DNA from: Zancudomyces culisetae
Taxonomy: Eukaryota; Kickxellomycota; Harpellomycetes; Harpellales; Legeriomycetaceae
NCBI GenBank assembly: GCA_001969505.1
Contig: LSSK01000866.1
Location: forward strand, 1-64,000
Direction of reading: 5' to 3'
Length of the DNA stretch: 64,000 bases
Positions 1 through 64,000 of the stretch are shown here, one piece after another. Every line of letters begins with the position of its first letter. Position 1 is the first letter of the stretch. The translations under genes and the position numbers were made by a program. The notes below the pieces were generated by a model, which worked only from the letters and a program-made list of their open reading frames with translations, had not been told where the DNA came from and did not search any database.

Positions 1-594
1 TTTACCTACAACTTATATACCCTGAGCATAAGCAGGGGCTTATGGAGATATGAAGAATAAGAACAGGTAGGTTCTGGACAGATGAGAGCCTGGCAAAACT
101 GGGAACAATAGATGAAAAGTTCAAGACCAGGTGCCCATTTTGTAAAAAAAATAGCGCAGAAACCATTGAGCACATGTTACTGGACTGTAAATACTGGGCT
201 GGAGTTAGGTATAAAACTCTGGAACGTATCCCAGATATGTCAATTATAGGAAGTGAGGAGAGAGGTAGTAGTGAAGGATGGCGGAATTTTTTTGTAGGAC
301 GACTCCTTGGAGGAGAGTCAAAAAGAATGGTTACTCTCTCCGTTAAGAAGAGAGAAACCGAAGCACAATCATTGATTGAGCTGGTAACAGCGTAATTTTT
401 GGACGGAATATGTCAAACGAGGATGCAAGTCTTAGACCGACTTAGATCAGAAACAACCTCCTTGAACCAACGCCCGGTGGGTATGGAGTCCCTAGAGGGA
501 CGGAGGGGAATTGGTTAGGTAGATATTTTATAGGATTATTTTTTGTAGTTTTATGGGATATTTATTTAATAAATTCATCTAACAAAAAAAAAAG
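1..594 (+). mobile_element. 3' end of a decayed LINE-type non-LTR retrotransposon
   Basis: One frame runs from position 3 to a stop at 393-395 and is interrupted by a TGA at 51-53. The protein carries a CCHC zinc knuckle after the reverse transcriptase (CPFCKKNSAETIEHMLLDC, about 132-188: C-X2-C-X9-H-X4-C), preceded by a RIRTGRFW-type segment. This layout is typical of the extreme C terminus of LINE ORF2 (zf-RVT family). The in-frame TGA sits where such proteins usually have Arg, so a CGA-to-TGA transition is the simplest explanation. The coding part is followed by about 190 bp of 3' UTR with a small GTCCCT/AGGGAC hairpin (489-502) and ends in a run of A at about 585-594, as expected for target-primed insertion. 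The 5' part lies outside the window. It is probably an inactive copy. Confidence 0.75.
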
Positions 595-890
595 GTATCA
601 CATTTAAATCTAATAATGACTATCGCTCGTAATAAACGATTTTTTTAGAGCAAAAAATTGATAATACATGGTCAATGGGAGGAAAAGCTGGTTTTACCGG
701 TTTTTTTCGGGTGATGAATTTACGAATTCTTTTGAAATTATTTTTTCAAATGGCAAGTTTAATCTTATGGCGTTGTTTTTGCTGATGTTTGTTACGTTAT
801 TACAAATAAACCATGTTTTGCAAATCTGATTCAGAAAGCTAATTGGGCCCAATAATTAACCAAGTAGAGCCAAGGAAAATTTGGTATTTA
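595..890. other. AT-rich spacer between LINE and HSP20 promoter
   Basis: No ORF of note. It separates the poly(A) end of the retrotransposon from the first heat-shock element array. Nothing else recognised. Confidence 0.5.
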
Positions 891-913
891 GAAAATTCCA
901 GAAAATTCGAGAA
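891..913. promoter_or_regulatory. Perfect five-unit heat-shock element
   Basis: Five alternating units in strict 5-bp register: GAA 891, TTC 896, GAA 901, TTC 906, GAA 911. This is the canonical Hsf1 trimer site with no mismatch. It lies about 540 bp upstream of the HSP20 start codon. A sixth degenerate unit (TCC) may follow at 916. Confidence 0.8.
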
Positions 914-1128
914 TCCACACAGGTTTTAATGAGTAGCTCCTTGTTGTTTCCCAGAAAATTGTTGGGGAATGAGAATATTGCTGCTGTTTAAGAAACAGGC
1001 ATTGAAGCAACTCAAAATAAAAAAGTTTACAAATTTGGGGCTCATGATTACCTGTGATGCTGCATTGCATTAGCTGCATTTATTGCGCCTTGTATAACAT
1101 TTAAAGAGCGCAGAACAGGTAAATATTC

Positions 1129-1156
1129 TTCTAGAATATTAAAGAACAGTCTAGAA
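1129..1156. promoter_or_regulatory. Six-unit imperfect heat-shock element
   Basis: Units in 5-bp register: TTC 1129, GAA 1134, TTA 1139, GAA 1144, GTC 1149, GAA 1154. Four of six are perfect and two have one mismatch. It lies about 170 bp upstream of the TATA box of the HSP20 gene, a likely proximal Hsf1 site. Confidence 0.7.
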
Positions 1157-1326
1157 AGCCTAAAATTATCCGATGGTCTGCCGGAAAATACTTCCTGCCA
1201 CTTCAACAATTATTAGCGCAAATACCGAGGTCACTGGAGGAAACGGGCTTTGTTATACCAATACGTACCAGCGTTTTTGTATTAAATTGCAACTATGGTA
1301 CTAATCATCAACTCTCCAAAGAAAAG

Positions 1327-1334
1327 TATAAAAG
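1327..1334 (+). promoter_or_regulatory. TATA box of HSP20
   Basis: TATAAAAG, 118 bp upstream of the ATG at 1452, in the position expected for a strong inducible core promoter between the heat-shock elements and the gene. Confidence 0.6.
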
Positions 1335-1451
1335 GGCACTCTGTTTCCCTTGCTCGTTTAAAACACAAGATTACACAACTATCTATTTCAAATTAGATAA
1401 AAGAGATTATTACTTGGAAGTAAAATAAAACAGAGACAAATCAAAGACACA

Positions 1452-2006
1452 ATGTCATCAGCTTCAGAAAGAAAAGAAATTTCAAAGCCCGAGGATAGGG
1501 GCACATCAACTGTGGGTTTCTGGGGACCAAGAGGATTTGAAGACTTTTTTGATCCGTTCCACAGACACCTCGCCCCCTTCTACAGAGACTTGGAAGATGT
1601 GTTCGGTGGTGCGTTGGCTCGCCCATTATACGCACCTTTTAGCGCAAGATCCGGAAGAAACGAAGGGATGGATAGGCTCTGGAACCCCAGAGTTGATGTT
1701 AGAGAGACTAAAGATAAAATTAAAGTGATTGCAGATATTCCTGGAGTTCCAAAGGAAAACGTGGAAATGAAGATTGTTAATGACAGAATTTATATCAAAG
1801 GAAAGAAGGAGGAGTCAAAACTTACTGAAGGCGAGGGAACCAGAATACAGGAAAGATCATGGGGAAACTTTGAAAGATCGTTCACTCTTCCAAAGAATGT
1901 AGACACATCAAAGATTACAGCCAAAATGGAAAACGGTGTGCTTGAGGTGGATATCCCTGTTGTAGAGCAGGCACCAAAGAACGAATTCCGCATTAGCATT
2001 GACTAA
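1452..2006 (+). CDS. Small heat shock protein, Hsp20/alpha-crystallin family
   Basis: 184 residues, single exon. Residues about 77-175 form the alpha-crystallin domain: WNPRVDVRETKDKIKV starts the first strands, IPGV precedes the loop, and MENGVLEVDIP near 155-165 is the conserved late A-x-x-x-n-G-V-L-x-x-x-x-P motif. The N-terminal arm is rich in Phe and Trp (WGPRGFEDFFDPFHRHLAPF), typical of the substrate-binding arm of cytosolic sHsps. The protein acts as an ATP-independent holdase that keeps unfolding proteins soluble for Hsp70/Hsp104. The first ATG of the frame is used; the preceding A-rich leader has an A at -3. Upstream heat-shock elements and a TATA box indicate Hsf1 control. Which paralogue this is (Hsp26-like or Hsp16-like) cannot be told. 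Confidence 0.95.
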   Translation: MSSASERKEISKPEDRGTSTVGFWGPRGFEDFFDPFHRHLAPFYRDLEDVFGGALARPLYAPFSARSGRNEGMDRLWNPRVDVRETKDKIKVIADIPGVPKENVEMKIVNDRIYIKGKKEESKLTEGEGTRIQERSWGNFERSFTLPKNVDTSKITAKMENGVLEVDIPVVEQAPKNEFRISID

Positions 2007-2690
2007 TCGGTGACTTGAGTTCCTTTTTATTTCGAGGCTTCTGTGTTTATGCTGAAGCAGGTTTTGGTTTCTTAGTTTAGTTTTTAGTATACGGGTTTTC
2101 TTTTTCTGTTTTATTTTATACTAAAAGTAAATCATAAAAGTTAACTCGACTTTTTTTGTAGTTTAAATATGAATAAATAAAAATAGTATACAAGAAACTT
2201 GGTGATGCTGTTGTGTTAATCAGTTTGTATTTTTTCCTTCCCCTTTATTTTTGAAGTTCAGACGTCAAGATTATTAAATGTCAAATTTAATGAAAGTGAG
2301 ATTGTAGCTTGTTATATGAACAATATAATGGCTTCATATATATTTTAGTTTGCTTGAACTTCTGTCAAGTAAATGTAGTAAATATATTGAAATTAAAAAG
2401 CTTCAAGTTTACCCAAGAAAAAGCGGTTATTCACAAAGCTAGACTCATAAGAGTTGTATTAAAACATATTAGCCAATTATATGATAAGGTGCTTCAAAAA
2501 AAAAACATGCAAACTATTATGGTCTTTCAGTTCTAGTACACTTGGGTGCAAATATGGTTTGATACCTGAATTATATGATTAATACAAACAAGTGTGAGTC
2601 CAGAAAAAGTACCAATAATAACTAAGAGCCGTTTTACTGTTATTATTATTTTAAAAAAGCTAAGATTTAATGGTAAGTAGACATACATTT
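2007..2690. other. Intergenic region after HSP20
   Basis: AT-rich 3' flank. A 75-codon ORF at 2309-2536 has no recognisable features and looks like chance. A possible donor (GGTAAGT) lies at 2672, just upstream of the next ORF. Confidence 0.4.
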
Positions 2691-2972
2691 TAAATAGGAT
2701 TATTTGCCACAGCCTCTACAACCTCCCATTTTAAGCTAAAAGACACACAACAAGAGATCAGACTATACAGAATCTGCCAAGAATTTATGAAAATCGAAAT
2801 AAAGGCCTCAAAAACAATCGATGTAATACATGCGTTTCTCACACCTTACGATTGCCCCAACGAACTGGTTCAAACTCATCTAAAATTAGATGAAAATGGA
2901 TGTAAAAGGTATCAGGAATCTGGTTATATTGAGAAAGTCTTCAATGAACTTGGATTAATCAAAAACAGCTGA
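2691..2972 (+). CDS. Hypothetical small protein
   Basis: The frame is open from about 2694 and holds an ATG at 2787 giving 61 residues; without the ATG limit the open stretch reads about 92 residues. An AG at 2696-2697 just before it could be a splice acceptor. The protein is hydrophilic (Lys, Glu, Asn rich) with no signal peptide or membrane segment and no motif I recognise. It might be the last exon of a small gene whose first exon lies near 2660-2671, but I could not join exons in frame. Function unknown. Confidence 0.3.
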
Positions 2973-3116
2973 ACCATTCTCGCATACGACAAAATCCCCT
3001 ATACCAATGAATACATAACAGGTGGGTACTATTATAACAACTATTTTTTAAGACAAATCTGCACCACCGAGGCGTGAGTAGTTTCGGTTAAAAACATTGC
3101 ATGGTCAACTTCTGAT

Positions 3117-3380
3117 ATGACAGCAAAATCTCTTTCAAACGATGAGAATTGTGAATACCCATACTTCAGCATGGAACCAAACTCCGCTCCATACGCGATG
3201 GGCGAGGCGGAGCGCTTTGTTGAGTATAGCGTTTGTACTAATCCATCTACATGTATGGTAACTGTTAACATGTTTAACCTGGCTGCACGAGAAATAAGAA
3301 ATGCACCAATTGAAGATGGCTGCACCTTCTCATTGTACAAACCCATTTTTACCCTATATGGCGAACTTTTAGATTATTGA
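3117..3380 (+). CDS. Hypothetical protein or exon
   Basis: 87-codon open frame, ATG to TGA. The composition looks protein-like (varied, 3 Cys, several aromatic residues), but no family is recognised. A 101-codon frame lies antisense at 3041-3346, so even the strand is not certain. I tried to splice it to the 2691-2972 frame and found no phase-compatible junction. Treat it as an unassigned ORF. Confidence 0.25.
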   Translation: MTAKSLSNDENCEYPYFSMEPNSAPYAMGEAERFVEYSVCTNPSTCMVTVNMFNLAAREIRNAPIEDGCTFSLYKPIFTLYGELLDY

Positions 3381-3539
3381 TGTTTAATCTGCCCTCCCCT
3401 CGTTCTCCCCTACCTTTTTTTCTTTTTTTTATCTCATCAATTTATAGACCAATAAACTATCACGACTAACAATTATTTTGGTTTCGATTTACAACACTAA
3501 AAAAAGGAAATAAATATGAGCATGTAGAGGGAAGCAAAT

Positions 3540-6266
3540 CTAACGATATATTAAATCCGAAATCCTGACTACATCCTTCAGTTCTTTAACATCATGTATC
3601 CTAACAATAGTAACGTGATTTTGTATTGCGGCCGTTACTGTAGCAGCGGTAGCCCAAACTCTATCCTTTGGCTCATTATTGTTCTGTAAAAATGCTTTTC
3701 TTGAAGTTCCTAGCAATACTGGAAAATTCTCAATACTAACTTTTGACAAAAGTTGTAGCATCTGAGTACAATGGTTATAGTTATTATGATAGTCAAAGAT
3801 ATGACTATCGTTTTTAAACAACAGGTCCAGGTTTTTCATGATTTGGAAATTCTGCTTTTTGTTTTTGGAGAACCCTATTCCGGGGTCCAAAATAATATTA
3901 TATCGTGGAATTCCTGCACGCAATGCATTTTTCACACGATGAGATAGTTCTAACTTTACACATGTAATCAAAGTAACAATCTCCTCTTGTTCCTGTTCCT
4001 GGTCCTGCTCCTTATTTTCCAGAGTGTGTTCCTGATCCCCAGTCGAGCTTAGGCCAATTTTCGGGCGGTTGTAATCTGTATTGACTTTACTAAACATTGT
4101 TTGTGGGGTGCCTCTCATATGCATCAAAACAACGGGGCACCCGTGTTCTGCCACCACGTTAAACATACTTTTGTCTATCTCGCCTCCAGATACATCATTT
4201 ATGATATCCGCTCCAGCCTCCAAAGCTTTTCTAGCTACTTCAGAATTAAAAGTGTCGATGGAAACTACAATACCCTGAGACTTTGATTTAATTTTTTCCA
4301 CAACAGGAACTACTCTGCGGATCTCCTCGTCAGTACTAATAATTTCCTTTACTTTTGGGTTTGTCGACTGACCGCCAATGTCTATTATAGATGCACCATC
4401 CTCCCACATTGAAAGGGCGTGCTCGACGGCGATATCAAGGTTATTAAAGTTTCCGCCATCACTAAACGAATCTGGTGTAAAATTGAGTATTCCCATAATC
4501 AATGTTTCGTTTTGAGCTCTTCCCAATGTAAAAAGCCCTTTGTTTGAACCTCTTATTACACTTTTCTCTTCATTACTAGATGTGCCATGTACACCATTTC
4601 CAATACAAGAGGTAAATTCATTGCGGCTTATTGGCATCACTTGCTGGATATCATCAGGAACATTACTATGTGTTGTAAGCCGTCTGCATATCAAGCCAAC
4701 CTCCATATTTAATTTGTTGTGGACTAGGCGAGGATTCATGTCACATACTGGTTGGAGTTGAAACTTTCTTTCATGCACTCGAGGATGAGGGATCGTAAGC
4801 CTTTCTGTCTCATAAACCAAGTCTTCGTAAAACAAGATGTCCAGATCTATTACTCGCGGACCAAATCTCATCATTGAAAAATCTCGCCCCAAATCTGCTT
4901 CAATGCCCTTTAAGAAGTCCAGTAGTTCCTGAGGAGAAAGAGTTGTTTCGATCTAGTTTAATTACAGTTATTCCCGGATTGTTAGTATCAGAGGGAAAAG
5001 CAAGACAAAATAGGTATATCAATAAAAAAAAACCGGAATAGTCGAGAACATATAATCAGAACCCGCTCAATTTTAATCCTAAATTAACACTGAATTCAAT
5101 AACTGTAAAAAAAAAACGAATATAACATGACTTTAGAAAATTACCTTGAATGCCGTATTCAGAAATGCTGGTTGATCCAGTACATACATAGGTGACGTTT
5201 GATACAAGAATCCAGTGTCTACGACCTTGGAATGTTTACTCTCGTTTATAGTTTTCAGTGCATCGTTGATGTTTTTCAGCCTATCACCGAGATTTGACCC
5301 CACACCGATATAAGATATAGAGCTTCCTTCAAGTGTTTTGTCTTGACAAGCTGTACTATCGTTATCCATTTTTTTAATAATATCCTCTGCTACAACCACA
5401 CTAGAAACTTCTTCATTAGCTTCCCTCTCCCCCGCTTCACTATTACTTGCACTAACCAATGATCCGATTATTTGCTCTCTTGTTCGCGTAATTGTTACAG
5501 CTGAACATTCAGCGAACATCAGTGCTGAAGGCTTTTTGATACTAACTGTGATCTTGTTCACCTTGTGCTCCATGATCGCAACCCGTGCTATGGCCACTGC
5601 TAAAGCCTCAACTGTCAAATAATTTGTTCTTTCTTCGGTGTATTTGCTAACCCTATCTACCAATTTTCTGATATCCTGATTCTTTTTTATGACAAACCCT
5701 TGGCTTTGTCCTAACTCTTTTTCTTCATTCTTTTCAACATGAATAGTCATTCCAACCAAAATGTTTTGCTTTTCGTATCGCTCCCAAGTATTGACACCTA
5801 AGATCACACTCAGTTTTAGATCTATTACAGATACAAGATCCTCACCAACCAACTCCCCTGCCGATTTAAGCGCAATTTCTCGAAACTTTTCATATTGTCC
5901 AATCTCTTTCTTTTGAGCTCTATAAATTTCAACTTGCCCATATTTTGCTCTCAGGAACGTTTTTCTTTTTTTAATTGTTACAAATACGCCCATGACCATG
6001 TCGGCCTTCAGAGAAAAGCAGATATCAGCCACGTTTTCGGCCAGCTCTTCCATACATTTATGCGCTTGCGATTCAGCAAATTTCTCTATTGCCTTACAAA
6101 GCTTTCCATAATGAACACTATCTGTTACTCTATCGTATCGGCCTGCCTCTGCCACCGAGGCTTGTACTTTCACAGTTATAAGGACTGGTTGTTTTTTGGT
6201 TCGATCCCAGGAGTCTCTGCCCAAGATTGTCCGTACTTCAAGATTATGTATTTCTATTGTATCCAT
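3540..6266 (-). CDS. FOL1: Trifunctional folate biosynthesis protein (DHNA-HPPK-DHPS)
   Basis: Two exons: 6266-5145 and 4952-3540, with a 192-bp intron in phase 0; 844 residues, close to yeast Fol1. Order: two tandem FolB-type dihydroneopterin aldolase domains (about 1-115 and 147-265), FolK hydroxymethyldihydropterin pyrophosphokinase (about 317-475; SYIGVGSNLGDR and FGPRVIDLDILFYED are diagnostic) and FolP dihydropteroate synthase (about 525-844; LIMGILNFTPDSFSDGG, then GASIIDIGGQSTNP, DPGIGFSK). It makes dihydropteroate from dihydroneopterin and p-aminobenzoate; the DHPS part is the sulfonamide target. The intron falls inside FolK, between AFK and IETTLSP. The DHPS domain has a Gln/Glu-rich insertion (about residues 680-700) absent from most homologues. 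It is divergently oriented from the oligopeptidase gene. Confidence 0.95.
4953..5144 (-). other. FOL1 intron
   Basis: GT at 5144-5143 (GTAATT) and AG at 4954-4953. Splicing restores the FolK frame exactly between conserved segments. Confidence 0.8.
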
Positions 6267-7231
6267 ACTTGACTATCGAAGATTCTGCCTGGTTACGATG
6301 CCGGATTTACACCTTTTTTTTCTTTATAATCTTATTATTTAAATTAGATTTTTTTATTATCAAAAGTACTGATAAATAGATTAAAATTAGCAGTTCTATA
6401 TCAGACTTTAAGACCTGAACCCTAGGCTATATCTTTTATAACTTCTAAAATTATGTGGACTTAGTAGCTGTATTCTTTTTTTCAAATGGAAAAAATTTTT
6501 AAGGGAAAGAACTTTTGTTTTATGTTCCGCAATATACTTACAAAGTGATTTTGCACAGTTGAATTTCAAATTAGGGATTTCAAACTTTAGGTTGTGAATC
6601 AAAAATCCCTAACTAACGAATGTTTTTTCGAATCATCAAATGAAATTAGCCGTTCGCTGAATTATTGTTACCATTCGAAGCTATGTTTAAATCACAAATC
6701 ATATGATGGCGTCAGGATAGCAACTGAAAATTAAACAGATAATTTTGCTGCCAATGGTTATAACAACAATTATCGGATAATGGCTTTGATCATGATTTTC
6801 TAAGTATATTAGTGGAAAAGCCAACAAAAAATAAAATAATCGAGAATATTCAGATTAACAGTCAAAAGTTAGTGGAAGCAGGAGGTAAGAGAAAAAAAAG
6901 TTCTATAATAGAAAAACACAGATGTTTGAACCCCGAAACCGTGGCAAGCATTTGGTAGGAACATGACTTTATGAAACGTTCATATTTAATATTATAATAC
7001 ACAGAGGTAAAGATCGTTGTAAATACTTGAGCATAAATGAATAAAAATAACCAGGCGTTGTATATGTAAATCGCTATCGAACTGAACATGAGATTAAAGA
7101 GCTTTAACGATGAACACCATCTTTTACTAGGTATTACGTATTAGTGAACTAAATGAACAAATTGTACGTATTTTTAGAGCAGATGACAAACACTCAGAGG
7201 TAGAATCTTCGTAGCAACATAAAATAGAACA
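6267..7231. other. Divergent intergenic region between FOL1 and the oligopeptidase gene
   Basis: 965 bp, AT-rich, holding the promoters of both genes. Short frames inside it are chance. The only structure I see is a 10-bp perfect inverted repeat at 6571-6580/6603-6612. Confidence 0.5.
6571..6612. repeat. Inverted repeat, 10-bp arms
   Basis: Arms TTAGGGATTT (6571-6580) and AAATCCCTAA (6603-6612) are perfect complements around a 22-nt loop. It could form a hairpin or be a binding site; no coding context. Confidence 0.5.
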
Positions 7232-10200
7232 ATGCAAAGGATTTTCGACAGCAACATTAGCAAGATTACTAGCAAAAAAATCCTATTCGGTCGTAATAAT
7301 CTCACTAATTCATCACTCAATGGGCAAACATGTAACTATCAATATGGTGGTATAGCAGGTCTATTGTAAGCATTTCTAAATTATACTCAAAGATATATTT
7401 CTCTTTTGTCCGACTCTACATCATGTCACATAATCAAATATTTAAGCGTGCAGTAATGAACTAGTAATATTATTTATTGTACAGTTTTTTCTTTTGCTAT
7501 CTCAAAATACTGTACTACAAAAAATATATTTAAATATAATAATATAATAATAAATAAAGCAAAAATGGTAAAGTGAATCTACTAAACCCTCAAGAAGACT
7601 TCCTGAATGTTCACGGCATAAAAATCAAAGATGAGTACTTGTGGCTCGATAGAACGCAGCAAAAGGTATTGTCGATTATAATTTTATATATCTTATGTGT
7701 TTTGATATTGGTAATCAAGTGTTCCATAATATTTAGGAAGTGGTAAAAAGATACTTGCAAATTGAAAACGCATTCACAACAAAAGTTTTGGGGATGAGAA
7801 AGAGATACAAAAAACACAATCGGATGGCCAATGAGTTTGAGGATATACTAAGGGTGGAAACAGGTCGGGATGACCAAGGGGATAGACTACTGTTAGATGG
7901 GTATCTTTATTTTAGTAAAGAATATGGTGGCCGCGACAATTCATCAAAAACAAAATATTTTAAGAAGGCTCAGGATGCTAACCACGAGGTACTTAATATT
8001 GTTTTATTACGACTTTTCATACCAACCAAACTACTTACCCAGTAAAAAGAGGGGAGAGGGGGATACTTACATAAAACCATTGTTACATAAATAAAAAAAG
8101 CTACCAAAGTATCATAAACATTTGACTAGATTGAAATTCTGGATACAAGCGAAATTTTCAAAAAATTCGGATTAGTAGTCGAGTGTATTCTCATTTCAGA
8201 GGACAGTAAGTACATAGGTTTTGGGGCAAAAGATCCAAAATTTGGTGTCGATCATGAAGGGAGCGCGCTATTGATCTATAAAAACGATGCCACCAACCCA
8301 TACGTAAGTTTAAACTCGCATAACAATGAATGCATAGCTGTTAAATATGCTTTTTTTATTATTTATTTTATTTTTTTAAAAAAAACTGATTCATTTAACT
8401 TTAGATGGTGGATATAATCCATGAAGTATATCGATTTGTCTGGGGGGAGAAGGACCAGGTGTTTTATACCGCCCTGGATCAAAACTTAAGCTCAAAGAGA
8501 GTATATCAGCGCCTAATTAGTCAGGTTCCATATATGGATAATACAACGTTCGATTGTGACAGCATAACACATCAGGATATTCTAGTTTTTGAGGAGTTTG
8601 AAAATGACTATTTTGTTGATTTAGCAAAAACAAAAGACAACAAATACATATTAGTGTACAGTAACACACATAGTACTACTGAACCAAAAGTTTTTGGTTC
8701 ACATTGTATATTTACAAAGGAAAATCTTCAACAAAACAGTAGAATACTAAAATTGGTCAAAAGCAGAAGCAAAAATGTAGAGATGTATCTGGAGCATTAT
8801 AAGGTTTGTTTACACTCACATTTTAATGTACTTATATATTTATTCCACAACTTGGGCTTTATAAGATTCAACTGAAAGCATTTGATGATAGCAAAGGCAA
8901 TACTATTTAGACTAGAGTCCAGTATCCAGAAATATACGGGTTGACACTATGAAATAAAACTTAATTACTCTCCCTTCAATTTTTTATACTAATTTGCTAT
9001 ATAGGATCGATTTATACTGCTTTCTAACTGCAATCCAAATCAAGAAACAAAAACAAATCCACAAACAATGACGCCAAAATTTAAAATTTATAGAACAGAT
9101 TGTGATGATTTTTCGTCTGGGCGTTGGATGGAGTGGATAAGTATGGGTGATGGTGTTGATATTCAGGATCTAGAGCTTTTTGATGTAAATATACAGAATT
9201 TATTATATAGTTTGTAGTTTATATTTACAAATAGTGTAAAGAGAGGTTTCAAGATATTTAGATGTAAAATCGGTTGTATATATAGGATAGTGTCTTGGTT
9301 CAAGGGGTAAATAATGGAATTCCACACATAACACTGTTTGGATTTGAAAATGATAAAGAAATTCGCATGAAGTTACCACTAGGACAGAATACACCTACTC
9401 ACATTTTTCCGAGTTACAAAACGGTAACTTTTAGTTTTTACGATACTTTGGCTGAAATATAACCGTTTCCATAAATCCTACTTCGAACTATTACAATAAC
9501 GTGAATAATAATATGCTGAAAATATAGACACCGTTTACAAGCAATATAGAGTTTAAGTATTCATCTCCAGTAGATCTACCAACTTTGGCTGCTTGGGACA
9601 CTACGAGTGGGCAAATTATAAGAAATGACAAAGTTACCCATACGCATTGGAATCCTAGAGATTATTTAATCAAACGAGAGATGGCACCAAGCCATGATGG
9701 ACACGCCATTCCACTAACCATAGTGCATCACAAATTAACAAACCCCTCTCCCAGGTAACTGAGAACCCATTACCATTACCTATCATTAACCTGCCGATGT
9801 TTAAGACTGATTAATTATGGACACTTTTAAAAACAAAGAGGCGTATTATGGTAAATTATAGAAACAAGATGTTGATACATGTTTATGGGTGCTATGGTGT
9901 TAATATGGAAACTAGCTTCCGTTTGGAAGACGTATACTTATTGAAAAGCGGATGGATAATCGTTTATGTGCATGTCAGGTAATTTATATGACCGAATTCA
10001 TCTTCCTGTCCTCTAAGAATGCGACAAATAAAGCAAAGTAGATATTTATTTAATTGATACTTACACTAAATAAACAAATAGAGGAGGAAGAGAGCTCGGA
10101 AAAAATTGGCATTTGATGGGAATGGGTCCAAACAAGCTCAATTCGATGCTGGATTTAATATCCAGCACTAATCACCTTCACCATAAACTAAAGTACTCTT

Positions 10201-10736
10201 CACCATCTCTCACTGCAGCAACCGCCCACAGTGCTGGAGGGTTGGTCCTAGTTTCCTCCCTACTTCACCCTGAATGTACAAATCTGTGTAGAAATCCTGC
10301 TAACGAAATTATCAGAGCAGTGGTTCTTCAAGCACCTTTTCTAGACCCCGTTTCCGCATTGCTTGCCTCGCCTCTTCCCTCTGAACTTGCTGAGTGGGGT
10401 GATGTTGTCAACAAGAAGGATGATCTCGACCTTGTACTTTCGTACTCACCATATGAGTTGATAAGAAAACACTCATTGAATACCAACCTTCTAATTCTTG
10501 CTGGCGAACAAGACCAGCGTGTCCCAATTTCACAGTCCATTAAGTTTATCTGTCGCCTAAAAAATCGGCTACACCCAGCTGAACACAAAAGAGCCCTTCT
10601 TTTTGTTGATTTCCATTCGGGCCATTTTAATAGTTTTTCATCACCTACTGCGTCCGAAGATTATGATCCATACCACCAGCGTGTCATAAGAAACACATTT
10701 CTCACAAACGTTATTGACTCAAATGAGTATGCTTAA
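7232..10736 (+). CDS. Oligopeptidase B-like serine peptidase (S9A), ten exons
   Basis: Exons: 7232-7365 (uncertain), 7560-7665, 7737-7988, 8130-8303, 8405-8803, 9005-9184, 9286-9423, 9528-9754, 9862-9978, 10082-10736; about 793 residues. From exon 2 on, all junctions are in phase and match the bacterial PtrB/oligopeptidase B consensus: HGIKIKDEYLWLD, the seven-blade propeller, then VHVRGGRELG and the hydrolase core. The triad is visible: Ser626 in AHSAGG (10230), Asp720 in GEQDQRVP (10512), His757 in FHSGHF (10623). Family members cut small peptides after basic residues. Of the acidic pair that binds the P1 Arg/Lys (Glu576/Glu578 in E. coli), only the first seems kept here (PSELAEWG). The first exon gives a basic, hydroxylated N terminus that could be mitochondrial, but its 5' donor and the AAG acceptor are weak. 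Confidence 0.85.
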
Positions 10737-10962
10737 AGTACTTTTGTTATTTGTCCAATGTGCAAATTAAGTTCAGCATTTTAAAATAAAAAAATTTTTA
10801 CTGATTGGCTGGCAGAAAAAAATTTTTTATTTTTTTTTCTTTTACAATATTTAATGGATTATGAAGCAAAGTACTGATCAAGTAAAGTATATTTGCAAAA
10901 ATATATATATAAAGAAACAGCTGTTGTTTGTAAATAATCCACATATTAAAATTAACTTAAGG
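10737..10962. other. Short spacer with poly(A)/poly(T) tracts
   Basis: 226 bp between oligopeptidase stop and NOP10 start. It contains A- and T-rich runs (10785-10850) that probably serve as 3' end signals and as the NOP10 promoter. Confidence 0.4.
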
Positions 10963-11300
10963 ATGTATTTGATGTACACTTTGGATAACGAGGGAAACAG
11001 AGTATATACCCTCAAGGTAAGTTCAGCTTTATTTGCCTTAGATCGGCGTTCATTGTAATTGACTTTTTGATTATTGCTCATTTTTTGAGCTCGCAAAGCA
11101 TTGAGCCTCACAATCTAATAATTAATCACTGTTTGCTAAACCCATTTTATAAATAATAGAAACGTCTGTCAAACGGAGTCGCTACCAAATCAGCTCATCC
11201 CGCTAGATTCAGTCCTGATGATAAATACTCCAGACAGAGAATTACTTTGAAAAAACGATTCAATCTTTTGCCATCCCAACAACCCGAGATCAAGTGCTAG
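10963..11300 (+). CDS. NOP10: H/ACA snoRNP subunit Nop10
   Basis: Two exons, 10963-11016 and 11160-11300, phase 0, 64 residues, the same size as animal NOP10. The spliced protein starts [18 protein letters not shown] and contains [20 protein letters not shown], the hallmark segment that contacts Cbf5/dyskerin. It is a core part of box H/ACA RNPs that pseudouridylate rRNA and snRNA and stabilise telomerase RNA in animals. The gene is too small to stand out as an ORF; the intron (GTAAGT at 11017, TAG at 11157-11159) has a TGCTAAAC branch-like site about 20 nt before the acceptor. Nothing unusual apart from the intron. Confidence 0.95.
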
Positions 11301-11651
11301 ATATTCGAAATAGCCCCGTGTGTGTTTAGTATAGACCCTTTCGACTGATTTTACTTATTGTAGTGGGAGATATGAATTGCAGATGGCTTAGCCTTTAGTT
11401 TCTTGAATTTACTACTCCACATTCTTTTTTTAAATATGTTGCGATATATGTTTCAGTCAAGTATAAATATTTTATTTAAATACATTTAAAAACTAGTTTC
11501 TATACGGGGTAATGTCTATCTATCTATTCAGAGCATAGAAATATATATGGGTTTACAGAAGTAAAAGGAGGGGAACACGCTAAATATTAGATTCTCTACA
11601 AAAACAAAAAAAGAGTAAAGGGGGTTATATATATGTATCCATCTGATTAAC
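11301..11651. other. Convergent 3' region between NOP10 and the Siva-like gene
   Basis: 351 bp, AT-rich, no ORF or repeat recognised; both genes end into it. Confidence 0.5.
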
Positions 11652-12562
11652 TCAAGCATGGTTACAACTCCAGCACATAACTTCAGTTCCTGTCGATTTG
11701 TAACTAGTAGTGTATGTATAAAAAATTTTAACTGTTAGATTGCTGTGATTTGAGTATGCTGAAGTTAGGAGCGATAAAGTTATAATTCAGTGTCAACTAT
11801 TAAAACTACTGCGCTGATCCCAGCTATTCTTTGTGCTATGAGAATGTGTTGATATGGAGGTTGGCTAAGAAAAAAGAGTGTATAAAACTCACCTTGTTCG
11901 CGTACATAAGCCACAATACAGCTGTTCGCAAGATCCGCAGGCTCTAACACAACCCGAACATAGCGTATTCTCACAATGTGCGCAAGAATAGTCTACCCAG
12001 CAAAGGCATGTGTTACATCCTATACATTTATCAGCTGCCCGCGTACCGTTTCCAGCATCACTAGGCTGAACCCTTTTTCTTTGAGTGGAAGAATCTTTCT
12101 TTCCAAGATAACCAAAGTAATTTAATAAATTCCCCTCTTGTCGTTTTTCTTCCTCTTCAAGATGAATATTTCCGCTAAATATATTATAAAGACATAAGTT
12201 GAGAATATTAAACGTAATCGAAAACAAGTCTCTATAAATAAACGAGCGTCGAGGATCTTAAAATGACACAATGTTATAAAAGGCAAGACTCACATATTCG
12301 GTGTATTGTCGTGTAATGTGGTATCGATAGTTTTAGTCTGCCTTTTTAATCTTTGTTGGCCATATGATAGTAGCAAAGAAATTCTTTCTATATTTACATT
12401 TACACAACGTCAATACTCATAAGCTATATTATTACTGCTAGAAGTACAACTGCTATAAAACCTACTCCACGAGATATCTTTGTTGAAATTATCAGCTCTG
12501 TGTTTGTTATAAAAGCCACCATCCAAAGAGAGCTCGCCACTCAGTTTTCTTTTCAGACTCAT
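11652..12562 (-). CDS. Siva family cysteine-rich protein
   Basis: Proposed exons on the minus strand: 12562-12451 (or to 12436), 12387-12294, 12174-11893, 11703-11652, giving about 179 residues; human SIVA1 has 175. The C terminus has a chain of zinc-binding Cys pairs, CIGCNTCLCWVDYSCAHC, LCSGCVRACGSC, YCGLC, and after the last intron TEVMCWSCNHA, which lines up with the CxxC pairs of SIVA1 up to its terminal CTSC. The N-terminal exons read MSLKRKLSG and RISLLLSYGQQRL, resembling the weakly conserved start of Siva. Animal Siva is a zinc-binding adaptor tied to apoptosis and E3 ligase activity; its role in fungi is unknown. The two C-terminal exons are well supported, the first exon boundary is not. 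Confidence 0.7.
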
Positions 12563-13076
12563 CCTTCACTCTTCGTTTTTATCGTGCTATCCTTAGGTTA
12601 CAATATATTAAGCCGAAATTTCAAAACAAGCGTATTAGTTGTGTATTGGTACACTCCCTTAAAATCTTTCAAACAGATTTTGCTCTAGTTTTTTCTTTCC
12701 GTTTATTGAATGGGAATTAAAGTTCAATGAAAAATATTGTTTATTTTGAAGCTGGTTTCTGGATGCTTGTTAATGTATGCATAAATAATCATGTGTTAGT
12801 ATGAATGTTTTAACTAAGATTCGTGTTTTATTGCTTGGACTTGTTTATTTTAAGAATTATCACTTAAAATGAATACAAAGTAAACAAATGAGTGTTTACT
12901 TTAGTGCCTTTTTTATATTTCGTGTCAAGTTGAAATTGCCACAAAAAATAAATAACCCACGATCAAAACCAATTGTTGTATAATATTTTATTTTTTAAAA
13001 AACCAATGTCTTGTGTGAAAAAAGCAACATTGAAAATGGCAATAATGAAGTCAAAAATCAAATATAACGTCTAAAA
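12563..13076. other. Spacer between HOM2 stop and Siva-like start
   Basis: 514 bp, AT-rich. It holds the 3' end of HOM2 and the promoter of the Siva-like gene, both on the minus strand. No further element recognised. Confidence 0.5.
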
Positions 13077-14438
13077 CTATAGCTTGATGAGCCCCTTCTT
13101 TAGCGCAATCTCTGCATTCAGAATACTGGCACCAGCAGCACCCAAAATCGTATTATGTACTAACACTGTAAGTCTGCAATCGAAAATGTTGCATGGACGA
13201 ACTCTTCCAACGGTAACACCCATTCCTTTATCGTTCATCCTATCAAGACGCGGCTGTGGACGGTCGGGAGACTCAGAAACGTGAATGGCAGATTTAGGTG
13301 CAGAGTAACAGCCTAGCTCTTGTGCCTCGCATCGATACCTCCTCAGACAATCATTGATTTGTTCAACGGATGGTGGAGGCGACTGTGCAAACTTGACTGA
13401 AACACATGCAAGATGTCCATCAAGAACAGGCACTCGGTTACATGTTGCAGACACTGCTGTATTTTTTAGGTTTTCAAAGACGCTCATGCTACTATCGACA
13501 GATCCTAAGATTTTCAGCAACTCAATTTCGATTTTCTCCTCTTCTCCGCTTATATAGGGGACAACATTATCGAAAATATCAAGAGATGCTACCCCAGGGT
13601 ATCCTGCTCCAGATATTGCTTGTAATGTAGTGACGAAGACTTTTTCTATTTCACCAAATTCACTTTGAAGTGCCTTGAGTGCCACTGAAACACCCGAAAC
13701 TGAGCAATTGGAGTTTGTGACTATAAATCCCTTATCCGAACCGAAATACGCCATTTGTTTGGGAATCACGTCCATATGTTCCGAGTTTGCCGTGGGCACC
13801 ATAAGAGGGACATTGTTGTGGTATCTGTAGTTTTTCGCGTTTGAGAAAACAGGAAATCCTCCTTCAAAGAAGCTCTTTTCTATATATACAGATATATTTG
13901 TAAAGCTGGTGTTTATTTTTTCAGGTCATAGTTTTCACAGTTTGTAAGATACTGCACCTGACCCCCCCTCCCTCTGCCCACTAAAATCGTTTAAATTATT
14001 CACCATTTCTAGTAAAAGTGGCACAGAACTACAAGCATTCCGTTTGCTGTCACAAAAAAAATTGTTACATCGTCACTTTAAACACCAACTCTAAATCACA
14101 GCATAAAACCCCTTACAAATTAAAATAAATAATCGATTTAACAACATACCTACTTCCCCGGCAATTGAAGCATCAAGACCAGAAAAAATCACGTCGCAGC
14201 CTTCAAACTCACTTGGTTCACATGTCTTAACTATGAGCTTTGATACGGTTTCAGGGAGGGCGTCGCTAAGTTTCCAATTTGTTGCTTCGGCATACTTTTT
14301 ACCTGCAGATCTACTAGAAGCTCCTAAAGCATGAATCTCGAACCCTGGGTTTTCTGCTAACAAAACAATAAATCTCTGCCCTACAGTTCCAGTAGCACCC
14401 AAAATCCCGGCACGCATTGGTCTAGCTTGTGAATCCAT
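13077..14438 (-). CDS. HOM2: Aspartate-semialdehyde dehydrogenase
   Basis: Two exons, 14438-14150 and 13879-13077, 363 residues (yeast Hom2 has 365). The N terminus carries the NADP-binding start MRAGILGATGTVGQRF; the catalytic Cys is residue 155 in TNSNCSVSG; HVSESPDRPQPRLDR and GRVRPC belong to the substrate-binding part. It reduces aspartyl-4-phosphate to aspartate semialdehyde, the branch point to threonine, methionine and (in some fungi) lysine precursors. The GTATGT donor at 14149 puts the junction inside a Glu codon and gives GEVEKSFFEGGFPVFSN, which matches the family; reading straight through meets a stop. No targeting signal, so cytosolic. Confidence 0.95.
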
Positions 14439-15573
14439 TGTTTTTAGTTAGTCGTTTATTTTATTTTATTTTTGCCTCCTCTTTTCCAATATTGATATTC
14501 CTTTTGGTAAGATATATCTATTTTATTTTGCGAAATCTCCCTATCTTTGGTATATTTGAAAATTTGTTGTAGCTGAAATAACAAAGATACTTTTTAGTAG
14601 CTTATAAACTATTAGTGATTTTGTAAATGGGGATGAAAAAAAAAAACAACTGATGCACTGGATGATGATAACACCACTGTTACTAATACAACTTTATCTT
14701 GCATCCACAATACTCGACAAATCACAAACATAGGTTAGCCAGCTCTGCAAACACAATTGGCTCTCCAATTACTAAATAAAAGTAATTGCGATCCATTAAT
14801 TGATTTCAGTAGCTAAATTAGTCACTGTGTACAAAAACTGACCACTTTGAATCTTGCCCACAACAATAACCCTGGTTTATTGGCAGAAAAAAAAGTTTGG
14901 ATAGGTTTCGACTTTGCTTTTAAAGGTCTTTGGTTAGTATGCAATGCTCACAGCTGCTGAAAATGAGTTGAAGTAGTTGCAATGGTTGAAAACACATGCC
15001 CAAGAAATAATGATTGCTACTAAAAATGTTAAAAAATAAAATATTATAATGACTATCACTGAGGCTATAAGGATGGTCAGTAAAAAGTTTACTGAAAAGT
15101 AGCATAATAAAAAAATATTGTGTATTGTCTATGAGACACATTAGTAACAACTAAGCTCGCTTATCAAGATATTGGGGACTAAATGATCCAAGAACTCACG
15201 TCCAACTCGTGTTACCTATTATCTTCCAAAGACTTTCATAAGGCTTGTGCACTCTGCTAACCAAAAGTGGAGTGTGGTTAAGGGTGAGAATGGCCAGGGC
15301 CGAGATCCGAAGATGATCACAGCGTGTGAAAACCCCGTTCTTTGGTATATTTTCAATTTTTCAGCGGGGTCTACTGATCAAGTTGCTTTGCTTTATTAAG
15401 TACAACATGCATTTTGTTTGGTTTTTGTTCTGCATTCCTAAAAAAGATTGCTGAAAATTGACGCATAATCCTGTTTTTAATCCCAAGCTTATAAAAACTC
15501 AGTTTGATAAATATATTCCGTCTTAAATAAACGAAGAGTCCTTAAAGAAATAAAAATAAACTGATTTACAGAA
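14439..15573. other. Intergenic region with a GC-richer structured block
   Basis: 1,135 bp between HOM2 and PAAF1 starts (divergent). Most is AT-rich, but 15181-15390 is clearly more GC-rich and is listed separately as a possible RNA gene. Confidence 0.5.
15181..15390 (+). ncRNA. Possible structured non-coding RNA (C/D-like signals)
   Basis: A GC-richer island in AT-rich intergenic DNA with no ORF. Visible pairings: CACG/CGTG at about 15197-15213, CACTC/GAGTG and AACCA/TGGTT at about 15250-15285, and ACCCCG/CGGGGT at about 15332-15371. AAGATGATC at about 15311 is one base off a C box, and CTGA follows the last stem at about 15376. This resembles the C/D stem of a large box C/D RNA such as U3, but the U3 5' sequence is not convincing and the strand is a guess. 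Could also be simply a promoter block. Confidence 0.25.
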
Positions 15574-18070
15574 ATGTATGAAAAAACCATCAATATACCT
15601 TACTTTCAGGTCCAATCAGATTGGAACTATGATATTCTTGAGGCAAAAAGGAATCACAACAAAGATAAACCAGAGGCGTTTTGGGTATCCTTGTATGAGC
15701 TAGGTACAAGCTCTATATATTTTATAAGCAGTATAACTCTGTTACTACCCTTATGGTAGGCAAACAACTGTAATTGTATAAAGTAAATAATTAAAATAAA
15801 AAATCGGGAAAAAAATCTAGGAGGAAAGAGCATTCATGGAAAAGTACAAGTAGAGTATAACAAACAAAAAGACGAAGTAGAGCTACATGGAAATGAGGGA
15901 ATCGATGTCGAATATTACAAGCAGTAAAGTTACACATTATTATAATCATCTATAAAATGGCTAGCTATTACTAGATTTTTTTTATTACAATACACAATAC
16001 ACAGGACAAAGAACTATGCTCTTTTAGTTTCGACCATTCTAAGTGAGATTTCTACATTATTTACTAGGGGGTATTTGAAACTTGGTTCGCGTCAAAGGAA
16101 TATCGAGCCAGTTAACATACTTTTAGCTAAAAAAGAAATTCAAACAAGGGATAGCACAAAAGTAAGCGTTAATGGAACATTATATATCGAATATAAACGA
16201 GCTTCAGTATCAACATCCTATTTTCAATGTTACATTATCCACATACATTGTAAATGTAAAAAAATCAACAAAAAACTAGGTAACATCTTTTGATGTTGAC
16301 GAAGAAGAACAAATATATCTGTGTGGTAAAGAAGACGGAGTATTGGAGTTATACGACAACCAAACCAAAGGATTGAAGGTATGCTGCTGCATCAATCGCC
16401 CTACCATTTATTTTTTTACAAGCTACTTAGACAATGTGGCAAACTTTGGTTTCTAACTATACTATTATTAAAATGCAGCTAGAGCTGAAAGGGCACTATG
16501 GTGATGTTAACTGTTGTAGACTCTTTCCTTCAGGAAAAGGTGTGTATACGAGGAACTATCTTTTTTTTTTCTCGCCATGGGGAATGTACTAATAAGCTTC
16601 AATATGATGGTAAAAATCTACAAAAATTAATAGTTGCAATAAGTGGTGGTATGGATATGAGCTTGAAAATCTGGTCAGTCGAGAGTGGGATAAATCCAGT
16701 AACTTTGTTCGGTCATCGTGGATGTAAGTTTATTTGGATGTAGCTATGAGATATCTTTATTCAGCTAATGTACATAAATATAATCTTCATCTTAGCCATA
16801 ACTGACGTTCAGATAATTGGTATCGGAAAAAATGTATTATGTAAGCCAAAAAAAAGGATATATAGATTTAACAACCCAACCGCCATTAACAATTTGTACG
16901 CTATGGTATGAATATTCGCGGTGGTAACCTTGGCATCTAAAACAATACGCATAAATAAATACAACTTCTAGCGAGTTCGAAGGATGGTACAGTTATACTG
17001 TGGAATTGCGGTTAGTGTTCAGCATCAACGACAATGTCGATTTTTTAGATAAAATGGCGCCTTATTGTTTTCACTAATCAATATCTGTGGTGCTTTTGAT
17101 AAAGCTTGTGCTGATTAACTGCGATAAATACTATAAAATATAATTGGGGTAATGAATGAATAGGAGACTCTAGAGTAGTGCAATCATGGACATTCGAAGA
17201 GGATGTTAGTGTGAACAAAATTTGCTTAAAACCAGCTAGCTTGGAGGGAACAGGTAATCAAGCTGGACTGTGAAAAACCACAGTAAAGTTAATTCTCACT
17301 CATTGATACATTTATACATGGATGCATAAAAAAGTTGGTGGTATTTTGGGTTTTTTCTGCAATGACAAGAATGTGGTGAATAAATAGAATCGCAAGTATT
17401 CGTTGCATGCAGTTCAAATGGAGCGATCAGTTTGTGCGACATAAGTTCAAAAAACCCTGTAAATATATTTTTATTTGCAGCTTAACAGCTATTATAACTA
17501 ATATCCTCCATAATAATAAAAACAAATACTGATATAATAACAATCTGAAAAACCAACCTTTGCTAAAAAAAAAATCTTGTATAAAATGCATTGGGCTAGA
17601 GCATAACGATGAAGACAGTCACAAAAAGCGATATCGCAGCTCTCAGCGTATCCAAAGAAGGAACATATATCGCAGGTGGCGATGAAGATGGTATTGTACA
17701 TATTTGGGACGTAAGAAAGCCAACAGAGCATCTTTTACAAATCCAGCGAGATCTATATCCAATAACATCAATGTGCTCGATACACACAGAAAAGCAGGAT
17801 TTGATTGCGGTAGGATCCCAAAATGGAAGTCTATATACAATAAATGGATTCGGATTCGGATTCGCCGATAGTCGTGACCGTGGAAATGAAAGTTATGAGA
17901 ACAGCGGTAGTAGCAAGCTCACTGGTATTAAAACAGATACCGAGTTTGTTGGCTTCGGCTCGGGTGCAATAAATGGCATAAAGTGTCTTTATGGTGGCCA
18001 TCGTAATTTACTAAATGATTATACTCTACATGTAACTGCAGGATGCGATGGGAGCATTTATAAAATCTAA
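15574..18070 (+). CDS. PAAF1/Rpn14-type WD40 proteasome assembly factor, multi-exon
   Basis: Exons: 15574-15703, 15821-15923, 16068-16206 (or 16005-16042 plus 16127-16206), 16280-16378, 16479-16541, 16597-16723, 16796-16840, 16972-17010, 17164-17253, 17388-17458, 17600-18070; about 458 residues. The N terminus (VQSDWNYDILE... WVSLYELGGKSIHGKV) and repeats (LELKGHYGDVNCCRLFPSG, ISGGMDMSLKIWSVESG, GHRGSITDVQIIGIGKNVL, SSSKDGTVILWNC) follow human PAAF1 closely; GTYIAGGDEDGIVHIWDVRKP is a late WD repeat. PAAF1/Rpn14 binds proteasomal ATPases (Rpt subunits) and chaperones assembly of the 19S base. The third exon is ambiguous: both options keep phase. One intron has AATAAG as acceptor directly beside a TACTAAT branch motif. 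Confidence 0.85.
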
Positions 18071-18192
18071 TCAACATTTCGGTTTTTTTAGGCTAACATT
18101 TATTTTGTTCAAAATAGGCGTCTTTGTAGCCATTTAAACCGAATAATATATTTTAATACAAAGCTACGCTTCCCGTATTGATCTTTATTTGA

Positions 18193-19122
18193 CTATATAG
18201 AATTCTCGGCTGCCCATTGTCTGTGTTTAAAAACAACGGAGCTGACACATTGTCCTTTTTGACCTCCAAATGTAAAGTTAGTATGTTTAATGAAGTCCAC
18301 GGCCACAAAATCATTGGAAAATATATTTACCAGCTCGTTTTGAGTCCAGTTACAGCTAGTGATAACAAAAACACCACCAGGGTCCAGCAGTTTTTTGACC
18401 GAATTTATGTATGCTATCCGTGCAGATGTTTCTATTTTTATAGTTCCTTCAATACCATCCTCTACCTCCACCTCTGCGGCTGGTTCTGGCGTTAGCTTTA
18501 GATCTTTCTCGCAACGCTTATCACGAATATTGGAATTCTCGTTTGATTCGGGCTTTAACGAAATTGCATCAAAAGTTCCCTTATCGGCCAACACTGTATA
18601 TTTTGTACCTACTATACTCTCGAATATACTATCATCCTCTTTTTCCTGTTCGCATTCGGAATCATTTGTGCTTTGAAGAGATAAAAAATCCATTTGCACA
18701 AATTTTATTTTGTTACCCTGACATTTTTCATAATCTGCATCTGAAATCGACTTTGCTAATCGGATTGCGTATTTGGAATAGTCCACACCCACTAATGAGC
18801 AAATTGGTTTGGTTTTGTCCAGGGATTTATTCCGCAATTGCTTATCGAGGGAAAACAAAAAGTGACCATTTCCACATCCTATATCCAACACGCAACTGTT
18901 TTCTTTCAAATTAAGGAAACGGCTACTAACACTGGTCATTTCTTTTACTATCCATGATATCACCTTATTTTCTATGGCCTTCCCGTACCAGGTATCGCCT
19001 TTATCGCTAAACTCTTCATAATTATCTAGCTCAAGCTGGTATATCTCCTCCCAGTGCTGTTTGGTTCCCAATTTAGATGATTGAAACTCTATAGCATCAC
19101 CCTCGTTGATGTATTCGTCCAT
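18193..19122 (-). CDS. EFM4: Protein-lysine methyltransferase, Efm4/METTL10 type
   Basis: 309 residues, single exon. Residues about 14-50 have the family start (SSKLGTKQHWEEIYQLEL, then GDTWYGKAIENKV), followed by the SAM-binding motif I VLDIGCGNGHFLF at about 88-100 and VGVDYSKYAI (post I). ADKGTFDAISL and LLDPGGVFVITSCNWTQNEL complete the seven-beta-strand fold. Efm4 in yeast and EEF1AKMT2 in animals methylate one lysine of elongation factor eEF1A. Low-complexity acidic stretches in the middle (about 165-225) are longer than usual. It shares a 309-bp divergent promoter with the NOM1-type gene. The antisense frames at 18217-18914 are shadows. Confidence 0.85.
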   Translation of the reverse strand: MDEYINEGDAIEFQSSKLGTKQHWEEIYQLELDNYEEFSDKGDTWYGKAIENKVISWIVKEMTSVSSRFLNLKENSCVLDIGCGNGHFLFSLDKQLRNKSLDKTKPICSLVGVDYSKYAIRLAKSISDADYEKCQGNKIKFVQMDFLSLQSTNDSECEQEKEDDSIFESIVGTKYTVLADKGTFDAISLKPESNENSNIRDKRCEKDLKLTPEPAAEVEVEDGIEGTIKIETSARIAYINSVKKLLDPGGVFVITSCNWTQNELVNIFSNDFVAVDFIKHTNFTFGGQKGQCVSSVVFKHRQWAAENSI

Positions 19123-19431
19123 ATTTAATTTAGATTATGTTTATGTTTGCGATTTTGTTTGAGATTTCCTGTTATTTATTTTTTTGGCCAGCTATTGGAT
19201 TAATTGGCGCTAAAATGTATTGCGAGAATCATTCGAAAAATTTTTTTTTAGGTTTAGCAAAGATTTTTTCATATTTGATTCGATTTATTAACAAAAATAA
19301 AATCTTTAATTAGAGCATTGTAAAATCAACACAGAAAAAAACAACTATTTATGAAAGAATAGTGCTGAAGGGACCTTGTATGGGACATAGTTGAAACAAG
19401 TAATATTATAGAGATATAAAGAGCATACAGA
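19123..19431. promoter_or_regulatory. Compact divergent promoter EFM4/SGD1
   Basis: 309 bp between two divergent start codons; T- and A-rich runs on both sides, no specific factor site recognised. Both products act in translation or ribosome synthesis, so shared regulation is plausible. Confidence 0.45.
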
Positions 19432-22400
19432 ATGCGGTTTAATAGTAAATACGGCAAAAAGAAAAAAAATACAACGAAGCTGCCTGAGGAGTTGGTTAAC
19501 AAAATCAATGCTGCCAGCGGCCAGGCAAATGAGCCATTGAAGGGAAACAACAAGAGAAAAAACAAGAAGGAGCACGAATCCCGAAAAACGAAAAGAAAGA
19601 GAGAACGGCTGGAGGTAAAGAAAAGAAAAAGAGACTATTTTAGTCACAAGACAAACAATACAAACACGGCACAGGGTTCTGAAGGTACAGGCTCAAAGAT
19701 TGATGAAAAAACCAGAGTAAATACAATCAAAAATAGGAATATACAAGCTAAAAATCTAAAGGAGGAAGTTAGATCCAAACAAAAAATTGCAAAAACTCAC
19801 AATCAAGTGGATACGAAAACACAAAACATGCCGAATACCGAGAAGAAAGCAAAGAAGGTTGTGATAAACGAAAATGTAACTACTAGAAACATTGGTGATA
19901 GTGAAGAGGAAAGCGAAAGTGATGATAGGTACGATCCTGAGGAAGAGCGGTACATGAGAATGCTAGAGTCGAAACTCAAAATCAAAGATAGTGGTAAGAT
20001 CAATAGAGAACTTGAGAAGGATGGGTTGGGATTTTTGTTGGAGGGTATTACAGTTTTGGGATCGAAAAAATTAAATAAAAGAGATGAAAAAGCCGTAGAT
20101 ATCGGAGAGAAAAACCAAGAAGATGAGAGTGAAGAGGAAAGTGAAGAGGAAGGTGATAGTGATCAAGATGATGATGATGATGATGATGATGAGAAAGAAG
20201 AAGAACAAGAAGAAGAAAGTGATGATATTTATTCAGATGGTTCTGAATTTTTAGACACAGATACACGCGATAATGAAGCTGGAACTGACACTGAAGGTGA
20301 AGAAGAAAGTAAAGATGCTTACGATTCTGAGGAAGAGGGATACATGAGAATGCTAGAGTCGAAACTGAAAATCAAAGATAGTGGTAGGATCAATAAAGAA
20401 CTTGAGAAGGATGGGCTGGGATTTTTGCTGGAAGGTATTACGGTATTAGGATCGAAAAGATTAAACAAGAAAGATCAGGAAGATGTAGACATGGACAATA
20501 TAGAAGATGATAGTGAAAGCAGTGGGGAAGAAGAAGAGTTCAAGGGATTTAGTGATGAAAGTAATGGTGATGAAACAGATGAAGATGTACATGGCAAAAA
20601 CTCACAAACAGGTACTACAATTACAGTCAAGGCGGAGCAAAACAAATATGTTCCTCCAAGCCAGAGAAGGATGGAGACTAACGATGGTGAGAAACAGGAG
20701 ATGATAAGGGCAAGGAAAGCAATACAGGGACTGCTTAACAGAGTTAGCGAGAGTAACATAGATAAAATTATAAAGGACATACTGGAGAAAGTTTACGGAA
20801 ACTTTGCGCGTAAAATAGTTACAGATGCACTGGTCGAGCTGGTGATAAGCTCCGTAGAGAGTAAATCTAACCTACAAGATACGTTTGTGTATACAAATGC
20901 AGCGGTAATAGGAGGAGTTTCTCATTTACAAAGTATGGGTCGTAATAGCGGTGGGGGTGGAACAAACGAGTGTTTAGCAGAATTTGTTCAAAAATTGGTC
21001 GAAAAGGTGGATTTGGAGATCAAACAGCTTTCATGTGAAGTTCCGGTTGATGTCTCTGCTGAACGTTCACAGAATCAAACTGAAAATGGAAATGGAAATA
21101 AGAAGACTGCCAAACCAGACGACCAAATGAGCCATGAAAAAGAAGAGGAAGAAAGTCTTGGTAAAAAAAGACAATGTTTGAACAAGATACGGCTACTTTG
21201 TTCCACATACAATTTTGGGATGATTTCGAGCAAGTTGATTTACGACTTTTTGCAAGATATAGCGTCCAACATTGGAAATGCAGGGAATGAAGAAATAATT
21301 ATTGAATTGGTGCTACTGATAATCAAAACCAGTGGGTTACAACTCAGAAAAGACGATCCTGCTAGACTAATACAGCTTGTTCAAACAGTGCAAAACAATA
21401 GCGCTACAGGTGATCACGTTAATAACACACGAAAGCAGTTTATGTTGGAGCAAATGAAAAACCTGAAAAACAATCGCTTGAAAACCCAAATGCAAACTAG
21501 TAATGACGCAATACTGAGTTTGAAAAAGAAAATTCAAAACAACCAAGGCGTATTTATGGCTGCAGGAGGTATAAATGTGGGATTGCAGGATATAAGAGAT
21601 GTAAATACTCGAGGAAAATGGTGGCTAGTTGGTTCAGCTTGGGCAGGGAATGTCACAAGAGACGCCAATCCGGGTAGTACTGAGTCCTTGGATGGCAGTC
21701 ATGAGGATGACGAAGAAGAAAAGGTGTTGCAAAACATCTCTGCGTCATTGAAGAATTTGGCGTCAACACCAACTAGAAAATCGATTTTGTACGCCTTGTT
21801 GACCAGTAGTGACTATGTCGAGGCGTTTGAGAAAATCGCAAAAATTGGGAACCAGTATATTTCCACTGGTGGAAAAAACAACGTCGGTGGTGCAAACCTA
21901 AGTGTTATATTCCAAAAAGATGTAATAAGGATTCTTCTCGCGCTCGTGGCCAGAGAAACAGGTGGATTTAATAAATACTACTCTCTGGTTGCAAATAGGT
22001 TGTGTCAGTTCGAATACAGCTACAAAATCACCTTGAGGTATTGCCTCTGGGACTACTTGCGAAGTATAGGTGAGAAGTCGTTTGATTCAGATGAAAATGG
22101 CTCGACTACCGATTACTATGGCTCTGATGACAATGGATATGGTGATGATAGCTACAACTCCCTTGGTGGATCAGGCGCAAACTCATCCAAAAGCCTTATC
22201 AACAGTATCAACAACACTGCTAAGTTTTATTCACACCTGGTCTTTAAATCCTCACTCAATCTACTTATCTTAAAACCGATTGACTTTACCAAAGTTTGCC
22301 AAAATTCAATCTTGTTCTGCACCTTGTTTTTTAACTCGCTTCTGATTCACTGCAAAAATAAATCCTCAAAAAGGACAAGTGTGTCTTCTTCAACACCGAC

Positions 22401-22617
22401 TAACTCTGGTATTTTCGGTAGTAGTACTGATAAAGCTAGAAATAGTCTAATAGATGTCGAGCTTTTGAAAAGCTTTATTCTACCAATCGAGGACACACCA
22501 CACCTGTCAAAGGGAATACGATTCTTTTTACTAAAATATGTTAGCAACAATAAATATGCTGAACAGAAACATCTACCCGTTATAAATGAGTGTTGTAATT
22601 ATTTCCTTAAAAATTAG
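19432..22617 (+). CDS. SGD1: Nucleolar MIF4G/MA3 protein, Sgd1/NOM1 family
   Basis: 1,061 residues, single exon. The first 150 residues are Lys/Arg-rich (nucleolar signal), followed by an acidic region with a run of Asp (about 244-252). NKYVPPSQRR (about 404-413) precedes the MIF4G helical repeats, as in Sgd1/NOM1 and the related CWC22 family; an MA3 domain follows at about 770-900 (STPTRKSILYALLTSSDYVEAFEKI). The family is needed for 18S rRNA processing and 40S biogenesis. The acidic half contains two nearly identical copies of a 55-60 residue segment (MRMLESKLKIKDSG... ELEKDGLGFLLEGITVLGSK) at about residues 167-225 and 297-353; most homologues have this once. A Gly/Ser/Asp-rich insert sits at about 880-925. 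Confidence 0.9.
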   Translation: MRFNSKYGKKKKNTTKLPEELVNKINAASGQANEPLKGNNKRKNKKEHESRKTKRKRERLEVKKRKRDYFSHKTNNTNTAQGSEGTGSKIDEKTRVNTIKNRNIQAKNLKEEVRSKQKIAKTHNQVDTKTQNMPNTEKKAKKVVINENVTTRNIGDSEEESESDDRYDPEEERYMRMLESKLKIKDSGKINRELEKDGLGFLLEGITVLGSKKLNKRDEKAVDIGEKNQEDESEEESEEEGDSDQDDDDDDDDEKEEEQEEESDDIYSDGSEFLDTDTRDNEAGTDTEGEEESKDAYDSEEEGYMRMLESKLKIKDSGRINKELEKDGLGFLLEGITVLGSKRLNKKDQEDVDMDNIEDDSESSGEEEEFKGFSDESNGDETDEDVHGKNSQTGTTITVKAEQNKYVPPSQRRMETNDGEKQEMIRARKAIQGLLNRVSESNIDKIIKDILEKVYGNFARKIVTDALVELVISSVESKSNLQDTFVYTNAAVIGGVSHLQSMGRNSGGGGTNECLAEFVQKLVEKVDLEIKQLSCEVPVDVSAERSQNQTENGNGNKKTAKPDDQMSHEKEEEESLGKKRQCLNKIRLLCSTYNFGMISSKLIYDFLQDIASNIGNAGNEEIIIELVLLIIKTSGLQLRKDDPARLIQLVQTVQNNSATGDHVNNTRKQFMLEQMKNLKNNRLKTQMQTSNDAILSLKKKIQNNQGVFMAAGGINVGLQDIRDVNTRGKWWLVGSAWAGNVTRDANPGSTESLDGSHEDDEEEKVLQNISASLKNLASTPTRKSILYALLTSSDYVEAFEKIAKIGNQYISTGGKNNVGGANLSVIFQKDVIRILLALVARETGGFNKYYSLVANRLCQFEYSYKITLRYCLWDYLRSIGEKSFDSDENGSTTDYYGSDDNGYGDDSYNSLGGSGANSSKSLINSINNTAKFYSHLVFKSSLNLLILKPIDFTKVCQNSILFCTLFFNSLLIHCKNKSSKRTSVSSSTPTNSGIFGSSTDKARNSLIDVELLKSFILPIEDTPHLSKGIRFFLLKYVSNNKYAEQKHLPVINECCNYFLKN
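19931..20490 (+). repeat. Internal duplication in the SGD1/NOM1 gene
   Basis: Copies at about 19931-20105 and 20321-20490, offset 390 bp (130 codons), with roughly nine bases in ten identical. The segment matches the conserved LEDGL-type motif of the family. The acidic stretch between them includes a GAT repeat at 20167-20190. Confidence 0.85.
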
Positions 22618-22786
22618 TTTACTTTCCTTTTAGTTCTCTTTTATTATTTCAAAATGAAACACATTTAATTATCTTTAACTATCTTTAATCATATTTATCT
22701 TTTTTTAGCTTGTAAAGTAAGTCTGAAGTATTAAATATAGTTACATTTGCAACTATTTTCTCAACAATACCCACAATCAGAAACTA
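22618..22786. other. Convergent 3' spacer
   Basis: 169 bp between the SGD1 and HIBADH stop codons, AT-rich with T runs suitable as 3' end signals on either strand. Confidence 0.4.
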
Positions 22787-23848
22787 TTATTTCTCACCTG
22801 AAATAATCTTATAAACGCTACTAAAATCTTTTGATGCCAACCCGTTGTTTTCACTACATCCATGTAGATACATTTGAGTTGCTAGTGCAGACATAATCGT
22901 CGTGCATCCTGCCTTTTTTGCGGCAAGCAGACTCAGGTTCATATCCTTGAGCATTAACTTTGTAGCAAACCCACCGGAATATTCACGGTTGCTGGGCACA
23001 TTTGCTCCCTCAATGCTGTTTGGGCAAGGGTTGCCAACTTCGCTGGACCAACATCTTCCACTTGATACATTAATGATTTTTGCCAGTAGTTTTCTGTCCA
23101 CACCAAGCTTCACCCCCAAATTCATAGCCTCACTGGTCGCCACCATTGTCGCGCCAAGCAACATGTTGTTGCATATCTTGACGGTTTGCCCACTACCCAG
23201 TCCTCCGCAGCGCAAAACATTTTTCCCCATGTGCTGCAACACTTCCTTCGCCAACTCGAACTCCTCTTCATTGCGACTCCCTACCATAAATGTCAGCGTT
23301 GCTGCCTCTGCTCCCATAATTCCACCAGATACTGGTGCATCTATAGGTATCATTGCACCTCCCTTGCCTTTTGCGCCTACATCTTCCACCTGTTTGGATA
23401 CTTGTTGGGATGTAAATGTGTCTATAGTACTACTGTCTATGCACAGTGTGCGCCTACCCCCTTTTTTTTCTAGCCCTGATACAATCTCACTATACGCTGC
23501 CTTGACATGCTGCGGTTCTGGGAGCATAGTAATTATCACCTCACATTCTTCAGAAAGTTTGGACAAACTTGCGGCCTCTTTGACTCTGTTGCTGTTGTTT
23601 GTTTGCTTCAAAAATCGTCCTGTTGCCTCTTTGTTAATATCATATATTACCATCGGATTTTCAGTCTTTTTGAACATATTGTTTGCCATATGAAACCCCA
23701 TATTTCCCAGTCCTACAAACCCAATTGGACCTTCGATCTTTGTTGATATACTTCTACTTCCACCTAAATATATTTTTACAAAACTATTATTAGTAGTACT
23801 AGTTAAACATATCAGGTTATTAGAAATCCACCAAGTATATGTAGACAT
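22787..23848 (-). CDS. 3-hydroxyisobutyrate dehydrogenase (mitochondrial)
   Basis: 353 residues, single exon. After an N-terminal extension of about 40 residues (contains GGSRSISTK, presequence-like) comes the NAD-binding GFVGLGNMGFHMANN, the substrate-binding DAPVSGG (about 165-175), the catalytic Lys in TVKICNNMLLG (about 222-232), and GFATKLMLKDMNLSLLAAKK near 290-310. The enzyme oxidises 3-hydroxyisobutyrate to methylmalonate semialdehyde in valine breakdown in the mitochondrial matrix. Other beta-hydroxyacid dehydrogenases share these motifs, but the overall order and length fit HIBADH best. It converges on SGD1. Confidence 0.9.
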   Translation of the reverse strand: MSTYTWWISNNLICLTSTTNNSFVKIYLGGSRSISTKIEGPIGFVGLGNMGFHMANNMFKKTENPMVIYDINKEATGRFLKQTNNSNRVKEAASLSKLSEECEVIITMLPEPQHVKAAYSEIVSGLEKKGGRRTLCIDSSTIDTFTSQQVSKQVEDVGAKGKGGAMIPIDAPVSGGIMGAEAATLTFMVGSRNEEEFELAKEVLQHMGKNVLRCGGLGSGQTVKICNNMLLGATMVATSEAMNLGVKLGVDRKLLAKIINVSSGRCWSSEVGNPCPNSIEGANVPSNREYSGGFATKLMLKDMNLSLLAAKKAGCTTIMSALATQMYLHGCSENNGLASKDFSSVYKIISGEK

Positions 23849-23892
23849 GACTTTATTGTTGTTTTTTCATCATAGAGTCTTTAGTACCGTTT

Positions 23893-24121
23893 TTATTCGT
23901 TACCACGCTCCAACTCAATATTCCGCTCTTGTTTTTCTTTAAAAAAAAAGAAAAAAGTAATGACGTTTTGTATTTATTCTCCGGTTTATAGCCATGATAG
24001 GCATACTCTTAGAGTGCATATTATAAGAGTTATTAAAATACCTACCCATCCTGGTCATCAGCGCTGCTGTTAAACCAACACATTTTCTTCCACTAGTTTT
24101 TCCTAAGTTTACCCAAGACAT
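23893..24121 (-). CDS. Candidate 39-residue microprotein, two exons
   Basis: Exon 24121-24046 joined to 23936-23893 (GTAGGT donor, AAAG acceptor, phase 1) reads MSWVNLGKTSGRKCVGL... ending ERNIELERGNE and a stop. The front half is basic and mildly hydrophobic, the back half charged, a shape common to tiny mitochondrial inner-membrane proteins such as respiratory assembly factors. I do not recognise the family. It lies just 5' of HIBADH, on the same strand. The join is plausible but could be chance. Confidence 0.3.
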
Positions 24122-24762
24122 ACTTCGTTTAGTTCAGGTACTATTTTAGAGCCTTTGTCTATTGGTTTGTTTGTTTTTTTGCTTGCTTGTCACTTGCTAA
24201 AGTAGTTTAATATTAAGGTTACACCAACTATATATTATCTTGCTCTAATTCTTCAAGTTCTTTTACTAGTTTGAAGAAAGTTGTTAATTATATATGTTTT
24301 TTAAATTGAGAAAGGATTTGAATAATAGCAATTGTAAAAATTAAAAAAAAGTGGGTTGGTGCTTTTTTTGGGTTGTCTGTTGGTACAAACAGCTCTGAGT
24401 GATTTCAATTAGCGAAAGCCAAAGATAGTATTGTTTCAAGTTTTTGTTGTTTTTAACGACTTCTAAGCCTCACTAGGAGTCCAATCATAACAAGATTGTG
24501 TCGATTATTTTTTCCCCTGACTCCAGGTCTGACCAACTTCATAAATAATGGACAGTTTCGTTTATCTTTATTATTATCACTCATTAGCCTTAGTCGGAGA
24601 AATCCGGCTAAAGCTTTTCCACATAGGCTATCTTTTTCGCAACCATACCACTACAAATCAAGCACCATAAAAACATGCCGGAGTTTTAGCACTTTAAAAA
24701 ATTATACCATAAAGTTTACTCTGTATTCCCCTTGTCATAAACTACTCGTTTGATATCGAATT
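24122..24762. other. AT-rich intergenic region
   Basis: No supported gene. An 85-codon frame at 24496-24753 looks like chance (Ser/Leu/Lys-rich, no motif). Confidence 0.4.
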
Positions 24763-25197
24763 ATGCGCTCTTACTTAAGAACCTCAATGATTTTTTGTGC
24801 TTTACCAAAATTTATTAAGTATGGAAAATCAGCTGAAACCTGTTCAAGCATCAATAATATGCCACAGTCCACACGAAACGCGGATATACTTTTACTCAAA
24901 ACCATACCTAAACATCTAGTATTTTCCTTTTTGCTTTTGTATACATCTGTGGGAATCCAGTTTTTGCAGCATTTTGCAGCTTACATAATTGGTTCATATT
25001 ACTACGCAAACCCGTTTTATTCCCCAAACCTCATTTGTTGCTACCTCAATAGTTCAAAATTAATTACAAATCGTAAAATACACTTTCGCTCATTTGAAAT
25101 ATATTTCGCATTTGGCTTTCCTTTTTACCTTTGCAATTTTTTTATCCTAAAAAAAAGTGAAAGTATAAAAGACAGTAGACTTAATCTCAACACCTAG
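24763..25197 (+). CDS. Hypothetical ORF of 144 codons
   Basis: ATG to TAG, ending 34 bp before the RTF2 start, which is too close for a normal promoter between two genes. It has a hydrophobic stretch (VFSFLLLYTSVGIQFL) and aromatic-rich segments, which often appear by chance in T-rich DNA. No homologue recognised. I consider it more likely the RTF2 promoter and leader than a gene. Confidence 0.2.
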   Translation: MRSYLRTSMIFCALPKFIKYGKSAETCSSINNMPQSTRNADILLLKTIPKHLVFSFLLLYTSVGIQFLQHFAAYIIGSYYYANPFYSPNLICCYLNSSKLITNRKIHFRSFEIYFAFGFPFYLCNFFILKKSESIKDSRLNLNT

Positions 25198-25231
25198 CAA
25201 AGGAATCCTAAAAAAAGAAAAACAACACAAA

Positions 25232-26411
25232 ATGGGAAACGATGGTGGAAGTATACCTCGACGAGTAGAACTAGTAAAGGAAAAGAAAAAAGAGGAAAAA
25301 GTAGATTCGAACATCCAGGCCATAACAAAATGGTTTTTTTGTGCCCTTTCAAAACAACCCCTTGAACAACCAATAGTTGCTGATGAAATGGGAAGAATGT
25401 ATAATCGCGAATCCGTGCTGGAATTTCTGTTAGATCGGGAAAATGCCTTTGGGGATTCTGATAAGATCTGTGGGCATATAAGAACTATCAAGGATGTTGT
25501 GACGCTGAAATTGGCATCAGTACCGACACTTACATCAAAAAAAGCTGAAGCTGAAGCTGTAGTTCCGCCGATCAAGGGTAAAACCAGCAGTTTCTCGCGG
25601 AAGCATATCGAACTTAATGGCACCTCCAATTATATTTGCCCAATACTTGGCAAAGAAATGAATGGAAAAAATAAATTTGTATTTTTATGGACTTGTGGTT
25701 GTGTGCTTTCAGAAGATTCACTCAAGATAATGACAGATAATTTATGTTTAAATGTAAGTATTTCAAGTACGCCTTTTTATTTTCTATTTGTTTCTTACAA
25801 CTCGTTCATTTTGTTTATTGATGAGAGCTTCAAGTGTAAAAATACATATTAATATTAATATTAATATTTATGTTCTATAAAACTAGTGTAGTACACCGAT
25901 TTCGAATCCTGATGACATAATTCAAATCAATCCTCGAAATGATCAACTGATATCTGTTATCGAACAAATGAAACGACATCGCCAAAACAGAAAATCATCT
26001 AAAAAAAGAAAGAATCCCGAAGTTGCTAAAATAGAATCATGCACCGGCTCCAATATTGAAAGACGCGATATACAGCTGAATAATGAACATGATAATATGA
26101 GTGGATCCACTTCTACGAAGGTACTTGAAAAAAACGAGCAGGATGTACGCATAGCCAACAAAAATAAAAGCAAAAGCAAAAGCCATCGCCGTAATGATAT
26201 TACCAACGAAACTGTAGATCCTAAACGCGTAAAATATGAGAGCACATCTAGGGCGAACTCAGGTAGTAAGATTCATAATTCCACAGGTGCTTCAGCAAGC
26301 AAACGAAATAAGGTGTTGGACAGTGTGTTTCTATCCGAAAAGGATCATGAAAAGCTCAATTCTAACAAAAACCACTTGTTTAGGGGAACATTTAACCGCT
26401 ATGTCTCCTGA
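25232..26411 (+). CDS. RTF2: Replication termination factor 2 (Rtf2)
   Basis: Exons 25232-25753 and 25887-26411, 348 residues. It starts MGNDGGSIPRRVELV, the family signature, then the Rtf2 C2HC2 RING-like zinc finger: WFFCALSKQPLEQPIVADEMGR, later YICPILGKEMNGKNKFVFLWTCGCVLSE and, after the intron, CSTPISNPDDIIQINP. Rtf2 stabilises paused forks at the fission yeast RTS1 site, and in animals it acts at stressed forks. The C-terminal third is basic and low-complexity (nuclear). The junction is chosen at AG 25885-25886 because the next AG (25890-25891) would put a stop in frame. Confidence 0.9.
25754..25886 (+). other. RTF2 intron with ATATTA repeats
   Basis: GTAAGT donor, TAG acceptor. Contains four copies of a TATTAA-type hexamer at about 25848-25868, directly before the acceptor region. 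Confidence 0.7.
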
Positions 26412-27304
26412 TATTTATTTTTTTGTTTTTTCTATGTATTTAGCGATTCCACTCGAGCATACAAATTCCTGAATTGAGCCCTTCTTGCTCACATTACTAT
26501 TTAAACCAAAAGCAAACTTCATAATAAAATACGGGCTGAGAGGTTATAATTGATAAAGTTTTTGCGTATAGTTAGTAATAGTGTTCTTACTCGTGCAGAG
26601 ATTTTTCTAGAATAAATAAATGGTAGACAATCTTACAAAAAGATCAGTAAAAAGACAGAATCTTCATTAACCAGATGCAAGCCTACTTTAATAGTAAGTA
26701 GCCTGGTAAAAATGAATGATTTCTGGCCTACTCGCCTACTCGCCTACTCGCTTAAAGACCACAAGTTTATTAGTAGCAGGCCATGTCCTACAATAAGGTA
26801 GCTTTAAAAGATCAAAGTGGTGTTTACGTTGTGTTTGCACTCTAATTAACAAAAGGAGAGGGGGGGGTGAGCACACAATGTAAATATATTCCTATCATTG
26901 GTATGCAAGTATAGTAAAACATGTGTTTTGGTTTTTTCTGAAGTTAACCATGCCAGCAAAACTGTTAAAAATAAAACAATGCAAATGCGATACAATACAT
27001 GGTTGGCCAAGATTGAATAAAAAATAACGAGTATTGGTTAACACTAGTGCACAATTTAAAACAGGGTCTTATATTTAGTAGGGGGATGAGGAGGGGGAAA
27101 AATAAAAGATGAATATGTTTTTTCAAAATAGCACGCGGACCTCCATTTTAAATAGGATTACGATTTATTGAAACGAAAATAAGTCAGGTAATTAATTAGT
27201 AGACTTTTCTGTAAATAGATTGAATCAGTCCATAAAACCAAGTAATATTCTGAGTGCAGTGAACGACTTTCACAAGGAAAGAAAGCAAGTAAAACCAAGT
27301 CAAG
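26412..27304. other. Intergenic region upstream of the ArfGAP gene
   Basis: 893 bp. Contains a short tandem repeat, three copies of CTACTCGC, at about 26729-26752, and a G run at 26862-26869. No ORF or RNA recognised. Confidence 0.45.
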
Positions 27305-28708
27305 ATGACAACATCGGCCGAATATTCAAAGGAAGAAACCCGGACTGAGCTTCGGGCGCTGAGACGCAAAGTGGAGAATCAAAGCTGTTTTGATTGTGGT
27401 AAGCGCGCGCCAGATTGGGCTAGTGTGACTTTTGGTATTTATTTATGCCTGGGATGTTCTGCGGTTCATCGGAACTTGGGCGTTCACATTAGCTTTATTC
27501 GGAGCACGGAGCTGGATTCTTGGACTAAGGAGCAGCTGAATACAATGAAGGTTGGGGGGAATGGTAAAGCAAAGGCTTTTTGGATAAGTCATGGATGTGG
27601 GGATTATATTCAGAATAACACAGGTACTGCAGGAAGTGATAAAAATGTGGAACGCAAGTACACATGTAGAGCTGCATTACAGTATAAGATCCATTTGAAG
27701 AAGCTGGTTGGTGAGCTCGCTGCTGGTGAGCCGGAAGCTCAGTCCTCACCTAATTCAGAAAAGACCCATGGGAGTGAAGGTTCTGAGCAAATAAATAAAA
27801 TACAGATAGAAACAACGTCCAACACTTACGAGTCTATGAATGTGGATGTAGTCTCAAAAAGCGAAAATGTACCCAAAGAACAAATCCAACCAAAGATTTT
27901 GGCGCCTAAGCTGGAAACTCCCATTATTTCAATGAAAAAAACAAGTAGAATAGGAGCTACAGGGACAAAATCTGGCGCCAAAAAGAAGCTGGGTGGTGCA
28001 GTGAGGCTGGCTACGACCCAAATTCAAAACTTTGAGGAGATATCTGCTCGTGCTGAGGCAGAGGCCTTGGCCGAAAAGAAACAAAAAGAAACATTGCAAG
28101 CTTTTGACTACGAATCAAACCGATTGGATGAAAGTAAAAAAGAAAGTGAAAATCAAGAATCTCCACAGAGATATGTTGCCAACAATCAACTTTCTAGTAG
28201 GCTTACATACAACCCCGAAGTCTCGGGTGATACAGCTATGAATAATAATGCGCAGAGAGATGCTGAGCGCCTTGGGATGGCATTTGGTGGTCTCGGATTT
28301 GGAACTACTATGGTAAAACCTGCCTCAAACATCAAGGTTGAAAGTGTGCCTATCTCTCCCATAAATAAAAATCATAACACCAAACAAGCGGATAAGAACA
28401 TTGAAGAATCCACTCATTCCAAGTTTACAAATGCAAAATCGATATCATCTGCTCAATTTTTTGGATACAACAATAGCGACATTGATTCAAGTAATACCAG
28501 CTCCATTTCAAATCGGCCTTCGGTTAATAGAGGTTCAGGTTGGGGCAGAGACATCTTTGGCTCTGATTTAGATATTGAGGAGCTTGGTGTTAATGCAGTT
28601 GATAAAATCAAACTACTTTTGGATTCTAGCGATGCAGAGAACCTGAGACGCGTCTGGAACGAAGGATCGGAAAAGGTGGCAGAGTATTTGGATTCGCTTC
28701 GCTACTGA
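27305..28708 (+). CDS. GLO3: ArfGAP2/3-type (Glo3) Arf GTPase-activating protein
   Basis: 467 residues, single exon. The ArfGAP zinc finger is at about residues 29-52 (CFDC, sixteen residues, CLGC), followed by [13 protein letters not shown] with the catalytic arginine finger, then STELDSWT. This sequence matches ArfGAP2/3 and Glo3 rather than Gcs1/ArfGAP1. The long linker is Lys/Glu/Asn-rich; [17 protein letters not shown] at about 325-335 resembles the Glo3 regulatory motif that senses coatomer and cargo. The protein triggers Arf1 GTP hydrolysis on COPI vesicles at the Golgi. Upstream leader is A-rich with a good start context (CAAGATGAC). Confidence 0.92.
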
Positions 28709-30105
28709 GTTTTTTTATATATCATGTGTAGTTGTATGTGTGCATCTTTTGTTTCCTATATTGGAGCTATTTTTCTCTTGGCTGTATAGAACATTGTTCT
28801 TTTTTTTTTGTGATAACATTAACCTTTCTTTTCTTTAAATGAACCATTTATTAACGCCCTGACGGGCTGGAAGGCAACACACAGACCAACCATCAGTCGC
28901 TCATACTCCAACAGCTATATACATACTTCCTTTTTTAGATATATATACATAAAGAGGTTGTTTTGGTCGAGCTAGGCGGAAGAATGCTAGTAGTGCTGGG
29001 TTCGAATGAGAACAACAGTACAAATACTATGGGCGTAATAAGAAAAGGGTAAATGGTATTTAGCGATTCAAGAGTTTTGCTCAAATCTATAAGCCCGCAG
29101 CCTTGTACTATACGCATTTCACCTCGAGATTAGTGAACATGGTCTTTAAAACATTGTGAGACGCTGTAGAGTGCAGTTTTATGTAGACACGTTGTGGTTT
29201 AAAACAGAAAGAAAGTTTATACTGAGGTATTATTATAGATATTGCCTCCTCAGTGTATCTACATTTATAGTTGTAAAGTACGTGTAAACAGCCAATCGGC
29301 TATGCGTAATGGTATATATCAACTGGTATTTAACCACAAATAACATGTCCACCCCACCCCCAAAAATTACTTTCAATGTGGCTATTAGTGTTTATGGCGT
29401 TACACAAAGATGAGATTTTCTCATTTGCTTAACGACATTAATTGCAAAAAAAATTTTTTTGAGTTTGTGATAAGAGAGGGCACTTGGTCTACAATACGAA
29501 ACTCTTACTCATCCCCTTCTTTCTTTATGCTCCTTTTCTCTCCTTCATGGGCTTTTAACTGGATCTCATACTTTTTTGGAAATCGTGCGATGTTGTTATT
29601 TAATACCAGGAAGTGGTAAATTGTCAATCTCTTTTTTTAGTTTGCAATAATGAGGTATATTTGGCGAATAGCGACTTTGTGACTACCTGTAAAAGAGAGT
29701 AAAAGGACAATTTTTTTCCTTTAGTATAAACTGACTTGTAATGGGAAAAATCGCCGAAAATAAAAAAACGATAAAAATGGAAATTTTATATCGATAAGAA
29801 TTTGCTACCTATTATCTTTTTTTTTTAGGTCAACCTTATTTCTTTCAAAATTTTCATCTGAAAAAATCCCTGTAGCTTGTTTGAGATTGTAATCAAAAAA
29901 AAAAAATTCATTTAATCATATTCACAGCCTTTTTTTGTATCGTGAACCGAAATTCTTGAGGGGAATATAAGAGTATAGCTTAGTGATAGTGGAAAGAAAC
30001 ATAAATATTTCCTTTTATAAATTTCTCTTCGCTTGTATAGTTATTAACGATTGAAATCAAGAAAAGGTGATAAAATTAATATCAGGGTAAGGTGGATATA
30101 GTAAA
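28709..30105. other. Long intergenic region upstream of AAT
   Basis: 1.4 kb without a supported gene. A hairpin with 7-bp arms ACTGAGG/CCTCAGT lies at about 29220-29252. Poly(A)/poly(T) runs are common. Small frames (28935-29117 minus, 29410-29619 plus) look like chance. Confidence 0.4.
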
Positions 30106-31380
30106 ATGATCTCAAACACTACAAGGATTGCTGGAAAAAGCATTTTCAAGGCTCCAGCCGGAGTTAGATTTAACTCGATCTGGGCAAATATCAAAATGGG
30201 CCCACCAGATCCTATCCTAGGTATAAACGAGGCATTCAAAAAGGATTCCCATCCTCTAAAAGTGAACTTGGGGGTTGGTGCCTTCAGAGATGACAATGGC
30301 AAACCAAAGGTTTTAGACTGTGTTCGAAAGGCAGAAAAAATTATTTCAGAGAAAAATCTGGATAAGGAATACATTCCAATTGTAGGTTTGCCTCAGTTTA
30401 ATAGCGAAGCCCTTAAGTTGGCATATGGAGAAAATAGTTCAGCCCTCAAAGAGGACAGAGTAGCGGTTACCCAAACTCTGAGTGGAACAGGGGCATTGAG
30501 AATTGGTGGAGCCTTTATTGAACGATTTTTGGGAAAGGACACTACAGTATACGTGCCAGGACCAACATGGGGAAACCATATTAGTGTATTTAAGGACTGT
30601 GGACTGCAGCCTAAGGAGTACAGATATTATGATAAAAAGACAAATGGGCTTGATATTGCTGGATTGCTTGAAGATCTTTCAAGTGCAAAGCCCGGGTCAG
30701 TAGCGTTGTTGCACGGATGTGCGCACAACCCAACAGGTGTAGATCCTACTTTTGAACAATGGAAACAAATACTTGAGGTGTGTAAAAAAAACAGTATTAT
30801 CCCATTCTTTGACGTGGCATACCAGGGCTTTGCCTCAGGGGATACTAACTTTGACGCCCAATCTCTAAGACTCTTTGTAGACAGTGGCGTATCTATAATG
30901 CTTTCTCAAAGCTTTGCAAAGAATATGGGCTTGTATGGCGAAAGAGTTGGCACATTTTCCGTTGTTTGTGCAAGCTCCGAAGAAAAAGATCGCGTCTTGT
31001 CTCAGTTCAAGATTCTTATTAGACCTATTTACTCCAGCCCACCTGTAAATGGTGCTAGAATCGCTGCTGAGGTGCTGTCTAACCCAGAATTGAACAAACT
31101 CTGGTTGACTGAGGTCAAGGGAATGGCTGATAGAATTATCTCTATGAGATCCCTGCTAAGAAAACATTTGGAAGAGGATTGTAAGAGCTCACTAAGCTGG
31201 AAACATATTACTGATCAAATTGGAATGTTTTGCTTTACTGGAATTAGTCCTGAGGCTGTTGATAGATTAAAAGACGAATTCCACATTTATTTGACTAGAA
31301 ATGGACGTATTTCAATGGCCGGCATCACAACCAAGAATGTTCGATATGTCGCAGAATCATTCCATGAAGTTACTAAATAG
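30106..31380 (+). CDS. AAT1: Aspartate aminotransferase, mitochondrial
   Basis: 424 residues, single exon. Residues 1-27 are basic and hydroxylated with no acid (MISNTTRIAGKSIFKAPAG), a matrix-targeting presequence ending before the mature start (IWANIKMGPPDPILGINEAF). The PLP lysine is Lys272 in SQSFAKNMGLYGERVG; HGCAHNPTGVDPT contains the conserved Asn, FDVAYQGFASGD the PLP-ring Asp and Tyr, and SMAGI near the end belongs to the substrate Arg region (NGRISMAGI). It interconverts aspartate and 2-oxoglutarate with oxaloacetate and glutamate, in the malate-aspartate shuttle. Length and motifs are standard for class I fold aminotransferases. Confidence 0.95.
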   Translation: MISNTTRIAGKSIFKAPAGVRFNSIWANIKMGPPDPILGINEAFKKDSHPLKVNLGVGAFRDDNGKPKVLDCVRKAEKIISEKNLDKEYIPIVGLPQFNSEALKLAYGENSSALKEDRVAVTQTLSGTGALRIGGAFIERFLGKDTTVYVPGPTWGNHISVFKDCGLQPKEYRYYDKKTNGLDIAGLLEDLSSAKPGSVALLHGCAHNPTGVDPTFEQWKQILEVCKKNSIIPFFDVAYQGFASGDTNFDAQSLRLFVDSGVSIMLSQSFAKNMGLYGERVGTFSVVCASSEEKDRVLSQFKILIRPIYSSPPVNGARIAAEVLSNPELNKLWLTEVKGMADRIISMRSLLRKHLEEDCKSSLSWKHITDQIGMFCFTGISPEAVDRLKDEFHIYLTRNGRISMAGITTKNVRYVAESFHEVTK

Positions 31381-32923
31381 TTTGATTTAATACTCTACCC
31401 AAAACTTTTAATAAACTATATTTACATGTTTCAATTCTCACACATCTTTATTCTTTAAGAATTTTTTGCTCAAAGATATATTCTTTTCTATTTGAAATAA
31501 CATAATGATCCAATCTTCCCTTTTTTCTTATCAGATTTGGAAAAAGTGAAATTTTATTTAACTGCCAGCTATTTGCTCTCTCTCCTCCCCACCCCACCAC
31601 CGCCCTCGTTGAGGCGAAAAGAATAAAACTATTCTAAAAAAAACATAACCTTGGCTTTACTATTCTCTACATTTATGTGGTTCATCCTTATTGATACTCG
31701 AAATTGACATTGTATCTGGTTTTTGAACCAATATAGCCTGTGTTACACCTATGCGAATGCTTTGAACCTACAAAGATTCAAACATTATTGCGAAGCCTGC
31801 TAATGTTGTATTAGAAATTACCAATCACAAGATCATCATATTGAGAGATTGGTGCAATTTTATCTTTTATCTTATAGCGATAAATGCAAAACTATAGGAA
31901 CACACAAGTCATTGTGAATATATCTTTGGTAATATAATACCACAAAGTCATACTCACAACAAAGATAATGGATATGTATCATAACATTTACCTGTGAAAG
32001 TGTACACTTGAGCTTTTATCTAAACCTTACTAGATGGAGTAACACCTAAAAATATTTTATATGTTTTTTCATCTTTTGATCGAGTTTTTGGATGTTACAC
32101 AATGAGATATAAACTGCTTTTAGTCGATGTCCTTTATCTTGTACCACTACCTTGGATTAAATATATCTGTTTTTTTTAGACTGAATGCACTCCTACAGCG
32201 TACAAATAAAAGGTATTACCTTTGTGACCACAAACAGCATTTTTCTTTATAAAAAAATATGTATTCTCCCGCGTCAAAACAATAGCCACAATAGCATAGG
32301 AATACTAACCATCTTTCTAATGAAACCAAAATTCGACCTTATCTGTGGTTATTCTCACATAGAACAATCCAAAGTTTTAGACAGTTATGACAACTTGTGT
32401 ACACCCAGTAACTTATGTTTAGTATGCTTTTTCTGATGGCTTTTTTTCTACTTTTTCGGACATTTAATAAATCCAAGATTGTAAGAGCAGCTACACCAAT
32501 TAGAGTTGAGCTGCTTTTGACAGGAAGAAAGACCTCTCTTTATTCTTATGAATGTAAAAATTGGGGGAGGGGGTTTCTTCAGGCGAACATGCAACATTAT
32601 ATTTACTGTACTTGTTGAGTTGTACAAGCCCAACTCATAGATAGTTGTAAAGTTCTGTAGAGGTAATTTATGCTTGCCCAATACTGAGTTATAAATATCT
32701 ATTAAAAATACCCTCTTCTCCCCTTCTTCCAATAAAAAGGTATAAAACTTCTAGCTTTTTTGCAATTTTACAACATTATTAACTGAATCTGCAGCTCTAC
32801 AGCAAGAGCCAGGTACAGGAAAGTACATTACAAATAAATAGGGAAATTTTTTTCGTATAACTGCGCTGTTTTATTTGGGAGCGAGCTATGCTTATTTCTC
32901 AATTGATGTTAACGTAACACAAA
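31381..32923. other. Intergenic region
   Basis: 1.5 kb AT-rich. Frames at 32185-32436, 32415-32618 (plus) and 32448-32732 (minus) overlap each other and show no motif. Nothing else recognised. Confidence 0.4.
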
Positions 32924-33342
32924 GTGATTAATACAATAAAGTATGACATCTACAACTACGACAGCCTGATTTACTCAAGTCCGATTACGTTTTGCGCATA
33001 TTCGGGACGATATGCGTGCGTAAGTACTAGAAATAACAATCCCATGCGTATTCAGTCACAGAATCAAATATATCTATCTTTTATGAGTATTCCATGCATA
33101 AGGATAAGATTTGTTGCGTTACTTCAAGCATAGACCTCACAGATGACATAGTTTATGGGTTTGGATATAAATGCGTGATTGACGAACCACATTCGGACGA
33201 GAGCCGGGCTGACTATCAAGCTGCTCTTGCAAGTACACAATTTCTTTCGGATATTGACGCTGATGTTTATTTGAAGGTTGTCAAGACTAAATCGCTTACA
33301 TACTATTATGCGGCATCAAACATCATTAAGAATTCAAGATGA
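32924..33342 (+). CDS. Hypothetical protein, probably two exons
   Basis: Exon 1 32924-33019 ends at a strong GTAAGT donor. Joining it to 33103-33342 (AAG acceptor, phase 0, 83-bp intron) gives 111 residues. The second exon has a convincing protein composition (DDIVYGFGYKCVIDEPHSDE, then QFLSDIDADVYLKVV) with varied codons. No signal peptide, membrane segment or known motif. I could not place it in a family. Another acceptor (33087) also keeps phase. Confidence 0.4.
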
Positions 33343-34547
33343 AACCCTGAAAAAGTTACTGATTTGTGCTGTTGTCAGCGATCCAAGTTTGTTTAGTTGA
33401 CAACCTTTTTTTCTTTTTTTTTTCTTTTTGTATCTTATATTCTTTTAATTTTTTAATAAAATAATTACCAAAAAAAGGTATTTCTATACAGCTGTTATTA
33501 TCCCCAAGAGAATAACATAACCTTTTATTAGTCCAACCTTCTGTTTCCTTTTTTGTTTGATTGTTTGTCTGCGCATTTCTCATCCTCGGTTCGTCTTTAA
33601 ATTCACTATTTTGATATTTTACTTTTCACTACTGTAGATTACTATTAAAAAAGTACATGATAGAGTACTAAATGCTCGATATCATAATAAAATGCACATC
33701 GATACCAGGTGATATTAGTATATTATTGGTAATATACAATAGGATCGAATTATTGCCATGAAAATATTATTTTTTATTAGTCAGCTAAAGTAAAACAAAA
33801 ATCTAAACAGGCCCACATGACTAATGCCATTGTTTATGAGAAAATAACTCTACCAACACTCATGGGGAGTTTTGTGCAGAACGGCATGATGTTTGATAGT
33901 ATCTGTACGTGGTTTTTCTGAAATACTTTTTCTGATTATCATATTGAACTGGGATGTTTGGTAAAGATGAGATACTGAATCAATAATTCGGATAAAGATT
34001 AGAGGAAGGGAAAAAAAAGTAACGGATGAAATTATTATCATTATTCTAGAATAGATGATAGTAAAATGCAAAGGAAAGGTTCATCCTAATGTATAGTCAG
34101 CTATTACTCATTAACTTTGGCTATACGCCTTACAAACTACAAGATGGTCAAAGCTTTTAAGAAAGATTACAGAACCAAGAAAAAAAGGGTTTTTACTCAC
34201 TAAAATGAAGTAAAAAAATTCACATGTTTTTTCATTCCGAGTTTTATAGGTGTCGAAAATCTAAGTTGTTAACAATGAGCCCGAATTATACTCGTGTGTT
34301 TCATAATGTATTTAACAAGAACATGACTTTTATAGCTTTTTTCAGAGTAGATTCCAGTCTTATCTTTTCTCTTTCTTTGTATCACTTTCTCTTTTCTTAA
34401 TCTAAAAAATACATCGGGTGTGAATAAATGCTTAAAAGAGAGCTCGGTTTTGACTTGATATTTTCTTGATACTTTTTCAAATGGCAAAAGAATAAGTATA
34501 AGTATCAGTATAATGTAAATCTTTGAATCAGATTAATACTGTAAAAA
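33343..34547. other. Intergenic region upstream of the MFS gene
   Basis: 1.2 kb AT-rich; minus-strand frames at 33356-33583, 33850-34071 and 34269-34487 look like chance. No element recognised. Confidence 0.4.
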
Positions 34548-36197
34548 ATGGAAAAAGAAATCAAAGAATTGAAGCAGGTGAATACGAACCTAAATAAATA
34601 TACCGGTTCCGCCATTGACGAGCACCCAGGTGTTCAAATAAACGTGCAAAATGATACCAACGAGGAAGAAAACAACGACGATCCAAGGGTGCCCAAGAAA
34701 ATAGTGCTTTTGGCTATGATAGGGTTGAGTTCTGGATTCTTTTTAGTGACGCTTAACAACACAATCGTTTCAACTGCACTTCCAACAATAGCAACGGATT
34801 TGGACTCATTCTCAATGATATCCTGGGTGGTAACTTCGTTTCTGTTAACATCAACGGTTTTTCAGCCTATATACTGTAAAGTAGCAGAGATATTCGAAAA
34901 GAGAATAATGATATTGTTTGGACTATTCATGTTTGAGGTTGGGTGTTTGCTGTGTGGAATGTCAAATAGTATTATTATGCTGGTGATAGCCAGATTTATT
35001 GCAGGATTCGGTTCGGCAGGTGTGTTTGGATTGGTGATATTGAGCATTGCAGACCTAGTTCCGCTTAGAGAAAGAGGAAAATACGTAGGCATCAACAGTG
35101 CACTATTTGCTCTAAGCAGCGTTCTTGGGCCCTTAGTGGGTGGTTTTTTCACTGATAAGGTTTCCTGGAGATGGTGCTTTTATATAAACCTTCCGCTCGG
35201 GTTTGTCGCGTTTATTGTCATGTTTTTTGTACTACCTTTCAAGATGCCAAAAGGAAACCTGGTTGAAAAGTTGAAAACTATTGATTTTGTAGGAACCATA
35301 GTTTTTCTGGGGAGCTTTTTAATGATTATTTTGGGTCTGAATATGGGAGGAACCAAATACTCGTGGAACTCACCTGTGATTATCGGGCTTTTCGTAGGGG
35401 GAATTTTGCTACTTGTATTTTTTGTGTATGTGGAAATTAATATGGCAAAAGACCCTATTATTCCAATGGAAATATTCAAGATAAGGAATGTAACATTTAT
35501 AACTATTGGTCAGTTCTGCGTAGGTGTCGGATTGTTTACCCTGATATACTATTCACCAGTGTTCTACCATTTGATGTACAATGGTCCTGCAGTAAGCCAA
35601 GGTTTATTTTTATTACCAGCGTTGATCACCATGGTAACGTTTTCAATTGTAAGTGGATATGGAATCGCTATAACAGGAATTTATAGACCGGTTTTCTGGG
35701 TTGGTACTGCCGTTTTTACCATAGGAATGGCCCTGCTTGGAACAATGAAACAAACTACCCCAAGGGCCCTCCAATCTGTTTATCTAGCAGCTAGTGGGTT
35801 TGGGGCAGGTTGTTTGATACAAACCATGGTTGTAATTGCACAAGCATCAGTGACCAAGAGGTATGTTCTTGTTACTACATCCGTTGTGCAGTTTATGCGT
35901 ATAATAGGTGGCACGTTTGGTGTTGCTATCGTCGCAACTGTGTTTAATACAACTTTGGCAAACAGTTTAGCATCTGTTGCCTTAGATTATCCCGAATATG
36001 CTGATCTTTTGAAACATGTTGTTGACAATTCCTCACTTGCATGGGATCCATCTCTCCCACTAGAGCTTCACACGCTCCTAATCTCTCATTTTACAAAGTC
36101 GATTAGCTATGTATACTTTACTGCTGTCCCGTTTCTAGCCATAGCTTTTGTTTGCACCCTTTTGATAAAACCTGTTTCCTTGGGCAAAAGAAAATAG
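34548..36197 (+). CDS. MFS drug:H+ antiporter-like transporter (DHA2, 14 TM)
   Basis: 549 residues, single exon. After a hydrophilic N terminus of about 50 residues come some 14 hydrophobic segments. Family marks: NNTIVSTALPTIATDLDSF in TM1, WVVTSFLLTSTVFQPIYCKV (TM2), the TM5 motif C region LSSVLGPLVGGFFTDKVSWRW, and INLPLGFVAF directly after. This is the fungal DHA2 group, which includes multidrug, basic amino-acid vacuolar and siderophore exporters. The substrate cannot be predicted. It is probably in the plasma or vacuolar membrane. Confidence 0.9.
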   Translation: MEKEIKELKQVNTNLNKYTGSAIDEHPGVQINVQNDTNEEENNDDPRVPKKIVLLAMIGLSSGFFLVTLNNTIVSTALPTIATDLDSFSMISWVVTSFLLTSTVFQPIYCKVAEIFEKRIMILFGLFMFEVGCLLCGMSNSIIMLVIARFIAGFGSAGVFGLVILSIADLVPLRERGKYVGINSALFALSSVLGPLVGGFFTDKVSWRWCFYINLPLGFVAFIVMFFVLPFKMPKGNLVEKLKTIDFVGTIVFLGSFLMIILGLNMGGTKYSWNSPVIIGLFVGGILLLVFFVYVEINMAKDPIIPMEIFKIRNVTFITIGQFCVGVGLFTLIYYSPVFYHLMYNGPAVSQGLFLLPALITMVTFSIVSGYGIAITGIYRPVFWVGTAVFTIGMALLGTMKQTTPRALQSVYLAASGFGAGCLIQTMVVIAQASVTKRYVLVTTSVVQFMRIIGGTFGVAIVATVFNTTLANSLASVALDYPEYADLLKHVVDNSSLAWDPSLPLELHTLLISHFTKSISYVYFTAVPFLAIAFVCTLLIKPVSLGKRK

Positions 36198-36628
36198 TAT
36201 TCTTTGAAAATAGAACGTATTTTATAGCTTTATTGCAGCGCCTCCATTGTTAATGTGTGGAAACTCAATAAAAAAAGCCCCCCCCCCCCCTTCACACTAG
36301 CTATTCAGTAGGTTAAGAAGCGTAGACGCTTTGATTTCTTTTTAGTGAACCATTTTATCTGCAAAATATAGACCAGTTAAGGCAAACAGACTCTGCCTCA
36401 CTTGTCAGTAAGCTAAAAGACAATGATGATTGCACCTAAGATTGTAGCGCATACACAGTCAATCAACAAAACAAACAACACAAAGAGAAATAAAGAGATA
36501 AGACACATGAACCAAATAAGAAGGCGCTCGAAAAACAAATCTTTATTAATACTATGGGAGCAAAAAAAAATTAAAAAATTCCAAGAACACAAAAGCTAAA
36601 TGCACACATAAATACCAGGTAAATCAGC
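36198..36628. other. Convergent spacer MFS / wall protein
   Basis: 431 bp, with a run of ten C at 36281-36290 and A-rich stretches. No gene. Confidence 0.45.
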
Positions 36629-37354
36629 TTAAAGAGCAAGGATACCGGCAATGAATGAGAATCCCAACAATACCTTGGCAACTACAACGGATGAAGCAGA
36701 TGATGGTGTAGTTGTTGATGATGATGATGGTGTGCTAGATTTTGAGGAGGTTGAGTTTGATGAGGCGGTGGAGTGGGTAGATGATGAAGAACCTGATGTA
36801 GCTGAAGCAGTTGAGTTGGTGGCAGACTCAGTGGTCTCAGCAGAGTCGGTGGTTGCAGCAGAATCAGTTGAGTTGGTGGCAGAATCAGTGGCTTCAGCAG
36901 AGTCAGTGGTTGCAGCAGAATCAGTGGTTGCAGCAGAGTCAGTGGTTGCAGCAGAGTCAGTGGTTGCAGCAGACTCGGTTGTCTCAGCAGAATCAGTGGT
37001 TGGAGCAGAGTCAGTGGTTGCAGCAGAATCAGTGGTTGCAGCAGAATCAGTGGTTGCAGCAGACTCGGTGGTTGCAGCAGATTCAGTAGTTGCAGCAGAC
37101 TCGGTGGTTGCAGCAGATTCAGTGGTTGCAGCAGAGTTTGAAGGAATGGCTACAGCAGCGGCACACTGGGCAACGTTCTTGATGTCGTAGCCACAAGCGG
37201 TTCCAGCTGGGCATTGGGCTCTGACGAGAACACCGTTGTCACAGTAGCTAATGATGTTTACATCGACACAGAAAGCATCTACGTTACAGGTCTCTTGGGA
37301 GAGTACTGAGGATGAAGCAGACAATGCTAGTACGGCGAAGTTTGTGAATTTCAT
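36629..37354 (-). CDS. Secreted Ser/Thr-rich repeat protein, probably GPI-anchored
   Basis: 241 residues. Signal peptide 1-19 (FAVLALSASSSVLS). Residues about 22-68 hold six Cys; YCDNGVLVRAQCPAGTACGYD resembles the core of chitin-binding modules (CBM19-like: nG...CpaGT.C). From about 75 to 185 the chain is a tandem repeat of six residues, (A/E)TT(E/D)SA, over about 36815-37135. A Ser/Thr/Asn-rich stretch follows, then a hydrophobic C terminus (VVVAKVLLGFSFIAGILAL) with a small-residue site before it, fitting a GPI signal. Likely heavily O-mannosylated cell-wall or surface protein. The long antisense frame 36651-37190 is a mirror of the repeat. Confidence 0.85.
   Translation of the reverse strand: MKFTNFAVLALSASSSVLSQETCNVDAFCVDVNIISYCDNGVLVRAQCPAGTACGYDIKNVAQCAAAVAIPSNSAATTESAATTESAATTESAATTESAATTDSAATTDSAATTDSAPTTDSAETTESAATTDSAATTDSAATTDSAATTDSAEATDSATNSTDSAATTDSAETTESATNSTASATSGSSSSTHSTASSNSTSSKSSTPSSSSTTTPSSASSVVVAKVLLGFSFIAGILAL
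36815..37135 (-). repeat. 18-bp coding tandem repeat
   Basis: About seventeen units of an 18-bp motif (in coding sense GCAACCACTGACTCTGCT with variants), encoding (A/E)TT(E/D)SA. Variation is mostly silent or E/D, T/A. Such arrays change copy number easily. Confidence 0.85.
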
Positions 37355-38401
37355 TTTTGAATATTTGTCGTTTATAAGTTAGTTAATCAAGTTGATTCGT
37401 TCCCTTGGGAGTATAATGACTAAAACGCTTAAGTTAGGGTTCTAAAGATTGCAGTTACGGCACAAATATGCACTATCGAGCTATCAGGAATAAAGTATTT
37501 AATAGACCTTTTTTAAAAAAGCTAATTATGTCTACCTAGGGCAGTGTGGTTTTAATTTCTTTTTATACCAAAAACTTTCTATTGCTGACACTTTTCTTTT
37601 TTTGAGAGTTTAGATTAGCTTTGAGTTTAGTTCAAGTTTGTGTCATTGTAGTTTATGATTACTATTGGACTATTCGAACGCTTTAGAAATCAATGTAATA
37701 AAATGGTCTAATTATGTAATCAAAGGCTATCCGGCTATAGTAAACGCAGAAAAGCAGAATCCCAAGACAAAAAAAATTTTTTAATCCCCAAACCATATAA
37801 AATCCATGTCGAATCATGGTTAAGTGACGGTCGCTTTTAATTTTTTTTGATAATGTAGCTTTGGTAATAACTTACTTTATCAAAATCCACTTTAAATAAT
37901 GTGGTTTGCCAATACATGAAAATACATGTATTAAGGCTAGGTATCTTCCGTATTTTGTGCAGTTTAGTATGCCACTAAAAAGGTTTTTACTACTCACCGT
38001 TATTTTTACTAGACAATGTATTTACGCTGATTACTAATATCAATCTATTTTTAGTATTAAAATGCAGTTATTGTTGCAAAAGTGTATTGGATATTAGTAG
38101 TTTTTGGAACTACAATAACGTGTAATCCGATTTCAGTCGTGAATTTTATTTTCTCAAGTTTATTGTCAACTCCAATGATCTGCATAAAAAAAGCAATTTC
38201 AAATTATAACGGTTAGAAATTCAACTCTATGGAATATAAATCGTATAAATCACGTAAATTGTACAAAAAGCTATTGTTTTAATTTTTTTTTGGTTGGGCG
38301 CTTTTGTGTTGATCCATAATTCACGATCAATATTATCTAAAAATCCATTTTGGGGGTTTTGCGGATGGAATGATTCTATGTAGTTCCAATTTGTAATTAT
38401 A
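37355..38401. other. Intergenic region upstream of the wall-protein gene
   Basis: 1 kb AT-rich. Promoter of the minus-strand wall protein. No ORF or RNA recognised. Confidence 0.4.
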
Positions 38402-39788
38402 TTGATAAATAAATTTAGGAAAGATAAATATAGAAGAAAAACGAATGTAGTAAATTCTGGGCCGACAATGCAATATCACTACCGTCTATATCGTAGCAGC
38501 CCTTGTGATAGCATGGAAGGTGATGAGAAATTGGTCAAGAAAAAGGTATGTGGATGGAAAGCGGTAGAAAGGAAAAAAAAAGGAAAAGCGCAAAAAAAGC
38601 ACATGAATGTTGTTTTATTTAGTCTTGATACCACGACTTTTTCAACCCCAAATAAATGTTGGGGGCTTGAGTATTGGTGGGAGAAATGGAAATCTGCAAA
38701 TTTAAATGAGTGGTGGGAAAGCACTAAAACTTTTAAAGTGCAACTTTGCTACTTTCCCAGCAATATTGTTCATGTAATACATGAATGTCACCTTAATAAT
38801 CATTGTTTTTGTCACTGTCGCTGTTGTGTTGTATTAAAATTTATTGCTATTATTGAAATTTAGAGACGCAAATTGGCAATCAATATATACCATAATGAAT
38901 TTCAAAGTGAAAATAAAAATAAAAACAAAAACAAAAAGAGAATAAGAATGATAATGAGAATGTTTTTATTTACTTTGTGTAAAAAACAGGGACACACAAA
39001 ATGCTGCTCTTTGTAAGAGCCTCAAAAAACGAGATGTTCATTAGCAATTGCCTTATACCCTTTACATCTGAGACAATTTCCAAAAATAAAAAAAAGTGTC
39101 TCAACCCGGGTAGAATAAACTTGCAGAGTCAGTTATATACTCTCACTGCTCCTATGTCATATTCCTAGAGGTGCAAATACAATCTTTGACAGTTATGAAC
39201 CAAAGTGATTTGATCAATTATACACTACTTAAAAGACAAGCACGCATCCCAAAGAATGGTATGCTTTATTTTTGTTTTTATTAGTTACAGCCCAGTACAG
39301 AGAAATGCCATTTTCGGCAAGATGGTAAAATAAAGACCCTGGTTTCTATGCTATTTTTATAATAAATTCACACAAACCAAAACAGATAGATGTTTTTTTA
39401 AATAGCATTTGGTGAAGAAAGTTGGCTTTACAGGACATATTGTTTGTAAAAATCCCGAAGTTTTAAACACATCTTTCGTAGTTACAGCTAGCAAGCCTAA
39501 AATGCAGGGTATAACATTGATGATAAACTAGCATTCAAATACCCGCAAGATTGGACAGGTGTTGATTGGCCTATTTACTTATTTAGCATTCATTGAAACG
39601 ATATGCAGTTTGGCACTTTGGTTCGTAAAGAGGAATATATGTTGACCAAGGAACTGGATGTGAACGTACCATTAGATCTGGTTGATTCACACGCTCATTA
39701 TGTCGATTTTCTTCTCCCTCTTCTTATTTTCTTTCTCTCCCCCCTCCACTCCAAACACAAATACGATCCACAAGAAACTAGTGAATGA
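38402..39788 (+). CDS. Possible multi-exon tubby-like domain gene (exons incomplete)
   Basis: Several open pieces on the plus strand look like exons. 38402-38545 ends QYHYRLYRSS... KLVKKK at a GTATGT donor. 38990-39165 reads MLLFVRASKNEMFIS then GRINLQSQLYTL, comparable to the tubby segments LLAARKRK...YLIS and GKLRSNLLGTKFTVYD. 39406-39503 reads VGFTGHIVCKNPEV, comparable to NFHGRVTQASVKNFQ. 39603-39788 reads MQFGTLVRKEEYMLTKELD...PLDL, comparable to MQFGRV...FTMDYRYPL. Tubby-like proteins bind phosphoinositides. I could not close the exon chain in phase, so the gene may be mis-split or a pseudogene; the family call is tentative. Confidence 0.35.
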
Positions 39789-39883
39789 TCGAAATAAACC
39801 ATGCTTATAATCCTTTTAATCGTTATTATTATTATTATTTTTTTTTCCTTGCATATGACAATGTAATCATAGGTATTACAAGA

Positions 39884-42800
39884 TCAGATAATAGAACTTC
39901 TATATGTGGTAATAAACGATTCCGCATTTTTAATGACGGAGTTTGGAACACCAGCAAGAGCTGCCACATACAAACCATGTGAGTTTGTACAAATCCCAGG
40001 CAATACCTTATGGATAAAAGTAAAATGCAGAGAGTTAGAGGTGGGATCAATTTGATCCTGAATAGCGGTATGCATAAGTTTCAGCTTGTCAAAGCTAATG
40101 GGGAGAGGAGATGATGTGGTAGTACTGGAAGAGATAGTCGGAGAAGAAGAAGAGGGAGTAGAAGAGGAAGAAGAAGGGGATAAAGAGGAGTTGAGATAAA
40201 ATGAGTTATGATCAAATGAAAATGGGAGCCGATGGGAAAAAAACTTGCTAACAATTTCATGATAGTGTGTAGCAAACAAACACAGAGGCTTGATATTTTC
40301 ATGAAGATAAGCAAGTGTCGCATAGGCAATAGCCATACCATCGGCTGTAGACGTGCCCCGCCCAACTTCATCCATAATAACCAACGAATTACTGGTAGCA
40401 TGTTTAAGGATATCAGCAGTCTCCAACATCTCTACCATAAACGTTGACTGATTCAGGGCAAGGTTATCATGTGCACCAATACGTGTGTAGATCGAATCTA
40501 CAATTTTTAGGGCGGCATTTTCGGCAGGTACAAAAGAACCCATCTGGGCCATTACCGAAATAAGTGCAACTTGTCGGAGATAAGTACTTTTTCCTCCCAT
40601 GTTTGGGCCAGTTAATAATGTTATATGACAGTTAGAGTCGAATACACAGTCGTTGGGAACAAATTGGATACCATTTTCGCTTAACCGGAGCTCGACCACA
40701 GGATGTCGGCCGGAAATGATCGAATGGTCGTAGTTTTTATCTGGCAAAACCATATCATCACTGGATTTACCGTTTATATTGAATGTAGGACGTGTATACC
40801 CTCGTTCAACAGCAACTTTTGCAAGGCAACAACTGACATCTAAAACACTGAGCGTGCTACAATTTGATTTAATTTGGTTGTGAGACTCCAGGACAAGAAT
40901 TTTCAACATGTTAAAAACGTTTTGTTCTTCCAGCTGAATTTGTTCATGAAGTAGGTCAAGCTGTGCCAGTAGTAGAGCCATTTTTTTGTGTGTATATTTG
41001 GACTTGCCCTTGAGCGATTGGAGTTGAATAAGTTCAGGATCACCCAATTGTTCAATTTTTAGAGCGTCCCGTTTTGAAACCTCCAAATAGCCTGAGCTAA
41101 AATTTGAGTGAAAATTGCTCGAAAATAAAAAGGATTTAGAAGCCGAAAATGTGCTGTTAATTGGGCTACCATTTGAAGACCCAGCCACTAGGCGAGAAGA
41201 TGTAGGCGAATGCGAAGCTAAAGTGGAAGTCGAAGATATCGGGGATGGTGAGGAAAGAACCAATTTCAGAGAGGGAGCATTGTATTTGTTTTGTAATGTC
41301 ATTACCAATTCATCTTTAGCCTCGTTTAATACTGCTAGTCGGCCAGAAAGGAGGGATAGACTCTCAGTACAGTTGGGCTTTAGGAAGCCATAGGCCTGCA
41401 ATCCGGTTTTGGCGGGGATGTCTTGGCGAATGTGAGTAAATATTTGATGCCGAATGTGTTGCAAGGGGTCCAATCTTTGTATTGTTTTTATAGAGTCACC
41501 AATAATATCAAGCAGTTTGGGATCCTCAATAACGATATTCTCAGACGATAAAAAGGATAATAGTTCCGAAAATTCCAAACTTAAATCAGCATCGGCATTA
41601 CCAGCAGCATTACCAGCAGGATCACCATCACCCAGATTCTCAGTTGGTGAGTTTGAATCAAGCTCCAATCTTGATGGGTTAACCAGCACCCATATTTGGT
41701 TAAGCATTCGCTTTAAGGTATATCCCAAGCTATCCTTAATTTTTTCAACGGCATGTAGAGTATGTTGGATGCACAAAAGATCTATGGGCCCGCCAATATC
41801 CAGCGATAGTCGCTGCACAGCCCTTTCAGCATCTTTGACAAGAAGCAGACTTTTGCGGATTTCATGAATTGCCTGTGTATTGCGCGCAAAAAGATCAACC
41901 AGATTTAGCCGCTGCTCAATGACTTGGTAAGAAGTTGAGGGCGACGTTAGACGCTCAGTGAGCAGTCTGGATCCACTCTTGGTGCATGTATAGTCAAGCT
42001 CACCCACGAGTGTGCTGTTTACGACCCCACCACCCGCATTGCCATTTTCAGAAGACGTATTCGAGGCTGTGGTCGAGGCCCTGGACGTTACGAGTGCACC
42101 TGCATACATACTTTCTATGGGCTTCACTAGTTCCAACGCAGCTATTGTAGATGGATTCATTCGAACATTCATTGTCTGCAAAAATTTTATTGGTTGTTGC
42201 AACAGCGGAAGTCTCCCGGCTTGGGTAGAAGCTATGTAGTTTAGAAGACCCACTGATGCATAATACTCGTTCTTGTACTCAGCAGAATCAGTATCTCCAC
42301 CTGTTTGCTCGTTTCCAAGAAGCGATGATAAAAGCGCCTCGTACTGGGCCCTGGTTTCGGTCTCTTGCCCTGCTAGTTCACCTGATACTTCATCCTGCAT
42401 TCCAAATAGCTCTGAATCGTCTAAAGACTGGTACGTTCCTGAGCTGAGATTACTTCCTGACGATTGTGGGTCCTGCAGCTGATAGTTTCCTTCGTCAAAC
42501 ATATGGCTTCCCAAGACCGTTATTGTGGGACCACAATTAGTAGCTCGTGTGTTCGTTAACATACTGTTTCTATGTATGTTTTTTTGAAGCTTGTCTTCGC
42601 GATTGAATTGGCCAGAAATTGGTGATATTATATTGGCTGGCTTGTAGGTCTCATTGATGGCACTAAATGGATATATATTTTTGAGCTCAACAAGTATCTC
42701 CTCTGCGCTTTGATCGACTACTATTTCGCGAGGTCGGATGCGCGCCATATCAACGCTCAAGTCTTCAACGTTTGTGGTTGCAGTTACAAAGTCACCGGTC

Positions 42801-44368
42801 GTGATATCAATCCAAGCGAGTCCAACATCCTTAGCGCTAGATTTGCTATTCTTGAATACACAAATAATGTACTGATGACCACTGCTAAAATAATTATTTT
42901 CGCGAATACTTTGGTCAAAATCACTTTCTAAGCTTTCACCCAATTCGGCAGACATGCTCTCAACATCCTGCTGCTCCCCTAACTCCGTATCCATGCGATC
43001 AGCACTATTTACATAATTTTGATATCCATTGTTTTCATTCGAGGACTGAATGTCGCTCGATGAAAGCATCCAAGTTCCTGGTGTAAAGATCCTGGTGACC
43101 TTTCGTATAAACACTGGCCGGTCTTTGACTCTGAATTGATTGCACAATGCCACTGACTTTCCGTATTTCATCACTAAAAGCTCCAAATATCGCTCCAGAC
43201 TGCGTCCTGGAAAACCTGTAAATCGTACCGAATCAGCCTTCCCATATTTTTTATCCACTACCTGCAGGCCCAACAGAGCCCCTCCTATCTCATCGGCCTG
43301 GTTATAGTATAATTCATAAAAGTCTCCAACTCTAGTCAGCAACACACAATGAGGATATTTTTTGAGGTTTTCTCTTACACCTCTTAACACCACGCTATTT
43401 GAGTGACCTCTCTCCCCGGTTACGAGCGGCTCTACTGCGTCCATTTCTCCCACTGCACAAGCATTATTTGCATCTGTATACTCCTGAGTATTTTCTTCAA
43501 GTAAGTCATCGTCTTTAAGTCTTACACCTGACCAAGCTGGTGCGTTCTCATTTTCGACCATACCTCTATGTGGATTCACCTCCGACTCTGTGTCTAGCTT
43601 TTCTTGCTCAGTATCGCAAAGCTTTGATGCTATACTGGGTTTAGATATACCTGCAGCAGTAGGCTTGGTTTTGGTTTTGGTTTTGGTTTTGGCTTTAGTT
43701 TTAGTTTTAGTTTTAGCTTTAGTCTTAGTCTTAGAGCAGGAATCGGATTTAGACTTTGATGCTATCACACTAGTCTCCTCGTCGTCATCGTGGTTCTCAA
43801 GCTCATCGATACTCTTCTTCTTCCCTCTCTTCTTTACAGCTGTTTTTCGTAGCCCTTGTTCTTGGATTTTTGAGACTTCCTTCGTATTATCCTTTATTCG
43901 TTCTTCTTCGATCGCAGTGTGTGGCTGATCAAGACTCGTGAACTCTTTAGTATTTTTTTCCAAGGAAACTGGATCATATCCTTGACGAGTTTCTTGTTCC
44001 ATGTTGTTCGTTATACATTTTGTGGTAGATGGCTCAACTTTATCAGCGTCTTGAACAATCTTCTTTTTTCTACCTCTTTTCTTTACTACCACAGTTTCTT
44101 TAATCTCGACGACCGGGATTTCGTCTTGATTTTTAGTCTTTTTTGTTCTATACCCATGTACCTGTATACGATGAAAATCACTTTTAAGAATCCCTTTTAA
44201 GGCTGGATAAAGTTTGTTATTGTAAAATTGTGATTTTGAAAGTCCCAGATACAACCTCTTATTCCAGTATATACTCCTTGTCACAGCAGTGCTTGCAGGA
44301 TTTATTGAACACAGATTGCTTTTCGGCAATGCTATCAAGCTATGCCGCACTACTTGACCATTTTTCAT
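39884..44368 (-). CDS. MSH1: Mitochondrial MutS homologue with long N-terminal extension
   Basis: 1,494 residues, single exon; yeast Msh1 has 959. The mismatch-binding domain I starts near residue 330 (HCVLLTRVGDFYELYYNQADEIG, with the DFYELY Phe-x-Glu intercalation motif). The core clamp starts LDYTCTKSGSRLLTERLTSP. The ATPase has Walker A TGPNMGGKST, the STFMVEM segment and Walker B SLVIMDEVGRGTSTADG, then FATHYHE. The N terminus is basic (presequence-like) and includes a Lys-Thr-Lys repeat (about residues 212-236) and much low complexity; two more Ser/Asn-rich inserts lie in the connector and clamp, and a Ser/Pro/Thr insert follows the ATPase. Domain I sequence fits the MSH1 group rather than MSH2-MSH6. 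Role: mitochondrial DNA stability. Confidence 0.88.
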   Translation of the reverse strand: MKNGQVVRHSLIALPKSNLCSINPASTAVTRSIYWNKRLYLGLSKSQFYNNKLYPALKGILKSDFHRIQVHGYRTKKTKNQDEIPVVEIKETVVVKKRGRKKKIVQDADKVEPSTTKCITNNMEQETRQGYDPVSLEKNTKEFTSLDQPHTAIEEERIKDNTKEVSKIQEQGLRKTAVKKRGKKKSIDELENHDDDEETSVIASKSKSDSCSKTKTKAKTKTKTKAKTKTKTKTKPTAAGISKPSIASKLCDTEQEKLDTESEVNPHRGMVENENAPAWSGVRLKDDDLLEENTQEYTDANNACAVGEMDAVEPLVTGERGHSNSVVLRGVRENLKKYPHCVLLTRVGDFYELYYNQADEIGGALLGLQVVDKKYGKADSVRFTGFPGRSLERYLELLVMKYGKSVALCNQFRVKDRPVFIRKVTRIFTPGTWMLSSSDIQSSNENNGYQNYVNSADRMDTELGEQQDVESMSAELGESLESDFDQSIRENNYFSSGHQYIICVFKNSKSSAKDVGLAWIDITTGDFVTATTNVEDLSVDMARIRPREIVVDQSAEEILVELKNIYPFSAINETYKPANIISPISGQFNREDKLQKNIHRNSMLTNTRATNCGPTITVLGSHMFDEGNYQLQDPQSSGSNLSSGTYQSLDDSELFGMQDEVSGELAGQETETRAQYEALLSSLLGNEQTGGDTDSAEYKNEYYASVGLLNYIASTQAGRLPLLQQPIKFLQTMNVRMNPSTIAALELVKPIESMYAGALVTSRASTTASNTSSENGNAGGGVVNSTLVGELDYTCTKSGSRLLTERLTSPSTSYQVIEQRLNLVDLFARNTQAIHEIRKSLLLVKDAERAVQRLSLDIGGPIDLLCIQHTLHAVEKIKDSLGYTLKRMLNQIWVLVNPSRLELDSNSPTENLGDGDPAGNAAGNADADLSLEFSELLSFLSSENIVIEDPKLLDIIGDSIKTIQRLDPLQHIRHQIFTHIRQDIPAKTGLQAYGFLKPNCTESLSLLSGRLAVLNEAKDELVMTLQNKYNAPSLKLVLSSPSPISSTSTLASHSPTSSRLVAGSSNGSPINSTFSASKSFLFSSNFHSNFSSGYLEVSKRDALKIEQLGDPELIQLQSLKGKSKYTHKKMALLLAQLDLLHEQIQLEEQNVFNMLKILVLESHNQIKSNCSTLSVLDVSCCLAKVAVERGYTRPTFNINGKSSDDMVLPDKNYDHSIISGRHPVVELRLSENGIQFVPNDCVFDSNCHITLLTGPNMGGKSTYLRQVALISVMAQMGSFVPAENAALKIVDSIYTRIGAHDNLALNQSTFMVEMLETADILKHATSNSLVIMDEVGRGTSTADGMAIAYATLAYLHENIKPLCLFATHYHEIVSKFFSHRLPFSFDHNSFYLNSSLSPSSSSSTPSSSSPTISSSTTTSSPLPISFDKLKLMHTAIQDQIDPTSNSLHFTFIHKVLPGICTNSHGLYVAALAGVPNSVIKNAESFITTYRSSII
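43650..43735 (-). repeat. Coding hexanucleotide repeat in MSH1 (Lys-Thr)
   Basis: On the plus strand a run of GGTTTT/AGTTTT hexamers; on the coding strand it encodes alternating Lys-Thr/Lys-Ala in the N-terminal extension of MSH1. Confidence 0.8.
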
Positions 44369-45093
44369 TTTAGATTTTAGATTTTATGTTGCTGTATAAA
44401 GATTTTTGACTCTAATGTATGCTACAAATGGTATTATATAAACTCGTATCCCAAATTCCCATGGTCATCTACAATTCTCAGTAAATCTCTAGTAAATCTT
44501 GTGTTCAACCAAGTATTAACTCTGTACGGTACAGTTTCGCAGAACCACCTGTCGCTAGTTACTCTCTCTGAGCATCAAATTGGAGTTTTTGTATATTCCA
44601 ATTTAGATTGTAAATTCAAATCTATTATATAATGAATAACAGCAAACTTGTTTCTATACCAGCTTATATCAATGTGCAACTCCATTGGATGGTTTTGTCT
44701 TTTTTGTTGTTGGAACTTTGGCTACCCCACTTCCCCCTCCTCCTCCCCTCAAATTTGCATGATTATTTTTCAGAGTGGGTAATGTTACTGAAATAGAGAT
44801 CAGAATCAAAAAATTTCATGGTCAACAATGTGCACAATAATAAAATAAAGTCAGATTAGATTGTTTATCAAGAGAAATAAAAGTTTATTTAACAACAGTT
44901 CGTTTAAACCCTTAGAGTAAAAAAAAGAAAAATGTCCACAAATAAATATAAACTTGACAGATTGCCCAAAAAGTATACTTTGTAGTAAAAACCAACATTA
45001 ATGATAGCCAGCTGGCGAGCCAGACTCACTCAAGCATATTCATGCTCTTGGACTCCTCTTTTTCCTCATACGGGTTCTTTCTTTTTGCTAGAT
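44369..45093. other. Intergenic region between HSP10 3' end and MSH1 5' end
   Basis: 725 bp, both flanking genes on the minus strand. It holds the MSH1 promoter. Pyrimidine-rich stretch at 44725-44750. No gene. Confidence 0.4.
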
Positions 45094-45946
45094 TTACTCG
45101 AGTTTGGCAAGGATTTCGCTCTCGTGCATTAGCAAGTAGTCGGTCTAATTAAAAGTCGTACAATTTCAGTTAATACACCCAAGTTAAAATTAAAAAGATA
45201 GTCGTTTTGTTCATAGTTTCATTTTTGAACAAAAAAATATAAATAAAGAATGTATCGAAGAGTATTTTACCTCGTTCTTGGAATCAATTTTAACACTGCT
45301 TCCCCCGTAGCTTGGAAGTAATACTCTATCACCAGGCTTAAGATTCATTGGAATTTGTTTACCATCCTACAGATCGACAAAACCAGCACAAATATGAGTT
45401 TTTTTTTGTTCTTAATTAAACTTTTGAAAATATCCAAAGGGTGCCTTTTCTTTTATCTATTCCTCCCTTCCATTACAAATAAAATAAAGCAATCTTACAT
45501 TGGCAACTTTTCCTGGTCCTACAGCGATGACAATGCCTTCTGGCAATTTTTCGACAGACTTTTCAGGCAGGAAAATTCCGGTTGAGGTTTTCTAATTGAT
45601 AATAAATAAAACAAATTTAGAGATTTTATATCCTTCCATGTATAAGATCTATCCACACATCAGATAAACATCTTCTAAAAGGGGAAAAGTAGACAGTTAA
45701 TATAAATGCATGGCGATAATAAAAGAAACTTACGGTGACGGCCTTGCATCTTTCAATCAATACACGGTCCAAAAGTGGGGTAACCCTTTTAATGTTGAAC
45801 AATTGTCTTGAGGCAAACTATTTGGTGTGTTAGAAGAATATATTTATCGATTGTACATTGGTATCTTGTATAGCAGTGCATCCACTTTTTCCGATTGTGT
45901 CCTTTGTATTGCTATATTGGTAAAAGATAGATTTAAAACTTACCAT
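45094..45946 (-). CDS. HSP10: Mitochondrial co-chaperonin Hsp10 (GroES family), five exons
   Basis: Exons: 45946-45944, 45817-45734, 45591-45499, 45366-45271, 45144-45094; all phase 0; 108 residues. The first exon codes only for the start Met (ATG then GTAAGT). The protein reads FASRQLFNIKRVTPLLDRVLIERC, then KTSTGIFLPEKS (the mobile-loop region), EGIVIAVGPGK, DGKQIPMNLKPGDRVLLPSYGG and YLLMHESEILAKLE, a complete GroES fold. It caps the Hsp60 ring in the mitochondrial matrix. It lies head to head with HSP60, with 1.46 kb between start codons. A weak start such as a downstream ATG is ruled out because the mobile loop would be lost. Confidence 0.93.
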
Positions 45947-47407
45947 CTCTAGTATATTTTTTATCTTTTGCTTTATTTTTTGCTATTAAAACACTTCAAT
46001 TGTAAAGATTTCCAAGAAAAATGGTTCAGATATATAAAAATTTGGGCATAAATTTTTTTTTTCTCTTTTCAAATTCATTCGCAAAGCATAAATTGCGCTT
46101 CAACCCACACAGAGCAAATATTTTAAATCACAACAACACTGAAATATAACATCTTGAAGGCCAGAGCTGCCAGTTACTAGTTACATGATATCGCAAATCA
46201 GTTGCAATAGGAACTAGTGTGGGAAATATAGGGGATTATTTAGAACAGGTCAGTACAAAATAGAATGTTATAGACCTTGAACAGTTTGAGATGCATAGTC
46301 CTAATGCACTGCATTGGATGGGAACCATTAAAGGGGCTAATTTTGCATACTGAATACATCCATGAAACTGTGTAGATAGCAAATTCTGCTGATAGGAGTC
46401 GCGTGAAGGAAGGGGAAGGGGAAGGGGAAGAAAAAGTGGAAAGCACCACGGACCTTGATGAAATTACGTACTCAGCATTCCATAATTTGTATCATTACAT
46501 CTCATTATGAGTGGTGAATTGGAATATTTGCTATATGCTTATAGAATCCTGTAGAAAAAAAAATTGATAAATATTACCAAATTCACACATTGTTTTTACT
46601 TTCGCCCTTTCCTCTCCCCTTGTTTAGCGCGAGGGGAAAATTTTTTTTTGCCATTGAAAAATAAAAATAAAAAACTAAAAGCAGCAGTAATATGCGAATA
46701 ATTGAATTGGATCTTAATTTAATTTTGGTCAAAGTTTTTTGATCAAACCAAATTTCGATGAATTTAAACTCTACAAAAATTGATATAGTTGTAAAGCTGT
46801 GCTGGAAAAAGCAAAAAAAAATAAAAAAAGTTATTGGTTTTGATTCGTAAAGCGCTAATAGATAACAGCAGCATTTTCGATTGGAGAAATTTGAATCTCC
46901 TAGTTTGGCTTGAGTCTGGCCGCTTTTTTTTAGAGAGTGTTATTGTGAGGAATGTGGTGGAAAAAGTGGATAATAGTGGGTTCGTGGATTTCGGAGGAAG
47001 GTGATGGAAATGTGGGGGCTATTCGAATGCCAAAGTTAGTGATAGTTTTCAATTTTTTTTCTTTTTTTGCGATTTTGATGGTCTGTTTTAATTTAATAGT
47101 TCATTACGAAATCATAAAAATAAGGGGGGGAAGAGGCGAGGGTTGGCAGAGGGAACAATCAGCAAATCGAAAAACCCAAATTGAGGAAATATAGGTATTT
47201 CAGTTTCCATGAAAATACAAGGAATCTTTTGCCTGAACCGAGCATGCAAATAAATTATAAAATAAATAAATAAATAGAGGTTTTTTTAGATTTTCAAGTA
47301 AAGTTTCCTTTAAAAGTCTGAAGAATCTAGAAAACAGGACAAAAAAATTTTTTTGTTTAAAAGATAAAGAACTCTAGGCAAAAAAAAATAATACGAAATA
47401 AAGAAAA
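45947..47407. promoter_or_regulatory. Shared divergent region between HSP10 and HSP60
   Basis: 1,461 bp between the two start codons. No convincing gene: the frames at 46240-46449 (minus) and 46952-47194 (plus) have no recognised feature. A purine repeat of GGGGAA units is at 46405-46430. Near HSP60, 47320-47332 reads GAAgaATCtaGAA, a heat-shock element with one mismatch, with a further TTC in register at 47305. No perfect heat-shock element array like that of HSP20 was found. Confidence 0.55.
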
Positions 47408-49129
47408 ATGGTAGGCATGAAAGGTACCGGACTTCGAGCATTTAGAGCAGGAGCAAGACGAGTATACTCCACACACAAAGAATTGGCGTTTGGCGTTGAG
47501 GGAAGAGCCAAGCTGCTAAAGGGAGTAGAAACACTTTCAAAGGCAGTAGCCGTCACTTTGGGTCCTAAGGGACGTAATGTATTGATTGAGCAACCATTTG
47601 GAAGTCCAAAGATCACCAAGGACGGAGTAACAGTTGCAAAGAGCATTACCTTGGAGGACAAGCTAGAAAATCTGGGAGCCAGATTGATCCAAGATGTTGC
47701 AAACAAAGCCAATGAGGAAGCTGGAGATGGAACCACCACAGCAACAGTTTTGGCACGTGCGATTTTTTCAGAGGGAGTCAAGAACGTTGCAGCAGGATGC
47801 AACCCACAAGACTTGAGACGCGGAGTTCAGATGGCAGTGGACAAGGTCGTGGAATACTTGAAGGAAAAAGCACGCCCAGTGACCACAAGCGAAGAGGTCG
47901 CCCAAGTAGGTACAATTTCTGCCAACGGAGACCGGGAGATCGGAGATATGATTGCAAGAGCAATGGAAAAGGTAGGCAAAGAGGGAGCAATCACAGTGAA
48001 GGAGGGAAAGACAACCAAGGACGAGTTGGAAATCACCAAAGGTATGAGATTTGACCGCGGATACATTTCACCATACTTTATCACCGACGCCAAGACCCAA
48101 AAGGTTGAGTTCGAGAACCCATTGATTCTGTTGAGCGAGCGCAAAATCTCCAGTGTACAAGACGTCCTGCCATCCCTGGAAATCTCAGCAACCCAGCGCA
48201 GACCATTGCTGATTATTGCTGAGGATATTGATGGTGAAGCATTGGCTGCCTGTATCCTCAACAAGCTCCGCGGTCAGCTGCAAGTTGCAGCAGTCAAAGC
48301 CCCAGGCTTCGGAGATAACCGCAAGTCAATTCTTGGCGACTTGGGTATTTTGACAGGTGCCACTGTGTTCAAAGAAGAATTTGAGGTGAGCATTGACAAG
48401 GCCACTGCTGAACACTTGGGTTCTGCTGGTTCCATTACCCTCACCAAGGAGGATACATTCATCCTCAACGGTAGTGGCGAGAAGGAGCTTATTGATCAAA
48501 GAAGCGAGCAGATCCGCAGCTCAATCAAGGACAGTTCCATCAGCGACTACGAAAAGGAAAAACTCCAAGAACGTCTGGCCAAGTTGTCCGGTGGTGTAGC
48601 CGTTATCCGTGTTGGAGGTGTATCCGAAGTCGAAGTAGGTGAGAAGAAGGATCGTTTTGTAGACGCACTCAACGCCACCCGTGCTGCTGTTGAGGAAGGT
48701 ATTCTTCCAGGTGGTGGTGCTGCTCTCCTCAAGGCCTCCGTCATCCTGCGCAGCATGACTGGTGCAAACTTTGACCAAAACTTGGGTATCAAGATCGTTG
48801 CTGATGCCATTTCCCGCCCAGCAAGAACCATTGCTGACAACGCTGGAATCGAAGGTGCCGTTGTTGTAGGAAACGTTCTTGCCCACGATATCAACGACTT
48901 CAACTATGGTTATGACGCTGCAACCAACCAATACACCGATCTCATGAAGGCCGGTATTTTGGATCCTCTCAAGGTAGTCCGCACTGCTTTGTTGGATGCC
49001 GCTGGTGTTTCTTCTCTGCTAACCACCACCGAATGTATTATTGCTGATGCTCCTGACAAGAACCCTTCTCCTATGGCTCCAGGAATGGGCGGTATGGGTG
49101 GTATGGGCGGAATGGGAGGAATGATGTAA
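47408..49129 (+). CDS. HSP60: Mitochondrial chaperonin Hsp60
   Basis: 573 residues, single exon. A basic, acid-free presequence ([19 protein letters not shown]) precedes the GroEL core: [30 protein letters not shown] (nucleotide binding), [22 protein letters not shown], and a C-terminal GGM repeat tail ([12 protein letters not shown]). It folds imported proteins in the matrix with Hsp10. The coding sequence uses more C and G at third positions than neighbours, typical of a highly expressed gene. No intron, unlike its partner HSP10 with four. Confidence 0.97.
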
Positions 49130-49594
49130 ATTCTCTCTAGCCAATAGTTTTTTTTGTCTTTTTTTGTGTCTATTTCAGCTAATAAATAATCTTCTGACCT
49201 TTTCTCTATTTTTTTAATATTATTTTTATCAATTTTCCTTTTTGAATCTCACTCCCAATTTCCCCCCTTTTCCCCTTCCATCCAAATTTTTTTTTTCTGG
49301 CTTTGATTATTTATTTATTTATTTATTTTTTTTTGTCCAGCTCCAGTATAGTCGAGATATTATATTTCGTTAGTAACCAGAAATTAAAAACCACCAAATA
49401 CAAATTTTTACATTTTTATTTTTATCCATTTGTGTTTAACTATCAAATTCCAAAATCACTAAATCCTAAAGATTTATAACCTACAAGTTCAAACACTAGG
49501 AACTACACTGTGATTGTTTTATCTGCGCTAAACCGCACGGCTACTACTATCCCAATACTTTTAGACGAAAAAGACAATCGACAAAACACAAATC
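49130..49594. other. Intergenic region HSP60 to NDUFB7
   Basis: 465 bp with TTTA tetranucleotide repeats at 49309-49328 and T runs. No gene. Confidence 0.5.
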
Positions 49595-50293
49595 ATGTTG
49601 GCAAAATACGATTTTGAAAACGATCCTGATTTTAAGGAACCTGGTAGGCATTTACACTTTTCATGTCTACTTTTGCATATATTTTAGTTATTTACCTGCA
49701 TACATGTTGTATAAATTTGGTGGCATAACAGTTCACCTCATAATTCCAGAATTCAGTTTATACTCGCTTATCATTTACACTCTAGATAAAAGGCGAAGCA
49801 GACTAACAGATTGACATTTAAAAATTATCAACAAAATAGAAATGAAGGTTACTAGAGAGGAAATGAAACAAGCCAGACTCCCATTGGCGTATCGTGACTA
49901 TTGCGCACATCTGCTAATCCCTCTAAACAGATGCCGCATCAAGAATCATTACCTACCTTGGAAATGCGACGAAGAGCGTCATGCTCACGAGAAGTGTGAA
50001 TATGAAGAGTAAGTATTGTTTTATCTTCCTCAAACTTCCTCTCTCTCTCTCTCTCCCACCTTCTTTTTCACTATTTTTTCTATTTATATATCATTTATCC
50101 ACCTTTCCTTTTTCTTTCCTATCAATTAACCAAAGACACAATTTTTGAAACTATGATTTCGGATTTGAATAATCATTTATTTATATGAATCTTGTCAACT
50201 TTAACCAAAATTTGGTAATTTTCTCTAAATAGCTTCTTGAGGAGAAGCAGAATCCTCTCAAAACTCAAAGAACAAGCCTCATCCGAGAAATAG
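49595..50293 (+). CDS. NADH dehydrogenase (complex I) subunit NDUFB7/B18
   Basis: Exons 49595-49643, 49840-50008, 50233-50293; 92 residues. The core reads EEMKQARLPLAYRDYCAHLL, PLNRCRIKNHYLPWKCDEER, HAHEKCEYED, with the twin CX9C motif (C-AHLLIPLNR-C and C-DEERHAHEK-C) that folds in the intermembrane space by Mia40. It is a peripheral subunit of the complex I membrane arm. Phases 1 and 2 at the junctions are consistent, and splicing yields the conserved CEYEDFLRR end. A TC repeat lies in the second intron (50039-50055). Its presence shows the fungus has respiratory complex I. Confidence 0.93.
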
Positions 50294-50458
50294 CCATCTC
50301 TTCATTCGTTTGTTTGTTTGTTTTTTACATTTCCATCTTTTAACAAGTATTAATCAATAATAAACTAAAATGCCATACTATTAGCCTTAGAAAACCACAT
50401 TTCAAAAATCTAAACCACATATTATTACCAACAATCATCACACAAGCACAACCGGTTA

Positions 50459-53400
50459 TTAATAACCACTGTTAAGCACACCCATGACATCCTGTAACAC
50501 CAACTCATTACTACAGCTAATGTTAATCTGTTGTTGTTCGTGTTTACTCCTCTGTGCGTCGTTTAACACCCCAACCGTTATATTTACAGTTCCCAATATG
50601 TTATCCAAAACAATATTTTTCTGCGGGTTAATCCCATCGGCAAAACTGCGGTCAGCACTTTGCAAAAGAGTAGAAGATGGAGTATCGATTATTTTGTAGT
50701 CTAACTCTTCCATTTCACTAACAAGTTCTTCTACTGTCTTGCTTTTACCCCCTTTACGGCCATCTATTTTCTCCCAAATTTTTTTTTTGTTTTTTGCTTA
50801 GTACACTCATATCCAAGTACAACCTTTTGACTTGATAATTTGTTATAAAAAAAACATCCCATTCACAATATATATTTTTTTAAAAAATTTCTAAACTAAC
50901 TCTTACCTGATGAAATGGATGGCTTGGTTCCACTCATTCGGCCAAGATCATTTTGAATTCTAAATATACATTCTCGATGCCCAACAATCTCCAACTTTCC
51001 TTGAATAACATTTTTACTATCACCATGGTTTCTCTTCCTCTTCCCATGTCTACCTATATTCCCAAAGTCATTATCACCATCGCCATCCTCTTTGCATACC
51101 TGTTCAACTATACTTTTCTCCATCATACATGGTATCCATATAGTTTTCCTTTCACCTCCCGCTAGCGATAATAAATCCTCCTGGACAATTTCGTAATTTT
51201 CATAGTATCTCAATGCCACGTTTTCATCACATTTTTGGATTTCCTGTTTTGTACTTTGCACCGATTCTCCACCATACCTACTCATCGAGTTTTGCATAAA
51301 CTTTGGTAATATAATCAGCCTGCTCTCGTTATTATTCGCGTGTGCAATTTCTCCTCCATTCCAACCATCGCCTTGGCCAGGATTGGGATCTTCAAACGTC
51401 GTGACTATGTGCTCTACCTGTAGACTGTCTATCCTATTATCTAGATCATAACTCAACACTTTCATCACCCCGGTCTCTGGTATATCTATATTTTTGGTTA
51501 TATTGTGCATATCCATCTCATCTATTTTTCATATTATTTCACACCGCGCATCATTATCATTATGTTTCTAATATACAATCCCGTCTTTTAATAAAAAATC
51601 AGTTCACCAACTACAAACTTACTGGTAAATATCAGCAGATTTTTAAAATTGGCGTTGTTACTGTTTGGGCTTGTATACCGGTTCAGCTTTGGATCAGCAT
51701 ACATGTTGACTATAAAAGATAAATTTCCAAAATCTCTAGGCGAAATGAATATCACCTTGGAGTTGGTTAGCTGACGCTCCTGAGATATATCATCCACTCC
51801 CTTGTAATATTTTATCAGACCTCTTTCATCCATTTCTTTGACTACAAATGGATATTCTGGTATAAACAACGCATTTCTTTTTGCCATGTTCAGCCTATAA
51901 TTATTATTAATACATCTCATTAAACTTTACTATAATTTATCCTTTTGCATTCTTAACTTTGTTCCAAGTAAGCAATGAATACAAACACCTCAAAGGAAGA
52001 AGAGAAAAAAAAAAGATACTTGCCATTCTCCCATTATATTCCCGTATTGTATTGTTTTTTCAGCTATTGGTGAAACAAACCAATAGTGAGTCGAAGTTAC
52101 ATTCATCCCTTTCATATGTGTATATACTGATTCTACAATGTCATATACTAATCCATGCATCTCAGCAACCACTATTATTGTTGCGTCGTTTTTTATCCCT
52201 GCCGCTATTTAAGTGCAACGCTTTGTTAAAACAAATTCCTAACGACTAGTGGCCCTTTATACTTATATTATATTCTGTTAAACAGGATCAGTTTTCATTA
52301 CCTATATTTGTAGTTATCTGATCAATTTGCTCATTTATGCTCCCCTTGCCATCCATGTCAATTTGCTGTCTGTACTTTTCTTTAATGTCCGAAAACAACA
52401 CCACTTTACTATCTTTAAATATCGAATAATCAAACTCCATCGGATGTATTCCATGTTTTGCTACAGATGAGGCCCCGAGCATACTTATCTATTTATTATG
52501 CATCACATCATGTTGTTATTTTACCCTTCCTTCCAATTCATAAAGGTATAAAAAGTAATATTACATTTTGTCCCTTGTAACAAACTTTCCAGTTGGCTGA
52601 ACCAATGCAAAAGCCTGCCGATGTAGCTTGAACCCTCAAATTCCCAATTACTGGTACTGGCTCCACCACTTCGTTATACCTCACAGCTGTCACTTTGTTG
52701 TAGCTACTGATGATCTCTTTCTCGGAATATATCCGCATAAGTCCATCGTACTCGTCGTCGTTTTTAGAAAACGTGGCTATTCTGTTTGTCGGTTCGTGTT
52801 TTTTTATCAAATTTGGCTCCTCCAATACGCACCTATTCAATAGTTTAAAATATTGTGTTTACATTCAAATATACATTTACTATCAACCCCTTTTGACAAA
52901 AAAGTGCTAGCAACCAGCTCAACTCGGGATATTATTCTAGTGTCAAACTAGTGCCAGATCAGTAATAAACTACGTTTTATATACTGTTCCTCAATGTTTT
53001 TATTTAAAGTACTTGCTGGTTCATCACTTATTATTTAGTAGCTTTTATTATTTATTTATTTTTAAAAATAAACAACTTACTTTATGTATTCCAAAGCCGC
53101 CTCTGTAACATAGATAAATCCGCTAAACTCAGTTCGTTCCGTAACAAACGGGAGTAGAAGCACATTAGTATAGTTTGAGATCAATATAAAATCCACTACT
53201 GACCAGTCAATCATCTCGATAGTCCTGGTCAAATGTTGCATATATACTTGCTGAAGTTTTGATTTGTTGTGTTCATTCGTAAACCCGTTTTTCTGTTGGT
53301 ATCCGACGGAATTAACTCGATACTGTATTTCGAATTTTTCAACAAACTCGTATAATTGTGGAAACCCCAATTCGTAGACAAACGTAAAATCTCCGGTGCT

Positions 53401-53460
53401 ACAAACAAACATGTTGTACTTTTCGCTAAAGCTATAGTTTATTATCTGAATCTCCTCCAT
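50459..53460 (-). CDS. Integrator complex subunit 9 (INTS9), seven exons
   Basis: Exons: 53460-53081, 52832-52565, 52488-52302, 52204-52024, 51894-51623, 51521-50907, 50763-50459; total 2,208 nt, 735 residues (human 658). The N-terminal part matches the inactive metallo-beta-lactamase fold: WSVVDFILISNYTNVLLLPF and FSGFIYVTEAALEYIK correspond to the human segments around DVILISNY and TGTVYATEP. Further matches: AGFCIGSANWKVCYKG (SSGYxLGSxNW), HGIHPMEFDY, MHGLVYDIVESVY, VSPIAEKTIQYGNIMGEW, FIPEYPF. INTS9 pairs with the INTS11 nuclease that cleaves snRNA 3' ends and terminates transcription. The intron after exon 4 begins GCAAGT: the GC-AG donor is the only choice that keeps frame and gives the conserved EWLNMAKRN. 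Exon 6 is long and hydrophilic. Confidence 0.85.
51895..52023 (-). other. GC-AG intron in INTS9
   Basis: Donor GCAAGT at 52023-52018, acceptor TATAG at 51899-51895, 129 bp, phase 2. A GTATCT four bases downstream would be in the wrong phase. Confidence 0.7.
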
Positions 53461-53944
53461 TTCTGCTTGTCTATTTGTTGTGCGGTTCTATATCTAGTTT
53501 GGGACAAAATATAAGATTTATTTTATATTGTGGGAACAAGAAATGTCTATAATGTAGTGAGAGAATATAAAAAAAAGTAAATGTTAATAATTTGAGCAAA
53601 TAATGGAAGGATAGCTAATTTGCGCAAATAAAAAATCGAATAGTTTTGGGAATCAGCTATTAAATAATACTGCACTAAGACCATTCAAAGTTGATGCACT
53701 TTACATCAAAAGGGAGTTTGAGTTAGTTCAAATTCAAAAGCTTCTTCAGTCTTAAAGCGGTAAACCTTGCTACGATCTACATCAACAGACCGCTAATGAA
53801 GTCCATGGTCCTATTCAGTTTGCATTTTCCTCTAATGGATCAACATATATTAGTAGACAAAAAAAAAACAACAGATTCTCTAAAAAAAATAAAAAAATAC
53901 CAGCACAGCTCAACTTTGACACTTCAAAAAACAACCACCACCCA
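53461..53944. other. Spacer between GluRS 3' end and INTS9 start
   Basis: 484 bp AT-rich. Nothing recognised beyond A runs near 53860-53900. Confidence 0.4.
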
Positions 53945-56796
<2,852 letters not shown>

Positions 56797-59010
56797 ATGA
56801 AATTTGGGACGTATTTTGAAGAAAAGAAATCGGATTTTCCAGCCGAATGGCAGAGTTACTTTATATCATACTCTGAGCTTCGGGCAACACTGGAAGAGAA
56901 TGTGCAGGAATACTCTGTTGATCTACTCAAGTCGTTTCCAAAGGGTCACAACTTTTTATGGAAACACGTAAATTCAGCAGTTAATCTACACCTTAACACC
57001 GTTGATCCCAGGCTTCTAGGGGAAACTGAGAAACATGGAGAAGTACAGAGCGAGGGCATTAGTCAGATCGATCAGCAGCAGGTAGAGAGTTTTAGTAGCA
57101 GCAGTAAGGACTTCAAAAGAATTTTAGGAGCTAGATTGGGGGTGCTCTCCGAGCAAGTTCCCAAGTTTATCGAATTGCTAGACAAGCATGTGGAAAAGAT
57201 GGATATGTTTATCAGAAAGAATGTCGAAGAGGGAGCGCAGAGGGTAGAGGAGATATTGGAACAAATCAAAGAAAACAAAACAAAGGAGGGTCATAGTGGC
57301 ATCAAAGTAAACTCAAAGGTGTTCAAAGATCTCAGTGAAAGTCTGGATAAGATCGTTTTACTTGAGCAATTCATATTTTTGAATATCACAGTCTTAGTCA
57401 AGCTGTTGAAGAGACTGGATAAGCACAGTGGATTGAAAATCAAGGAGCCATATATTATGAGAGTTGGACAACTTCTAGTACCAACAAACACTGAGATTCT
57501 AGAGATAAAGGAGAAGACAATGAACAAGATAGCAGAGGCTACTGGCAATGGATCAGAGTCAGAAAATGGAAATTCTAATGGAGAGCGTGCTCAAGAAGAA
57601 ATGGATACAATTCTACGCGAAATCAATCTGTTGGAAAGAATCAAAAGCAACAACGAGGGGCTAATTAATATAGCCTCAGGAAAAGACGGTGAAAACGAAG
57701 TCAAGGGTTTGGTGGAGCAAAAGTCTGAAGAACTCAAGATTGAACGAATTATGAACAAGGTTGAAGGGATGCAAAACATTACAGTATCCTTGCGCGGACC
57801 TCATGGAACCGACATAATAGGCGGACTATTGGATTGTTGTTCTCGGTACAAGTGCAAGATCTTGGATTTTTCATTATCGAGACTGCATCACAACGTGGTG
57901 TTTGGCGTGCTGATACACATAAGAGGAACACAGGTGGAGCTGTTCAATGCGTTAGTTAGAGCAGCGCGGCAGTGGGATGCAGTTTTGACATTTGATGTGC
58001 AAAATGCAAAATTACAAGCCAAGCAAATAGCAGACGGGCTAGAGTACCGACTTGAAGAGGCTCCATATGCGGGTAGAGTCAAGTATGTAGCAACATTGTT
58101 AAAAGAGAATGGGCTGGGCTCAACATTTTTGGATACCTTTGTCAAATGGTTGTTGGCGAAAAGAATTTCTGTGTTGAAAATGAAGCGCTTGGATTCCAGT
58201 AAAGTATTGAAATCTATAGAATTTACGCTTAGTGTTCCAGGTGATCTAGATATCGAAGCATTGCGGTTAGACCTGTTCCAGTTGTCGAGCGAGCATTTTA
58301 CGGACGTGGCATTCCAGCCGGACAATGTGTTTCGAAGACAAAAGCGACTGGTAGTATTTGATATGGATTCAACACTGATTCAACAAGAAGTGATTGACGA
58401 AATTGCAAGGCATGCTGGAATTGTCGAAAAAGTATCTGAAATCACAGAACTAGCAATGAGGGGCATGATCGACTTCAAGGAATCATTAGCACGCAGGGTC
58501 AAGCTGCTTGAAGGAACACCGGTTGAGGTACTCGAGCTCGTACGGAAGCAGCTGCAATTTACTGAGGGAGCACATTTTCTGTGCCGTGCACTCAAGTCGG
58601 CTGGATTCAAGCTTGCAGTTATCTCAGGAGGATTTGTTCAGCTAGCCAAATATGTCAAGGCTGAATTGGGTTTGGATTACCACTTTGCCAATCAACTGGA
58701 AACCACCAGTGATGGTAAATACCTGACAGGAAGAACAGTAGGGCCTGTAGTAGATGCTGAACGTAAAGCCGAACTCTTAGAGGTCATTGCTCAGGCTGAA
58801 GGGATAGCAATTGACCAAGTTGCAGCGGTTGGTGATGGAGCAAATGACTTGCTTATGCTTGCCCGGGCCAGTTTGGGAATTGCGTTTAATGCTAAACCAA
58901 AGGTCCAGGCCCAGGCAAGGGTTAGAATTAACCAACCGTCGTTGGTGAATGTTTTGTATTTGATGGGATATTCTGATGAGGAGGCAGCACAGTTGCAAAA
59001 TGGATTTTAA
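56797..59010 (+). CDS. SPX domain - phosphoserine phosphatase fusion protein
   Basis: 737 residues in one uninterrupted frame. Residues 1-225 are an SPX domain: MKFGTYFEEKK at the start, WQSYFISYSELR, and the late helix LVKLLKRLDKHSG with the Lys cluster that binds inositol pyrophosphates. Residues about 325-500 contain two ACT-like repeats (NITVSLRGPHGTDIIGGLLD; VLKSIEFTLSVPGDLDIEAL) as in SerB. The HAD phosphatase follows: DMDSTLIQQEVIDEIA with the nucleophile Asp522, SGGFVQLAKYVK, and GDGANDLLML. The C-terminal part should make serine from phosphoserine; the SPX part normally senses cellular phosphate in VTC, Pho81 or Pho91-type proteins. No stop, frameshift or splice signal separates the parts, and the linker (about 230-320) is low-complexity. 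See findings. Confidence 0.92.
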   Translation: MKFGTYFEEKKSDFPAEWQSYFISYSELRATLEENVQEYSVDLLKSFPKGHNFLWKHVNSAVNLHLNTVDPRLLGETEKHGEVQSEGISQIDQQQVESFSSSSKDFKRILGARLGVLSEQVPKFIELLDKHVEKMDMFIRKNVEEGAQRVEEILEQIKENKTKEGHSGIKVNSKVFKDLSESLDKIVLLEQFIFLNITVLVKLLKRLDKHSGLKIKEPYIMRVGQLLVPTNTEILEIKEKTMNKIAEATGNGSESENGNSNGERAQEEMDTILREINLLERIKSNNEGLINIASGKDGENEVKGLVEQKSEELKIERIMNKVEGMQNITVSLRGPHGTDIIGGLLDCCSRYKCKILDFSLSRLHHNVVFGVLIHIRGTQVELFNALVRAARQWDAVLTFDVQNAKLQAKQIADGLEYRLEEAPYAGRVKYVATLLKENGLGSTFLDTFVKWLLAKRISVLKMKRLDSSKVLKSIEFTLSVPGDLDIEALRLDLFQLSSEHFTDVAFQPDNVFRRQKRLVVFDMDSTLIQQEVIDEIARHAGIVEKVSEITELAMRGMIDFKESLARRVKLLEGTPVEVLELVRKQLQFTEGAHFLCRALKSAGFKLAVISGGFVQLAKYVKAELGLDYHFANQLETTSDGKYLTGRTVGPVVDAERKAELLEVIAQAEGIAIDQVAAVGDGANDLLMLARASLGIAFNAKPKVQAQARVRINQPSLVNVLYLMGYSDEEAAQLQNGF

Positions 59011-59587
59011 ATAACATTTTGATACTTTTTCTATTATCAGATACTATGATATATCTTTTCAATACGTAAAAAAATATACTCCACGTTCATACGCACAAAT
59101 AAGAACGCTTGCTATTAAGGGCAAAACTGGTAATGGTAAATACAAGGTTTCCTGATCTTGTAGTGTTTATGCTGAAAGTAGGATCACTTTGATTGGAGAA
59201 TGAGATTCGTTCTTTTTCTTTTTCTTTTTTTTTCTGCTTTTTTCCGTTTTTGAAGTTTAAGTTTGGATTTCTTCACTCCCCAACCATCTACGTCATTTAT
59301 TGATGGAGGAAAATTTTTTTGAATATTAGATATTCCAATTCCAATTCCAATTTCAAAAAACAATATTCACAATTCGTTAACCGAATTCCTCAACAAGTGT
59401 ACTTTGAATTGAGAATTTAGAATTCTATTCAAATACGTCAAATCACTTTTCAAATAGTGAGGATTACTTGTGAATAGGAGATCAATTGTTTGTAAATTTT
59501 CCTTTTAATTCGAAAAATCTACTAAATATCCTGCCATTTCACCAACTTGTTAACTTAATTTAGAACAAGAAAAGAATTGAAATAGAA
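59011..59587. other. Intergenic region upstream of GCN20
   Basis: 577 bp with a pyrimidine-rich tract (59212-59250) and short direct repeats ATTCCA at 59333-59352. No gene. Confidence 0.45.
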
Positions 59588-61867
59588 ATGGCGCAGCAAC
59601 AAGAAAAGGAAAAGGAAAGACTTGTGGGAATATTAGATGGTCTAGAGGCCACAATATCCGAGTATATTTCAGGATTTGTTCTTGACGCAATAAAAGACAT
59701 TGAAACTACATGGACGAGTGGGAACGCAGGAGCAGGGGACGAGGAAGATTCAGTTCAGGAAGTAGTCAGAACAATGCTGGAAGAAAGTGGAGAACAAGGG
59801 AAGAAAATCGAAGCGATATGTACAGAAATAGAAAAAATGTTGCTTGAAGAAAAACAACGGATTCAGGAAAAACGAGTCGGTAGCAGGAGAGGAGTAGAGT
59901 TTTCAGCTGGAGGAATCACAAAGTTGGACAAGCCAATTAGTTTAACCTTGGATCAAGCCAAGATTTCTAGAGAGACCAAGATGGTATATGGAGAAGTGGA
60001 TATTGGACACACAAAGGGCCGTAAAGTGGCATCACAGGTTGATACTAAAAAGTTGAAGAAGGCAGAGGCCAAAATAGCGTCAAAACTAGAAAAACGAGAG
60101 CTCAAGGCTAACTATGAAGCTAGTAAACTAATAGACGGCAAAACAGCAGAAGAGGAGGAAGAGGAGTTTTTGCGCATGGTTAATCCAATTTTGGATTATA
60201 CCGAAAGCAAAGGAAGGAACAAGGATATCATACTGGAAAACTTTGATATTTCATTTGGAGGAAAACGAATACTGACTGATTCTCGGTTACAAATGAATTT
60301 TGGAAGACGGTATGGTTTGATAGGAAGAAACGGAATAGGAAAGTCAACACTGTTGCGTCATATTTCACGCAGAGAACTCACAATTCCTACATTCATAAGT
60401 ATCTTGCACGTTGAACAAGAAATGGCAGGAGATGACACACCGGCTATTGAATCGGTGGTCAAAGCCGATTATTTTAGAACAAGGTTGCTAAAAGAAGAAA
60501 AAGAATTAAATGCTGAGGTTCAAGAAATAGAAAGCGAACTATCACAATCCCAAGAAGACAAGGAGCGCTGCTTGGAGCTCGAAAAACAGAAATCGGATGC
60601 GGGCAATAAGCTCAACGAGGTACATAGGAAATTGCAAGAGATTGAGGCAGACAAGGCCGAAGCCAAGGCAGGAGAAATTCTGAGTGGATTGGGCTTTGCA
60701 GCATCCGAGTTCCTGAACCCAACAAGGAGTTTTTCTGGTGGATGGCGTATGCGGCTGTCTCTTGCCAGAGCACTGTTCTGCAAGCCTGATTTGCTGTTGC
60801 TTGACGAACCGACAAATATGTTGGATTTCCCTGCGGTGGTTTGGTTGGAAAGATACCTGCGCACGTGGCCAAACACTTTGTTGGTAGTGTCTCACGATCG
60901 AGATTTCTTGGATGAGGTAGCCACAGATATTATTCATCAGCACTCCGAGCGACTGGATCAGTACCGCGGCAACTTTTCGTCGTTCTGGTCAACAGCGGAC
61001 GAGCGCAAAAAGAACCAGCAGCGCGAGTACGAGGCTCAGCAAAAATTGCGTGCCCATTTGCAGGACTACATCGACCGCTGGCGGTATAATGCCAAACGTG
61101 CATCCCAAGCCCAGAGTAAACTCAAGGTTCTCGAAAAACTGCCCGAGCTGGAGCCCCCAGAACTTGAAAAGGTTGTTACGTTTACGTTTCCAGAGACTGA
61201 ACGCATTACTCCTCCACTACTTTATATGGACGAAGTCACTTTTAAATACCCCACAGCCAGCAACTTTGTTCTTAAGAATGTCAACATTGACATGCGTATG
61301 GACTCACGGGTAGCCATCGTAGGTCCCAACGGTGCGGGAAAAACCACATTATTGAAACTGCTGATAGGCGATCTCGATCCAAGCTCTGGTCATGTTCACA
61401 AACACGGTCGACTCAAAATCGCCTATTTCTCACAGCACCATGTTGACCAGCTTGATACTTCGCTTACTGCCATTGGTCACATGATGAAAACATTCCCCGG
61501 CCGCACAGAAGAAGAGTACCGCCGCAACCTTGGCTCGTTTGGCATTTCGGGTCTGACTGGTTTACAAAAAATCTCTACGTTGTCTGGTGGTCAAAAGAGT
61601 CGTGTAACTTTTGCCTGTCTTGCTGTGCTGAACCCTCACTTTTTGGTTCTGGATGAACCTACCAATCACTTGGATATGGAATCCATAGATGCTCTTACCG
61701 CTGCACTTAGAAAGTTCAATGGTGGCGTGGTAATTGTTTCCCACGACCAGCGCTTCATTTCGTCGGTTTGTGATGAGATCTGGGTTTGTAACAATGCCTG
61801 TGTGACTCTGTTTAGGGGTAATGGCATCAAAGAATATAAAGACTCCATTTGTTCTCCTACAGCCTAA
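59588..61867 (+). CDS. GCN20: ABC-F ATPase Gcn20
   Basis: 759 residues (yeast Gcn20 has 752), single exon. The N-terminal 200 residues are the Gcn1-binding part. First ABC cassette: Walker A GLIGRNGIGKST, signature RSFSGGWRMRLSLARALF, Walker B LLLLDEPTNMLDF. A linker of charged helix (RDFLDEVATDIIHQHSERLDQYRG then the arm) leads to the second cassette: IVGPNGAGKTT, STLSGGQKSRVTFA, FLVLDEPTNHLD. No transmembrane segments. With Gcn1 it sits on ribosomes and lets uncharged tRNA activate the Gcn2 kinase, switching on amino-acid biosynthesis. The alternative ABCF2 (Arb1) is less likely because of the long N-terminal part and overall order. Confidence 0.93.
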   Translation: MAQQQEKEKERLVGILDGLEATISEYISGFVLDAIKDIETTWTSGNAGAGDEEDSVQEVVRTMLEESGEQGKKIEAICTEIEKMLLEEKQRIQEKRVGSRRGVEFSAGGITKLDKPISLTLDQAKISRETKMVYGEVDIGHTKGRKVASQVDTKKLKKAEAKIASKLEKRELKANYEASKLIDGKTAEEEEEEFLRMVNPILDYTESKGRNKDIILENFDISFGGKRILTDSRLQMNFGRRYGLIGRNGIGKSTLLRHISRRELTIPTFISILHVEQEMAGDDTPAIESVVKADYFRTRLLKEEKELNAEVQEIESELSQSQEDKERCLELEKQKSDAGNKLNEVHRKLQEIEADKAEAKAGEILSGLGFAASEFLNPTRSFSGGWRMRLSLARALFCKPDLLLLDEPTNMLDFPAVVWLERYLRTWPNTLLVVSHDRDFLDEVATDIIHQHSERLDQYRGNFSSFWSTADERKKNQQREYEAQQKLRAHLQDYIDRWRYNAKRASQAQSKLKVLEKLPELEPPELEKVVTFTFPETERITPPLLYMDEVTFKYPTASNFVLKNVNIDMRMDSRVAIVGPNGAGKTTLLKLLIGDLDPSSGHVHKHGRLKIAYFSQHHVDQLDTSLTAIGHMMKTFPGRTEEEYRRNLGSFGISGLTGLQKISTLSGGQKSRVTFACLAVLNPHFLVLDEPTNHLDMESIDALTAALRKFNGGVVIVSHDQRFISSVCDEIWVCNNACVTLFRGNGIKEYKDSICSPTA

Positions 61868-62385
61868 CACTGCCCCCCCCCTTTTTTTTTCTTTGCACAG
61901 TTCTCATCTCTTTCTATTTTACTTTATTTTACTTTTTGCTACTCTGGTTTAGCTGATTAATACAAAGTCCTTAAAACAAACTCACCGCCAGCTGTTTTTT
62001 GATATTGTGGTCCCATTTCTTTTTTTTTTCTTTATTTTATTTGTTGGAGTCGCCAAGCTCGTGTATAGTTTATTAGTCAGGCAACTTGCGTTTAGTCATC
62101 ATCAAGTTTATGGAAACACTCGTCAAAAATGACAAACAGAACCCAATAGTTATAGGCAAATGGATAATTTTTGTTTTTTTCTGTTTTCTTTTAGATGATT
62201 GGCCCGCTTGCTGCCTGCTTAGATTGATAAGTCCCAACCTCTTTTATTTCCACATAGTTAAAGTTGATGTCCTTTAAGTATTTTGATAAACAATAAATAA
62301 AAAAAGCATTCGCTTTATTGACTTGAATTTCAGACTAATATAAGGACTTTATAAAACATTAATCATTTCTACACACATCAAACCA
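61868..62385. other. Intergenic region GCN20 to SCO1
   Basis: 518 bp. C/T-rich run just after the GCN20 stop. A 63-codon frame at 62086-62277 is probably chance. A TATA-like TTTATAAAAC is at 62349-62358. Confidence 0.45.
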
Positions 62386-63336
62386 ATGTTCCGAGCCGTA
62401 AATCTTGCCAAAAGAAATCCCATTCTGTCTTCAAGTAGTGGTAAGAATGGTATTTACCTGTTTTCTTCTTTGACCAGACAATCAGCCACCAACATCAATG
62501 GTGCAGCTACAGTTTTTTCTCTTGCCAATAAATCATTAAACAATCACGGTTACAAGAGATTCTTCAATTTTTCTCCAGTGAAATTCGATTCAAACACAAA
62601 CAAGAATAATAACGATGATAGTAAAAACAGCGAGCAGAAAAAACAAAAATTCAATCCTAATTCTGGCAGAAAATCGAACTTTTTAGGTATGCCAAACAGC
62701 GGGCCTTTGTCGCCAATCGGTGTCAGTCTGTTTCTTATAGCCGCTACATCGGTTTACTACATATTCACTATTGAAAAGGAAAAGGCGGAATTAAAAAGAC
62801 AACTCGATGCACAGGCGGATAAACAGATCGGCAAACCAAAGATCGGTGGACCTTTTATATTGGTTGATCATAACAATGTCCCATTCACCGAACAAGATTT
62901 GAAGGGAAGGTATACTCTTATCTACTTTGGATTTTGTCACTGCCCCGATGTTTGTCCTGAGGAGTTGGACAAGATCGGTGATACTCTTACTATTTTAGAT
63001 ACCGATCCTATAACTAAAGACAGAGTCACGCCTGTTTTCATCACTTGTGATCCTCAAAGAGATGATCCAGATACCGTCAAAAACTATCTAAAAGAATTCC
63101 ATCCAAAATTCATTGGCCTGACTGGAACCATCGAACAGGTTCAGGCCGCTTGTAAGGCATACAGAGTCTACTTTAGCAAGCCACCATCACTAAAAGAGAA
63201 TCAGGATTATTTGGTTGATCACTCTATATTCACCTATTTTATGAACCCTAGTGGTGAGTTTATTGATGTCTATGGTAAAGAGCGCTCTGAAACCGAAATG
63301 GCGAACTCCATAAGGAGCCATATCTTGTCACAATAA
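62386..63336 (+). CDS. SCO1: Cytochrome c oxidase copper chaperone Sco1
   Basis: 316 residues, single exon. Matrix presequence rich in Arg, Asn and Ser (about 1-70), one transmembrane helix at about 108-126 (GVSLFLIAATSVYYIFTI) and a thioredoxin-like domain in the intermembrane space. The copper ligands are visible: CPDVC in FGFCHCPDVCPEELD and the distal His in VDHSIFTYFM. TPVFITCDPQRDDP is also conserved. It delivers copper to the CuA site of Cox2. Starts at the first ATG, 28 bp after the TATA-like site's end. Confidence 0.95.
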   Translation: MFRAVNLAKRNPILSSSSGKNGIYLFSSLTRQSATNINGAATVFSLANKSLNNHGYKRFFNFSPVKFDSNTNKNNNDDSKNSEQKKQKFNPNSGRKSNFLGMPNSGPLSPIGVSLFLIAATSVYYIFTIEKEKAELKRQLDAQADKQIGKPKIGGPFILVDHNNVPFTEQDLKGRYTLIYFGFCHCPDVCPEELDKIGDTLTILDTDPITKDRVTPVFITCDPQRDDPDTVKNYLKEFHPKFIGLTGTIEQVQAACKAYRVYFSKPPSLKENQDYLVDHSIFTYFMNPSGEFIDVYGKERSETEMANSIRSHILSQ

Positions 63337-64000
63337 ACCCGATTGGTGCCTTTTGTCTTTGTGGATCATTCCTGTCCCTTCTCATATATCTCTTATCTAC
63401 AAAACCAATAGATACTTTTGTTTATTTATTCTTTGTTTATTTCCATAGCCTTTACTTGTGAGGCTGTTTTTAGAATTTATCCTGGATATTTATAAGTTTG
63501 GTTGACTTTCGGCATTTAAACGCTCAATTACTAATCGAGATGCGCGATTTTTCTCTAGTTTTATTTTTCCTTTACCAGTTTTAGCTTCCAAATATACAGA
63601 AAAAATATCAATATTAGCAAATGAACACTATAGCCAGAGTAAAACTGATTTTTCAAAGAGCTTACTTACTTGCCTCAGCTTCCTTACTAACCAATCGCGC
63701 AAATTAAAAAGAGAAACACAAGCTATATTCCTGTGATTATTTTTATCCATTTAACAGAAATGTATTGCGTAAAAGCTGGCTTTTTGCTGTTTCAAAAAGA
63801 CTTTATTTTAGCTTCCCTTTAGATACAAAGCGCAAAAATGTTTTTGGCTAAGCGCCTTAAAAATAGAACTACTATGAACAGAGGGTTTATATAACTTTAT
63901 AAAGTGGAATACCGGTTACCTGAGATATGCTGTGTAATTACAATGCATGCCGGAAATGACAGCGCTATCTCTCTCGATGTTACGAATCCTAATTTTCTAT
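63337..64000. other. Terminal non-coding stretch
   Basis: 664 bp to the window edge with no supported gene, repeat or RNA; may hold the start of a promoter of a gene outside the window. Confidence 0.4.

Follow-up and report, generated by a model that had tools for sequence, protein, structure and literature searches.

To our knowledge, the SPX architectures described so far act on phosphate itself or on its signalling, that is, on import, export, storage or the starvation response. In Vtc4 of C. thermophilum, inositol phosphates are contacted by Y22, K26 and K147, and the N-terminal Vtc4 motif reads YxxxKxxxK (PMC8749416, excerpt). The lysine cluster of the domain includes K127 of Vtc2 or K129 of Vtc4 (PMC10167327, excerpt), and in Pho81 the ligand contacts were placed at the helix 4 lysines (PMC10511240, excerpt). 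Replacement of K221/224/228 of Cryptococcus Pho81 by alanine was reported to abolish the binding of IP7 (PMC7587432, excerpt; the methods write 221,223,228). In VTC, pyrophosphates disrupt a contact between SPX domains, activating the wild-type complex about 50-fold (PMC10167327, excerpt). As for the phosphoserine phosphatases, SerB2 of M. tuberculosis was described as an active dimer in equilibrium with poorly active higher oligomers under the influence of serine, a behaviour that was not seen in two near-identical orthologues (PMC10564941, excerpt).

The locus considered here combines these two kinds of protein. It lies in a window of 64,000 nucleotides from Zancudomyces culisetae (contig LSSK01000866.1, positions 1 to 64,000 of the forward strand), and its features are as follows.

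56797..59010, + strand: gene for SPX-ACT-HAD (SPX-SerB), 737 codons plus stop in a single open frame
56797..57546, + strand: SPX domain, residues 1-250 (PF03105 above cut-off; matches to the PDB chains SPX2, SPX1 and Vtc4; family profile against 5ijp)
56869..56895, + strand: N-terminal half of the putative inositol-pyrophosphate site, with Y25, R29 and E33 (76-row alignment, Vtc4 motif)
57400..57432, + strand: basic helix KLLKRLDKHSG, residues 202-212, with K202, K205, R206 and K209 (conservation, Vtc4 alignment)
57547..57780, + strand: linker between SPX and ACT, residues 251-328 (length-variable in the family)
57781..57987, + strand: ACT_6 domain, residues 329-397, with the motif GPHGTDIIG (Pfam, 76-row conservation)
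58078..58326, + strand: probable second ACT-like region, residues 428-510 (from conservation and from the mycobacterial SerB alignment, which starts at 472)
58345..58986, + strand: HAD phosphatase core, residues 517-730, with D522, D524, S610-G611-G612, K657 and G679-D684 (Pfam, NCBIfam and PDB matches)

The preliminary description had allowed that such a fusion might already be characterised; no description of it was found in the full-text literature, a scope outside which most subscription journals and all preprints lie. The SPX passages of PMC13412362, PMC10437122 and PMC8298701 deal with transporters, VTC and signalling proteins, and within those passages an SPX-SerB fusion is not named. 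The string "SERB" in the excerpt of PMC7864628 denotes a funding agency.

The frame begins with MKFGTYFEE, ends in TAA and has no internal stop, and both of its domains score above curated cut-offs, so that the 737-codon union of SPX and SerB first described from the letters alone was borne out. The catalytic part is the better conserved one. Pfam placed a HAD phosphatase at residues 517-691, with PF12710 at 519-688 scoring 72.9 bits and PF00702 79.1 bits, and the NCBIfam model for serB, TIGR00338, scored 262.8 bits (cut-off 144.15) over residues 503-722. On searching the sequences of solved structures, it was found that the top-scoring chains were SerB proteins; 3p96, which we take to be the mycobacterial SerB, aligned over residues 472-729 with an E value of 9.3e-58. 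The Asp522 and GDGAND of the preliminary description are both present, the latter as residues 679-684. Eleven positions (D522, D524, E531, R567, S610-G612, K657, D680, G681 and D684), to which we assign catalytic or core roles in the HAD fold, are invariant in all 76 rows of a family alignment. The same holds for G334, H336, G337, T338, D339 and I340 in the ACT domain, which was recognised as ACT_6 (PF13740) at residues 329-397 with 28.4 bits against a cut-off of 23. The plural in the "ACT-like repeats" of the preliminary description is less secure; one ACT domain stands by Pfam, which detected no second one in the window protein, but the other, at about 428-510, is a probable assignment from the alignments.

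The assembled genome (23.1 Mb in 859 contigs) was also searched for the neighbouring steps of the pathway and for the means of making the SPX ligand. Only one match to TIGR00338 exceeds its cut-off, and this is the SPX-SerB gene itself; since it is the sole such match, the protein probably carries out the final step of serine synthesis. A redundant second SerB was considered and rejected, the other 11 of the 12 matches being far below the cut-off (best 29.3 bits). These mostly cover the last part of the profile and presumably belong to HAD proteins of other kinds, P-type ATPases for example. A SerC-like match reached 389 bits, below the curated 443.6, and the one strong match to a D-2-hydroxyacid dehydrogenase (180 bits) is a candidate SerA. 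Kinases of the IPK family gave one match of 162 bits and two identical ones of 108.6, and the N-terminal domain of PPIP5K was found on two contigs; the SPX ligand can therefore probably be made in this organism. The other SPX genes of the genome resemble, by inspection only, the SPX-EXS, Vtc4 (two contigs) and SPX-ankyrin types. Within the window, no member of the SPX, SerA, SerB or SerC families was found by Pfam in the 10 scanned of the 13 other frames of at least 300 codons. A tRNA scan was empty.

At the N-terminal end, PF03105 matched the window protein with 32.6 bits against a cut-off of 27.8, the best stretch being residues 1-162, and the same part matched the PDB chains SPX2, SPX1 and Vtc4. 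The domain had been called complete; taken alone, the SPX of the window is a weak Pfam match, but the family profile spans nearly the whole Vtc4 domain. This profile, made from 11 SPX domains of the family, matched 5ijp, the SPX domain of C. thermophilum Vtc4, with an E value of 1.4e-17 (profile positions 1-171 of 193, aligned to residues 1-173), and it also matched the chains of XPR1 (SLC53A1), PHO1 homolog 1, SPX1 and SPX2. In a pairwise comparison with the SPX-EXS-like protein of the same genome, the significant match was limited to the N-terminal hairpin (E 0.003). Among the fusion members that were scanned, 38 of 39 matched PF03105 at E <= 0.001.

On examining the 76 rows of the alignment, it was found that K202, K205, D208, G212 and Y219 are present in every row and N196 in 74, and that Y25 is a tyrosine in all 74 rows that extend to it. 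At position 29, K occurs in 67 rows, R in six and C in one; at position 33, K occurs in 67, E in six and R in one; at position 206, K in 69 and R in seven; and at position 209, R in 45 and K in 31. Most members thus carry YxxxKxxxK at the N-terminal site. With K147 placed through the profile alignment to 5ijp, the equivalents of Y22-K26-K147 in the window protein are Y25-R29-R206, and the triad of the Vtc4 type at positions 25-29-206 reads Y-K-K in 67 of the 76 rows, Y-R-R in six and Y-C-R in one, the remaining two rows being truncated. The spacing of K202, K205 and K209 is that of K221/224/228 in Cryptococcus Pho81. All this stands in a domain that otherwise changes fast; the mean frequency of the top residue is 0.51 over 173 SPX columns, 0.67 over 163 ACT columns and 0.86 over 211 HAD columns. 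The ligand-contact positions rank among the best-kept of the SPX domain, so that the putative ligand site is retained in a scaffold much of which changes. This retained site is the main evidence for sensing that the sequences offer, and by analogy the SPX domain of SPX-SerB would bind inositol pyrophosphates, whose level tracks phosphate supply. Of the 18 SPX columns conserved at 95% or above, however, the majority, among them F124, L128, E190, Y219 and K238, do not correspond to any known contact. The conserved basic patch could instead serve another polyanion or a protein partner.

The protein of the window belongs to the least canonical part of the family as judged from the alignment, namely that of the Harpellales. 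All seven Harpellales rows deviate, with R (six rows) or C (one) at position 29, R at 206, and E (six) or R (one) at 33, and the site in the window is accordingly Y-R-R with E33 and not Y-K-K with K33. The identity of their SPX domains to the family consensus is 0.31-0.39 (window 0.39) against means of 0.51 for 17 rows of the Kickxellales side and 0.54 for the other 52 rows, and that of their HAD domains is 0.75-0.78 against 0.80 and 0.89, respectively, gaps that are exaggerated because the seven Harpellales rows did not contribute to the consensus. It may be asked whether ligand binding has been weakened or lost in this order and kept elsewhere in the family. The shared substitutions and the low identity of the SPX domain would speak for such a drift, as would the five Smittium entries that carry no precomputed PF03105. 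Both lost lysines are, however, replaced by arginine in six of the seven rows, with the charge kept, and N196, K202, K205 and K209 are intact in all seven. E33 as proof of a dead site was rejected, as the third residue of the motif is E in yeast Vtc4 too, in the alignment of PDB chains. Given the retained charge and this precedent, the Harpellales site may still work, and we regard its weakening or loss as unlikely.

The fusion is not peculiar to this genome. When 5.8 billion proteins were searched, scores were computed for the 7,998 candidates with the most words in common, and 7,994 of them matched at E <= 0.001. Among the best 120 of these 7,994 relatives, 111 carry a precomputed PF03105, and the recurrence of the architecture in many related fungi, which the preliminary description had named as support and proposed to look for with Pfam models of SPX and HAD/SerB, was thereby found. 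The nine without it are five Smittium entries, one of Blakeslea and three short or partial Coemansia records; the Smittium and Blakeslea entries retain the basic-helix motif. A pattern of our own making for this helix is present in 114 of the best 120, and the six without it comprise the three short Coemansia records together with P0072, P0081 and P0112, which do have PF03105. The hosts among the matches listed include Furculomyces and Smittium (Harpellales, Kickxellomycota), Coemansia and relatives (Kickxellales), Thamnocephalis and Syncephalis (Zoopagomycota), Basidiobolus, Mortierella and relatives, Mucorales, Rhizophagus and other arbuscular mycorrhizal fungi, chytrids of the Spizellomycetales and Rhizophlyctidales, and Piromyces (Neocallimastigomycota). 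The lineages of Furculomyces, Basidiobolus, Gaertneriomyces, Piromyces, Thamnocephalis, Borealophlyctis, Lichtheimia and Mycoemilia were looked up, and the other genera were placed as we presume them to belong. Members are named "phosphoserine phosphatase", "HAD-like domain-containing protein" or "hypothetical protein" in the databases. The aligned sequences share 44-57% identity with the window protein, and a common domain order at such distances is therefore beyond chance; the length of the linker varies, with 35-95 residues separating positions 250 and 330. On this sequence evidence, SPX-SerB is an old and widespread gene family.

In order to compare the histories of the two parts, separate trees were made for SPX and for ACT-HAD from 39 fusion proteins, namely that of the window and 38 picked by hand, by genus, from the best 120. 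Seven groups had been defined in advance: Kickxellomycota (10 rows), chytrid-side (9), Mucorales-side (6), Glomeromycotina (6), Mortierella-side (3), Zoopagales (2) and Endogonales (2), with Basidiobolus left ungrouped. In both trees each of the seven was separated from all other rows by a single branch, with support for single groups ranging from 41 to 100, and it was concluded that the two parts had been inherited together. The median end branch is 0.37 in the SPX tree against 0.074 for ACT-HAD, about five times longer. These results also bear on an assembly error at the junction, which the preliminary description had raised, or a gene model joining two adjacent genes. No point in favour of such a chimera was found; the frame is single and intact, PF03105 and the phosphatase occur together in 111 of the best 120 relatives, gene models from many genomes cover both halves, and the trees are congruent. 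For the family the recurrent fusion and the congruent trees exclude it, and for the window itself it is scarcely conceivable.

A further tree of 80 rows, computed on the second ACT-like and HAD columns, contained the 39 fusions, 36 hand-picked SerB proteins without SPX and five red-algal outgroups. All the fusions fell inside one set of 49 rows with modest support (SH-aLRT 84), together with ten SPX-less rows from Lichtheimia, Fennellomyces, Circinella, three Gigasporaceae, Dimargaris, Tieghemiomyces, Lobulomyces and Entrophospora. The SPX state changes at least six times, four of these being forced by the starred branches, where shuffled labels give 27 on average, with the qualification that the tree is of a quick kind with long branches flagged and that change counts alone do not separate gain from loss. 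The simple reading would be one old fusion followed by several losses of SPX. That the SPX-less relatives are merely truncated records is partly true (P0038, P0041 and P0043 are short or partial), but the three rows of the Lichtheimia side and the three of Gigasporaceae each cluster as a separate group; for Lobulomyces and Entrophospora, where a single row lacks SPX, a faulty gene model may be the reason. Among 10 scanned SPX-less proteins, a trace of SPX was seen in P0148 alone (Caulochytrium, "partial"), weak, C-terminal and below the cut-off at 14.5 bits. The search for SPX-less SerB listed proteins up to about 521 residues and is therefore no proof that any lineage lacks fusions. Seven ascomycete SerB proteins were also combined into a profile whose first row has 427 aa, which put fusions of up to about 747 aa within reach; PF03105 was present in 0 of the best 120 relatives, whose lengths are 255-502 aa, and the named relatives recognised among them we take to be ascomycetes. 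Among the matches listed from this search and from those for the fusion and for SPX-less SerB, no basidiomycete entry was recognised. As several lineages without SPX keep the enzyme, control by SPX would be dispensable.

Taken together, the fusion of a phosphate sensor to a serine enzyme suggests a direct link between phosphate status and amino-acid synthesis. The reading that we prefer, and to which we assign a probability of roughly two in three, is that of a phosphoserine phosphatase with two inputs, in which inositol pyrophosphates gate at SPX and serine probably acts at ACT. In such an enzyme, the level of inositol pyrophosphates would follow phosphate supply, and the SPX domain would bind them and relay its ligand state across the linker to the ACT-HAD part, probably through a change in the packing of the subunits. 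Serine would be sensed at the ACT domain, by analogy with SerB proteins that contain ACT.

The sign of this control is a separate matter, and no sequence evidence fixing it was found. A slight and tentative preference is given to activation by pyrophosphates when phosphate is plentiful, because in the VTC precedent the ligand-free SPX inhibits and pyrophosphates release the enzyme. The opposite sign, by which the pyrophosphate of plentiful phosphate inhibits SerB and shortage releases it, turning serine synthesis into an emergency source of phosphate, has this VTC precedent against it, in which the ligand activates by undoing an inhibitory SPX contact (PMC10167327, excerpt). It accords with the description of yeast serine synthesis as a phosphate-releasing "source" and with a predicted rise of serine under phosphate limitation, where some inositol pyrophosphates fall (PMC7864628, excerpt), and we consider it possible but doubtful. 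That neither sign applies is improbable. In another reading the SPX domain would be a scaffold only, dimerising the enzyme or positioning it, for example at the vacuole or the polyphosphate machinery, and would not gate its activity. Orthologues that lack SPX and keep the catalytic domain, the faster evolution of SPX than of the remaining protein, and the many invariant SPX positions that are not ligand contacts would all fit a scaffold; the place of the ligand-contacting positions among the best-kept of the domain argues against it, and we hold it to be equally improbable.

In SPX-SerB, whose architecture is already visible in databases, a known sensor is joined to an effector of a new type: the SPX domain is carried by an enzyme of amino-acid biosynthesis, in organisms that range from arbuscular mycorrhizal fungi, Mortierella and relatives and Mucorales to anaerobic gut fungi and chytrids. 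It is somewhat probable that early-branching fungi kept this dual-input enzyme for most of fungal history, with the last step of serine synthesis as a direct output of phosphate signalling, and that it is absent from ascomycetes and several other lineages, in which case work on yeast could not have revealed the wiring. Should SPX gate the activity, inositol pyrophosphates would control carbon and nitrogen metabolism allosterically, and there would be a concrete enzyme for testing whether cellular phosphate is buffered by biosyntheses that release it. Natural controls exist in the sister lineages without SPX.

On comparing SPX-SerB with the known systems, the likeness to SerB and SerB2 (mycobacterial, 3p96) lies in the HAD core of DxD, SGG, K and GDGxND and in an N-terminal ACT domain; none of the matched SerB chains exceeds 415 aa, and their alignment starts no earlier than residue 472 of the fungal protein, in which about 328 residues of SPX and linker precede the ACT domain. 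Ascomycete SerB likewise has the phosphatase core in common, and differs in lacking PF03105 in all of the best 120 profile matches. Vtc2, Vtc3 and Vtc4 of VTC share the N-terminal SPX domain and the basic helix, and in Vtc4 the SPX is likewise followed by a catalytic domain, but the partner there is a polyphosphate polymerase or its relative, whereas in SPX-SerB it is a HAD phosphatase. An N-terminal SPX is also shared by the EXS exporters (XPR1, Syg1, PHO1), the SLC-type, SPX-MFS and SPX-RING proteins and stand-alone SPX proteins, which, unlike SPX-SerB, are not known to carry a biosynthetic enzyme. Nine Pfam families matched the window protein at E <= 1, and the partner domains of VTC, EXS, GDPD, RING, MFS and SLC are not among them. 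The SPX-ankyrin-GDPD proteins Gde1 and Pho81 differ in having another hydrolase and intervening ankyrin repeats and in having no known ACT domain. Six SPX proteins are named for S. pombe in the excerpt of PMC8749416, none of them a SerB, and the same excerpt describes Gde1, in which, as in SPX-SerB, an N-terminal SPX domain is joined to a domain that hydrolyses phosphoesters.

In the 76-row family alignment, the SPX domain is more diverged in one order, the Harpellales, represented by the window protein and the database relatives P0001-P0006. In these rows, the lysines at positions 29 and 206 (window-protein numbering) of the putative inositol-pyrophosphate site are both replaced by arginine in a correlated manner, one row carrying C rather than R at position 29, and position 33 is mostly E.

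The SPX-SerB gene was found once in the genome. The assembly appears to be partly duplicated, since the Vtc4-like (C21/C186), IPK-family (C368/C642) and PPIP5K (C591/C851) genes are each found on two contigs with identical scores; the duplicated part looks like haplotypes or recent copies. Two genes on either side of SPX-SerB, the first upstream and divergently oriented, the second next downstream in the same direction, and a MutS homologue elsewhere in the window are as follows:

54111-56047, minus strand: a gene resembling class I glutamyl/glutaminyl-tRNA synthetases; an intron probably separates its two open frames, 55631-56047 and 54111-55559
59588-61867, plus strand: ABC-F-like ATPase, in which ABC_tran_Xtn accompanies two ABC stretches
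39884-44368, minus strand: a MutS homologue, long at 1494 aa, in which MutS domain I is preceded by some 335 residues

The 515-aa SerB of Caulochytrium (P0148, a partial record) shows, at 14-40, a faint match to the C-terminal SPX helix that stays under the cut-off (14.5 bits), and is probably a truncated record of the fusion. SerB without SPX (426-430 aa) was found in the arbuscular mycorrhizal Gigasporaceae (P0124, P0127 and P0138), whereas their relatives Rhizophagus, Diversispora, Ambispora and Geosiphon retain the SPX fusion, a contrast that could serve as a natural control when asking what SPX does.
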